The position numbers and the translations under genes were made by a program. Source: Isosphaera sp. (GTDB lineage: Bacteria > Planctomycetota > Planctomycetia > Gemmatales > Gemmataceae). From it: DNA of 46,820 nucleotides. The notes below the pieces were generated by a model that had not been told where the DNA came from, searched no databases, and saw only the letters and a program-made list of their open reading frames with translations. Positions 1 to 46,820 of the stretch are shown piece by piece. Position 1 is the first letter of the stretch; each line of letters begins with the position of its first letter. The stretch is from positions 1 to 46,820 of the forward strand of contig PNKH01000060.1 in the NCBI GenBank assembly GCA_013822345.1, written 5' to 3'.

Positions 1-186
1 GGCTACTCTCGGTCGTCCCTCCGGGACTAATTCTGTCTGGAGCCCCGGCAGGGGCGGCCGACGGTAGCAAGGGGTGGAGCGCAGCGCAACCCCTGGCGGG
101 CGTCGACGGACGGCCGGAGCGTGACCCCCGGCGGGCGCCCGCCCCACCCCGTCGCTCACGCTCCGGGTTCGCCGTATCCTGTCCGC
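1..186. repeat. Non-coding repeat debris upstream of the aldehyde dehydrogenase
   Basis: No gene is visible here. Positions 145-173 match, with one change, the right half of the palindrome at 43880-44093 (a CACCCCGTCGCT start, CTCCGGGTTCGCC end), so this is a degenerate half-copy of that family. A possible left half (CCGGAGCGTGAC) lies near 114-125. A short hairpin with AGGGGT/ACCCCT arms lies around 79-95. Positions 175-180 read TATCCT, six bases before the ATG at 187, with no Shine-Dalgarno between, so the downstream gene may be leaderless. The first 70 bases hold nothing I can assign. Confidence 0.5.
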
Positions 187-1671
187 ATGTCGCACTTCGC
201 CGCGGAACTCGCCGCCGCCAGGTCCGCCCAGCCGCGCTGGGCCGCCCTCCCCGTCCGGGACCGCCTCCGCCCGGCCCGCGCCCTCCGCCGGCTGCTCGTC
301 TCCCGGGCCGACGCCATCACCGCCGCGGTCCGGGCGGACGTCGGCCGGCCGCCGGACGAGGTGCTGGCGACGGACCTGCTGCCGACGGCCGCGGCACTGA
401 AGTACCTGGAGCGGGAGGCGGCCCGGGTGCTCGCCCCGCGGCGGGTGTCGGGGCGGCTCCGGCCGACGTGGCTGATGGGCTGCCGGGACATCGTCCACCG
501 CCGCCCGTGGGGGGTGGTCGGAGTGATCGGCACCTGGAACTACCCGGTCTACCTGAACGCCGGCCAGGCGGCGCAGGCGCTGGTCGCCGGGAACGCGGTG
601 CTGTGGAAGCCGAGCGAGAACGCCGCCCGGACCGCCGACCTCACCCACGCCCTGTTCCTCGACGCCGGGTTCCCGGCCGACCTGTTCCACCAGCTCCCCG
701 CGACGCGCGAGGCCGGCCCGCAGCTCGCCGACACGGACGTCGATTACGTCGTGTTCACCGGGTCGGACGCGGTCGGGCGGAGGCTGGCGGCCCGGCTCGG
801 GGAGCGGCTCGTCCCGTCGACGCTGGAGCTGTCCGGGTGCGACGCGATGTTCGTGCTGGCCGACGCGGACGTGGGCCTGGCGGCGAAGGCGGCGTGGTTC
901 GGGGTGACGCTGAACCGCGGGCAGACCTGCATCGCGGTGCGGCGGGTGTTCGTCCACCGCGGGGCGGCGGCCGCGTTCGCCGACGAGCTGCGGAAGCTGG
1001 CCGCCGCGGCCGTCCCGGTGGAGTTGGTGACGGAGGCGCAGCGGCACCAGGCGGAACGGTTGATCGCGGACGCCGTCGCCCGGGGCGCGACCCCCCTGGC
1101 GAACCCCGACCGTCAGGGAGGGGGTGACGTCACCCCCTCCCTGACGGTCGGGGTTCGCCTGCAACCCACCTTCCTCCTGGACGCCCCGGCGGACGCCGCG
1201 GTGTGCCGGGAGGCGTGCTTCGCCCCGGTCGCCGCGGTCATCCCGTTCGACACCGTCGACGACGCGGTGTCCCGGGCCGCCGGGTCGCCGTTCGGGCTGG
1301 GGGCGTCGGTGTTCACCGCGGACGCGGCCGCCGCCCGGGACCTGGCCGCCCGGCTCCCGGCGGGGAGCGTGAGCGTGAACGACGTGCTCGCCCCGACCGC
1401 CCACCCGGCGACCCCGTTCGGCGGCCGCGGGGCGAGCGGGTGGGGGGTGACGCAGGGGGCGGAGGGGCTGCTCGGGATGACGGTGCCGCAGGTGGTGACG
1501 GTCCGCCGCGGGCGGTTCCGCCCGCACCTGGACGAGGCCGCGAAGCCGGACCCGGCGACCGGTGAGTTCTTGCGCGGGCTGCTCCGGTGGACGCACGGGC
1601 GGGGGTTGCGGGAGAAGCTGGGCGGGCTGTGGCAGATGGTCCGCGGGGCGCGGCGGAAGCGGCGCGGGTAG
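187..1671 (+). CDS. Aldehyde dehydrogenase family protein
   Basis: An NAD(P)-dependent aldehyde dehydrogenase that oxidises an aldehyde to its acid in the cytoplasm. The cofactor-binding part shows GTWNYP and LWKPSENAA; FTGSDAVG fits the Rossmann turn; the general-base Glu is in LELSGCD and the nucleophilic Cys in NRGQTC. The length of 494 residues and the complete C-terminus are normal, and the lineage of short membrane-associated or coniferyl-type enzymes is possible. I chose the ATG at 187 over an upstream in-frame GTG at 121 because the fold begins here and the extension is repeat DNA. Residues 304-325 are encoded by a perfect 62-bp palindrome (1098-1159) that replaces the usual surface loop before the PTFLLD strand. 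The active-site residues are intact. The substrate is unknown. Confidence 0.9.
   Translation: MSHFAAELAAARSAQPRWAALPVRDRLRPARALRRLLVSRADAITAAVRADVGRPPDEVLATDLLPTAAALKYLEREAARVLAPRRVSGRLRPTWLMGCRDIVHRRPWGVVGVIGTWNYPVYLNAGQAAQALVAGNAVLWKPSENAARTADLTHALFLDAGFPADLFHQLPATREAGPQLADTDVDYVVFTGSDAVGRRLAARLGERLVPSTLELSGCDAMFVLADADVGLAAKAAWFGVTLNRGQTCIAVRRVFVHRGAAAAFADELRKLAAAAVPVELVTEAQRHQAERLIADAVARGATPLANPDRQGGGDVTPSLTVGVRLQPTFLLDAPADAAVCREACFAPVAAVIPFDTVDDAVSRAAGSPFGLGASVFTADAAAARDLAARLPAGSVSVNDVLAPTAHPATPFGGRGASGWGVTQGAEGLLGMTVPQVVTVRRGRFRPHLDEAAKPDPATGEFLRGLLRWTHGRGLREKLGGLWQMVRGARRKRRG
1098..1159. repeat. Perfect 62-bp palindrome inside the aldehyde dehydrogenase
   Basis: Two 31-bp arms, perfectly complementary with no loop, are centred on GTGACGTCAC between 1128 and 1129. 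The ends read GGCGAACC / GGTTCGCC, and the right half closely matches 44057-44093. The palindrome is translated in frame without a stop, giving a Gly-rich turn (QGGGDV) flanked by polar residues. It fits an element inserted into a surface loop. Confidence 0.9.
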
Positions 1672-1677
1672 CCGCCG

Positions 1678-2292
1678 TCACCGGGTGAAGGACTTCAACA
1701 CCATGGCGTTGCCGGGGCGCTCTTCGCTTCTCACCAGCCCCACCCCCGGCGCGTACCATCCGTCGTAGCCGATGTCGAGCACCGGGAGGTGGAGCCCGCG
1801 ACGGTCGACCACCAGCACGTTGCGAACCCGGAGGGCGGTGAACTTCCCGGCCGGGACTTCGACCGCTTCCGCGCCGACGGCGGTGCGCACCCACTTCTGC
1901 CGGACGAGATCGGTCGAGCAGTCGTCCTCCCACTCCGCCCCGGCGACGCACGGGACCTTGAGCCAGCACCGCGGCGACGCCAGCTTGCCCAGGAAACTCT
2001 CGACCTGCGTCAGGCCGGCCTGCCTGACGAGCACCTTCTGGTCGGTGAACGTCGTCCCGTCGGGCCGGTGGCCCGTCACCGTCACGAGCGACCCGGCGTC
2101 CGTCCGCTCGACCGCCGTGACGCTCTGCGTCAACTCCCTCTCGCCCCACTGGTACACCCACTTGGCCCCGACCCGGGTGGGGAAGTAGAGCGGCGGCTCC
2201 TTCGGCATCAGGTGGACGGGGACCGGGGCGGCGGTCGCGGCCGCGCCCACGAGCAGGGTGCAAATCGTCAGCCTGACGAGCAAACGTGGCAC
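1678..2292 (-). CDS. Secreted protein of unknown function
   Basis: A protein of 204 residues with a clear signal peptide (hydrophobic LTICTLLVGAAATA, then APVPVH) followed by a beta-rich region beginning FPTRVGAKWVYQW, a motif I associate with small exported planctomycete proteins. No catalytic motif is visible. I chose the GTG at 2292 because AAGGAG lies five bases upstream and it places the signal peptide at the N-terminus; the frame stays open upstream only because of high GC. It converges on the aldehyde dehydrogenase, with six bases between the stops. A TTGACA on the minus strand lies just upstream. Function is not recognised. Confidence 0.75.
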   Translation of the reverse strand: MPRLLVRLTICTLLVGAAATAAPVPVHLMPKEPPLYFPTRVGAKWVYQWGERELTQSVTAVERTDAGSLVTVTGHRPDGTTFTDQKVLVRQAGLTQVESFLGKLASPRCWLKVPCVAGAEWEDDCSTDLVRQKWVRTAVGAEAVEVPAGKFTALRVRNVLVVDRRGLHLPVLDIGYDGWYAPGVGLVRSEERPGNAMVLKSFTR

Positions 2293-2323
2293 GGGCGCTC
2301 CTTGTAGCGGTACGGTGGCGGCG

Positions 2324-2354
2324 ATTATTGGTCCGATTCCCGGCCCGGTGTCAA
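2324..2354 (-). promoter_or_regulatory. Possible sigma70-like promoter for the secreted protein
   Basis: On the minus strand a perfect TTGACA (2354 to 2349) is followed after 19 bases by AATAAT (2329 to 2324). It would give a leader of roughly 25 nt to the GTG at 2292, long enough to include the AAGGAG. The spacer is longer than the optimal 17, so this is tentative. Confidence 0.4.
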
Positions 2355-2367
2355 GTAGACTCCGGAC

Positions 2368-3237
2368 ATGCCGCCGGCCGTCTCCCCCGCCGCCCCGCAC
2401 GAGTTGCTCCCCGCGCTGCGGGTGTTGTTCGGCCCCGGCCGGGGCGCGGACGCGGAGCGGTGCCGGGACGCGCTGGCCGGCCCCGGCCGCGACCCGGCCG
2501 AGGTGCTGGTGGCGCGGGCCGGCGGGCGGGTCTGCGGGGCGGTGCTGGTCCAGGCGCTGCCCGGAGCGCTCGGGGTGGCGTGGCCGCCGCGGGCCGAGAC
2601 GCCCGCCGCCGGGGACGCACTCGCGGCGGCGGCGGTGGGCTGGCTCCGCGGCCACGGGGTGAAGGTGTGCCAGGCGTTCGCGGCGCCGGCCGACGCCCCC
2701 GACCTGGCCCCGCTGGGGCGGGCCGGGTTCCGCCCGGTCACCGAGCTGGCGACGCTGGAGGCGGCGGCCGGCACCCTGCCCGCCCCGACCGGGGCCCTCA
2801 CGTTCGCCCGGGTCCGCCCGCCGTTCCCCCCGCCGTTCGCGGCCGCCCTCCTCGCCACCCAGGACACCGACCTCGACTGCCCGGAACTGGCCGCCGGCCG
2901 GACCCCGGACGACGTGCTGGCCGGGTTCGTCGGGTCGGCCGACGGGGTGGAACACTACCTCGCGCTGCACGGGGCCGAACCCGCCGGGGTGGTGGTGCTG
3001 GCCCCGGCCGGGGAGCCGGGGGCGGTCGAGCTGGCGTACCTCGGGGTCGCCCCGGCCCTCCGCGGGCGCGGCCTCGGGGGCGAACTCGTGCGGTTCGCCG
3101 GCGCCGCGGCGGCCGCCGGCGGGGCCGTCACCCTGACCGCCGGGGTCGACGCCCGGAACACCCCGGCGGTCCGACTTTACCGCCGGCACGGGTTCGCCGA
3201 GACCGACCGCCGCGGGGTGTGGCTGGCCCACCTGTAG
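2368..3237 (+). CDS. Tandem GNAT-fold N-acetyltransferase
   Basis: A protein of 289 residues with two GNAT-like halves. The C-terminal half is well preserved: VELAYLGVAPALRGRGLGG carries the acetyl-CoA pyrophosphate loop (R/Q-x-x-G-x-G), and NTPAVRLYRRHGFAETDRR is the typical final helix and strand. The N-terminal half (about residues 10-135) is degenerate, with LGRAGFRPV as its last recognisable element. This two-module plan is like MshD-type enzymes, but the substrate is unknown. The ATG at 2368 lies six bases after TAGACT with no Shine-Dalgarno, which suggests leaderless translation. It is divergent from the secreted protein. Confidence 0.8.
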   Translation: MPPAVSPAAPHELLPALRVLFGPGRGADAERCRDALAGPGRDPAEVLVARAGGRVCGAVLVQALPGALGVAWPPRAETPAAGDALAAAAVGWLRGHGVKVCQAFAAPADAPDLAPLGRAGFRPVTELATLEAAAGTLPAPTGALTFARVRPPFPPPFAAALLATQDTDLDCPELAAGRTPDDVLAGFVGSADGVEHYLALHGAEPAGVVVLAPAGEPGAVELAYLGVAPALRGRGLGGELVRFAGAAAAAGGAVTLTAGVDARNTPAVRLYRRHGFAETDRRGVWLAHL

Positions 3238-3428
3238 GCGCCCGTCGCGCCGCCTGGCGCGGATGCGGCGGCGGCGCCCGCCGCGCACGACCCTGCCGGC
3301 CGCGCCCGGCCCCTTCCGACCTCACCTCCGACAACCGACCTTCCGGCGCGCAGGCGCGCCCCCCGCCCGGCTGATACAGAGGAAGTCCCGGACCACCCCG
3401 ACCTGGCACCCCGCGCCGGAGCCCGCCC

Positions 3429-4979
3429 GTGTCGGCCCGCCCCCTCCCGACCCCCGACCCGCTCCCCGCCGACCCGCTCCCCGCCGACCGGCGGCTGGCC
3501 GCGGCCGTGTCCGCCCGGGTCACCCCGGCCCGGTACGGGCTGTGGTTCCAGGGCCACGCCCGGTTCGTCCCGCTCGGGGCCGAGGTGGTGGTCGCCGCCC
3601 GCACCCCGCACACCCGCGACTGGCTCGAGCACACGTTCGGCCCGGCCGTCCGGGAGGCGGTGGCCGAGGTGTGCGGACCGGGCACCGCGGTGCGGTGGGC
3701 GGTGGACGCGGAAACAGTGGTCAGTGGTCAGGAGTCAGCGGTCAGTGAAGACAAAGAGGTCGAGCAACCCCGTTTAGCCGCGACGCGGAGCGGAGCGCGG
3801 CACCCGGCCGAAGCCCCGACTCCCGACTCCCGGCCCCCGGCCCCCGTGGACCTGTTCGGCGACCCGGTCGCCCCGCCGAAGCCGAGGCCGAAGCGGCCCG
3901 AGCCGGAGGTGGTGGTCGCCCGGGCGGGGTCGGCCGGGAAGCCGGCGCGGCGGTGGAAGCTGCTCTCCGAGTTCGTGGTCGGGCCGTGCAACCGGGTGGC
4001 CCACGCGTCGGCCCTGAGCGTGGTCGAGGAGCCGGGCGACGCGGCCAACCCGCTCGTCCTGCACGGCCCGGTCGGGGTCGGCAAGACGCACCTGCTCGAG
4101 GGGATCTGCGCCGGGCTGCGGCGGCGGCCCGACCAGCGGCCGGTGTACGCGACGGCCGAGGAGTTCACCACCAAGTTCGTCGCCGCGTCGCAGCACGGGA
4201 AGATGGGGGCGTTCCGCCGGCAGTTCCGCGAGTGCTCGGCCCTGCTCCTCGACGACTTGCACTTCCTCGCCACCAAGAAGGCGACGCAGGCGGAGTTCCT
4301 CCACACCTTCGACGCCCTGGTCGCCGACGGCCGCCAGGTCGTGGTGACAACGGACTGTCACCCGCGGCTGGCGGACGAGCTGATGCCGGAGCTGGTCGAC
4401 CGGCTGCTCGGCGGGGCGGTGTGGGGGCTGCTGCCGCCGGACCCGGAGACGCGGCTGGAGATCCTGCGGAAGAAGGCGACCGGGGCGAACCCGCCGGTCC
4501 CGGACGGGGTGCTGAAGGGGCTGGCGGCGAGCCTGCGGGGGAACGTCCGGGAGCTGGAGGGGGCGGTGAACACCGTCCGCCACTACGCCAAGGTGACCGG
4601 CCGGCCGGTCGACGCCGCCGGGGCGCGGGAGGCGCTCGGGGATCTGCTGCGGCACGCGGTCCGGGTGGTGAGCGTGGCGGACGTGGACGCGGCGGTGTGC
4701 GCGGTCCTGCGGCTGGCGTCGGGGACGCTGCAGTCGAAGTCCCGGGCGTGGGCGGTGACGCACCCGCGGATGCTGGCGGTGTACCTGTGCCGGAAGCACA
4801 CGGCGGCGACGTACGGGGAGATCGCGAAGCACTTCGGGGCGAAGACGCACAGCACCGCGGTGGCGGCGGAGAAGAAGGTGCGCGGGTGGCTGGACAAGGA
4901 CGCCGGGGTGGCGATCGGCGACCGCGACTGGAAGGCGAAGGAGCTGGTCGACCGGGTCGAGCGGGAGCTGCAGCGGTGA
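3429..4979 (+). CDS. dnaA: Chromosomal replication initiator protein DnaA (or DnaA paralogue)
   Basis: An AAA+ initiator of 516 residues. Domain I (about 20-90) has a YGLWFQGH helix typical of DnaA N-termini. Domain III carries Walker A GPVGVGKT, Walker B LLLDDLHF and NVRELEGAVN at the sensor-2/lid. Domain IV (about 425-510) has the DNA-binding helix-turn-helix with a variant signature, GAKTHSTAVAAEKKV. The linker (domain II, about residues 96-136) is encoded by repeat DNA rather than an ordinary linker sequence. The start is a GTG at 3429 after GGAG. No dnaN, recF or gyrB is nearby and no cluster of DnaA boxes was seen, so a paralogue away from the origin is possible; planctomycetes often carry more than one dnaA. 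Confidence 0.85.
   Translation: MSARPLPTPDPLPADPLPADRRLAAAVSARVTPARYGLWFQGHARFVPLGAEVVVAARTPHTRDWLEHTFGPAVREAVAEVCGPGTAVRWAVDAETVVSGQESAVSEDKEVEQPRLAATRSGARHPAEAPTPDSRPPAPVDLFGDPVAPPKPRPKRPEPEVVVARAGSAGKPARRWKLLSEFVVGPCNRVAHASALSVVEEPGDAANPLVLHGPVGVGKTHLLEGICAGLRRRPDQRPVYATAEEFTTKFVAASQHGKMGAFRRQFRECSALLLDDLHFLATKKATQAEFLHTFDALVADGRQVVVTTDCHPRLADELMPELVDRLLGGAVWGLLPPDPETRLEILRKKATGANPPVPDGVLKGLAASLRGNVRELEGAVNTVRHYAKVTGRPVDAAGAREALGDLLRHAVRVVSVADVDAAVCAVLRLASGTLQSKSRAWAVTHPRMLAVYLCRKHTAATYGEIAKHFGAKTHSTAVAAEKKVRGWLDKDAGVAIGDRDWKAKELVDRVERELQR
3715..3833. repeat. Repeat element forming the DnaA linker
   Basis: The segment starts with direct repeats of a GTCAGTG/GGTCAG unit (3719-3747) and ends with two tandem GACTCCC units (3818-3831). 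It is less GC-rich than its surroundings and includes a short purine-rich stretch (GAAGACAAAGAGG). It is translated through in frame. A related GACTCCC tandem lies in the PSD1 gene at 23013-23042. Confidence 0.65.
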
Positions 4980-5147
4980 CGCGGCGCGCCCCAGGGCGGC
5001 CGTTCCGCGCGGTTACAGGCCGGAGGCCGGGTCCGGTCTTCACCTCTCCCCAGCGGGGAGAGGTGGGGGTGGTGTGGTTGCTCGGAAGGTTGTCGAGGCG
5101 GCGAGCTGACGAGTGGGCCGCCGTGACCCGGTGAAGGCCCCGCCCGG
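4980..5147. repeat. Intergenic region with a degraded half-copy of the 30.2-kb repeat
   Basis: Positions 5042-5066 hold CCTCTCCCC-AG-CGGGGAGAGG followed by TGGGGGTGGTG, matching the inner arm of the inverted repeat at 30181-30381. The match continues weakly to an AGCTGACGAG shared with that element's loop (5104-5113). The hairpin lies between two convergent genes and could act as a terminator stem, but there is no T-tract. Confidence 0.6.
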
Positions 5148-7733
5148 TCACTTCGCCCGCTCCACCGCCCGCTTCGCCTCCTGCGTCCGCCACGCCGCCG
5201 GGTCGCCGGCGGCCAGCTCCTTCAGGAACTCCTTCGCGGCCGGCGTCCCGAGTGCCTCCAGCAACTCGACCGCCCGGGCGTCGGCCAGCCGCACCGCGTC
5301 GCGCCCGCCGCCGACCCACCGCGTCACGAACCCCTCCGCCCGCCGCCGCGCCTCCGCCGACTCCAGCTTTGCCAGCCGCCCCTTCACCAGCTCCGCCGCC
5401 GGCTCGCCGTGCCCGTCCAGCGCAGCCTCGGCCGCCTCCCGGGCGCGGAAGTCGGGGTCGCCCAGCTGCCGCAACAGCCGGTCGAGGGCGGCCGCGGTCG
5501 GGGCGGACGCCGGCCGCATCCGCAGCCGGGCCGTCTTCACCGCCGCGTCCGGCTCGGCCGCGAGCCGGGCCATCGCCAGGTAGCTCGCGTCCGCCTGGCC
5601 GGCGCACATCCGGGCCCACAGTTTCGCCGCGCTGGCTTCGCGCTTCACCGGGTCCGGCAGCGGCAGGCTCCGCGGGCGCACGTCCCACACGAGGACGGTG
5701 TGGTCGGCCCCGGCTGTCAGGAGTTTCGTCCCGTCGGGGGTGAACCCGAGGACGCGGACCTCGCCGCGGTGTCCGGAGAAATCGCGGCGCAGCTCCCCGG
5801 ACGCCGCCTCGTAGACGTAGATCCGCCCGCGGTCGAACTCGTCGGCGAAGGCGTACTGCCGGCCGGTCGCGGAGAGGGCGAGGACCTGCCCGAAGAACGG
5901 TCCGGACTCGCCGGGCGGCCGGAGGACGCGGGAGCCGGGAACCGTCTTCCCGGTCCCGGCCGCGGCGGCGTGGATCTCGTCGTCCGCCCACCGCGTGAAC
6001 AGGCGGGGGTTCGGGCGGAGGGCGCGCAGGAGGTCTCGCTCCCGGGGGGCGTCGTCCGCCTTCCACGCCGGCGGGAGCGGCCTCCCGGTCCTCGCGTCCC
6101 ACCGCAGCGGGGAGGTCGGGTGGACGAACACGGCCGACCCGTCCGGCGCGAACCCCGGCTCGACGTCCGGCCACGGCTCGGGCGGGACGCGGAACCGCAC
6201 CCGCCCCGAGGGCCAGTCCCAGACCACGAGTTCGTAATCGTACCGGGCCCAGGTCACCACCGCCTTGCCGTCCGGGGCGAACACCGCGACCCCGGCGCGC
6301 GCCCCGGCCAGCCCGCCGGGCAGCGGCACCGCCGCCCCGGTCAGCACGTCCCGGGCGACCAGCCGCTCCTTGGTGCTGAACACGACGGACAACCCGTCCG
6401 GGGTGAACGTCGGCCGCTGGGCGACCAGGCCACCCCCGCAGGGGTCCCAGGGGACGCCGGCGATCGCCCGCACCTCCCGTCCGGTCTTCAGGTCCCACAC
6501 CCGCACCGTCTCGTCCGGGGCCCACGTCAGCAGCCGGGTCCCGTCCGGCGACAGCTCGGCGTGGTCGACCGTCATCCGGTGCCCGGCCGCCGGGGTCAGC
6601 GGGCGGAGGGTGGCCGCGTCCCACACCCGCACCAGCCCGGCCGCGTCGGCGGTGGCGACCCGCTTCCCGTCCGCCGACACCGCCACCGCGGTGACGTACG
6701 CGGCGTGCCCGGCCAGGGTGCCGAGCACCTTCCCGGTGGCCACCTCGGCGACGAACGCCCGCGGCCCGGAGGCCGCCACCACCCGGGCCCCGTCGGGGAA
6801 GTACGCCACCCGGTCGCAGGACGGGCTGGGGTCGTCCGGCTCCGCGGGGGCGGCGACCACCGCCCGCTTCCCGCCGGTCATCGGGTCGAGGAGCGACACC
6901 CCGCCGTACCCGGCGACGGCCAGGGTCCGGCCGTCCGGCGAGAGGGCCGCCTCGCGCGCCTCCGCCGAGCACGGGAACGCCGCCCCGGCCTTCCCGGTCG
7001 CCACGTCCCACGCCCGGGCCTCGACCACCCGCCGGCCGTACCGATCCCGGCGGAACCCGACGACCGTCCGCCCGCCGGGGGACAGCAGCAGCGCCCCCGG
7101 GTCGCCCGCCACGGGGTCCAGGGCCCGGACCCGGGTGAGGCGGGCGGCGGAGTCGGTCGGCTTCGACTCGAACACGTCGACCCGGTACGTCCCGAGCGGC
7201 CCCTTGCGGACGGCCGCGACCCGGGACCCGTCCGGGGACGGGGCAAACCCGGGGAACTCCGGCCCGCCGGCCGGGCGGTCGGCGTCCACGAACCCGGGCC
7301 GGGACCCGCACCCGATCCCCCCGAAGGCGGTCGGGAGGAGCGGCGGGGGCGCGGCCTTCGGGTCGGCGAAGTCCCACACCCGGAAGTCGTCCGGGGACAG
7401 CGTCCCCAGCTTCTGGCCCGGCCCCGCCGGGTCGGCCCGCCACACCACCGCGGCGGCCCCGCCCGGCCCCCACGCCACCCGCCGGTACAACTCGACGTTC
7501 ACCACCCCCGACCGCCCCGCCCGGCCGGTGTCCGCGTCCCACACGGTGACCGTCACCTCGTAGAAGTCGGACCGCCGGGCGGTGACGAACCGGGTGCCGT
7601 CCGGCGACAGGGCCAGGTCGAGGACCGGCCCGCCGGCCCGCCAGCGGGCGTCGCCGAGGCGCAGGACCGCCCCCGGCGGCAGGTCCGCCGCCTTCACAGC
7701 GGACAGCATCACGACCAGCGCGACCTCGACCAT
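5148..7733 (-). CDS. Exported WD40-repeat protein with C-terminal helical domain
   Basis: A protein of 861 residues. The N-terminus (VALVVMLSAVKA, then ADLPPG) reads as a short signal peptide. Residues from about 20 to 650 contain many WD40 blades, seen as recurring LSPDGTRFV, FTPDG, VWDADTGR and LVWDVRPR. The last 200 residues are alpha-helical and Ala/Arg-rich with HEAT-like phrases (LLRQLGDPDFRAREAAEAALDGHG). This WD40-plus-helical-tail plan is common in Gemmata-type proteomes, where it is presumed to be a protein-binding scaffold. I chose the ATG at 7733 because GGGAGG lies just upstream; the reading frame continues upstream only as GC noise through a palindrome. No enzymatic motif is seen. 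Confidence 0.85.
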   Translation of the reverse strand: MVEVALVVMLSAVKAADLPPGAVLRLGDARWRAGGPVLDLALSPDGTRFVTARRSDFYEVTVTVWDADTGRAGRSGVVNVELYRRVAWGPGGAAAVVWRADPAGPGQKLGTLSPDDFRVWDFADPKAAPPPLLPTAFGGIGCGSRPGFVDADRPAGGPEFPGFAPSPDGSRVAAVRKGPLGTYRVDVFESKPTDSAARLTRVRALDPVAGDPGALLLSPGGRTVVGFRRDRYGRRVVEARAWDVATGKAGAAFPCSAEAREAALSPDGRTLAVAGYGGVSLLDPMTGGKRAVVAAPAEPDDPSPSCDRVAYFPDGARVVAASGPRAFVAEVATGKVLGTLAGHAAYVTAVAVSADGKRVATADAAGLVRVWDAATLRPLTPAAGHRMTVDHAELSPDGTRLLTWAPDETVRVWDLKTGREVRAIAGVPWDPCGGGLVAQRPTFTPDGLSVVFSTKERLVARDVLTGAAVPLPGGLAGARAGVAVFAPDGKAVVTWARYDYELVVWDWPSGRVRFRVPPEPWPDVEPGFAPDGSAVFVHPTSPLRWDARTGRPLPPAWKADDAPRERDLLRALRPNPRLFTRWADDEIHAAAAGTGKTVPGSRVLRPPGESGPFFGQVLALSATGRQYAFADEFDRGRIYVYEAASGELRRDFSGHRGEVRVLGFTPDGTKLLTAGADHTVLVWDVRPRSLPLPDPVKREASAAKLWARMCAGQADASYLAMARLAAEPDAAVKTARLRMRPASAPTAAALDRLLRQLGDPDFRAREAAEAALDGHGEPAAELVKGRLAKLESAEARRRAEGFVTRWVGGGRDAVRLADARAVELLEALGTPAAKEFLKELAAGDPAAWRTQEAKRAVERAK

Positions 7734-7869
7734 GTCACCCTCCCGCCGCCCACCGTACCCGAACCCGGCCGGCCGCCGCGAGACGAACCGGTTGCCGGCC
7801 GAACGGTCCGCGGGTATCGTCCGTTGGCGTCGGACGGGGGACGGGTCGGCGCGTTTCGGGTTGTGGCGG

Positions 7870-7927
7870 CGAGCCGCGACCGCCAGGGAGCGGCGGACGT
7901 GGGCCGCTCCCTGGCGGTCGCGGCTCG
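7870..7927. repeat. Palindrome with 25-bp perfect arms
   Basis: Arms 7870-7894 and 7903-7927 are perfectly complementary around an 8-bp loop. The arm begins CGAGCCGCGACCGCCAGGGA, resembling the arms at 1098 (GCGAACCCCGACCGTCAGGGA) and 31909. It lies between the WD40 gene and the TIGR02996 gene, both on the minus strand, and could influence mRNA end formation. Confidence 0.85.
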
Positions 7928-7953
7928 TGGGCCGGCGCCACCGCCCCGGACCC

Positions 7954-9090
7954 TCACCCCATCCCATCCGCGGGTCCCGGCGGCTGCGCCGGCGGGACCT
8001 TGAACAGGGCCGGGTCCAGCGGCGGGAGCGGCTCCAGCGCCCGCCGCAGCCTCTCCCCGTCCAACAGGCCCGGGTCCGGCGTCCGCGACGGGCGGGTGGT
8101 GATCGACGCCGCCACCAGCACCGCCACCGGGACCGCCAGCGCCAGCCCGAGCGACGCCAGGAACCGACCCACCGGCATCTCCGCCGTCGGGTACGGGACC
8201 AGCCGCTCGACCAGCGGCCCGGCCGGCGCCGCGGGCGGGGCGGGGGCCGGCTCCGGCGGGTCCGCCATCCACGCCGCCGCCCCGAGCACGACCCGCACCG
8301 CCGCCCGCATCTCCCCGTACCGCAGGTGCCGCCGGTTCGCCGCCTCCAGCCCCGGCTCGATCGCGGCCAGGTGCTGCCCGGCCGCCCACCCCCCGGCCCA
8401 CGCCCACCGGTCCGGCCCAAACGACACGTACCGCAGGTTCCGGAACGACGGGTTCTCCGCCACCGCCGCCAGCACGTCCGGGAACGGCCCGCAGTTCAGC
8501 ACCAGCGTCTCGACGTTCGGGAAGCTCCCCGTCCGCAGGAAGTCGGCCGTGGGGGTGGCGAAGAACGACACCTGCAGCCACCCGGCCCGCTCCAGCGCCG
8601 GGCTCCGGCCGACCTCGGCGAGCAGCGGCCCGTACTGCCCGTGGTCGGCGTCCGGGTCGTTGTGCCAGCCCGAGGCGTACAGGTGGACGTCCCAGAGCGG
8701 GGCGGCCCGGAACCAATCGTCGTCGTAACTGAGGAACTCAGCCGGGTCGAGCGCCCGGTGCGGGCGGAGGAACCCGCGGTCGAACGGCGACGACGCGAGG
8801 TACGGCGGGGCCGCCCGCCGCCACTTCCGCCCGTGGGTGAACAGCAGCCGCCGCTCGCGCCGGGCGAGGGCCAGGTCGGTGGTCGGCTGGTCCGGCTGCC
8901 GCCACCCGGCCGGCCCGGCCCGGGCCAGGGCGCACTGGAGTCGGATGAACTCGGCCCGGGCGCGGGCCGACCGCCCGGCCGCGCCCGGCAGCTGGCCGGC
9001 GGACTCGTCCAGCCAGTCGGCGTAGACGAGCCGGGGGGTGTCGTCGTGCGGGTCGGCCAGGACCGCCCGGTACAGCGCCGCGTCGTCCAC
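7954..9090 (-). CDS. TIGR02996 domain protein with a C-terminal membrane segment
   Basis: A protein of 378 residues. The N-terminus holds [21 protein letters not shown] and [14 protein letters not shown], the hallmark of the TIGR02996 (repeat-companion) domain of large-genome planctomycetes. The middle resembles a degraded leucine-rich solenoid ([27 protein letters not shown]). Near residues 305-330 is a hydrophobic helix ([19 protein letters not shown]), followed by a short polar tail, so the protein is probably membrane-anchored. The start is a GTG at 9090 after a G-rich stretch; an alternative start is not obvious. Function is unknown; the family is often fused to or beside repeat proteins. 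Confidence 0.75.
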
Positions 9091-9132
9091 CGCCGCCCCC
9101 CGCTTTGGAAGAGGAAGACGGGCCGGTGTTTG

Positions 9133-9164
9133 TCACCCGTTCACCCCTTCACCCCCTCACCCCT
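9133..9164. repeat. Four tandem 8-bp TCACCCNN units
   Basis: Four contiguous octamers read TCACCCGT, TCACCCCT, TCACCCCC and TCACCCCT. They lie in the 157-bp space between divergent genes (TIGR02996 protein and UDP-glucuronate decarboxylase), so they may bear on promoter activity in either direction. The rest of this intergenic region shows nothing further. Confidence 0.6.
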
Positions 9165-9247
9165 TCTCTTCCGACTCTTGCGGCCGGCCGGCCGGGTCGG
9201 TATCCCAACCCGACCCGTCTCACCCACAGTACCACAGGGGGATCGCC

Positions 9248-10183
9248 TTGCGCACGCTCATCACCGGCGGGGCCGGGTTCATCGGGTCGCACCTGTGCGA
9301 CCGGTTCCTGGCCGAGGGGCACGAGGTGGTGGCGGTGGACAACTTCATCACCGGCACCCCGGAGAACATCGCCCACCTGCTCGGGCACCCGCACTTCAAG
9401 CTGATCGGGCACGACGTGTCGAACCCGCTGAAGGTGAAGGACAAGCTCGACAACGTGCTCCACTTCGCCAGCCCGGCGAGCCCGGTCGACTACCTGGAGC
9501 ACCCGATCCAGACGCTGAAGGTCGGGTCGCTCGGGACGCACAACACCCTCGGCCTGGCGAAGGCGCACGGGGCCCGGTACGTGCTCGCGAGCACCAGCGA
9601 GGTGTACGGGGACCCGCTGGAGCACCCGCAGAAGGAGGGGTACTGGGGGAACGTGAACCCGGTCGGGGTGCGCGGGGTGTACGACGAGGCGAAGCGGTTC
9701 GCCGAGTCGATGACGATGGCGTACCACCGGGTGCACGGGGTGAACACGCACATCGTCCGGATCTTCAACACCTACGGGGAGCGGATGCGGCTGAACGACG
9801 GCCGGGTGCTGCCGAACTTCATGTACCAGGCCCTGACCGGCCAGCCGATCACGGTGTACGGGGACGGGAAGCAGACGAGGAGCTTCCAGTACGTGTCGGA
9901 CCTGGTGGACGGGGTGTTCCGGCTGTTGTTCACCGACGACCCGAACCCGGTGAACATCGGCAACCCGGCGGAGATCACGATCCTGCAGTTCGCCGACGAG
10001 GTGAAGAAGCTGGCCGGGGCGGACAGCGAGATCGTGTTCCGTCCGCTGCCGCAGGACGACCCGAAGATCCGCCAGCCGGACATCACCCGGGCGCGGCAAC
10101 TGCTGGGGTGGGAGCCGAAGGTCGGGCGGGCGGAGGGGCTGAAGCGGACGATGGAGTTCTTCCGCGGGAAGGTCCGGAAGTGA
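9248..10183 (+). CDS. UDP-glucuronate decarboxylase (UDP-xylose synthase) family SDR
   Basis: A protein of 311 residues that converts UDP-glucuronate to UDP-xylose, feeding cell-surface glycans. TGGAGFIG (residues 6-13) is the NAD-binding turn, STSEVYGDP supplies the catalytic Ser/Thr region, and YDEAK (Tyr145, Lys149) is the SDR catalytic pair. [16 protein letters not shown] and VYDEAKR together are the pattern of UXS rather than UDP-glucose 4-epimerases; [10 protein letters not shown] and [12 protein letters not shown] complete the family. The start is TTG at 9248: AGGGGG lies six bases upstream, and the Rossmann strand begins immediately. It is followed by a terminator at 10194. The glycan operon at 32 kb is a plausible consumer of its product (inference). 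Confidence 0.88.
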
Positions 10184-10193
10184 CCGTCGGTGC

Positions 10194-10218
10194 CAGACAA
10201 GAATTCGTCTGATTTTTT
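10194..10218 (+). terminator. Short Rho-independent-type terminator
   Basis: CAGAC (10194-10198) pairs with GTCTG (10207-10211) around a loop containing GAATTC, followed immediately by A and six T residues. The stem is short, so efficiency is uncertain. The position, ten bases after the decarboxylase stop and just before a promoter, is apt. Confidence 0.55.
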
Positions 10219-10229
10219 CGACCAGGGAC

Positions 10230-10257
10230 TTGACAGGGACGGGGGGGGGGGTAATGT
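10230..10257 (+). promoter_or_regulatory. Sigma70-like promoter with an 11-G spacer tract
   Basis: TTGACA (10230-10235) and TAATGT (10252-10257) are separated by 16 bp, of which 10241-10251 is an uninterrupted run of eleven G. The predicted start, near 10264, gives a leader of about 40 nt to the ATG at 10305. Spacer length set by a homopolymer is the arrangement known from phase-variable promoters. Confidence 0.65.
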
Positions 10258-10304
10258 GTGTTCCGTCCGGGTGGGTTAATGCGACCCTGCGGGCGGGTGC
10301 AGCG

Positions 10305-11129
10305 ATGCCAAGCCGGCATGCCGTGATCCGGGTCGGGCTCGGGGTGCTGCTGGTGGCGGCGGCCGGGCTTAAGCTGTACGGACTCGGCGTGTCGGCGGTC
10401 CCACAGGTCGGCTGGTTCTCGCAGCCGTGGGTCCAGTTGGCGACGGCCGAGTGGGAACTGGTCCTCGGCGCGTGGCTGCTGTCCGGTGTAGCCCCGCGGT
10501 TGTCGTGGCTCGCGGCCCTCGTCACGTTCGCGGCTTTCGCCGCCGTGAGCGGATACCTGGGGTGGGTCGGGGTCGCCTCGTGCGGGTGCTTCGGCGCCGT
10601 CGAGGCGAGTCCGTGGTGGGCGTTCGGTGTGGATGTGGCCGCGGTCGCGCTGCTGGTCGCAAGCCGGCCGCCGGCGCAGTCGGCCCCCGCGCCGGGCTTG
10701 CTCCGTGCGGCGGGCATTTGGGCGGGTGCCGTCGTGGTGACGTGCGGCCTACTCGTCGCGGCCGGAAGTCTGTTCTTCGGCTCGGTCGAAGCCGCCATCG
10801 CCAAACTCCGCGGCGAGACGTTAACCGTCTCGCCGACCGACATCGACTTCGGGGCGGGTAAGCCCGGCGAGCGGTTCGAGGCCACAGTTACTGTCGCGAA
10901 CCACACTGGCGAGCCCGTCCGGCTGATCGGCGGCACGACGGACTGCGCGTGTGCCACCGTGGACGACTTCCCCCTCACCGTATCGCCCGGTGGGAAAGCA
11001 GACATCCGCGTCCGGCTGACCGTAATCGGGGAGGTCGGCGGCCGGCTGACGCGGAGCGTGATGGTCCGAACGGACTGCCCGGCCCGCCCGGTCATCCGCT
11101 TTCGGATCGGGTGCCGAGTCGTCGAGTGA
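10305..11129 (+). CDS. MauE/DoxX-like redox membrane protein fused to a DUF1573 domain
   Basis: A protein of 274 residues. The first 150 residues hold about four membrane helices (GVLLVAAAGLKLYGLG; LVLGAWLLSGVAPRLSWLA; ALVTFAAFAAVSGY; VDVAAVALLVAS) with SCGCFG between the third and fourth, the signature of MauE/DoxX-type proteins linked to periplasmic thiol oxidation. A fifth helix (AGAVVVTCGLLVAAGSLFF) leads to a DUF1573 domain (about 180-274) containing GGTTDCACATV and SPGGKADIRVRL. I chose the ATG at 10305 because it follows the promoter at 10230; an upstream ATG at 10254 overlaps the -10 box. It is the first gene of a cassette with a Cys-rich peptide. Its role as a redox partner for that peptide is inference; MauE assists maturation of the disulfide-rich methylamine dehydrogenase small subunit. 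Confidence 0.8.
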   Translation: MPSRHAVIRVGLGVLLVAAAGLKLYGLGVSAVPQVGWFSQPWVQLATAEWELVLGAWLLSGVAPRLSWLAALVTFAAFAAVSGYLGWVGVASCGCFGAVEASPWWAFGVDVAAVALLVASRPPAQSAPAPGLLRAAGIWAGAVVVTCGLLVAAGSLFFGSVEAAIAKLRGETLTVSPTDIDFGAGKPGERFEATVTVANHTGEPVRLIGGTTDCACATVDDFPLTVSPGGKADIRVRLTVIGEVGGRLTRSVMVRTDCPARPVIRFRIGCRVVE

Positions 11130-11130
11130 A

Positions 11131-11149
11131 CCCGCCGACGGTCGGCGGG
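11131..11149 (+). promoter_or_regulatory. Compact GC hairpin between the MauE fusion and the Cys-rich peptide
   Basis: CCCGCCGAC and GTCGGCGGG form a dyad directly after the TGA at 11127-11129. There is no T-tract. It may stabilise the upstream mRNA end or attenuate read-through into the peptide gene. Confidence 0.45.
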
Positions 11150-11178
11150 TGGACCGTGTCCCGACCGGAGGACAGACC

Positions 11179-11475
11179 GTGACGAGGTACTGGAACGTGT
11201 CGTCCTGGCTCGCGGGCGTCGCCTGCGGCGTCTGCCTGATGCTGGCGGTGATGGCGACCCCCGGGGCTGCCCACGCAGACGAGCCTTGCCCCTGCTGTTT
11301 CGAGCAGGTGTACACTCAGGAGTGTGAGGATGCCTGCGGCTGCTCCGGGTTCATCTTCTGCATGTGGAACTGCTTGCAGCCGAACTGCGGCGCCCTGCAC
11401 TGTCTGTGTGCGACGCCGGGTTTCACGTGCAAGTACAAGCTGGGCAGTATGAGGGACTGCGACTGCCGGCTTTGA
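11179..11475 (+). CDS. Secreted cysteine-rich small protein (14 Cys in the mature part)
   Basis: A protein of 98 residues. A hydrophobic signal (VACGVCLMLAVMATPGAAHA) precedes a mature region of about 65 residues starting DEPCPCC. I count 14 Cys there: a CPCC cluster, CEDACGC, FCMWNC, PNCGALHCLC, FTC and a terminal CDC. The even number and density suggest disulfide knots or metal binding. The start is the GTG at 11179, seven bases after a perfect GGAGG; a GTG at 11149 in frame overlaps the hairpin and lacks a ribosome site. I do not recognise the family. Its position after a MauE-DUF1573 fusion suggests that its thiols are oxidised by that neighbour (inference). The methylamine dehydrogenase light chain offers an analogy, not homology. 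Confidence 0.75.
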   Translation: MTRYWNVSSWLAGVACGVCLMLAVMATPGAAHADEPCPCCFEQVYTQECEDACGCSGFIFCMWNCLQPNCGALHCLCATPGFTCKYKLGSMRDCDCRL

Positions 11476-11645
11476 CACGTAACGCTGCGCTGGTGGCAGT
11501 TCGGGGCGGTCCCGTCCGCCGTTGGGCCGCGACGGCGACCGCCGGGTGTCCGGCTCTGGCCCCTGCCGGCCACTACGGCCAAGCCCGCGTTTAGGTCAAA
11601 GCCGCGGCTGTCGGTAGCAGCACTCGGCGTGGCAGTGATCGCAAC

Positions 11646-11670
11646 CGGGTGCCGGAAGAGCCGGCACCCG
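11646..11670 (+). terminator. Strong GC hairpin in the 11476-11707 gap
   Basis: A 10-bp perfect stem, CGGGTGCCGG / CCGGCACCCG, with an AAGAG loop, lacks a U-tract. It lies in a 232-bp gap with no other visible gene, and could partly separate the Cys-rich peptide from the downstream genes. Confidence 0.45.
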
Positions 11671-11707
11671 CCCGGGGTTCACCTTCCAACCACCCAGCGC
11701 ATCACCT

Positions 11708-12739
11708 ATGCTCCTCCCCGCCCGAGCGGTAGCCACGCCTGATCGAGCCGCGCGGAAACCCGCCGGCCCTGCGGTCTTCCGGCTTCTTTTAATGAGCTCC
11801 CTTCTCCCAGCCTTCGTCGGCTCGGCGGACGCGCAACACGGTTCGCCCACGTCCGCGAGCGACTTGGTCCGGGACTGGAAAACCCTTCGTGAGTTCGATC
11901 TTGCGACTCGTTCTTACCGGGTAAGTCATAAAGACGTTCTCGCGCCGAGTAAACCTCCTCTTGCCCTTACCGTGAAAGTTCGTGCTGACCGCTGGCTGCT
12001 CGCGTCAACGTGGGAAAAGACAAGCTCTGTCTTCGCGTGCTCACCGAACTACACGTTCCTCCTATGGCGCACGGAAGACAAGCCCGATTGGAGGTTGCGC
12101 CAGTACAACGCAGGGGCGGGGAGTCAGGCACATTCGGAGGCCGAAGAAGCCACGGGAGTGTTGAAGGCCCGTCGTCCCCTCGACACCTTGTTCACCATTT
12201 CGCAGAAGGGCGAGAAGCGGGACCCTTCTCTCTATGAGATCGCCCAGTCTCCGGCGTTTCGCATCGACCGCATCACACCCCAGGAGGGGGCCGTCGACAA
12301 AGTTGAGTTCACATACGCCGGGACCTCAGGCGTTTTGTTCACGGACCGCAGCAGGTCTTCCGTCGTGATCCGCAGCACGGTCCGCGGAGGTTCGAACAGC
12401 CCGGGGGCGAGGCCTTGGGTTGTGGAAATGAAGCAGCGGGAGTTGGAGCCCGGAACCGGCCGGAACAACACCCTCCGCTGTCGGCGGATCGAGTTCACCG
12501 CGAGCAACGTCGGCGAGCCGATTGGGCAACACGAGGTTTACGACTTCTCTGACTACTCGGACGAGTTGCCCCCGGACGAGGAGTTCACCCTCTCGCACTA
12601 CGGGCTTCCGGAGCCGGTCGGGGTGGAGCCGAAGAAGGGCATCCCGAACTACGTCTGGTTTTTGATCGGCGCGGCCGTCTTCGCGGTGCTGGCGTTCCTG
12701 TTGCGGCACGTGGCCCGCCGGCGAGTCCCCGCCGGTTGA
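11708..12739 (+). CDS. Exported, C-terminally membrane-anchored protein of unknown function
   Basis: A protein of 343 residues. A signal-like stretch (VFRLLLMSSLLPAFVGSADA) ends near residue 42, and a C-terminal helix (YVWFLIGAAVFAVLAFLLRH) is followed by Arg-rich RRRVPAG, placing the bulk outside the membrane and a short tail inside. The outer part (45-310) is beta-rich, with few Cys and no catalytic motif I recognise. Base composition is visibly less GC-rich than in the flanking genes (for example 11930-12150), which hints at a different history. The start is uncertain: ATG 11708 gives a long basic N-terminus, while ATG 11792 is an in-frame alternative inside the signal. It is followed after 15 bases by a DUF1573 gene, so it is part of the same cassette. 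Confidence 0.7.
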   Translation: MLLPARAVATPDRAARKPAGPAVFRLLLMSSLLPAFVGSADAQHGSPTSASDLVRDWKTLREFDLATRSYRVSHKDVLAPSKPPLALTVKVRADRWLLASTWEKTSSVFACSPNYTFLLWRTEDKPDWRLRQYNAGAGSQAHSEAEEATGVLKARRPLDTLFTISQKGEKRDPSLYEIAQSPAFRIDRITPQEGAVDKVEFTYAGTSGVLFTDRSRSSVVIRSTVRGGSNSPGARPWVVEMKQRELEPGTGRNNTLRCRRIEFTASNVGEPIGQHEVYDFSDYSDELPPDEEFTLSHYGLPEPVGVEPKKGIPNYVWFLIGAAVFAVLAFLLRHVARRRVPAG

Positions 12740-12754
12740 GCGTGGAGCGACGCG

Positions 12755-13186
12755 ATGAAGTCACTCGCCCTTCTCTCCGTTCTCGGCGCGGCCGGTCTGC
12801 TCGCTTACGGAACATCCGCCTACCGGACCGAAACCCGCCCGGTTCGCGTCGTGGAGATCGAGTCGCCCGAGCAGGACTTGGGCGACCACCTGGTCGGCCA
12901 GTCCGAGGTGGTATTCCGCGTCACGAACCCGTCCGACCTCCCGGCCGAAGTCGTCAGCGTGACCGAAGGCTGCGGCAGGATGTGCTGCCTGAAGCCGATG
13001 ACGGCCGACAGGCTGTCGATCCCACCCGGCGGCTCGGCCGAGGTCAAGTGCGAACTCGTTGTCATCGGTCCGGAGCCGTTCGAGTTCACCGGGTACCTGT
13101 ACCTCAACGACAACGGGCTGCGGACCGTGAAGATTGCCGTCCGCGGGACCGGTGTCCGGCCGGGGGCCGGAAATGCGCCGAAGTAA
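12755..13186 (+). CDS. DUF1573 domain exported protein
   Basis: A protein of 143 residues with an N-terminal signal or anchor (LALLSVLGAAGLLAYGTSAY) and one immunoglobulin-like DUF1573 domain. It shows QSEVVFRVTNPSDLPAEVVSV, then EGCGRMCCL (the Cys cluster typical of the family) and IPPGGSAEVKCEL, with a C-terminal VRGTGVRP strand. DUF1573 proteins are exported and of unproven function; the conserved Cys suggest thiol chemistry or metal binding. Its stop overlaps the start of the DUF1559 gene by 14 bases, indicating translational coupling. Together with the fused copy at 10305-11129 the cassette has two DUF1573 units. Confidence 0.8.
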   Translation: MKSLALLSVLGAAGLLAYGTSAYRTETRPVRVVEIESPEQDLGDHLVGQSEVVFRVTNPSDLPAEVVSVTEGCGRMCCLKPMTADRLSIPPGGSAEVKCELVVIGPEPFEFTGYLYLNDNGLRTVKIAVRGTGVRPGAGNAPK

Positions 13187-14078
13187 CCACCGGGGCTTCA
13201 CCCTCATCGAGTTGCTCGTCGTCATCGCGATCATCTCGGTGCTGATGGGTTTGCTCCTGTCGGCCGTCCAGAAGGTGCGGTCGGCCGCGGCCCGGGCCGA
13301 CTGCCAGAACCGGCTCAAGCAACTGGCCCTCGCCCTCCACCAGTTCCACGACGCCCGCCGCGCCCTCCCGCCCGGCCACCGGTCCGCATCCCACCCCGAC
13401 CGGATGCGGTTCTCCGGGTGGACCGTCTCCGTCCTCCCGTACCTCGAACAGCCCGCCCTCGCCAGCCAGGCCGTGGCCGCGTACCTGGCCGACCCGGACC
13501 CGCTCGGCGCCACCCCGCACCCACACCTGCGGACCGTCGTGTCGGCCTTCACCTGCCCCGCCGACCCGCGGATCACGACCCCGCAGACCGCCCTCCGCAC
13601 CGGCACCGTCGCCGCCTTCACTTCGTACCTCGGGGTCGCCGGCCGCGACGCCGTCACCGCCCGCGACGGCGCCCTGTTCCAGAACTCCGCCGTCCGCCTC
13701 GCGGAGGTCACCGACGGGACGAGCAACACCCTGCTGCTCGGCGAGCGGCCGCCGAGCCACGACTTCCAGTTCGGGTGGTGGTACGCCGGGACGGGGCAGC
13801 GGCTCACCGGGTCAGCCGACCTCGTCCTCGGGGTCCGCGAACCGAACCTCCAGCCGGTCGTCTCCGGGTCCGACTGCGGGCCGGGGAACTACCCGTTCCG
13901 GCCGGCCCGCGGGTTCGACGACCCGTGCGGCATGTTCCACTTCTGGTCGCCCCATTCGGGCGGGGCGAACTTCGCCCTCTGCGACGGCTCCGTCCGACTC
14001 GTCCGCTACCAGGCCGACCCGGTCACGCCCGCCCTCGCCACCCGCGCCGGCGGCGACCCCGCCCCCCTGCCGGACTGA
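13173..14078 (+). CDS. DUF1559 type II pseudopilin-like protein
   Basis: A protein of 301 residues. MRRSNHRGFTLIELLVVIAI is a perfect prepilin cleavage and N-methylation site (cleavage after Gly, Glu at +5), followed by the long pilin helix. The C-terminal part has the DUF1559 hallmarks: LKQLALALHQFHDARRALP, VLPYLEQ, DGTSNTLLLGE and, at the end, FALCDGSVRLV. These proteins are the expanded planctomycete pseudopilins handled by a type II secretion or type IV pilus-like machine. The ATG at 13173 sits inside the upstream DUF1573 gene after GGGGCCGGAA; an earlier GTG/ATG would put a charged tail before the leader, so it is unlikely. Confidence 0.9.
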   Translation: MRRSNHRGFTLIELLVVIAIISVLMGLLLSAVQKVRSAAARADCQNRLKQLALALHQFHDARRALPPGHRSASHPDRMRFSGWTVSVLPYLEQPALASQAVAAYLADPDPLGATPHPHLRTVVSAFTCPADPRITTPQTALRTGTVAAFTSYLGVAGRDAVTARDGALFQNSAVRLAEVTDGTSNTLLLGERPPSHDFQFGWWYAGTGQRLTGSADLVLGVREPNLQPVVSGSDCGPGNYPFRPARGFDDPCGMFHFWSPHSGGANFALCDGSVRLVRYQADPVTPALATRAGGDPAPLPD

Positions 14079-14161
14079 ACCCGGTCCGCACTTCCGCGGC
14101 ATCGCCGTGGCGACGCTCGGCCGCTCCGGGTAGGATCAGAAGGTCCCACCTGGAGTCCGCC

Positions 14162-17116
14162 ATGTCCAAGCACTCCACCCAGGACCTCCCCCCGCCGGAC
14201 GACCCGTCCGCCACCTACGTCCCCGTGCCCGAGGACCCGTCCGCCACCTACGTCCCCGACCCCGACGCCGGCACCGGCACCTACGTCCAGCTCGGCGTCC
14301 CGGAGATCCTCCGCGACCCGAACCGCCCCGACGTCCCCGGGTACGAACTCCTCGGCGAACTCGGCCGCGGCGGCATGGGCGTCGTCTACCGCGCCCGCCA
14401 GCAGGGCCTCGACCGCGACGTCGCCGTCAAGCTCCTCCTCGACAAGTTCGCCGCCGGCGGGCCGTCCGCCCTCCGGTTCGCCGACGAGGCCCGCATCACC
14501 GGCCAGCTCCAGCACCCCGGCATCCCGCCCGTCCACCAGGCCGGCCTCCTCCCGAACGGCCGGCCGTTCCTGGCCATGAAGCTGATCAAGGGCCGCACCT
14601 TCGACGACCTGCTGAAGCACCCGCCGGCCGACGGCGGGCCGCACCCGATCGCCGTGTTCGAGGGGGTGTGCCAGGCGGTCGGGTACGCCCACGCCCACGG
14701 GGTCGTCCACCGGGACCTGAAGCCGGCCAACGTCATGGTCGGGGCGTACGGCGAGGTCCAGGTCATGGACTGGGGACTCGCCAAGCTGGTGAACGGCCCG
14801 CCGCGCCCGCCCGACACCGCCACCGACGCCCCCGACCTGACCGAGGTCGGGCCGGTCCACGTCAAGGGGGACGTGACCCAGGCCGGGAGCCTGCTGGGCA
14901 CCCCGGCGTACATGCCGCCGGAGCAGGCGATCGGGGCGGTCGACCAGATCGACGCCCGGAGCGACGTGTTCGCCCTCGGCGGCATCCTGTGCGCCATCCT
15001 CACCGGCTACCCGCCGTACTCCGGGACCTCGGTCGAGTCGATCCGGCAGCTGGCGGCCCGCGGGAAGCTGGACGACGCCAAGGCCCGGCTCGCCGGGTGC
15101 GGGGCCGACCCGGACCTGGTCGACCTGTGCGAGTGGTGCCTCAGCCCGGAGCAGGCGGACCGGCCGGCCGACGGCGGGGCGGTGGCGGCGGCCGTGTCGG
15201 CCCTGCGGCTGGCGGCCGACGACCGGGCGAAGCGGGCCGAGGTGAACCGGGCGACGGCCGAGGTGAAGGCGGACGACGAGCGGAAGCTGCGGCGGGTCCA
15301 GCGGCTGCTGTTCGCGGGCGGGCTCCTGGCCGTCGCGGCGATCGGGGCCGGGGCGTGGTACGTCCAGAAGCAGGCGGCCGACAAGGGGCGGTCGGACGCG
15401 GAGGCGGCCCGGCTGAGGACCGAGAACGTCGAGGTCGACGCCGAACGGGCCCGGCAGGAGTTGCTCGCCCGGCAGCGGGCGGAGCGGGCCCGGGACGGGG
15501 TGGAGGACGCCCTGGCCCGGCTCCCGGGCCTGTACGGCGGGGCGCTGTGGGAGGAGGCCGCGGCCCGGGTGGACGGGGCCGACGCCCTGCTCGGCCGGGA
15601 CGGCGACCTGCTCCTCCGGGAGCGGGTCGCGGCCGCCCGCCGGACCACCGCGTTCCTCGCCCGGCTGGACCGGATCCGGCTCGGCAAGGAGGCCGTGCGG
15701 TCGAAGGCCGCCCCGGCGGACCCGCTCCGGCTCGACGAGGTGGCCCTCGAGACCCGGCCCGACCGGGCCGGGGCGGCGGCGGAGTACGCGGCCGCGTTCC
15801 GCGAGCACGGGCTGGACGTGCCGGCCGGGGTCCCGGTCGCGGTGGCCTGGCGGGTGAAGGACTCCCCGGTCCGCGGGCACCTGTTGGCCGCCCTGGACGA
15901 CTGGGCCCTGACCGAGCCCGACCCGGGGCGGCGGGGGCGGGTGTTCGCGGTCACCGCCCTCGCCACCGGGCAGCAGTGGCGGGTCCGGCTGGCCCTCGCC
16001 TGGGACGACCCGGCCCGGCTGGCCGAGGTGTACGACGCGATCCCGCCGGCCGACCGGTCGGCCACCGTGGCCGTGGTCGTCGGGTACCAGCTCGACCGGC
16101 TCGGGGCGGACGGGGCCCGGCGGCTGGAGGACGCCCGGCGGCGGCACCCGGACGACTTCTGGCTGCTGTACGCCCTCGGGGCGGTCGGCGGCGACCGGCA
16201 GGCCGACCGGCGGGCCGGGGCGTACGTCGCCGCCCTGGCCCTCCGCCCGAACACGCCCGCCGTCATGCTCAACCTCGGCAACGTCTACCTCGCCAAGGGG
16301 GACTGGGACGGGGCCGTCGCCGCCTACGACGACGCCCTCCGGATCGACCCGGGCCTCACCGTCGCCCACCTGAACCGGGGCAACGCCTTCCTGGGCAAGC
16401 GGGACCTGGCCAGGGCCGCGACCGCCTACCGGGAGGTGATCCGGATCGACCCGGGCCACGCCGAGGCCCACTGCAACCTCGGCCGCGTCCTGGTCGACCA
16501 GGGCCGGCTGGCCGACGCCCTGGAGGAGCTGCGGGCCGGGCACCGCCTCGGCTCCGCCCGGCCGAACTGGCCGTACCGGTCGGACGCCTGGGTGGCGGAG
16601 TGCGAGCGGCTGCTCGACCTGGACCGGCGGTTCCCGCCGATCCGGTCCGGGGCCGCCGAGCCGGCCGACACCCGGGAGGCGCTCGCGCTCGCCGACTTCG
16701 CCCTCCAGCCGTTCAAGGGCGAGTACGCCCTGGCCCTGCGGCTGTACGCCCGGGCGGCCGCCGCCGACCCGGGGCTTCTCGACGCCACCCGGTACAACTC
16801 CGCCCGGGCGGCGGTCCGGCTGGCGGCCGGGGAGGACCGGTCGGCGGAGCCCGGGTGGGACGAGTGGTACTCCCTCCTGGACCGGGCCCACGGGTGGCTG
16901 ACCGCGGACCTGGCCGGGCTCCGCGGGCGGGCCGGGTCGGACGAGCCGGGGGTCCGGCTGCTGGCCGCCAACGCCCTCACCCGGTGGGCCGCCGACCCGG
17001 CCCTCGCGGCGGTCCGGGACCCGGACCACCGCCGCCGGATGCCGGAGGAGGAGCAGAAGCGGTGGGCGGCGTTCTGGGCCGAGGTCGAGTACGCCCGGCG
17101 GCTGGCCGCGCGGTGA
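14162..17116 (+). CDS. Membrane Ser/Thr protein kinase with C-terminal TPR region (first copy)
   Basis: A PknB-type kinase of 984 residues. The N-terminus has two copies of DPSATYVP. The kinase domain (about 55-350) shows GRGGMGVVY (P-loop), AVKLL (Lys), HRDLKPANVMV (catalytic loop), MDWGLAK (DWG instead of DFG, usual in this planctomycete group) and GTPAYMPPEQA (activation segment). A transmembrane helix (LLFAGGLLAVAAIGAGAWYV, about 382-401) and an Ala/Arg-rich coiled coil follow. At about 700-800 are TPR units (LNLGNVYLAKGDWDGAVAAYDDALRIDP and relatives). GGAG precedes the ATG. Its kinase domain shares near-identical DNA blocks with the next gene. Confidence 0.9.
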   Translation: MSKHSTQDLPPPDDPSATYVPVPEDPSATYVPDPDAGTGTYVQLGVPEILRDPNRPDVPGYELLGELGRGGMGVVYRARQQGLDRDVAVKLLLDKFAAGGPSALRFADEARITGQLQHPGIPPVHQAGLLPNGRPFLAMKLIKGRTFDDLLKHPPADGGPHPIAVFEGVCQAVGYAHAHGVVHRDLKPANVMVGAYGEVQVMDWGLAKLVNGPPRPPDTATDAPDLTEVGPVHVKGDVTQAGSLLGTPAYMPPEQAIGAVDQIDARSDVFALGGILCAILTGYPPYSGTSVESIRQLAARGKLDDAKARLAGCGADPDLVDLCEWCLSPEQADRPADGGAVAAAVSALRLAADDRAKRAEVNRATAEVKADDERKLRRVQRLLFAGGLLAVAAIGAGAWYVQKQAADKGRSDAEAARLRTENVEVDAERARQELLARQRAERARDGVEDALARLPGLYGGALWEEAAARVDGADALLGRDGDLLLRERVAAARRTTAFLARLDRIRLGKEAVRSKAAPADPLRLDEVALETRPDRAGAAAEYAAAFREHGLDVPAGVPVAVAWRVKDSPVRGHLLAALDDWALTEPDPGRRGRVFAVTALATGQQWRVRLALAWDDPARLAEVYDAIPPADRSATVAVVVGYQLDRLGADGARRLEDARRRHPDDFWLLYALGAVGGDRQADRRAGAYVAALALRPNTPAVMLNLGNVYLAKGDWDGAVAAYDDALRIDPGLTVAHLNRGNAFLGKRDLARAATAYREVIRIDPGHAEAHCNLGRVLVDQGRLADALEELRAGHRLGSARPNWPYRSDAWVAECERLLDLDRRFPPIRSGAAEPADTREALALADFALQPFKGEYALALRLYARAAAADPGLLDATRYNSARAAVRLAAGEDRSAEPGWDEWYSLLDRAHGWLTADLAGLRGRAGSDEPGVRLLAANALTRWAADPALAAVRDPDHRRRMPEEEQKRWAAFWAEVEYARRLAAR

Positions 17117-17162
17117 CCGCCGCCCGGGTGCGATCCCGTCCGACCCCGTCCGGAGCCCGCCC

Positions 17163-20100
17163 GTGACCGACGACATCGCCCAGAACCGGACGCCGGCGGC
17201 CCCCGGCACCTTCGTCCAGGACGGGGTGCCCGACCTCGTCCGCGACCCGGACCGGCCGGAGGTGCCGGGGTACGAGCTGTTGGACGAGGTCGGCCGCGGC
17301 GGGATGGGCGTCGTCTACCGCGCCCGGGACGCCGGCCTCGCCCGGGACGTGGCGGTCAAGCTGCTGCTGGCCCGGTTCCCGGCCGGCGGCCCGGCCGCCC
17401 GGCGGTTCGCCGACGAGGCCCGGATCACCGCCCAACTGCAGCACCCGGGCGTCCCGCCGGTCCACGACCTCGGCTCCCTCCCCGACGGCCGCCCGTTCCT
17501 GGCGATGAAGCTGATCAAGGGCCGCACCCTGGCCGACCTGCTGGCGGGCCGGGGGCGTCAGCGACCGGAGGCGTCCCCGAATCTCGTGGCGGTGTTCGAG
17601 GGGGTGTGCCAGGCGGTCGGGTACGCCCACGCCCACGGGGTCGTCCACCGGGACCTGAAGCCGGCCAACGTCATGGTCGGGGCGTTCGGCGAGGTCCAGG
17701 TCATGGACTGGGGACTCGCCAAGGCCCTGGCGAGCCGGGAGCGTCAGCGGCCGGAGGGCCCCGCCGACGTGACGGCCCCGGCGACCGAGGTCGGCTCGAC
17801 CCGGGACGAGGGGGACGAGACGCAGGCCGGGGCGATCCTCGGGACCCCGGCGTACATGCCGCCGGAGCAGGCGATCGGGGCGGTCGACCAGATCGACGCC
17901 CGGAGCGACGTGTTCGCCCTCGGCGGCATCCTGTGCGCCATCCTCACCCGCCACCCGCCGTACCTCGGGGCAGACGCCGAGTCGACCCGCCAACTGGCGG
18001 CCCGCGGGAAGCTGGACGACGCCAAGGCCCGGCTCGCCGGGTGCGGGGCCGACCCGGACCTGGTCGACCTGTGCGAGCGGTGCCTCAGTGTCGAGAAGGC
18101 GGACCGGCCGGCGGACGGCGGGGCGGTGGCCCGGGCGGTGGCCGACCTGCGGGCGGCGGCCGACGAGCGGGCGCGACAGGCCGAGGTGGACCGGGTCCGG
18201 GCGGAGGGCGAGTTGCGGACGGCCGAGGTGCGGGCGGCCGAGGAGTGGAAGCGGCGGCGGGTGCAGCGGCTCCTGTCCGCGGCCGCGCTGCTCGTCGTCG
18301 GGGTGGCGGGGGTCGGGGCGGTGGTGGTGCAGAAGCAGCGGGCCGACCGGGACCGGGCCGAGGGCGAGGCGGCCCGGCAGGAGTTGCTCGCCGGGCGGGA
18401 GAAGGAACTGCGGGAGGCGCGGGCCCGGGAAGGGGTGGAGGCGGCCCTGGCCCGGCTCCCGGACCTGTACCGGCGGGGCCTGTGGGACCAGGCCGCGGAG
18501 GAGCTGGTCGCGGCCGGGGCCCTGGTCGGGGAGGACGGCGACCCCGGGCTGCGGGACCGGGTCGCGGCCGCCCGCCGGGACACCGCGCTGGTCGCCCGCC
18601 TCGACCGGATCCGGCTGGGCCGGGCCGTCGTCGCGGACACCCGGTCCGACGACACCCGGGTGGAGGCGAGGTACGCGGCCGCGTTCCGGGAGCACGGGCT
18701 GGACGTGCTCGGCGGGGACCCGGCCGACCTGGGCCGGCGGGTGGCCGCGTCCCCGGTCCGGGAGTACCTGCTGACCGCCCTGGAGGACTGGCGGCAGTTC
18801 GTGCCCCAGGGAGAGGTCCGGCGGCGGATGTCCGCGGTGGCCGCCGGGGCCGCCGGGCCGGGGTGGCGGGACCGGCTGACCGACGCCTGGGACGACGCGA
18901 CCCGCCTCGCCGCCGCGTACGACGCGGTCCCGCCGGCCGAGCGGTCCCCGGCACTCACCGCCCGGGTCGGGGACCAACTCCACCGGCTCGGGGCGGACGG
19001 GGTGCGGCGGCTGGAGGACGGGCTGCGGCAGCACCCGGCCGACTTCTGGCTGCACTTCACACTCGGGTCGGTCGGCGGGAGGGACCAGGCGGAGCGGCGG
19101 GTGGGGGCGTGCCGGGCCGCCCTGGCCCTCCGCCCGGGCACCCCCGCGGTGCTGAGCAACCTGGGGTGCGCCCTCGCCGACAAGGGCGACCTGGACGGTG
19201 CCCTGGCCGCCCTGCGGGAGGCGGTCCGGCTCGACCCGACAACCCCCACTCCCACGCGAACCTGGGGGCCGTCCTCCGGGAGAGGAAGGACCCGGACGGG
19301 GCGGCGGCCGCCGCCCGGGAGGCGATCCGGCTCGACCCGACGTTCGCCCTGCCCCACCACGTCCTGGGCCTCGCCCTCGCCGACAAGGGGGACCTGGACG
19401 GTGCCCTGGCCACCTTCCGGGAGGCGATCCGGCTCGACCCGGCGTTCGCGCCCCCCCACCGCTACGTGGGCATCGCCCTCCGGGCCCGGGGGGACCTCGA
19501 CGGGGCGGTCGCGGCGTACCGGGAGGCGGTCCGACTGGATCCGACGTTCGCCCTGGCCCACTACGGCCTCGGCCTCGCCCTCCAGGCCAAGGGCGACCCC
19601 GACGGGGCCGTCGCCGCCCTCCGGGAGTCCGTCCGGTCCGACCCGAAGTTCGCCCCGGCCCGGTACGGCTTGGGCCTCGCCCTCGAAAACCAGGGGGACC
19701 TCGACGGGGCGGTTGCCTCGTACCGGGAGGCGATCCGCCTCGACCCGGGGTACGCCGAGGCCCACTGCAACCTCGGCCACGTCCTGACGGACCAGGGCCG
19801 GCTGGCCGACGCCCTGGAGATGCTCCGCAAGGGGCACGACCTCGGCACCCGGCGGAAGGACTGGGGCTACCCGTCGGCCGCCTGGGTGAAGGGGTGCGAG
19901 CGGATGGTCGCCCTGGACGGGCGGTGGCCGGCGGTCAAGGCCGGGACGGACACCCCGGCCTCCCCGGCCGAGGCGGTCGAGTTGGCCCGGTTCGCCGTCC
20001 GGCCGTTCAAGAAGGAGTACGCCCTCGCGCTCCGGCTGTACGCCGGGGCGTTCGCCGCCGACCCGAAGCTCGTCCCGGCGAACCGGATCGACGCTGCCCG

Positions 20101-20410
20101 GGCGGCCGTCCGGTTGGCGGCCGGGGACGACCCGTCGGCGGCCTTCGGGTGGGACGAGTGGTACGTCCTCCAGGACCGGGCCCACGCCTGGCTGGCCGCG
20201 TCGCTGGCGGCGTCCGGCCGGCTGGCCGCGTCGGACGACCCGGCCCTCCGCCGGCGGGCCGCGAGCGCCCTGGCCTCCGCGCTCCGAGACCCGGACCTGG
20301 CGGCGGTCCGCGACCCGGCCCGGCTCGCGGCGATGCCGGCCGGCGAGCGGAGGCGGTGGGAGGCGCTCTGGAAGGAGGTCGAGGACGCGCGGGCCCTCGC
20401 CGCGAAGTGA
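17163..20410 (+). CDS. Membrane Ser/Thr protein kinase with TPR region (second copy, interrupted by a frameshift)
   Basis: The design matches the upstream gene: GRGGMGVVY, HRDLKPANVMV, MDWGLAK, GTPAYMPPEQA, a membrane helix (SAAALLVVGVAGVGAVVVQ) near residue 375 and C-terminal TPRs. The GTG at 17163 starts the gene. Protein homology moves from one frame to another at about 19236-19240. In the first frame the TPR unit ends ...AVRLDP; continuation as DNPHSHANLGAVLRERKD needs one extra base, so one base appears to be missing. After that point the second frame carries about five further TPRs and the tail to a TGA at 20408-20410. The first frame happens to stay open to 19787 but encodes no sensible protein there. 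Half-palindrome sequences at 17546-17571 and 17730-17758 add RQRPE-type peptides to the kinase domain. Confidence 0.75.
17546..17571. repeat. Half-palindrome inside the second kinase (first)
   Basis: GGGGGCGTCAGCGACCGGAGG matches, with a few changes, the left arm of the palindrome at 31909-31975. It is read in frame as RGRQRPEA and lies between LADLLA and NLVAVFEG, where the first kinase has an unrelated linker (KHPPADGGPHP). Confidence 0.6.
17730..17758. repeat. Half-palindrome inside the second kinase (second)
   Basis: GCGAGCCGGGAGCGTCAGCG followed by GCCGGAGGG matches the 31909 arm at all but one position of its overlap. It is read as ASRERQRPEG directly after MDWGLAKAL, in the activation-segment insert that differs between the two kinases. 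Confidence 0.7.
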
Positions 20411-20481
20411 GCCCCTGTTCCGGCACGCCGGCGGGGACCCGCCGCCGGGAAGGTCGGACGATCGGCCTTCCCGGGGCACCC

Positions 20482-20856
20482 CTAACTGTTACGGGGGGTG
20501 GTCTTCAGGGCCGGCGGCCCGGCGCCCGGCTCAGGGCCGGGTCGACGGCCGCGGAACTGGAGGGCAACGGTCGCCGCCACCGGGGCGCATGCCGCGACCG
20601 CCCACCACCAGACGAACTCCCAGAGCATGGTGTGGACCGCGCGGGAGTCGTCGGTGTCGCGCAGCCGGTGCGTGAGCGCCTCGGGAACCACCGCGGCCCC
20701 GAGCAGCGCGGCCAGCAGGAACGAGAGGACGGCCGCGCGGGCCGAGCCCCGCGCCCCCACCGCGGCGAAAGCGACGACGGCCAGGCACCCCCCGGCGACC
20801 ACGAACAACAGGCAGCAATCCCCCTCCCACCCGATCCCCGACCCGAAGAGCGCCAT
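20482..20856 (-). CDS. Small integral membrane protein, unknown function
   Basis: A protein of 124 residues with three predicted membrane helices: CCLLFVVAGGCLAVVAFAAV, AAVLSFLLAALLGAAVVP and WEFVWWWAVAACAPVAATVAL. A hydrophilic loop RLRDTDDSRAVHTM lies between the second and third, and the tail is Pro/Arg-rich. AGGAGG lies four bases before the ATG, a clear ribosome site that fixes the start. I do not recognise a family. It is downstream of, and on the same strand as, the PSD1 gene, separated by a palindrome at 20892-20943. Confidence 0.75.
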   Translation of the reverse strand: MALFGSGIGWEGDCCLLFVVAGGCLAVVAFAAVGARGSARAAVLSFLLAALLGAAVVPEALTHRLRDTDDSRAVHTMLWEFVWWWAVAACAPVAATVALQFRGRRPGPEPGAGPPALKTTPRNS

Positions 20857-20891
20857 GGGGCCTCCTGCCGCCGCGAACTCGGGATCCGCCT

Positions 20892-20943
20892 GTCCGCCGC
20901 TCGCGGCGTTGCGGCACCGCACGCAACGCCGCGAGCGGCGGAC
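20892..20943. repeat. Palindrome with 22-bp perfect arms
   Basis: Arms 20892-20913 and 20922-20943 surround an 8-bp loop. The core CCGCTCGCGGCGTTGCG is shared with the palindrome at 37120 and, with two changes, with that at 39226. It lies in the spacer between two minus-strand genes. Confidence 0.85.
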
Positions 20944-20972
20944 CGACACCGCCCCCGAACGCCCGGCCGCGG

Positions 20973-23444
20973 TCAGCGGACGGTGACGAAGTCGTTGTGG
21001 TTCACCAGCGCCTGCACCACCTGCAGCCGCGCCCGCCGGGTCCGGTCCGGCTCCTTCAGGTCCTTCAGCACCGCCCGCAGCCCCGCCAGCGCCTCCGCGC
21101 ACGCCGCCGCCTCGTCCGCCGTCGGCGCCGCCCCGAGCACCGCCTCGAACGCCGCCGACACGAACGCCGCGTCGTCCGCATCCTTCAACCCGGCGTGCAG
21201 CCGGTCGTTGATCTTCCCCGCCGCGGTCAGCGCCAGCTTGCTGTTCCACAGCGCCAGCGCCTGCTGCGGGACGATGCTCTCGGTCCGCCGGTAGCAGTCG
21301 AGGACGTTCGCGTCGTCGAACACCCCGAGCAGCTTGTTGTGCTCGTTGTGCGAGTGGAAGAAGTACAGCGACCGCCGCCGGCTCGCGTCCTGCTCGGCGA
21401 GCGGCACCGGCGGCCCGCCCGTTGTCAGGTCGAGGTCGCCGGCCAGGTGCAGCAGGCTGTCGCGCACCACCTGCGCCTCCATCCGCACCGGGTTCATCCG
21501 CCACAGCCAGCGGTTCTCCCCGTCGGCCTTCGCGGACGCGCCGACGTTCGCCGACGACAGGCGGTACAGGTTCGAGGTGACCATCAGCCGGTGCAGGTGC
21601 TTCAGCGACCACGGCCGACCGGGAGGGCGAGGCTCCCGCCGAGCCGCACCCCCTCCTGGCTCGGCGGGAGCCTCGCCCTCCCCGGACGGGGCGACCAGCT
21701 CGGCGGCGAGCCAGTCGAGCAACTCCGGGTGCGTCGGCGGGGCGCCCTTCCGGCCGAACTCGAACACCGCCGGCACCAGCGGCCGGCCGAAGTGCCGCAG
21801 CCAGACGTGGTTCACCGCCACCCGGGCCGTCAGCGGGTTCTTGCCGTCGGTCAGCCAGGCCGCCAGCGCCGCCCGCCGGCCGGTGCTCGTGTCCGGGAAC
21901 GGCCGGGCCTTCGACGCCGGCGTCTCGACGTTCGACTCGGCCGTCTTCACCGACCCGCGCAGCCCGGCCGGGGCGGTCGCCGGGTCCGCGACCGCGGCGT
22001 CCACCTGCGCCAGCTCCTTCTCGGCCGCCCCGACCGCGGCCCGCGCCGGCCCGGCCGCCCACCGGACGAACGCGGTCCGGTCCGCCACCGCCGCCTCGAC
22101 CGCCGCCAGCCGCTCCTTCGCCGCCGCCAGCTTCGCCGCCGCCGCCTTCCGCACCGTCGCCGCGACCTCCGGCCGCCGCAGCGGCTGGAACGCCTCCGGC
22201 GGCAGCCTCACCGGCACCGGCCTGAACCCGTCCGGGGCGAGGAACGCCGGCAGCCCGGGGAGCACGACGCGGTCCTTGTCCGGGTTCCGCTCGTCCCCGC
22301 GGACGTGGAACGGCGTCTTCGCGTCCGGGTTGCAGTCGAAGGCGCGCGGGATGCCGTTCCGCGCCGCGTCCGGCTCGCCCGGCACGAGGTCGGTGCGCAA
22401 CTGGTACGGCTCGAAGATCGCCCGGAACGCGTAGTAGTCGGCCTGCTTCACCGGGTCGTACTTGTGGTCGTGGCACTTGGCGCAGTTCAGCGTCAGCCCG
22501 AGGAACGCCTTGCCGGTGTGCTCCACCACCTCGTCGAGCCAGGTGGTGCGGTTGAACAGGAAGTACGGCCGGGCGAGGTAGCCGGTGGCCCGCAGCTCCT
22601 TCGGGTCGGCCGGGTGGAGCTCGTCGGCGGCGAGCATCCGGCGGACCATCTCGTCGTACCCGAGGTCGGCGTTGAAGCTCTCGACCACCCAGTCCCGCCA
22701 GTGCCAGATGTGCCGCTGGCTGTTGCGGAGCTCGGTCCCGAGGCCCCACCAGTCGGAGTACCGCCAGACGTCGAGGAAGTGCCGGCCCCACCGCTCGCCG
22801 TACCGCGGCGAGGCGAGGAGCCGGTCGACCACCTTCTCGTAGGCGTCCGGCGACTCGTCCTTCAGGAACGCGGCGACCTCCTCCGGCGTCGGCGGGAGGC
22901 CGGTCAGGTCGAGGTACACGCGGCGGAGCAGGACGCGCTGGTCCGCCGGCGGGGCGGGCGTGAGACCGTGCTTCTCCCACCCGGTCGCCACGAACGCGTC
23001 GATGGGGTTTCTGACCCCCGACTCCCGACCCCCGACTCCCGGCACCCGGGGCCGAGCGACCGGGCGGAACGCCCAGTGGTCGCGGGGGTCCGGCTCCGGG
23101 GCGTCGTCGGCCGGCACCTTCGCCCCCTGCTCGACCCACGCCCTGAGCTTCGCCACCTGGTCCGGCTTCAGCGGGTGGCCCTCCGGCGGCATCCGGGTCG
23201 CCTCGTTCCCGGACGACACCCGGGCGATCAGCTCGCTGTCGGCCGGCTTGCCGGGGACGACCGCCCGGGCCCGGAGCATGGCCGCGCCGGTGTCGAGGCG
23301 GAGCTTCGCCTTCTGGGCGAGGGCCCCGTGGCAGGCGTAGCACCGCTCGCGGAGCAGGGGCTTGACGTCGCGCGAATAATCGACCGGGTCGGCCGCCGGG
23401 GCGGTGGACGGGACGAGCAGCAGGATGAAGGGGATGGGTCGCAT
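20973..23444 (-). CDS. PSD1 family protein (planctomycete cytochrome c, DUF1549, DUF1553)
   Basis: A protein of 823 residues. A signal peptide (IPFILLLVPSTAPAA) precedes a PSCyt1 haem-binding domain with CYACH near residue 35 and TRMPPEGHPL. DUF1549 (about 150-360) shows VLLRRVYLDLTGLPPTPEE, SPRYGERWGRHFLD and CAKCHDHKYDP, a second Cys-x-x-Cys-His motif. DUF1553 (about 520-810) shows LAAWLTDGKNPLTARVAVN, VWLRHFGRPLV and NHNDFVTV at the end. These large exported proteins are abundant in planctomycetes and are thought to serve polysaccharide breakdown or periplasmic electron transfer. The ATG at 23444 starts the signal peptide. A 62-bp palindrome (21621-21682) encodes an Ala/Pro-rich insert in DUF1553, and a 14-bp tandem repeat (23013-23042) lies in the linker after PSCyt1. 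No DUF1501 partner is adjacent. Confidence 0.9.
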   Translation of the reverse strand: MRPIPFILLLVPSTAPAADPVDYSRDVKPLLRERCYACHGALAQKAKLRLDTGAAMLRARAVVPGKPADSELIARVSSGNEATRMPPEGHPLKPDQVAKLRAWVEQGAKVPADDAPEPDPRDHWAFRPVARPRVPGVGGRESGVRNPIDAFVATGWEKHGLTPAPPADQRVLLRRVYLDLTGLPPTPEEVAAFLKDESPDAYEKVVDRLLASPRYGERWGRHFLDVWRYSDWWGLGTELRNSQRHIWHWRDWVVESFNADLGYDEMVRRMLAADELHPADPKELRATGYLARPYFLFNRTTWLDEVVEHTGKAFLGLTLNCAKCHDHKYDPVKQADYYAFRAIFEPYQLRTDLVPGEPDAARNGIPRAFDCNPDAKTPFHVRGDERNPDKDRVVLPGLPAFLAPDGFRPVPVRLPPEAFQPLRRPEVAATVRKAAAAKLAAAKERLAAVEAAVADRTAFVRWAAGPARAAVGAAEKELAQVDAAVADPATAPAGLRGSVKTAESNVETPASKARPFPDTSTGRRAALAAWLTDGKNPLTARVAVNHVWLRHFGRPLVPAVFEFGRKGAPPTHPELLDWLAAELVAPSGEGEAPAEPGGGAARREPRPPGRPWSLKHLHRLMVTSNLYRLSSANVGASAKADGENRWLWRMNPVRMEAQVVRDSLLHLAGDLDLTTGGPPVPLAEQDASRRRSLYFFHSHNEHNKLLGVFDDANVLDCYRRTESIVPQQALALWNSKLALTAAGKINDRLHAGLKDADDAAFVSAAFEAVLGAAPTADEAAACAEALAGLRAVLKDLKEPDRTRRARLQVVQALVNHNDFVTVR
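21621..21682. repeat. In-frame palindrome in the first PSD1 gene
   Basis: Arms 21621-21645 and 21658-21682 are 25 bp, perfect, with a 12-bp loop. The arms (GGGAGGGCGAGGCTCC start) are identical to those at 38377-38438 in the FecR gene. On the minus strand it encodes GEGEAPAEP, a short variable stretch and RREPRPP. Confidence 0.92.
23013..23042. repeat. Two tandem 14-bp units in the first PSD1 gene
   Basis: GACCCCCGACTCCC occurs twice in a row, followed by GG. It encodes GVGGRESGV in the linker between the cytochrome and DUF1549 domains. The GACTCCC unit is also tandem in the DnaA linker (3818-3831). Confidence 0.7.
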
Positions 23445-23600
23445 GGGAGGGTTCCGGCGGGGCGGGTGGGGTTGAGGGTAAACCGGCCGGCCGGCGGGTG
23501 CAAGCGGCGGCTGCCGCGGCGTTCCGGTCGGCTGGGGTTGTCGGCGACGCCCCGGGTGGGGTAAGTCTGGGTCGCTTTCCACGGAACGGGAGACTCGGCC

Positions 23601-23915
23601 ATGCGGAACCTGCTCGCCCTGATCGGCCTGGCCGTCGTGGTGTTCGGCCTCGTCGGGTGGTACTGCGGGTGGTACAAGGTGAGCTTCGCCCGGAAGCCGG
23701 ACGGGAAGCTGGAGATCCAGACGGACCTGGACACCCGGAAGGTGTCGGACGACTCGGCGGCGTTCTTCGAGAAGGTCGGCAAGGTGCTCGGGGACCGGGC
23801 GGAGAAGTCCGGCCCGCCGGCGGCGACGCCCGGGGCCACCCCCGCCCCGGTCGACGGGAAGCGGCCCGCGGTCGAGGGCGGGTGGCTGTTCCCGGCGAAG
23901 CCCGCCGACCGGTAG
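23601..23915 (+). CDS. Small single-pass membrane protein
   Basis: A protein of 104 residues. One N-terminal helix (LLALIGLAVVVFGLVGWYCGW) is followed by a basic stretch (KVSFARKPDGK) and a predicted short helical region (FFEKVGKVLGDRAEK), then a Pro-rich tail. GGGAG lies eight bases upstream of the ATG. It is divergent from the PSD1 gene and convergent with the zinc-ribbon protein. Similar short MRNLLALIG-type proteins are, to my knowledge, common and uncharacterised in Gemmata relatives. Confidence 0.75.
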   Translation: MRNLLALIGLAVVVFGLVGWYCGWYKVSFARKPDGKLEIQTDLDTRKVSDDSAAFFEKVGKVLGDRAEKSGPPAATPGATPAPVDGKRPAVEGGWLFPAKPADR

Positions 23916-23921
23916 GCGCGA

Positions 23922-24370
23922 TCAGTCGCCCCCGTCAGCCCCTTGACGAAGGCGATCAGGCCGATGACGAACAGGACCGGCGGGTAGAAGAAGAGGGTGT
24001 CGTTCGCCAGCCCGACCACGAACCAGACGGCGGCGGCGGCCATGGCCAGCATCCCGCCGGCCACCCCGCTGTTCATCACCCCGCCCTCGAAACTCTTCCC
24101 GCCCCGCCCGGCCGGGGCCTCCCGCTCCCCCTCCTTTAACCGCCGCTCCCGCTCCCGGGCCGCGTCGCCCGGGCTCGTGAACCCGAACGGGTTGTCCGGG
24201 TCGTCGGCCGGTCGGTGCGGCTCCACCTCCTCCGCGACCGGCAGGTTCTCCTCGGGCGGCCCGGGGGCGGTCGGCGCCCGCCCGCACCTCGGGCACCGGA
24301 CGGCGCTCCCGGCGTCCCGGTCCGCGACCACGAGCGGCTGCCCGCAGTCGCACGGGAAGGTGATCGGCAT
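23922..24370 (-). CDS. Zinc-ribbon membrane protein with a probable frameshift at its C-terminus
   Basis: The N-terminus (MPITFPCDCGQPL ... VRCPRCGRAP) is a two-CxC/CxxC zinc ribbon, followed by a polar linker and two hydrophobic helices (GGMLAMAAAAVWFVVGLA; YPPVLFVIGLIAFVKGL). GGAGGGG precedes the ATG. The reading frame does not stop after the last helix but runs on for about 690 bases antisense to the neighbouring gene and into the PSD1 gene. One extra G in the G run (plus-strand C run 23929-23933) would instead give GLTGGD and a TGA at 23922-23924. I therefore place the end there, giving about 149 residues. It is a paralogue of the next gene. Confidence 0.65.
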
Positions 24371-24421
24371 GGGCGACCCCTCCGCGGATGCCTCCGGTAC
24401 CGGGCCCGGCCGGCCCGGCGG

Positions 24422-24889
24422 TCAGTCGTCGGCCCCGAGCCGGAGGGCCCCGCTGCCGACGGCCAGCAGCCCGAGCACCCCGAGCAGCACCATCCCGCCG
24501 ACCGCCTCCCCGCCGGCCTCCCGCAGCTCCGGCGCGTAGAAGACGAAGGCGGCGGCGACGAAGGCGAGGATGACCAGCCCGGCGGCCCCGACCGCCGCCC
24601 CGCGGACGACCCGCGCCGCCCGCCGCCGGTCGGGCGGCCCGTCGGCCGCCTTCTTCCGCTTCTTCGGCTTCTGCGCCGGCACGGGCGGGAGGTCGACCGC
24701 CGTGGCCACCTTCAGCGGGGCCGTGCCCGGCGTGGCGGGCTCGTCCTCCACCACCTCGAGCTCGTCGAGCGACCCCGGCTTCGGGGCGCGGTGCCGGGCC
24801 CCGCACCCCGGGCACTTCAGCCGCCGCCCGGCGTGCTCGGCGCGGACCCGCAGCGTCCTGCCGCACCCGCAATTCAGGGTGATCGGCAT
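24422..24889 (-). CDS. Zinc-ribbon membrane protein (second copy)
   Basis: A protein of 155 residues. MPITLNCGCGRTLRV and LKCPGCGARHRAP form the same zinc ribbon as the neighbour at 23922-24370. A Lys/Arg-rich stretch (KPKKRKKAADGPPDRRR) precedes two helices (AAGLVILAFVAAAFVFYA; GGMVLLGVLGLLAVGSGA). GGAGG lies six bases before the ATG. The basic stretch next to the first helix suggests that the zinc ribbon is cytoplasmic. Function is unknown; the two genes are tandem and probably duplicated. Confidence 0.75.
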   Translation of the reverse strand: MPITLNCGCGRTLRVRAEHAGRRLKCPGCGARHRAPKPGSLDELEVVEDEPATPGTAPLKVATAVDLPPVPAQKPKKRKKAADGPPDRRRAARVVRGAAVGAAGLVILAFVAAAFVFYAPELREAGGEAVGGMVLLGVLGLLAVGSGALRLGADD

Positions 24890-24900
24890 GGGCAGCCTCC

Positions 24901-24997
24901 GATTTCAGATTTCAGATTTGTGATTGACGAGTTCAAGACACGCGGGCAACCGGCCGGTGCTTTGAAATCGTCAATCACAAATCTGAAATCTAAAATC
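24901..24997. repeat. AT-rich inverted repeat with 37-bp arms
   Basis: Arms 24901-24937 and 24961-24997 pair with three mismatches around a 23-bp GC-rich loop. The arms (TTTCAGATTTGTGATTGACGA core) are AT-rich and stand out sharply from the GC-rich background. The right arm ends exactly where the S46 peptidase stop codon (24998-25000) begins, so it can also serve as that gene's 3' stem-loop. Confidence 0.9.
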
Positions 24998-27118
24998 TCA
25001 CCTCTTCCCGGCCAACTCGTCGGCCAATTCCCCGGCGTCGTACACCTTCCGCAGGGCCTCGACGATCCCCCGGCTGTCGACCGACACCGCCCGGGCCTGC
25101 TCCTGGTCGAAGATGACGTCGAGGACCAGCGACTGGATGTTCCCGTCGAAGATCAGCCCGACCACCTCCCCGGCCCGGTTCACCACCGGGCTGCCGCTGT
25201 TCCCGCCGATGATGTCCGCGGTGCAGACGAAGTTGAACGGCGTCTTCAGGTCGAGCCGGTCCTTCCGCTCGGCCCACCGCTTCGGCAGCTCGAACGGCCC
25301 CTTGTTCCCCTGCTCGGCGCTCCGCTTGTACAGCCCCTCGAAGGTCGTGTACGGCGGGACCGGCTTGCCGTCCTCGGTGTACCCCTTGACCGTCCCGAAC
25401 GCGAGCCGCAGGGTGAACGTGGCGTCCGGGTAGACCTTGTCCCCGTCCATCGCGAACCGGGCCTTCGCCAGGGCCGCGTACGCCTGCCGCTTCGGCTCGT
25501 CCACCTCCGTCTCGGACCGCTTCCGGACCGCCCGGCTCGGCCCGTCCACCAGCCGGGCCAGCTCGATCATCGGGTCCTTCAGCAGGGCCGGGTCGACCGC
25601 CTTCATCCCCTCCGCCGCCGCCTCGATCGCCTCGAACACCTTCTTGCGGAACTCCGGGTCGCGGACCTTGGTGTCGCGGATCAGCTCGAACGCCCGCTCC
25701 CGCGGCGACTTCCCGGCCAGCACCTGCTTGACCAGGTCGGAGTCCGGCCCGAGGGTGACGGCGAGGAACTGGAGCCCGTCGGCGAGCTTCAGGGTCTCCA
25801 GGTCCTCGGGGATCGGCTCGTCCGAGAAGAGCGACACCTTGAGGATCGGGATGCGGGACTTGGCGAACTCCCGGAGCCGCTCCCCGGCCGGCTTCGGCAG
25901 CTCGTCGGCCGCCCGGAGCAGGGTGCGGGCGATCCCGAACGACTGGCTGTTGAACCCGGCCGCGTTCTCCAGGACGGTCATCTCCTTGATCAGCTCCGCC
26001 CGCACCTTCTCGGCCTTGGCGACCGTGTCGAACGCCGCGAGGACTTCCGGCCCGTCCGACCGGGAGAAGCTCTTCGCGAACGCCTTCAGCCGCTCCTCCT
26101 CCTTCACCTTCCGCCCCATCAGGGCCGGGTCCATCAGCCCGGCCAGGCCGCCGATCCGGGCCTTCCGGCTGTTCTGGATGCCGAACAGTTCGTCCTCACC
26201 CTTCTGCCGGTTGTCCTCGCTCCGCTCGACCCACGACCCGAGCAGCACCTCCAGCCGGTTCAGCCGGTTCAGGAGGTACGGGTAGCCGGTGTCGCGGAGG
26301 TACTTCAGCTCCTCGACGGTGTTCCCGCGGTTCGTCCGCCCGGGGTGCCCGGACACGAACACCAGCTCGCCCTCCTTCGACCCGTTCGGGCTCCACGTCA
26401 GGTGGTGCTCGCACTTCAGCGGCTTGTCGTTCTCGTAGACGCGGAAGAAGCAGATGTCGAGGTCGTACCGCGGGAACTCGAAGTTGTCCGGGTCGCCGCC
26501 GAAGAACGCGATCTGCTTCTCGGGGGCGAACACCAGCCGGACGTCGGTGTACCGCCGGGCCGTGTACAGGTGGTACTGGCCGCCGGCGTACAGGGTGACG
26601 ACGTCGCCCCGGACGTTGGCCTTCTCGTCCGACGCCGCGTTCTGCAGCTCGGCGATCTTCGCCTGGCGGAGCTTGAACGCCTCGGCCGCCGGGGTGCCGG
26701 CCGGGACCGCCCCCTCGACCTCGGCGGTCACGTCCTTGATCCCGATGAGGACGTTGAGTTCGAGCCCCTTACACTTCAGCTCCTGGTCGCGGGTCCTGGC
26801 GTGGAACCCGTCCCGGAGGAAGTTCCTCTCCTTCGTGCTGAGCTTCTGGATGTCGTCGGCCCCGACGTGGTGGTTGGTCATGACCAGGCCGTCCGGGGAG
26901 ACGAAGCTGCCGGACCCGCCGGAGTTGAACCGGACGCTGGACAGGCGGACGTGGTCGAGCCACTTCTGGTCGGGCTCGAACCCGTACCGCTCCTTGAGGA
27001 GGGCGCGGGGCGGGTTGCTGAACAACCACATCCCCTCGTCGCCGTGGGTGGTGTCGGGGGTCATGAAGAGGCCCGTGAGGGCGGCGGCGGCCGCCAGGAC
27101 CGGGACGCGGGGACGCAT
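24998..27118 (-). CDS. S46 family dipeptidyl-peptidase (DPP7/DPP11 type)
   Basis: An exported serine exopeptidase of 706 residues that removes dipeptides from peptide N-termini in the periplasm. A signal peptide (VPVLAAAAALTGLFM) precedes DEGMWLFSN, the usual mature N-terminus. The chymotrypsin-like triad is visible: His in MTNHHVG (about 83-84), Asp in GGDPDNFEFPR (about 212) and Ser in GGNSGSPV (about 641). The helical cap lies between. FDGN shortly after the Ser places Gly at the position that, as I recall, is Gly in DPP7 (hydrophobic P1) and Arg in DPP11 (acidic P1), so DPP7-like specificity is the better guess. GGAG lies upstream of the ATG, and the minus-strand TATAAC at 27173-27168 is a possible -10. 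Confidence 0.92.
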   Translation of the reverse strand: MRPRVPVLAAAAALTGLFMTPDTTHGDEGMWLFSNPPRALLKERYGFEPDQKWLDHVRLSSVRFNSGGSGSFVSPDGLVMTNHHVGADDIQKLSTKERNFLRDGFHARTRDQELKCKGLELNVLIGIKDVTAEVEGAVPAGTPAAEAFKLRQAKIAELQNAASDEKANVRGDVVTLYAGGQYHLYTARRYTDVRLVFAPEKQIAFFGGDPDNFEFPRYDLDICFFRVYENDKPLKCEHHLTWSPNGSKEGELVFVSGHPGRTNRGNTVEELKYLRDTGYPYLLNRLNRLEVLLGSWVERSEDNRQKGEDELFGIQNSRKARIGGLAGLMDPALMGRKVKEEERLKAFAKSFSRSDGPEVLAAFDTVAKAEKVRAELIKEMTVLENAAGFNSQSFGIARTLLRAADELPKPAGERLREFAKSRIPILKVSLFSDEPIPEDLETLKLADGLQFLAVTLGPDSDLVKQVLAGKSPRERAFELIRDTKVRDPEFRKKVFEAIEAAAEGMKAVDPALLKDPMIELARLVDGPSRAVRKRSETEVDEPKRQAYAALAKARFAMDGDKVYPDATFTLRLAFGTVKGYTEDGKPVPPYTTFEGLYKRSAEQGNKGPFELPKRWAERKDRLDLKTPFNFVCTADIIGGNSGSPVVNRAGEVVGLIFDGNIQSLVLDVIFDQEQARAVSVDSRGIVEALRKVYDAGELADELAGKR

Positions 27119-27196
27119 GCGGGGGGTCTCCGGGACCGGGCGGCGGGCGGGCCGCCGGTGCGGCAGGTTATAGGCGGCGGCGGGCGGCGGGGCGGG

Positions 27197-27225
27197 TTAC
27201 CCCCGCGGCGCCGGCGGGGTATGAT
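27197..27225 (+). promoter_or_regulatory. Possible promoter for the TPR protein
   Basis: TATGAT (27220-27225) matches the -10 consensus at five of six positions; TTACCC (27197-27202), 17 bases upstream, is a weak -35. The start codon is 38 bases downstream. The 144-bp gap is a divergent promoter region shared with the S46 gene. Confidence 0.4.
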
Positions 27226-27262
27226 AACCCGGACCGACCGCCCCCAACGGACCCGCCCCGCC

Positions 27263-28519
27263 ATGCCGCGCGACCGGAACACCGACGACGCCCAGGACCT
27301 GTTCACCCGCGGCCACCGGGCGTTCAACGCCGGCGACCACCGGGAGGCGGTCGAGTGCTTCTCCCGGGCGATCCGGCTGCGGCCGGACGTGGCGGTGGCG
27401 TACCGGTTCCGGGCGTACGCCCACCTCGAGCTCGGCGACCGGGTGAGCGCCCTGAACGACCTCGACCAGGCGATCCGGCTCAAGCCGGACGACCCGCAGG
27501 CGTTCGCCGACCGGGCGGCCGAGCTGTACGCCCAGAAGGCGTTCGACCAGGCCGTCGCGGACTGCGACACGGTGCTGTCACTGGACCCCGGGCGGGCCCC
27601 GATGTACGGGCTGCGCGGGCGGTGCCACGCCGACCGCGGGGACACCGAGAGCGCCCTGAAGGACTACGCCGCGGCGCTCGCCGGCGACCCCGAGAACGCC
27701 GCCAAGTACCTGCTGTGGCGGGCGCAGTTGCACCTCGACTGCGAGGACTTCGCAGCGGCCGACGCGGACGCCTCGGCGGCGCTCCTGGCCGACCCGACCG
27801 ACCCGGAGGCGCACTACACCCGCGGGGCGGCGCGGCAGCAGGCGGGCGACCCGGCGGCGGCGGCCGACGACTTCTCCGCGGCGCTGCGGCTCGCCCCGGA
27901 CCACGCCCCGGCGCTGCTCGGGCGGGCGGTCTGCCACTTCGTCCGGAAGGACCACGCGGCGGCGGCGGCGGACGCGGACCGGGTGGTGCGGCTCGCCCCG
28001 GGGCTGGTAAAGGGGTACGAGCTGCGCGGCATGGCCCGGAAGGCGCTCGGCGACCTGGCCGGGGCGCAGGCGGACTTCGACGAGGCGATCCGGCTCGCGC
28101 CGGGGGCGGTGATGCCGTACAACTTCCGGGCCGGGGTGCACTACGCCCGGGGGAACTACGCGGCGGCGGTGCGGGACCACATGGAGGCGCTGAAGAAGGA
28201 CCCGCGGCACCCCGGGACGTTCAACCAGTTGGCGTGGGTGTGGAGCACCTGCCCGGACCCGGACGTGCGGAACGGCCAGCAGGCCCGCGGCTGCGCGACC
28301 CGGGCGTGCGAGCTGACCGACTGGGCCGAGCCGGGGTTCCTGGACACGCTGGCGGCGGCGTGCGCCGAGTGCGGGGAGTTCGACGAGGCGGTGAAGTGGC
28401 AGGAGAAGGCGATGGGGCTCTTGAACGGCGACGCGGAGCGGGAGGCGGACTACCAGGTGCGGCTGGACCTGTACCGCCAGCGGAAGCCGGCCCGGGTGGT
28501 CGGCAGCGCGGCGCAGTAG
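27263..28519 (+). CDS. TPR-repeat protein
   Basis: A protein of 418 residues built from about nine consecutive tetratricopeptide units, each with the A-x-x-x-Y/F ... A-I-x-L-x-P pattern (for example HRAFNAGDHREAVECFSRAIRLRP and GMARKALGDLAGAQADFDEAIRLAP). The last 90 residues deviate (FNQLAWVWSTCPDPDVRNGQQA), a tail I associate with TPR proteins of planctomycetes. No signal peptide is seen, so it is probably cytoplasmic and binds proteins. The stop TAG (28517-28519) is part of a long palindrome that starts at 28516, so the final codon may have been supplied by the insertion. Confidence 0.85.
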   Translation: MPRDRNTDDAQDLFTRGHRAFNAGDHREAVECFSRAIRLRPDVAVAYRFRAYAHLELGDRVSALNDLDQAIRLKPDDPQAFADRAAELYAQKAFDQAVADCDTVLSLDPGRAPMYGLRGRCHADRGDTESALKDYAAALAGDPENAAKYLLWRAQLHLDCEDFAAADADASAALLADPTDPEAHYTRGAARQQAGDPAAAADDFSAALRLAPDHAPALLGRAVCHFVRKDHAAAAADADRVVRLAPGLVKGYELRGMARKALGDLAGAQADFDEAIRLAPGAVMPYNFRAGVHYARGNYAAAVRDHMEALKKDPRHPGTFNQLAWVWSTCPDPDVRNGQQARGCATRACELTDWAEPGFLDTLAAACAECGEFDEAVKWQEKAMGLLNGDAEREADYQVRLDLYRQRKPARVVGSAAQ

Positions 28520-28606
28520 GGTGCGTCGAGGCCCGCTTCGGGCCGACGACGCACCGGGCGGCGCTTGGTGCGTCGTCGGCCCGAAGCGGGCCTCGACGCA
28601 CCCTAC
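28516..28606. repeat. Palindrome with 40-bp perfect arms
   Basis: Arms 28516-28555 and 28567-28606 are perfect over 40 bp, with an 11-bp loop. The outer end reads GTAGGGTGCGTC, a start I recall from dispersed repeats in several phyla. It separates the TPR gene from the methyltransferase and contains the TPR stop codon; its right end is 11 bp before the methyltransferase ATG. Confidence 0.93.
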
Positions 28607-28616
28607 GGAAGCACCC

Positions 28617-30146
28617 ATGTCCGACCCGTACGACGACGTCCCGTACGACATCCACCCGTTCCCGCAGACCCACCCGTCCCGCCTCGCCGCCGTCGCCACC
28701 CTGTTCGGCCTCGACCCCCCGCCGGTCGACCATTGCCGCGTCCTCGAGCTCGGCTGCGCCCACGGCGGCAACCTCCTCCCCCTCGCCGAAGCGTTCCCCC
28801 ACGCCACATTCGTCGGGGTCGACGCGTCCGCCCGCCAGGTCGCCGACGCCGACCGGACCGCCCGCGCCGCCAACCTGTCCAACGTCACCCTCCGGCACGC
28901 CGACATCCTCGACATCGACGCCGGCTACGGGTTGTTCGACACCGTCCTCTGCCACGGCGTCTTCTCGTGGGTGCCGGAGCCCGTCCGCCGGAAGATCCTC
29001 GACGTGTGCGCCGCCCACCTCACCCCGAACGGGGTGGCGTACGTCAGCTACAACACGTACCCGGGGTGGCACCTCCGCGGGGCGGTCCGGGACATGATGC
29101 GGTACCACGCCGCCCGGTTCGCCGACCCCCGCGAGCGGATCGGCCAGGCCCGCGCCCTCCTCGACTTCCTCGCCCAGGCCTCCGCCAACGACACCGGCCC
29201 GTACGGCACCCTGCTGCGCACCGAACTCGGCCGGGTCCGCGAGCTGTCCGACAGCTACCTGTACCACGAGCACCTGGAGGCGGTGAACGACCCGCTGTAC
29301 TTCCACCAGTTCGCGGAGCTGGCCGCCCGGCACGGGCTGCGGTACCTCGGCGAGGCGCGGGTCGGGACGATGGTGGCGACGAACTTCACCCCGGACGTGC
29401 GGAAGGGTGTCGAGGCGCTGGCCGCCGACCCGGTCCAGACCGAGCAGTACCTCGACTTCGTCCGCAACCGGACCTTCCGCGAGTCGCTCCTGGTCCGCGC
29501 CGACGCCGCCCCGGACTGGGCGATCCGCCCGGATGCGGTCCGCCGCCTCCACGTCGGCCTCGCGCACCGCCCGGACGGCGACGCCACCGACTTCTCGCCG
29601 AAGACGACGGCCCGCTACCGGACGCCGTCCGGGCTGACGATCTCGACCAGCAGGCCGGCGCTGAAGGCGGCGATGCGGGTGCTCGGGGCGGCGTGGCCGG
29701 GGACGGCGCCGTTCGCCGAGTTGGAGGCCGGGGTGGCCGGGTTGCTCGGGGCGGCGGACGCCGGCCTGGCGGCGGTCGTGCTGAACACGTACCTGGCGTC
29801 GGACCTGTTGGAGTTGCACGCCGCGGCGGTCCCGGCGGTGCGGGTCGGGGAGCGGCCGGCGGCGCTGGCGGTGGCCCGCGCCCGGCTGGCCGCCGGGGAA
29901 GACGGGGCCGCGACCCGGCGGCACGAGTTCTACCGGGCGACGGACCTCGACCGTCACCTGATCCCGCTGCTCGACGGCACCCGCGACCGGGCCGCGCTGG
30001 TCGACCGGATGGCCGGGGTCGGCGGGTTCCGGGTGGAGCAGGACGGCCGGCCGGTGACCGACCCGGCGGCCCGGCGGGCGGCGCTGGGGCGGATGGTCGA
30101 CGAGGCGTTGGACCGTTACGCGGAGGTGGGGCTGCTGACGGGGTGA
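28617..30146 (+). CDS. SAM-dependent methyltransferase with methyltransferase-regulatory domain
   Basis: A protein of 509 residues. YDIHPFPQTHPSRLAAVATL opens the family; VLELGCAHGGN (42-52) is the SAM-binding motif I, and FVGVDASARQVADA is motif II. HGVFSWVPE and NGVAYVSYNTYPGW complete the class I fold. From about 215 to 310 is the regulatory-type segment (YLYHEHLEAVNDPLYFHQFAELAARHGLRYLGEA) characteristic of the MethyTransf_Reg family (PF10119). The C-terminal 180 residues are helical. The substrate is unknown. I took the ATG at 28617 because the conserved start follows it immediately; upstream in-frame codons belong to the palindrome. No good Shine-Dalgarno is seen. Confidence 0.88.
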   Translation: MSDPYDDVPYDIHPFPQTHPSRLAAVATLFGLDPPPVDHCRVLELGCAHGGNLLPLAEAFPHATFVGVDASARQVADADRTARAANLSNVTLRHADILDIDAGYGLFDTVLCHGVFSWVPEPVRRKILDVCAAHLTPNGVAYVSYNTYPGWHLRGAVRDMMRYHAARFADPRERIGQARALLDFLAQASANDTGPYGTLLRTELGRVRELSDSYLYHEHLEAVNDPLYFHQFAELAARHGLRYLGEARVGTMVATNFTPDVRKGVEALAADPVQTEQYLDFVRNRTFRESLLVRADAAPDWAIRPDAVRRLHVGLAHRPDGDATDFSPKTTARYRTPSGLTISTSRPALKAAMRVLGAAWPGTAPFAELEAGVAGLLGAADAGLAAVVLNTYLASDLLELHAAAVPAVRVGERPAALAVARARLAAGEDGAATRRHEFYRATDLDRHLIPLLDGTRDRAALVDRMAGVGGFRVEQDGRPVTDPAARRAALGRMVDEALDRYAEVGLLTG

Positions 30147-30180
30147 GCGGCAGCCGGGAGGGGCGGACGCGGCCGGTCTT

Positions 30181-30381
30181 CTCGGCAGGTGGCGCCCCTC
30201 ACCCGGCCCCGGCGAAGCGCCGGGGCCGACCTCTCCCCAGCGGGGAGAGGTGGGGGCTTCGGGCTTCCTCGTCAGCTTCCCGGATCGGTGACCTGGGGAC
30301 GGGCCGCACCACCCCCACCTCTCCCCGCTGGGGAGAGGTCGCCGGCGCCTCGCCGGCGGGTGAGGGGCACCACCTGCCGAG
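30181..30381. repeat. Compound inverted repeat, MITE-like
   Basis: Outer arms 30181-30205 and 30357-30381 pair at 24 of 25 positions. Inner arms 30227-30256 and 30312-30341 pair perfectly over 30 bp, and each contains its own CCTCTCCCC/GGGGAGAGG hairpin. Between outer and inner arms lie two different small GC hairpins, and the centre is a 55-bp spacer. It lies between convergent genes. A decayed half-copy is at 5042-5118. No transposase was seen. Confidence 0.85.
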
Positions 30382-30438
30382 CCGACCGGCGGCCGACACG
30401 GGCCGAACGCCGGCGGTGCTGCGGCGGACGCCCGGTCC

Positions 30439-31848
30439 TCACAGCCGCCCGGTCACCGGCTCGACGGCGAAGGTGACGGCGTCGGCGGTGACCACCGCCG
30501 GCAGCGGCAGCGCCGCCCGGTCGTGGCACACCCGGTCGTCGACCCGGAACGGGCCGCCGGGGACCCGCACCCCGAGCCCGTCCTTCGACCGGTACAGCAG
30601 CACGTGGGCCGGCAGCCCCGGGACCGGGACGTGCGCCGCCGGGCCGGGGCCGAGCAGCAACTCGTTCGCCATCAGCAGCACCCCGTCGACCGCGACCGGC
30701 AGCCGGTGCCCGCTGGTCAGCTCCAGCCGGGCGGTCGAGCTGACCGCGACCGGGCGGTGGAACAGGAACTGGCACGTCGCCCCGAGCGTCACCCGGTCCC
30801 CGGGGGCCAGGCCGCACCGGGCCGACCCCCTCCCGTTCACCGTCACCCCCTTCCCGCTCTCCACCACGTACCCCTCGCCGTCCCGGGTCACCTCGGCGTG
30901 CAGCCGGGACACGTCGGCGAACAGCGGCACGTCGACCGGCCCGTCGGCCGTCGCCTGCCCGAACGTGACCCGGTTGCCGAGGCACACCAGGTACCCGCCG
31001 ACCCCGTCCACCCACAGGAGGAACCGCTTCGGCAGGCCCGGCCCGGCGGCCGGGGCCGGCGGGGTGAACGGGTGGCCGGTGCCGCTGGCGGATGTCGCGA
31101 CCGGATAGTCCCCGGTCACCGTCGCCCGCGCCGCCTCCGCCGGCTGGTCCAGCTCCATCACCGCCGTCCACGCCCGCCCGCGGACCGTCTTCGCCTCCCG
31201 GTGCTCCGGGGCGGCCACCAGCACCTCCTCGGCCGCGTCCAGGGCGCCGCGCCACCGCCGGGCCTCGGCCGCGTCGTACAGCCGGCCGACCGCCTCCCGG
31301 AACCGGGCGTGCCGGGCCTCCACCTCCGCCCGGTATCGGTCCAGCCCGTCCGGCCGGGGGAGCCGGGGGCGGAGGCGGTCGAGTTCGGCGACGGCCCGGA
31401 GGAACTCCCCGCGGTCGGCCAGGTCGGCGGCCGCGGCCCAGTCCCGGGCGGCGTCCTCCAGCCGGTCCAGGTCGGGGGACCGGACCCCGTGGTCCCGGAG
31501 CCGGCCGGCGGCCGCGGCGGCGTCGAGCGGGTTGCCGGCCTCCAGGGCGGCCCGGGCCTGGACCAGCCCGAGTCGGACCAGGGTCTGCCGCAGTCCGGCC
31601 ACCGCCCCGTCGTCCCGGTTCAGGGCCTCGGCGGCCGCGAGGTCGGCCCACGCCGCCCCGGGGTCGGCGTGGTCGAGCGCCTTGGTGGCCCGGGCGACGT
31701 ACGCCCGGACCACCTCCCGGGCGAGCCGGATCGCTCGCCGGTATCCGGCGGCGACGTGCGGGGCGATCAGCCGGTGGGCGTCCTCCGGGCGGCTGTCGGC
31801 CATCGCCTCCTGGGCCTGTCGCAGGGCGAGCCACGGGGAGTCGGACAT
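30439..31848 (-). CDS. FHA-domain protein with helical N-terminal region
   Basis: A protein of 469 residues, likely cytoplasmic. Residues 1-245 are Ala/Arg-rich helical repeats of TPR-like character. Residues about 275-360 form a beta-sandwich compatible with a forkhead-associated domain: YLVCLGNRVTFGQ, DVPLFADVSRLHAEVTRDG (Ser-Arg-Leu-His is the key phosphopeptide-binding signature) and GKGVTVNGR (Asn). Such domains bind phosphothreonine, so this is a candidate reader for the window's Ser/Thr kinases (inference). A further beta-rich region (360-469) may be a second, degenerate module. The ATG at 31848 starts the only plausible N-terminus; no strong Shine-Dalgarno is visible. Confidence 0.8.
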   Translation of the reverse strand: MSDSPWLALRQAQEAMADSRPEDAHRLIAPHVAAGYRRAIRLAREVVRAYVARATKALDHADPGAAWADLAAAEALNRDDGAVAGLRQTLVRLGLVQARAALEAGNPLDAAAAAGRLRDHGVRSPDLDRLEDAARDWAAAADLADRGEFLRAVAELDRLRPRLPRPDGLDRYRAEVEARHARFREAVGRLYDAAEARRWRGALDAAEEVLVAAPEHREAKTVRGRAWTAVMELDQPAEAARATVTGDYPVATSASGTGHPFTPPAPAAGPGLPKRFLLWVDGVGGYLVCLGNRVTFGQATADGPVDVPLFADVSRLHAEVTRDGEGYVVESGKGVTVNGRGSARCGLAPGDRVTLGATCQFLFHRPVAVSSTARLELTSGHRLPVAVDGVLLMANELLLGPGPAAHVPVPGLPAHVLLYRSKDGLGVRVPGGPFRVDDRVCHDRAALPLPAVVTADAVTFAVEPVTGRL

Positions 31849-31908
31849 GGGGGCGGACCGGGGCGACGGGGAACGGACACCGTTCAGGGTAGGGGCGGGC
31901 GGCCGCCC

Positions 31909-31975
31909 GGGCGAGCCGGGAGCGTGAGCGGCCGGAGGACGCTTCCCTCCGGTCGCTCACGCTCCCGGCTCGCCC
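31909..31975. repeat. Palindrome with 30-bp arms (one mismatch)
   Basis: Arms 31909-31938 and 31946-31975 pair with a single mismatch around a 7-bp loop. The arm (GGGCGAGCCGGGAGCGTGAG start) is the full-length version of the half-copies inside the second kinase. It ends 11 bp upstream of the -35 box of the glycan operon promoter. Confidence 0.9.
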
Positions 31976-31986
31976 AGATCCCCGCC

Positions 31987-32015
31987 TTGACACGGCTTCC
32001 CAGGGGCCGTATGGG
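31987..32015 (+). promoter_or_regulatory. Sigma70-like promoter of the glycan operon
   Basis: A perfect TTGACA (31987-31992) is 17 bases upstream of TATGGG (32010-32015). A predicted start near 32022 leaves a leader of about 30 nt that contains the GGAGG at 32041-32045. Confidence 0.65.
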
Positions 32016-32052
32016 TAGCCGACTTCCGCCGGACCCGCACGGAGGCCGACCG

Positions 32053-33204
32053 TTGACCACGCCCCCGCCCGTCCCCCTCTGCGACGTGACCGCCCGGTAC
32101 CGCCTCCTGAAGCCCCAGATCGACGCCGCCGTCCTCGGGGTGCTGGCGTCCGGCCAGGCGATCCTCGGGCCGGAGGTCCTGGCGTTCGAGCAGGAGGCGG
32201 CGGCGTTCTGCGGGGCGCGGTTCGCGGTCGGGTGCGGGTCCGGGACCGACGCCCTGGTCCTCGCCCTGCACGCCCTCGGGGTCGGCCCGGGGGACGAGGT
32301 GATCGTCCCCCCGTTCACCTTCTTCGCCACCGCCGGGGCCGTCTGCCGCCTCGGGGCCACCCCCGTCTTCGCGGACATCGACCCGCTCACCTTCAACCTC
32401 GACCCGACCCAGATCGAGGCGAGGGTCACCCGGAAGACGAAGGCCGTCGTGCCGGTCCACCTGTACGGCCAGTGCTGCGACATGGACGCCGTCCGGCGGG
32501 TCGCCGACCGGCACGGGCTGGTGGTGGTCGAGGACGCGGCCCAGTCGTTCGGGAGCGAGTACCGGGGGCGGCGGTGCGGCACCCTCGGGGCGGCCGCGGC
32601 GATCAGCTTCTACCCGACCAAGAACCTCGGGGCGATGGGCGACGCCGGGCTGGTGACGACCGACGACCCGGAGGTCGACCGGAAGCTGCGGGCCCTGCGG
32701 GTCCACGGGTCGGAGACCCGGTACTACCACAAGTACGTCGGGTACAACATGCGGCTCGACGCGGTCCACGCGGCGGTGCTGCGGGTGTTCCTGCCGCACG
32801 TCCCGGCCTGGCTGGCCGGGCGGGAGGCGGCGGCCGGGCGGTACGACCACTTGATCGAGGCGGCCGACCTGCACGGGTTCCTCCGCCGCCCGACCGCCCT
32901 GCCGGACCGGCGGCACACGTTCAACCAGTACGTGGTGCGGGTGCCGGCGCCGCACCGCGACGCGCTGGTGAAGCACTTGAAGGACAACGCCGTCGGGGTG
33001 GAGGTGTACTACCCGCTGTGCCTGCACCAGCAGGAGTGCTTCCGCCACCTGGGGCACCGGGCCGGGGACTTCCCGGCGAGCGAGGAGGCGGCGGCGGCCG
33101 TGCTGGCCCTGCCGATTTTTCCGGAGATCACGGAAAGTCAGCAGGCCCGGGTGGTCGATGTGATCGGGGCGTACCTGGCCAAGGCGCTGCGGCGTGCGGC
33201 GTGA
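32053..33204 (+). CDS. DegT/DnrJ/EryC1/StrS family sugar aminotransferase
   Basis: A PLP enzyme of 383 residues that transaminates a nucleotide-linked keto-sugar. Fold-type I hallmarks are GCGSGTDALVLAL near the cofactor phosphate site, PPFTFFATAGAV, VEDAAQSFGSEYRG (Asp pairs with the pyridine N) and FYPTKNLGAMGDAG with the Schiff-base Lys at 190. The C-terminus shows YYPLCLHQQECFRHLG and LPIFPEITESQ. The start is TTG at 32053: GGAGG lies seven bases upstream and the protein then begins at the usual place. It is first in an operon with a GT2-STELLO fusion and a GT-C enzyme. The product sugar cannot be deduced. Confidence 0.9.
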   Translation: MTTPPPVPLCDVTARYRLLKPQIDAAVLGVLASGQAILGPEVLAFEQEAAAFCGARFAVGCGSGTDALVLALHALGVGPGDEVIVPPFTFFATAGAVCRLGATPVFADIDPLTFNLDPTQIEARVTRKTKAVVPVHLYGQCCDMDAVRRVADRHGLVVVEDAAQSFGSEYRGRRCGTLGAAAAISFYPTKNLGAMGDAGLVTTDDPEVDRKLRALRVHGSETRYYHKYVGYNMRLDAVHAAVLRVFLPHVPAWLAGREAAAGRYDHLIEAADLHGFLRRPTALPDRRHTFNQYVVRVPAPHRDALVKHLKDNAVGVEVYYPLCLHQQECFRHLGHRAGDFPASEEAAAAVLALPIFPEITESQQARVVDVIGAYLAKALRRAA

Positions 33205-33245
33205 CCGGTCCGGGGCGCCCCCGCCCCCGACCGAGGTCCGACCCG

Positions 33246-35084
33246 ATGCGCCTGGGCGTCGCCATCCCGCTGGCCAACGAGGAGGGGACGGTCGGCGAGC
33301 TGCTCGACCGGGTCCTGTTCCAACTCGGCGGCGAGGACCGGGTGTTCTGCGTCACCGACCGGGCGTCGAAGGACCGGACCCGGGACCGGGTCGAGGAGCG
33401 GTCCGGTCGCGACCCGCGGGTCGTCTCGGTGTGGGCCCCGGAGAACCGGGGGGTGGTGGACGCGTACTTCCGCGGATACCGGGCGGCCCTCGCCGCCGGG
33501 GCCCGGTGGGTGCTCGAGATGGACGGCGGGCTGAGCCACCTGCCGGAAGAGATCCCGCACTTCGTCCGGGCGATGGAGAACGGGTTCGACTACGCCGGCG
33601 GGTGCCGGTTCATGCCCGGCGGCGGGTACTCCGGGCCGTGGTCCCGGTACCTGATCAGCCGCGGCGGCGGGTTCCTGGCGAACCTGCTGCTCGGGACCCA
33701 CATGCGGGACATGACCGGCGGGTACGAGTGCTTCCGCCGCGAGGCCCTGGAGGCGGTCCTGGCCGCCGGGGTGCGGAGCCGGGCCCACTTCTTCCAGACC
33801 GAGATCAAGCTGCTGATGCACTCCTGGAAGTGGACGGAGGTGCCGATCCACTACAAGAACCCGAGCAAGAGCGTCGGCCGGGCGAGCCTGGGAGACGCGT
33901 TCCGGAACCTGTGGCGGCTCGCCCGGGACCGGCACGCCCCGCCCGCGGCCGGCGCCCCGCCGCGGGTCCCGGTCGCTCGCCGTCCGAGCCCGAGCGCCAG
34001 CGAGGGTCAGCCTCACCCCTCGCTGGCGCTCGGGCTCGGACACGCGGAGGCGCCGGGGACCGGCCTGGTCGGGGTCCTGACGACGATCCAGCGGCCGACG
34101 GCGTGCGCGGAGGAGTTGGGGCGGCGGCTGGCGGCGGCCGGGGCCGGGCTGGTGGTGGTCGGGGACCGGAAGGGGCCGGACCGGTTCGACCTGCCGGGGG
34201 CGGAGTTCGTCCCGCTCGCCCGCCAGAAGGAGCTGCCGTTCCGGCTCGCCGGGCTCCTCCCGGTCGGGCACTACGCCCGGAAGAACCTCGGGTACCTGCT
34301 GGCCGTCCGCGGCGGGGCCGGGTGCGTGTACGAGACGGACGACGACAACGCCCCGAACGCCCACTGGGCCCCGCGGGCGGTGGTCACCCGGGCCCAGCCG
34401 GTCGCCCCGCGGGTGTGGATGAACGCGTACCGGGCGTTCACCGGGGAGAACATCTGGCCGCGCGGGCTGCCGCTCGACCGGGTCACCGACCCGGCGTGCG
34501 GGGCGCACGACCCGGTCACGCCGGAGGCCGAGTTCCACGCCCCGATCCAGCAGGGGCTGGCGGACCACGCCCCGGACGTGGACGCGGTCTGGCGGCTGGT
34601 GCTCGACCGCCCGTTCCACTTCCGCCGGGGGCCGAGCGTGTGGCTCCCGCCGGGCACCTGGTGCCCGTTCAACAGCCAGACCACGTGGTGGTGGCCGGAG
34701 GCGTACCCGCTGCTGTACCTGCCGAGCTTCTGCTCGTTCCGGATGACCGACATCTGGCGGAGCTTCGTCGCCCAGCGGTGCCTGTGGGAGCTGGGGCACG
34801 GGCTGGTGTTCCACGCCCCGGAGGTGGTGCAGGACCGGAACCCGCACAACCTCGTGCGGGACTTCAAGGACGAGGTCCCGGGATACCTGGGGAACGACGG
34901 GATCGTGGCCCGGCTGTCGGACCTGTCGCTGCGGCCCGGGGCCGGGGCGGTGGCCGACAACCTGGTCCGGTGCTACGAAGCGCTGACCGCGGCCGGGTAC
35001 TTCCCGGCGGACGAGCTGCCGCTGGTCCGCGGGTGGGTGGAGGACGTGGGGGCCGCGGCGACCGCGGCCGCCCGGGCGGCCTGA
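33246..35084 (+). CDS. Fusion of a GT2 glycosyltransferase and a STELLO-like (DUF288) domain
   Basis: A protein of 612 residues. Residues 1-230 are a family 2 glycosyltransferase of the dolichol-phosphate-mannose type: VAIPLANEEGTVGELLD, VWAPENRGVVDAYFRGY, WVLEMDGGLSHLPEEI (metal-binding acidic site), FMPGGGY and DMTGGYECFRREAL. Residues about 270-600 resemble STELLO/DUF288: LTTIQRPT, VVVGDRKGP, ARKNLGYLLAV and CVYETDDDNAP, with the acidic triplet near 363-366. The two parts are joined by residues 246-265, which are encoded by a palindrome (33982-34041). STELLO proteins are known from plant Golgi, where they are needed for cellulose-synthase assembly; here it is probably a second glycosyltransferase activity (inference). 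The ATG at 33246 precedes the GT2 fold directly. The downstream gene follows after 16 bases. Confidence 0.8.
   Translation: MRLGVAIPLANEEGTVGELLDRVLFQLGGEDRVFCVTDRASKDRTRDRVEERSGRDPRVVSVWAPENRGVVDAYFRGYRAALAAGARWVLEMDGGLSHLPEEIPHFVRAMENGFDYAGGCRFMPGGGYSGPWSRYLISRGGGFLANLLLGTHMRDMTGGYECFRREALEAVLAAGVRSRAHFFQTEIKLLMHSWKWTEVPIHYKNPSKSVGRASLGDAFRNLWRLARDRHAPPAAGAPPRVPVARRPSPSASEGQPHPSLALGLGHAEAPGTGLVGVLTTIQRPTACAEELGRRLAAAGAGLVVVGDRKGPDRFDLPGAEFVPLARQKELPFRLAGLLPVGHYARKNLGYLLAVRGGAGCVYETDDDNAPNAHWAPRAVVTRAQPVAPRVWMNAYRAFTGENIWPRGLPLDRVTDPACGAHDPVTPEAEFHAPIQQGLADHAPDVDAVWRLVLDRPFHFRRGPSVWLPPGTWCPFNSQTTWWWPEAYPLLYLPSFCSFRMTDIWRSFVAQRCLWELGHGLVFHAPEVVQDRNPHNLVRDFKDEVPGYLGNDGIVARLSDLSLRPGAGAVADNLVRCYEALTAAGYFPADELPLVRGWVEDVGAAATAAARAA
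33982..34041. repeat. Palindrome at the domain junction of the GT2-STELLO fusion
   Basis: Arms 33982-34006 and 34017-34041 are perfect over 25 bp with a 10-bp loop. The arm (CGAGCCCGAGCGCCAGCGAG) resembles the 31909/43880 family. It is read in frame as PSPSASEG, a short turn and SLALGLG. Confidence 0.92.
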
Positions 35085-35100
35085 CCCGGAGGAGGTCGGC

Positions 35101-36831
35101 ATGACGCCGCACGACGTGCCCCGCCCGGCCGCCCGGTGGCGCGGGCTGCTCCTGGACGCCGCCCTGGTGCTGTTCGTCGCCGGGCTCGGGGCGAAGGCGG
35201 CCGCCGGCGGGCGGACCGTCCGCGACCTGGACCCGGGCGACGAGTTCCACTACGCGTCCGTGGCCGCCCGCGCCCCCGAGTCCGGCCTCCCGTCGGTCGA
35301 GTCGTCCCCGCTGTACGTCCTGTGGGACCGGCTCCTGCTGCGGGCCGGGGTGCCGGCCGAGGACGTGCCGTTCGCCAGCTGGGCGGGGCTGGCCTGCCTC
35401 CTCCCGGCGGCGGTCACCGTGCTGGCCCGGGCGGCCGGGGCCGGGCGGGTCGCCGCCCTGGTCGCCGGGGGGGTCCTCCCGGCCACCGCCCTGGTCGACA
35501 TCTACCCGTACCCGATGCACCTGGCGGCGGTGGTGCTGCTGCTCGGGACGGCCCTGGCCGCCCGCCTCCGCCCGGCCCCGTCGGCGGCCGCCCTCGGGCT
35601 GACCCTGCTGCTGGCCACCTACGCCCGGCCGGAGTTCCTGTACTCGCTCTACCTGTTCGTCCCGGCGGCCGCGGCCGGCGGGTGCCGGCTGCTGTGGCGG
35701 CGGCCGGGGGACCGGCGTGCGGTCCTGGCGTCCGCCGCCGTATTCGCCGCCGGGGCGGGGCTGCTGGCGTGGGGGTTCGGCAGCCCGAAGGGGGAGGACA
35801 CGCGGCCGATCATCGCGTTCGGCCAGCACTACGCGTACAACCGCTCCCTCGCCGGGGCCCGAACCGACGACCCGTGGGCCCAGTGGCGGGTGTACATCCG
35901 GGACGACTTCGGGGACGTGTCGACGGTCGGGGAGGCGTGGCGGGCCAACCCGGAGGCGGTCCTCTGGCACGTCCGGCAGAACGCCCGGGCCCTGCCCCGG
36001 CAGGCGGGCGAGGCGTTCGCCCCGTGGGTCGACCTCCGCCGCCTCCGCCTCCCCCACGTCGTGCCGCCGCCCGGACGCGACCGGTATGCGGCGGCGGCCC
36101 GGCTGGCGCTCCAGGCCGCCCTGGTACTCGGGCTGGCCGGGGCGGCCGTCGGGGCCCGCCGGCAGCTGCTCGGGCGGGAGCCCCGGGACGGGCTCCTCCC
36201 GGTCCTGCTGGTGCTCGGGCTGGTCGCCGCCCCGGCGACCGCCGCCTGCCTGCTGGTCTACCCCCGGTTCCACTACCTGGTCCCGACCGCCGCGTTCGCC
36301 GCCGCGGCCGCGGCCGCCGGGTTCCGTTACCTCCCCTTCCGGCGGCCGGCCGGGCCCGGGGCGGGGCTGGTGCTGGCCGCGGCCGGGCTGGCCGCGGTCG
36401 TCCCGAACCGGGCCGACGGGTGGTGCGTGCAGGCGCTGCTGGGCGGGGGCGAGAACGCGCGGTCGGTCGTCAGCCCGCCGGACCCGTTCCGGGCGTCCGT
36501 CCGGACCCTCCGGGGGCTCGGCCTCCGCCCCCCGGTGGCGGTCGTGGACATCGAGGGCGGGGCACGGGTGTACTACGCCGGGCTCGACCACGTCCCCGCC
36601 GACCAACTCCGGCCCGGGGAGGGGCTGGCCGGGGCCGTCCGGCGGCTGGGGGTCGGGGCCGTCTGGGTCGACCGGTACACGGCCTGCTACCCGGCACTCC
36701 GGGACGACCCGGAGTACCGCGCCCTGTCGGAGGGGCGGGAGACGGACCTGTTCCGCCTGCTCCCGGTGCCCGGGCACCCCGACATCCGGCTGGCCGTCCG
36801 CCGCGACCTGCTCCCCGCCGCCCCGGAGTAG
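35101..36831 (+). CDS. Multi-pass GT-C type membrane glycosyltransferase
   Basis: A protein of 576 residues. About ten hydrophobic helices cover residues 15-440 (for example LLLDAALVLFVAGLGAKAA, AAVVLLLGTALAARL, LYLFVPAAAAGGC and LLPVLLVLGLVAAPATAACLL). The first outer loop holds RDLDPGDEFHYASVA; the Asp-Glu pair after the first helix is the usual GT-C catalytic position. ATYARPEFLYSLY is typical of the family that uses polyprenyl-phosphate sugars. The C-terminal 140 residues form a soluble outer domain (PPVAVVDIEGGARVYYAG). GGAGGAGG precedes the ATG by six bases. As last gene of the operon it probably transfers a polyprenyl-linked sugar made by the GT2 domain upstream (inference). Confidence 0.8.
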   Translation: MTPHDVPRPAARWRGLLLDAALVLFVAGLGAKAAAGGRTVRDLDPGDEFHYASVAARAPESGLPSVESSPLYVLWDRLLLRAGVPAEDVPFASWAGLACLLPAAVTVLARAAGAGRVAALVAGGVLPATALVDIYPYPMHLAAVVLLLGTALAARLRPAPSAAALGLTLLLATYARPEFLYSLYLFVPAAAAGGCRLLWRRPGDRRAVLASAAVFAAGAGLLAWGFGSPKGEDTRPIIAFGQHYAYNRSLAGARTDDPWAQWRVYIRDDFGDVSTVGEAWRANPEAVLWHVRQNARALPRQAGEAFAPWVDLRRLRLPHVVPPPGRDRYAAAARLALQAALVLGLAGAAVGARRQLLGREPRDGLLPVLLVLGLVAAPATAACLLVYPRFHYLVPTAAFAAAAAAAGFRYLPFRRPAGPGAGLVLAAAGLAAVVPNRADGWCVQALLGGGENARSVVSPPDPFRASVRTLRGLGLRPPVAVVDIEGGARVYYAGLDHVPADQLRPGEGLAGAVRRLGVGAVWVDRYTACYPALRDDPEYRALSEGRETDLFRLLPVPGHPDIRLAVRRDLLPAAPE

Positions 36832-36837
36832 CGACCC

Positions 36838-37107
36838 CTACCCGGCCCCGAACAGCGCCCGGACGTCCTTCGACGGGACGACCGGGACGACCTCGAACTC
36901 GACCAGGTCGCGCCACTGCAGCACCCACTGCATGAGCAGCCGCGGGTCGTCGCACTCCATCAGCTGGAAGCAGCGGTCGACGTTCACCTCGACCCAGCTG
37001 TCGACGTACCGCAGCCCGTCGGGCGTCGCCCGCCCCGACTCGCGGAGCCGCTGGTAGACCGGGCCGGGGTCCCGGCCCTTGAACCGCTCGACCACCATGA
37101 ACAGCAT
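36838..37107 (-). CDS. DUF3303 family small protein
   Basis: A protein of 89 residues of the dimeric alpha-beta-barrel type. MLFMVVERFKGRDPGPVYQRL, DGLRYVDSWVEVNVDRCFQLME and WRDLVEFEVVPVV are the pattern of DUF3303. No catalytic role is established. GGAGGG lies before the ATG, directly against the end of a palindrome (37120-37179), so the ribosome site may depend on whether that stem forms. It converges on the GT-C gene, with six bases between the stops. Confidence 0.8.
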   Translation of the reverse strand: MLFMVVERFKGRDPGPVYQRLRESGRATPDGLRYVDSWVEVNVDRCFQLMECDDPRLLMQWVLQWRDLVEFEVVPVVPSKDVRALFGAG

Positions 37108-37119
37108 CCGGGTGCCCTC

Positions 37120-37179
37120 CGGGTCGCCGCTCGCGGCGTTGCGGGCGACACCGCCCGCAACGCCGCGAGCGGCGACCCG
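37120..37179. repeat. Palindrome with 28-bp perfect arms
   Basis: Arms 37120-37147 and 37152-37179 are perfect, with a 4-bp loop. The arm CGGGTCGCCGCTCGCGGCGT is a longer form of that at 20892. It fills almost the whole gap between the FecR protein stop and the DUF3303 ribosome site. Confidence 0.92.
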
Positions 37180-37185
37180 ACACGG

Positions 37186-38619
37186 TCACCTCCCCTCGAC
37201 GACCAGCTTCAGGGCCGGCGGCGGCAGGGTCGGGTGGTCCCGACCGGCGAACCCGTGGACGTAGTCGTTCCGCCCGCTCCCGGGCGTGTCCCGCACCAGG
37301 ATGAACGTCGCGAACGGGGCCGCCCGGCCGTTCAGGAACGCCGCCAGGTCCGGGCCGCCGACCGACCACACCCCGGTCTGCGCCCCCTGCGGCACCCGGA
37401 ACTCGCCGACCTTCACCGTCTTCGCCGGGTCGACCGCCGCCCCGCCCGGGGCGTTCGCCGGGGCGTTCTCCCACCGCAGCCCGTTCTCCGGCCAGTCGTT
37501 CAGCCGCTCGTCGGTCAGCCCGTAGACGGAGAAGGTGGCGTCCGGCACCTCGGACGCGAACCCCCACCCGGTCGGCGTCTGGGTGAACGACAGTTGGGCG
37601 TCCACCACCCGCAGCCCGGCGACCGGGGCGAGGTCGAACCCGGCGTACCCCTTCCGGTTGTAGTCGGCGTGCGCGGCGACGGTGGACTTCACCAGGATGA
37701 GCACGTCCGACCGGTGGGTGGTGCCCCACCTCCCGGCGACGTAGGTGTCCTTGCCGCGGCCGGCGGCGGTGGTGATGGTGACGAGCCGCTGCCCGGGGCG
37801 GAGGGTCGGGGGCGGCGGGGCGGGTTGCGGCCCCTCGGCCCTCGGGTCGAGGGCGTCGGCCCGGTCCGCGGTGAACCGCATCCCCCGGCCGGTCACCAAC
37901 TCCTCGACCCGGCCGGCGCCGTGGGTCACGTCGACCCGGCCGGAGAAGACCTGCACGTCGGCCCGGTCGTCCCCGACGCTCACCCCGAACTCGGTCCCGA
38001 AGTCGCGGACCGCGGCGGTCGGGGTCTCGACCACGAACCCGTGGGCCGCCTCCGGGCACCGGGCGACGAGCCGGCCGGCGCGCAGCCGGCACCGGTCGCC
38101 GGCGAGCAGCTCCAGGTCGGCCGGGCCTTCGAGCCGCAGCTCCGCCCCGTTGTCGAACACGATCCGGGCGACGCCCTCGGCGAGCCGCAGCCGACCCGCC
38201 CCGAGGCGGGAGCCGTCGGCGGTCGGCAGCGTGCCGCTCTGCCAGGTGCAGCCGCCCGCGTCGGTGAGCTTGGCGAAGTCGGTCGGCGGCGCGGGGCCGG
38301 TGCGGGTGAAGGCGAACACCCCCGCGGCGACGAGCAGGCCCGCGGCGACGGCCCACCCGGCCCACGCGAGCCGCCGGGGAGGGCGAGGCTCCCGCCGAGC
38401 CGGGTGGGCGCGCGGCTCGGCGGGAGCCTCGCCCTCCCGGGCCAGCGTCCGGGGGTCCGCCGCCGCCCACACCAGTGCGGCGTGCAGGTTCAGGTGCTCG
38501 ACCAGGTACCGCCGGGCGGCCGGGTCGGCGCGGCACACCGCCTCCAGCCGGGCGGCGTCGGCAGGGGTCAGCGTCCCCTCGACGGCGGCGTCGCACAGGG
38601 CGCGGAGGTCGTCGGTCAC
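37186..38619 (-). CDS. FecR-type anti-sigma/regulator with C-terminal DNRLRE-like (CBM96-like) domain
   Basis: A protein of 477 residues. The N-terminal helical region (DDLRALCDAAVEGTLTPADAARLEAV, HLNLHAALVW) resembles an anti-sigma domain. A membrane helix (AWAGWAVAAGLLVAAGVFAF) lies at about 77-97. The FecR domain (about 130-250) shows FDNGAELRLEGPADLELLAGDRCRLRAGRLVA, TPTAAVRDFGTEFGV and VQVFSGRVDV. The C-terminal domain (285-477) has KDTYVAGRWG, DVLILVKS, YAGFDLAPV and LRWENAP, suggesting DNRLRE/CBM96 carbohydrate binding. The start GTG (38619) overlaps the sigma gene stop as GTGA. A palindrome (38377-38438) encodes EGEAPAEP...RREPRPP just before the membrane helix. I infer that the outer domain senses or binds glycan and controls the neighbouring sigma factor. 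Confidence 0.82.
   Translation of the reverse strand: MTDDLRALCDAAVEGTLTPADAARLEAVCRADPAARRYLVEHLNLHAALVWAAADPRTLAREGEAPAEPRAHPARREPRPPRRLAWAGWAVAAGLLVAAGVFAFTRTGPAPPTDFAKLTDAGGCTWQSGTLPTADGSRLGAGRLRLAEGVARIVFDNGAELRLEGPADLELLAGDRCRLRAGRLVARCPEAAHGFVVETPTAAVRDFGTEFGVSVGDDRADVQVFSGRVDVTHGAGRVEELVTGRGMRFTADRADALDPRAEGPQPAPPPPTLRPGQRLVTITTAAGRGKDTYVAGRWGTTHRSDVLILVKSTVAAHADYNRKGYAGFDLAPVAGLRVVDAQLSFTQTPTGWGFASEVPDATFSVYGLTDERLNDWPENGLRWENAPANAPGGAAVDPAKTVKVGEFRVPQGAQTGVWSVGGPDLAAFLNGRAAPFATFILVRDTPGSGRNDYVHGFAGRDHPTLPPPALKLVVEGR
38377..38438. repeat. In-frame palindrome in the FecR gene
   Basis: Arms 38377-38401 and 38414-38438, 25 bp, are perfect and identical to the arms at 21621-21682. The 12-bp loop is different in sequence but the same length. 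It encodes the same peptide on the minus strand as in the PSD1 gene. Confidence 0.93.
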
Positions 38620-39164
38620 GGGTGGCCCTCCCGGGCGAGCGTGCGGGTGACGCAGTCGTGCAGGGTGTGGCGGGCCCGGGACAGCGCCCGGTACGTCGCC
38701 ACGACCGTCCGCCGGGCGGTCGCCGCGACCGCCTCGATCGACCCGCCCTCGGTGTAGCGCAGCCGGACCAGTTCCCGCTGCTCCGCCGGCAGCTTCTCCA
38801 GGCACCCGGCCAGCGCCCGGTTCTGCTCCTCCAGGGCGTCGGCCGCGTCCTCCGTCTCGGCCGCGACCACCGCCAGGAACTCGTCGGAGAACTGCAGCCG
38901 GTCCCGCTGCCGCTTCTTCCGCCACGCGAGGACCTGGTTGAGGGCAACGCGGCAGGCCCAGGCGGCGAAGTTCGTCCCCGGCTCGAACGACCCGAACTCG
39001 CGCCAGAGGACGAGGTTGGTGTTCTGCAGCACCTCGTCCGCGTCGTCCCGGTGCGGGACGAGGGTGTGGACGTAGACGAACAGCCGCCGCTGGTTCTGGG
39101 CGAGCAGCCGGACGAACTCGTCGACGCGGTCGGCCGGGGCCCGGCCGGGGAGGGGGTCGGCCAT
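38616..39164 (-). CDS. ECF-like sigma-70 factor, Rhodopirellula/Verrucomicrobium type
   Basis: A protein of 182 residues. Region 2 is at about 15-85 (FVRLLAQNQRRLFVYVHTLVPHRDDADEVLQNTNLVLW; FAAWACRVALNQVLAWRKKRQRDRL) and region 4 at about 115-172 (LEKLPAEQRELVRLRYTEGGSIEAVAA, then TYRALSRARHTLHDCV). The phrase VLQNTNLVLWRE fits the TIGR02989 subfamily. GGAGG lies eight bases before the ATG. The stop overlaps the FecR start by four bases (GTGA), so the pair is probably made in fixed proportion. Target promoters are unknown. Confidence 0.9.
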   Translation of the reverse strand: MADPLPGRAPADRVDEFVRLLAQNQRRLFVYVHTLVPHRDDADEVLQNTNLVLWREFGSFEPGTNFAAWACRVALNQVLAWRKKRQRDRLQFSDEFLAVVAAETEDAADALEEQNRALAGCLEKLPAEQRELVRLRYTEGGSIEAVAATARRTVVATYRALSRARHTLHDCVTRTLAREGHP

Positions 39165-39225
39165 CGGGAGAGCCTCCGAGCAGACAGAGCCGCCACGGGA
39201 TCGGGTGGACGCGGAATCCCCAAGC

Positions 39226-39301
39226 CCCCGCGCCGGGTCGCCGCTTGCGGCGTCGCGGGCGGTGCGGCCCGCGACGCCGCAAGCGGCGACCCGGCGCGGG
39301 G
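39226..39301. repeat. Palindrome with 35-bp perfect arms
   Basis: Arms 39226-39260 and 39267-39301 are perfect, with a 6-bp loop. The core GGGTCGCCGCTTGCGGCGTC is a variant of the 37120 family. It lies in the divergent gap between the sigma factor and the second PSD1 gene, so both promoters must flank or include it. Confidence 0.93.
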
Positions 39302-39396
39302 CCTCGCGGCCGGATTTCCCTGTCCAACCCGTCGCCGCCCTGCTCTGATATTCTCAGCATACCTGCCGGCCGCTCTCGCCGCCCGGAGTCCCCCGC

Positions 39397-42339
39397 ATGC
39401 CCCGCCTGCTCCTTGCCGCCGCCGCGCTCGCGTCCGGGGCCGTCCCGCTGCCGACCGCCGCCGGGCAGGAGAAGGCCGCCGACAAGGCCGCGCTGGCGTT
39501 CTTCGAGAACAAGATCCGCCCGGTGCTGGTGAAGGAGTGCTACTCCTGCCACTCGGCCGAGACCCGGTCGGGGACCGGCGGCCTCCGGAAGGGCGGCAAG
39601 GGCGGGCTGAACCTCGACACCCGGGAGGGGATCCGGAAGGGCGGCGACTCCGGCCCGGCCGTCGTCCCCGGGAAGCCGACCGAGAGCCTCCTGATCCACG
39701 CCCTCCACGAGGACGGCGTCGCGCTGATGCCGCCGAAGGGGAAGTTGCCGGACGCGGTGGTCGCCGACTTCGAGAAGTGGGTGAAGATGGGCGCCCCCGA
39801 CCCGCGCGACGGGAAGGTCGCCGCCGTCGCCGGGATCGACCTCGAGAAGGGCCGGCAGTTCTGGAGCTTCCGGCCGCCGCAGGCCCACCCCGCCCCGGCC
39901 GTCACGGACGCCGCCTGGCCCGCCGCCGACCTCGACCGGTTCGTCCTCGCCCGCCTCGAGGCCGCCGGCCTGAAGCCGGCCGCCGACGCCGACCCGCGCA
40001 CCCTGATCCGCCGCCTCCACCTCGACCTGGTCGGCCTGCCGCCGTCGCCGGACGAGGTCGAGGCGTTCGCCAAGGACCCGTCCCCGGCCGCCTACGCCAA
40101 GGTGGTCGACGCGCTCCTCGCGTCGCCGCGGTTCGGCGAGCGGTGGGGCCGCCACTGGCTCGACCTCGCCCGGTACGCGGACAGCAACGGGAAGGACGAG
40201 AACCTCACCTTCCACGAGGCGTACCGGTACCGCGACTACGTCATCCGGGCGTTCAACCAGGACAAGCCGTTCGACCGGTTCGTGGTCGAGCAGCTGGCCG
40301 GCGACCTCCTTCCCGCCAAGGACCAGGCCGAGCGCGACGACCTGCTGACCGCCACCGGGTTCCTGGTGGTCGGCCCGAAGATCCTCGCCGAGCGCGACAA
40401 GCCGAAGCTCCGGTGGGACGTGGCGGACGAGCAGATCGACACCGTCGGCAAGGCGTTCCTCGGGCTGACCCTCGGCTGCGCCCGCTGCCACGACCACAAG
40501 TTCGACCCGGTCCCGACCGCCGACTACTACGCCCTGGCCGGGATCTTCACCAGCACCCGGACGGTCAACGGGATCAAGCTCGGGAACGCCGCCGTGTCCG
40601 GGTGGATGCTCCGCCCGCTCGGCGGGCTGGGGGCCGAGAAGGCGGTCGCCGCCCGGGCGGAGTACGACGCGAAGCTGAAGAAGCTGCAGGACGAGGTCAA
40701 GAAGGCGAAGGCCGACCTGGCCGCGGTCGGGGAGAAGGCCGCCGCCCGGCTCCCCGGCAAGCTCCTCGGGTTCACCGTCGACAACCCGGACGCGACGTTC
40801 GTCGGGTCGTGGAAGCCGTCCACCTTCACCAAGCCCTACGTCGGCGACGGGTACGTCCACGACGACAAGGCCGGGAAGGGCGAGAAGTCGGCCACCTTCA
40901 CCCCGAAGCTGCCGAAGGCCGGGGAGTACGAGGTGCTGGTGTCGTACACCGGGGTGACGGGCCGGGCGACGAACGTCCCGGTCACCGTCGTGTTCGACGG
41001 CGGGGAGAAGACCGTCACCCTCGACCAGTCGAAGCCGCCGAAGATCGACGGCCTGTTCCAGTCGGTCGGGACGTTCAAGTTCAAGGCCGGGTCGGACGGG
41101 TCGGTCACCCTGTCGAACAAGGGGACCGAGGGGCACGTGATCGCCGACGCGGTCCGGTTCGTCCCGGCCGGCGAGCTGGCGAAGGACCCGGAGATGGGGA
41201 TGGGGGTGCCGTCGGAGGTGAAGGCGGCGGCCGCCGAGGCGGAGGCGAAGCTGAAGAAGCTGGAGGCGGACGAGGCGGCGCTGAAGAAGGACGCCCCGCC
41301 CGCGCCGCGGATGGTGATGGCCGTGCGGGACGAGGACAAGGTCGAGGACGCGCACATCAACATCCGCGGCAACCCGGCGCAGCTCGGGGCGGTCGTGCCG
41401 CGCGGGGTGCTCCAGGTCGCGACCGTCGGCCCGAAGCCGACATTCCCGGCGAACCAGAGCGGCCGGAAGGAGTTGGCCGAGTGGGTCGCGTCGCCGGCGA
41501 ACCCGCTGACCGCCCGGGTCGCGGTGAACCGGGTCTGGCACCACCTGTTCGGCGCCGGGCTGGTCCGCACCGTCGACAACTTCGGCATCCAGGGCGAGAA
41601 GCCGAGCCACCCGGAGCTGCTCGACACGCTGGCGGTGACCTTCGCGAAGAACGGCTGGAGCCACAAGAAGCTGATCCGCGAGGTCGTCCTGAGCCGGGCC
41701 TACCGCCAGTCGATCCACAACCCGCAAGCCGTCACCGCCGACCCGGAGAACCGGCTGTTCGGCCGGGCGACCCGGCGGCGGGTCGAGGCGGAGGTGATCC
41801 GCGACACCATCCTGACGGTGTCCGGGAAGCTCGACCTGAACGGCGGCGGGCCGGTGGTGGCGCACTTCCCGGAGCGGGCGATCGACAACCAGTCGCAGGG
41901 CGGGTTCAACACCGACCCGATCCTGAAGCGGGCGGTGTACCTGCCGGTCATCCGGAACGACCTGACCCCGCTGTTCGAGGTGTTCGACTTCGCCGACCCG
42001 GACGTGGCCGACGGCCAGCGGGACGCGACGACGGTCAGCACCCAGGCCCTGTACCTGATGAACAGCACGTTCGCGAACGGCCAGGCGAAGGCCGCCGCCG
42101 AGCGGCTGATCGCCGAGGAGCCGGACGCCGGGAAGCGGTTCGCGCTGCTGTTCCGCCGGGCGCTCGGCCGGGCGCCGACCGCCGCCGAGGCCGCCGCCGC
42201 GACGACGTTCCTCGCCGACTACAAGAAGGCGATCGACACCCTGCCGACCGGGCAGAAGCCGAAGGACGCGAACCTGGCCGCGTGGTCGGCGGTGTGCCTG
42301 TCGGTGTTCGGGTGCAGCGAGTTCCGGTTCGTGGAGTAA
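39397..42339 (+). CDS. PSD1 family protein with an embedded Golvesin/Xly CBD-like domain
   Basis: An exported protein of 980 residues. A signal peptide (LLLAAAALASGAVPLPTAAG) is followed by PSCyt1 with CYSCHSAE and ALMPPKGKLPD. DUF1549 (about 180-390) shows LIRRLHLDLVGLPPSPDEV, SPRFGERWGRHWLDLARYAD and CARCHDHKFDP. At about 450-590 there is an extra domain, VDNPDATFVGSWKPS, KSATFTPKLPKAGEYEVLVSY, NVPVTVVFDGGEKTVTLDQ, FQSVGTFKFKAGSDGSVTLSN and VIADAVRFVP, which matches the pattern of the Golvesin/Xly CBD-like fold. A coiled coil precedes DUF1553 (about 690-975; WVASPANPLTARVAVNRVW, AVCLSVFGCSEFRFVE). It is paired with the DUF1501 gene downstream, the usual arrangement. The extra domain suggests carbohydrate binding (inference). 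Confidence 0.9.
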   Translation: MPRLLLAAAALASGAVPLPTAAGQEKAADKAALAFFENKIRPVLVKECYSCHSAETRSGTGGLRKGGKGGLNLDTREGIRKGGDSGPAVVPGKPTESLLIHALHEDGVALMPPKGKLPDAVVADFEKWVKMGAPDPRDGKVAAVAGIDLEKGRQFWSFRPPQAHPAPAVTDAAWPAADLDRFVLARLEAAGLKPAADADPRTLIRRLHLDLVGLPPSPDEVEAFAKDPSPAAYAKVVDALLASPRFGERWGRHWLDLARYADSNGKDENLTFHEAYRYRDYVIRAFNQDKPFDRFVVEQLAGDLLPAKDQAERDDLLTATGFLVVGPKILAERDKPKLRWDVADEQIDTVGKAFLGLTLGCARCHDHKFDPVPTADYYALAGIFTSTRTVNGIKLGNAAVSGWMLRPLGGLGAEKAVAARAEYDAKLKKLQDEVKKAKADLAAVGEKAAARLPGKLLGFTVDNPDATFVGSWKPSTFTKPYVGDGYVHDDKAGKGEKSATFTPKLPKAGEYEVLVSYTGVTGRATNVPVTVVFDGGEKTVTLDQSKPPKIDGLFQSVGTFKFKAGSDGSVTLSNKGTEGHVIADAVRFVPAGELAKDPEMGMGVPSEVKAAAAEAEAKLKKLEADEAALKKDAPPAPRMVMAVRDEDKVEDAHINIRGNPAQLGAVVPRGVLQVATVGPKPTFPANQSGRKELAEWVASPANPLTARVAVNRVWHHLFGAGLVRTVDNFGIQGEKPSHPELLDTLAVTFAKNGWSHKKLIREVVLSRAYRQSIHNPQAVTADPENRLFGRATRRRVEAEVIRDTILTVSGKLDLNGGGPVVAHFPERAIDNQSQGGFNTDPILKRAVYLPVIRNDLTPLFEVFDFADPDVADGQRDATTVSTQALYLMNSTFANGQAKAAAERLIAEEPDAGKRFALLFRRALGRAPTAAEAAAATTFLADYKKAIDTLPTGQKPKDANLAAWSAVCLSVFGCSEFRFVE

Positions 42340-42343
42340 AGAC

Positions 42344-42465
42344 GAAGCGATCGGAACGCGGATGAAGAGGATCGAAGACGGGATGCAGAGGATCAGACAA
42401 GAATCGTTTTGTTCTGATCCTCTGCATCCGGTTTCCATCCTCTTCATCCGCGTTCCGATCGCTTC
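42344..42465. repeat. Long AT-richer inverted repeat
   Basis: Arms 42344-42397 and 42413-42465 pair over about 53 bp with one bulge and about four mismatches. The outer 29 bp are perfect (GAAGCGATCGGAACGCGGAT start). The loop contains CGTTTTG. The sequence (GATGAAGAGGATC) is much poorer in GC than the surroundings. It lies inside the presumed PSD1-DUF1501 operon and could form a strong RNA stem that sets the relative expression of the two genes. Confidence 0.9.
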
Positions 42466-42489
42466 CTACCCGCCCCCCTGAGGTCCGCC

Positions 42490-43872
<1,383 letters not shown>

Positions 43873-43879
43873 CCCGCCT

Positions 43880-44093
43880 GGCGAACCCGGAGCGTCAGCG
43901 ACGGGGTGCGCGGACGGACCCCACGCGGACGTGGGACCCAGGCCGTTGGCCTGGGCTGAGGGAGGGCGGGCCTTCGGCCCTGAAGCCCTCTGAGCCCCGA
44001 AGGGGCGGCCTCCCTCAGCCCAGGCCAACGGCCTGGGTCCCACGTCCGCGGCTCCCGGTGACGTCACCCCGTCGCTGACGCTCCGGGTTCGCC
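43880..44093. repeat. Outer palindrome carrying a second palindrome inside it
   Basis: Outer arms 43880-43908 and 44065-44093 are perfect over 29 bp (GGCGAACCCGGAGCGTCAGC start). The right half keeps GGTGACGTCACC, the same centre as the palindrome at 1098-1159, which shows that the nested element entered near the centre of a 62-bp-type palindrome. Confidence 0.92.
43925..44049. repeat. Nested palindrome with 41-bp perfect arms
   Basis: Arms 43925-43965 and 44009-44049 are perfect over 41 bp (GCGGACGTGGGACCCAGGCC start). The 43-bp centre holds two small hairpins, GGGCCTTCGGCCC and GCCCCGAAGGGGC. The element fills most of the gap between the DUF1501 and MazG genes. Confidence 0.93.
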
Positions 44094-44106
44094 CGGACAT
44101 CCCGTC

Positions 44107-44137
44107 TTTGGTCACCGCCCCATCTCGGTGCTAGAAT
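44107..44137 (+). promoter_or_regulatory. Probable promoter for a leaderless MazG transcript
   Basis: TAGAAT (44132-44137) lies seven bases before the GTG at 44145; a weak TTTGGT (44107-44112) lies 19 bases upstream of it. There is no Shine-Dalgarno, so transcription probably starts at or next to the start codon. Confidence 0.45.
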
Positions 44138-44144
44138 CCCCGTC

Positions 44145-44444
44145 GTGACCCTCGCCGAGCTGCAGACCCGGATCCGCGACCTGTTCGGGGCGAAGGACGC
44201 CCGCCGCGGGGTCGAAGGCACCTTCATGTGGTTCATGGAGGAGGTCGGGGAACTGTCCGCCGCCCTCCGCGACCGGTCCGACGCCGACAACCTGGCCCTC
44301 GAGTTCGCCGACGTCCTGGCGTGGCTGGCGACCCTCGCGAACGTCGCCGGCGTAGACCTGGAAGACGCGGTCGCCCGGAAGTACGGCGGCGGCTGCCCGC
44401 GGTGCCGGTCCGCCCCGTGCGCCTGCGGCCCGGCCAAGCCGTGA
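44145..44444 (+). CDS. MazG-like nucleotide pyrophosphohydrolase with a Cys-rich tail
   Basis: A protein of 99 residues of the all-alpha NTP pyrophosphatase superfamily, which hydrolyses nucleoside triphosphates to monophosphates. The metal-binding motif is visible as WFMEEVGELSAAL (Glu32, Glu33, Glu36) and LEFADVLAW (Glu53, Asp56). The tail YGGGCPRCRSAPCACG carries four Cys that could hold a zinc ion. The length fits a single MazG domain. The GTG at 44145 follows TAGAAT by seven bases without a Shine-Dalgarno, so translation may be leaderless. It is followed after 13 bases by a membrane protein gene. Confidence 0.85.
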   Translation: MTLAELQTRIRDLFGAKDARRGVEGTFMWFMEEVGELSAALRDRSDADNLALEFADVLAWLATLANVAGVDLEDAVARKYGGGCPRCRSAPCACGPAKP

Positions 44445-44457
44445 CACGAGACCCTTC

Positions 44458-46818
44458 ATGCGCTCCCGCGCCGCCGCCGTGGCCGCCCTGCTGCTCCTCG
44501 CGGGGCCGGCGCCGGCGGCCGACCTGCCGGTCAAGGTGACCAACGTCCGGGTCGGGCTGCCGCCCGGCAGGCCGGACGCCGGCCCGGTCGTCCGGTTCGC
44601 GTCCTGGGCCCCCGTCTACGCCGACCTCGAACTCGCCTCCCCCCTCCCCGACCCCGCCGAGCTGGTGGTCGAGGCCGCCGACCCGGACGAGGTCGCCACC
44701 ACCTTCGCCGTCCCGCTCGACCTGTCGGCGGCGAGCGGCGGCGTGTCGGCCGCGGCCCTCGGGACGATCGGGTACGTCCGCCCGGCCGGGGTCGGCGAGG
44801 TGACGGTCACGGTGCGGGCGAAGGGCGGGAAGCCGCTGTCTGAGCCGTTCCGGGTGCGGTCGCTCCGGCCGCGCGACCCGCTCGCCTACGTCGTCGTCAC
44901 CCTCGGCCCGCCGTTCCCCGGGTTCGAGCTGCCGAAGCCGACCGGGGCCGCCGACGACCCGGCCGCCGCCTTCCGGTACGGGCGGATCGACCTGGCCAAC
45001 ATCCCCGACGTCGCCCTGCTGCCCGACCGGTGGTTCGGGTACGAGGGGGCCGACTTGGTGGTGCTGAACACCGGCCCGGGGGCCGACGACTTCCTCCGCC
45101 GGCTGTTCGCCGACCCCGGGGCCGCGGCGAAGCGGGACGCGCTCGTCGAGTGGGTGCGGCGCGGCGGCCGGCTGGTCGTCACGGTCGGGGCGAACGCCGA
45201 CCTGGTCGGGCGGCTTCCGGCCCTGCACGACCTCCTCCCGGCCGCGGTCAACGGCAACCGCACCCGCGGGCCGCTGGCGCTGACGTGGCCGAACCGGGCC
45301 GGGAGCCAGACGTCGACCACGACCAAGACGCTCGGGCAGAAGGGGGCGACGTTCCCGGTTGCCGCCCTCACGCCGCGGCCGGACCGCCCGGCCCGCCGCC
45401 TGATCCCCCCGCCCGACGCGGCGAACGCCGGCCAGGAAGCGTTCGCGTTCCAGTCCGCGGTCGGCCTCGGGAAGGTGACGGTGGTCGGGTTCGACCTCGA
45501 CCGCCCGCCGTTCACCGAGTTCGCCGCCCGGCCGGAGTTCTGGGACTGGGTGCTGGCCGAGGGCGGGGCGGCCCGGGCGTCGGCCGGGGGCGACGGGAAG
45601 CCGCGGCCGCCGGCCGCGACCCTGAGCGAGGAGGAGGACGAGGCGGCGGTCGGGCTGCGGGCGCACGCCGACTCGTTCGACGGCGTCCCGGTGGTGTCGT
45701 TCGGGTGGGTGGCGGTGCTGATCGTCCTGTACCTGCTCCTCGTCGGCCCGGTCGAGTACTTCGTCCTGAAGCGCGTGCTCGGCCGGCTGGAACTCACCTG
45801 GGTGACGTTCCCGCTGATCGTGCTGACGATGAGCCTGGCGGCGTACTTCACCGCGTACGCGCTGAAGGGCCGGGAGCTGCGGGCGAACAAGGTCGACGTG
45901 GTGGACGTGGACGCGGCCGGCGGGCGGGTGTACGGGACGACGTGGTGCACGGTGTTCAGCCCGCGGATCGACACGTACACGGTCGGGGTGGAGCCGAACG
46001 ACGGGCTGGCGGCCGCCAGCCCGGGGACGGCGGTGAGCTGGGTCGGGGCGCCGCGCGGCGGGCGGGCGAGCCTCTTGCGGCGGAGCTACGCCTACCACGC
46101 CGACGCCGACGCCCTGGAGAAGGTGCCGGTGCAGGTGTGGTCGACGAAGTCGTTCGGGGCGAACTGGGCCGGGTGGTTCGACCCGCTCGGGCCGGCCCCG
46201 GTCGCGAAGTCGGACCTGGCCCACCCGCCGGGCGACCCGGGCGCGGTGATCGGCACCTTCACCCTGAACCTGCCGGTGCCGGTGCTGACCGACTGCGTCC
46301 TGTTCTACGCCGGCCAGGCGTACCCGCTGCCGGGCGGGACGGTCCGGCCGGGCGAACCGGTCCGCCCGGTGTGGGACAGGCTGACGCCGGCGACCCAGTG
46401 GCTGCAGAAGGAGGGCGGGCTGGAGGACCTCCTGCGCCGCGCCCCGGGGTACGCCGACCGGCCCGGGGCGGCGAAGGCCCCGGCCGCCGCACCGGGGGCG
46501 GCGGCCGGCCCGCTGCCGCTGTTCGGCGTGCTGTTCCACGAGGCGTGCCTGACCTACGGCGAGGGCGTGGTCCCGCGGAACGCGTCGCTCCGCCGGCTCG
46601 ACCAGAGCTGGCGGCTGACCCCGGACAACCGGAGTGAGGTGATCCTGGTCGGCCGGGCGGTGACGCCGGCCGGCACCCCGGCCGAGGAAGCCCTGTCCGG
46701 CCCCGGGGCCGGTTCCCGGCTGTGGCTCCGCGGGCTGCCCGGGTCCGGCGACCGCGCCCCGCTCCCCGGCACCGGCCGGCAGGAGACGTGGGTGCGGGTG
46801 TATCTGCCCGTTCGGTAG
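44458..46818 (+). CDS. Large exported/membrane protein with a flavodoxin/GATase-like outer domain
   Basis: A protein of 786 residues. A signal peptide (AVAALLLLAGPAPA) is followed by a beta-sandwich (20-140). A Rossmann-like part (about 140-320) has YVVVTLGPPFPGF, YEGADLVVLN and LVEWVRRGGRLVVTVG, as in the GATase1-like domains of BatA-associated or DUF4350 proteins. Two helices (VAVLIVLYLLLVGPVEYFVL, about 416-435; FPLIVLTMSLAAYFTAYAL) precede a second outer region rich in beta-strands. No catalytic residues are evident. The gene is complete, ending with TAG at 46816-46818. It may serve in cell-envelope assembly or surveillance; that is only a guess. Confidence 0.75.
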   Translation: MRSRAAAVAALLLLAGPAPAADLPVKVTNVRVGLPPGRPDAGPVVRFASWAPVYADLELASPLPDPAELVVEAADPDEVATTFAVPLDLSAASGGVSAAALGTIGYVRPAGVGEVTVTVRAKGGKPLSEPFRVRSLRPRDPLAYVVVTLGPPFPGFELPKPTGAADDPAAAFRYGRIDLANIPDVALLPDRWFGYEGADLVVLNTGPGADDFLRRLFADPGAAAKRDALVEWVRRGGRLVVTVGANADLVGRLPALHDLLPAAVNGNRTRGPLALTWPNRAGSQTSTTTKTLGQKGATFPVAALTPRPDRPARRLIPPPDAANAGQEAFAFQSAVGLGKVTVVGFDLDRPPFTEFAARPEFWDWVLAEGGAARASAGGDGKPRPPAATLSEEEDEAAVGLRAHADSFDGVPVVSFGWVAVLIVLYLLLVGPVEYFVLKRVLGRLELTWVTFPLIVLTMSLAAYFTAYALKGRELRANKVDVVDVDAAGGRVYGTTWCTVFSPRIDTYTVGVEPNDGLAAASPGTAVSWVGAPRGGRASLLRRSYAYHADADALEKVPVQVWSTKSFGANWAGWFDPLGPAPVAKSDLAHPPGDPGAVIGTFTLNLPVPVLTDCVLFYAGQAYPLPGGTVRPGEPVRPVWDRLTPATQWLQKEGGLEDLLRRAPGYADRPGAAKAPAAAPGAAAGPLPLFGVLFHEACLTYGEGVVPRNASLRRLDQSWRLTPDNRSEVILVGRAVTPAGTPAEEALSGPGAGSRLWLRGLPGSGDRAPLPGTGRQETWVRVYLPVR

Positions 46819-46820
46819 CC

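Follow-up and report, generated by a model that had tools for sequence, protein, structure and literature searches.

Does a palindrome that lies between the two domains of a fusion protein tell how these domains came together? The question is raised by a GT2-STELLO fusion gene in the DNA of Isosphaera sp. analysed here, a stretch of 46,820 nucleotides (hereafter, the window). A preliminary description of the window had offered two readings. Either the palindrome provided the linker that fused two genes, or it landed in the only place that would tolerate it. The features on which the question turns are listed below.

33246-35084, plus strand: GT2-STELLO fusion gene, 612 aa, which hosts the palindrome in frame (ATG at 33246, stop at 35084)
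33258-33758, plus strand: GT2 domain PF00535 (residues 5-171), a match to Pfam Glycos_transf_2
33921-34064, plus strand: linker between the domains (about residues 226-273), variable and with poor conservation among five orthologues
33982-34006, plus strand: left arm of the palindrome, 25 nt, from the inverted-repeat search; a family arm
34007-34016, no strand: loop of the palindrome, 10 nt, of varying length and sequence among copies
34017-34041, minus strand: right arm of the palindrome, 25 nt, which on this strand reads the same as the left arm
34065-35081, plus strand: STELLO-like part (about residues 274-612), with PF03385 at residues 499-600; a separate gene in other phyla

The palindrome at 33982-34041 is a real element. 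Its two arms of 25 nt are 100% complementary and stand 10 nt apart, which confirms the arm length and position first reported for it. By a simple estimate that treats bases as independent, a sequence with the length and composition of the window is expected to hold about 6e-7 perfect 25-nt inverted repeats with a loop of up to 60 nt. As single-stranded DNA, the region from 33970 to 34053 folds at -43.5 kcal/mol, compared to a mean of -22.65 kcal/mol in 200 shuffles (z -7.24), none of which folded as well. The corresponding RNA of 84 nt reaches -68.5 kcal/mol (z -7.35).

The palindrome had also been described as sitting between the GT2 and STELLO domains, and the alignment of six fused proteins bears this out. 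Conservation ends at about residue 225 and restarts at about residue 274, and the palindrome, codons 246-266 of the 612-aa frame, falls inside this gap. Residues 231 to 273 form neither helix nor strand in an AlphaFold model that is itself poor (mean pLDDT 46, five sequences). The 60 nt amount to 20 codons, which are open in the frame used, so that an insertion in such a loose linker leaves the protein readable. Pro/Ala-rich sequence remains on both sides of the insert. From W223 to T285 the window protein has 63 residues, compared to 47-53 in five fused orthologues. The excess is thus 10-16 residues rather than 20, which indicates that some further change of the linker also took place.

About 65 copies of a REP-type hairpin element exist in the genome, this palindrome among them. 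When up to three mismatches were allowed, the arm pattern matched 65 times per strand in the 7.47-Mb genome, and the reversed control pattern had no match. We read 55 of the roughly 65 copies, a set that is biased towards well-preserved ones, as about ten fall outside it. The family core is GTCCGAGCCCGAGCGC[C/G]AGCGAGGG, followed by a loop and the reverse complement, and mostly spans 60-61 nt. The arms are conserved, whereas the loop varies in both sequence and length. Copies with a G instead of a C at the variable position usually have it in both arms. The flanks could be aligned for 51 of the 55 copies, with four omitted for their differing outer arm. In 99 of these 102 flanks, a G directly precedes the TCCGAG of the core. 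A GTAG/GTGG consensus is absent from the aligned flanks and core of the 51 copies. A GTGA near the copies was considered as a part of the element and rejected, as its distance from the core varies from 8 to 25 nt and the GTGA fits the stop codons of neighbouring genes. By eye, the window copy has no evident target-site duplication.

The copies have a marked preference for certain gene neighbourhoods, based on gene calls from a codon model trained on the genome's own open frames. Convergent genes border 26 of the 55 copies, tandem genes 12 and divergent genes 1; 3 copies are located well within a frame and 2 at its edge, and the other 11 are undecided, with one or neither side coding. For comparison, of 2000 random 60-mers from the same loci, 1316 fell well within frames and 10 at an edge; 20 were convergent, 24 divergent and 101 tandem, and 529 had other placements. 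The family copies avoid reading frames and divergent gaps and favour convergent gene ends (26 versus 1, binomial p 4e-7). Such a placement, mostly extragenic and away from divergent promoters, is a trait of REP-type elements.

What could have moved these copies? A search of the genome with Pfam Y1_Tnp pointed to five places, and one of them, at C35:24780-24971, lies between palindrome copies at C35:24607 and C35:25199. The gene is single-copy, and its 179-aa frame contains HVH and YTLHRQ motifs, as read by eye. A Y1/HUH transposase gene closely flanked by the same hairpin is typical of REP systems, and the layout resembles that of a REPtron. The known families match it weakly, as expected for a divergent class. 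The transposase scores 22.9 against PF01797 (cut-off 23; 23.4 in the genome-wide search), 21.5 bits against NF033573 (cut-off 55) and 17.5 bits against NF047646, the REP_Tyr_transpos family of NCBI (cut-off 80). These scores do not fit an IS200/IS605 insertion sequence, for which that of NF033573 is too low and that of PF01797 borderline. Nor does a canonical GTAG REP (RAYT class 2) fit, given the low REP_Tyr_transpos score and a family consensus that lacks the 5' GT[AG]G foot. Judged from the layout, the C35 transposase most likely mobilises the copies of the family. Enzymes of this kind would nick and join single-stranded hairpins, by analogy with REP systems.

Related transposases were found as 20 frames, including the one on C35, in 11 of 19 genomes of the genus. 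Palindromes flank ten of them on both sides and three on one side, and none were found at seven; the seven most similar transposases all have both. The flanking arms differ by lineage. They are nearly the same in G015 and G018, with 71% identical transposases, related in G019 (55%), and different in further relatives. These planctomycete HUH transposases with lineage-specific palindrome arms form a useful set for studying hairpin recognition. The genome G022 was considered as a second carrier of the same family and rejected. What matched there, 55 times, is the inner 15-nt arm pattern, and the copy that was read has other outer arms, so that its repeat probably represents a different family. 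G022 has those inner-arm matches but no close transposase, and its sole match (38%) is flanked by a different palindrome.

To order the events, we compared fused and unfused relatives of the host gene. A search of 95 genomes of the taxonomic family, including that of the window, yielded full-length fused orthologues without stops in five others (G017, G026, G022, G019 and G020), all of the same GTDB genus and with 75-80% identity. In the other 89 genomes, the matches listed were partial: those in G032 and G093 cover the STELLO side, and the rest the GT2 side. The five orthologues have short Pro/Ala-rich linkers of varying sequence. An inverted repeat of at least 12 nt is absent from the junction in all five; two lack even one of 10 nt, and three have a weak one of 10 or 11 nt. 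Arm-like stretches, with up to six mismatches allowed, were absent from the gene in each of the five, compared to two in the window gene. That fused orthologues with an unrelated linker and no palindrome exist is what the preliminary description had named as evidence against the element as maker of the fusion. It had looked for them in distant planctomycetes, while these five are congeneric, and we consider that they suffice for ordering the events.

The fusion protein was also used to scan 84,980 species genomes, which gave 20 loci. Four of these are fused (L061-L064), apparently on contigs that already account for four of the five congeneric orthologues. For this reason, we count five fused orthologues (with G026) and not nine, as L061-L064 and L032, L035, L034 and L036 are apparently the same four contigs. 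In another four loci, the GT2 and STELLO genes adjoin in different frames or across a stop, one in a planctomycete MAG (L065) and three in acidobacterial MAGs (L068, L070 and L071). The positions of their gene ends and starts are as follows.

L065: GT2 stop at 4837, first STELLO ATG at 4734
L068: GT2 stop at 2524, first STELLO ATG at 2500
L070: GT2 stop at 1531, first STELLO ATG at 1557
L071: GT2 stop at 4714, first STELLO ATG at 4782

The two genes thus overlap or stand 25-67 nt apart. Relatives in which the two parts are separate and adjacent had been proposed as a check, and these four have no palindrome where the genes meet. Their junctions contain neither an inverted repeat of at least 10 nt nor an arm-like stretch. 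The contig of L065 has a coverage of 1.26 and its frame break may be an assembly frameshift; the acidobacterial cases are independent of it. In L073 (Geomonas), both genes are present with another open frame between them. L076 has the GT2 gene and no STELLO match in the flank examined. In the remaining 10 of the 20 loci, STELLO is present and the flank examined shows no convincing GT2 match, with a weak one of 84 residues in L077.

A tree built from the STELLO part groups the window and the five fused rows in one clade (support 100/99), with L065 as its sister at 89/86, which is below the star threshold. The tree excludes L066, whose matched stretch held a stop. Judged from these comparisons, the palindrome did not make the GT2-STELLO fusion, and the fusion is the older of the two. 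The simplest history that they suggest runs from adjacent genes to a fusion, and then to a palindrome on the branch of the window, the insertion being read from its absence in the nearest fused orthologues, which are only 75-80% identical.

We regard it as very probable that a REP-type copy was inserted, likely by the C35 transposase, into the linker of a fusion that already existed, and was tolerated there. Neighbouring GT2 and STELLO genes would have fused, with a Pro/Ala-rich linker, in the ancestor of the window genome and the five congeneric genomes. Later, on the branch of the window, the C35 Y1/HUH tyrosine transposase, as the presumed mobiliser of the palindrome copies, would have placed a 60-nt (20-codon) copy in this linker without shifting the frame. 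The copy would have survived because the linker tolerates changes in length and sequence, and its insertion was presumably neutral. The comparisons thus settle, for one domain junction, that neighbouring genes came first, then the fusion and then the element.

Could the element instead be kept for a function on site? An RNA hairpin between the two domains could slow or stop the ribosome or polymerase, or affect the stability of the mRNA. The folding energy of the 84-nt RNA given above is that of a very stable hairpin, and the family favours the 3' ends of genes, where hairpins could affect transcripts. However, the five orthologues do without the element, a terminator-like role would cut the expression of the STELLO half, and the two other intragenic copies, located in unrelated genes, argue for survival by chance. 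We consider such a function quite unlikely.

The reading in which the palindrome was inserted between adjacent genes, removed the stop, joined the frames and supplied the linker fares worse, and we hold it to be very improbable. In its favour, the element lies in the junction and has no stop in the frame used, and the two genes did indeed adjoin or overlap before they were fused. Nevertheless, the five fused orthologues carry neither the palindrome nor an arm-like remnant and share one clade with the window, which would require independent fusions or five losses, and Pro/Ala-rich sequence persists on either side of the insert in the window. This reading, the first of the two originally offered, is contradicted by the differently composed linkers of the five orthologues and by the four unfused relatives. 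A repeat at a domain junction, therefore, need not be the cause of the fusion. That no element is involved, and the palindrome arose by chance from the coding of a GC-rich Pro/Ala/Ser linker, is a negligible prospect. Repetitive as such linkers are, about 65 copies exist in the genome where the reversed control has none, a perfect repeat this long is expected 6e-7 times in the window, and two of the copies flank a transposase gene.

Returning to an insertion that was tolerated, two other copies of the family well inside frames paint a similar picture. The copy at C9:94858 sits shortly ahead of a GT2 domain (Pfam 247-410), as an insert at about residues 219-240 that is absent in all seven aligned orthologues. 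The copy at C99:21309 is placed between hydrophobic segments of a protein that has no Pfam match, and is absent in all three aligned orthologues; a fourth, distant one (L173, 34% identity) gave no row in the alignment. Hence, landing in a tolerant place is supported for the window copy, while the stronger wording, that this was the only such place, does not hold, given these two copies in other frames. One of the seven orthologues of the C9 glycosyltransferase, that of G026 (L164, G026:C1 near 6335989-6336015), carries another insert in this linker, which includes a 27-nt repeat with 20 occurrences in the G026 genome and none for the control pattern.

The three intragenic copies share one reading frame, which yields SPSASEG. 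With three frames available, such an agreement has a chance of 1 in 9, and is weak evidence. It is conceivable, though rather unlikely, that the hairpin is shaped to be harmless when translated, as the one frame (...SPSASEG...) gives a linker peptide of small residues, rich in Pro, Ser and Ala, and all three copies lie at, or close to, junctions between domains or helices. If so, these elements would be a source of ready-made changes in linker length in multi-domain proteins, and not of fusions. In either case, the three copies show that a REP-like hairpin can persist in frame within a gene. Rickettsia palindromic elements (RPEs) are more often intragenic, and to our knowledge no transposase is known for them. 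They also differ from the family described here in sequence and phylum, and in our genome just 3 of the 55 copies are well inside frames. What the two have in common, as RPEs are described in PMC3733652, is that they are palindromic mobile DNA located in frame within protein-coding genes.

The finding is a well-dated further case of a known, REP-type kind, which resembles published class 3 TnpA-Y1 systems. According to PMC6006769, class 3 TnpA-Y1 occur principally in Planctomycetes, Acidobacteria and Proteobacteria, have a Y----Q signature, and are flanked by high-copy hairpins with a CnGA foot. The C35 protein likewise is an HUH transposase with this signature (here YTLHRQ), and a CCGA is found at the base of the family arms. 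The motifs suggest that it likely belongs to class 3, and this CCGA may fit as well. Unlike the hairpins outlined there (PMC6006769), the window family has long, symmetrical 25-nt arms that pair perfectly, and its CCGA is part of the paired stem on either side, whereas the class 3 foot is a 5' CnGA. The GTAG/CGTC REPs described in PMC3733652 are also high-copy hairpins, mostly in convergent and unidirectional gaps. Some of them lie in frame within genes, and for these a neutral insertion into flexible linkers or loops was already suggested there. The window family has the same gap preference and the same occasional in-frame copies. In contrast, those REPs are 20-40 bp long with GTAG or CGTC at one end, while the copies of the family have about 60 nt and neither tag in their consensus (PMC3733652). 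The REPINs and REP-RAYT systems of Pseudomonas and E. coli (PMC3116915, PMC2817692) similarly combine hairpin repeats with a single-copy Y1 transposase. They differ in the transposase, as that of C35 falls far below the REP_Tyr_transpos cut-off. Among the titles listed in a search of the literature, there was no paper on a Gemmata palindromic repeat family like that of the window and no report of gene fusions made by palindromes, by which we do not claim their absence from print.

Other palindromes are present in the window. One at 38373-38442, with 30-nt arms (97%), is in frame in a minus-strand gene with a FecR domain, between the N-terminal part and a hydrophobic segment that precedes this domain. 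The palindrome at 21621-21682 is similar to it. The arms of the one at 7870-7927 have 14-mers in common with the palindromes around Y1 transposases of G019, G012 and G013, and those at 37120-37179 and 20892-20943 share 14-mers with L183, around a weak Y1_Tnp match on contig C28 of the same genome. By eye, the palindrome at 1098-1159 is like the arms of the copy read in G022 (GGCGAACCC...GGGGGTG). An A+T-richer inverted repeat at 24901-24997, with 41-nt arms (90%), has fifteen 14-mers in common with L182, located on contig C14 of the same genome, where a Y1_Tnp-like match is flanked by yet another palindrome.
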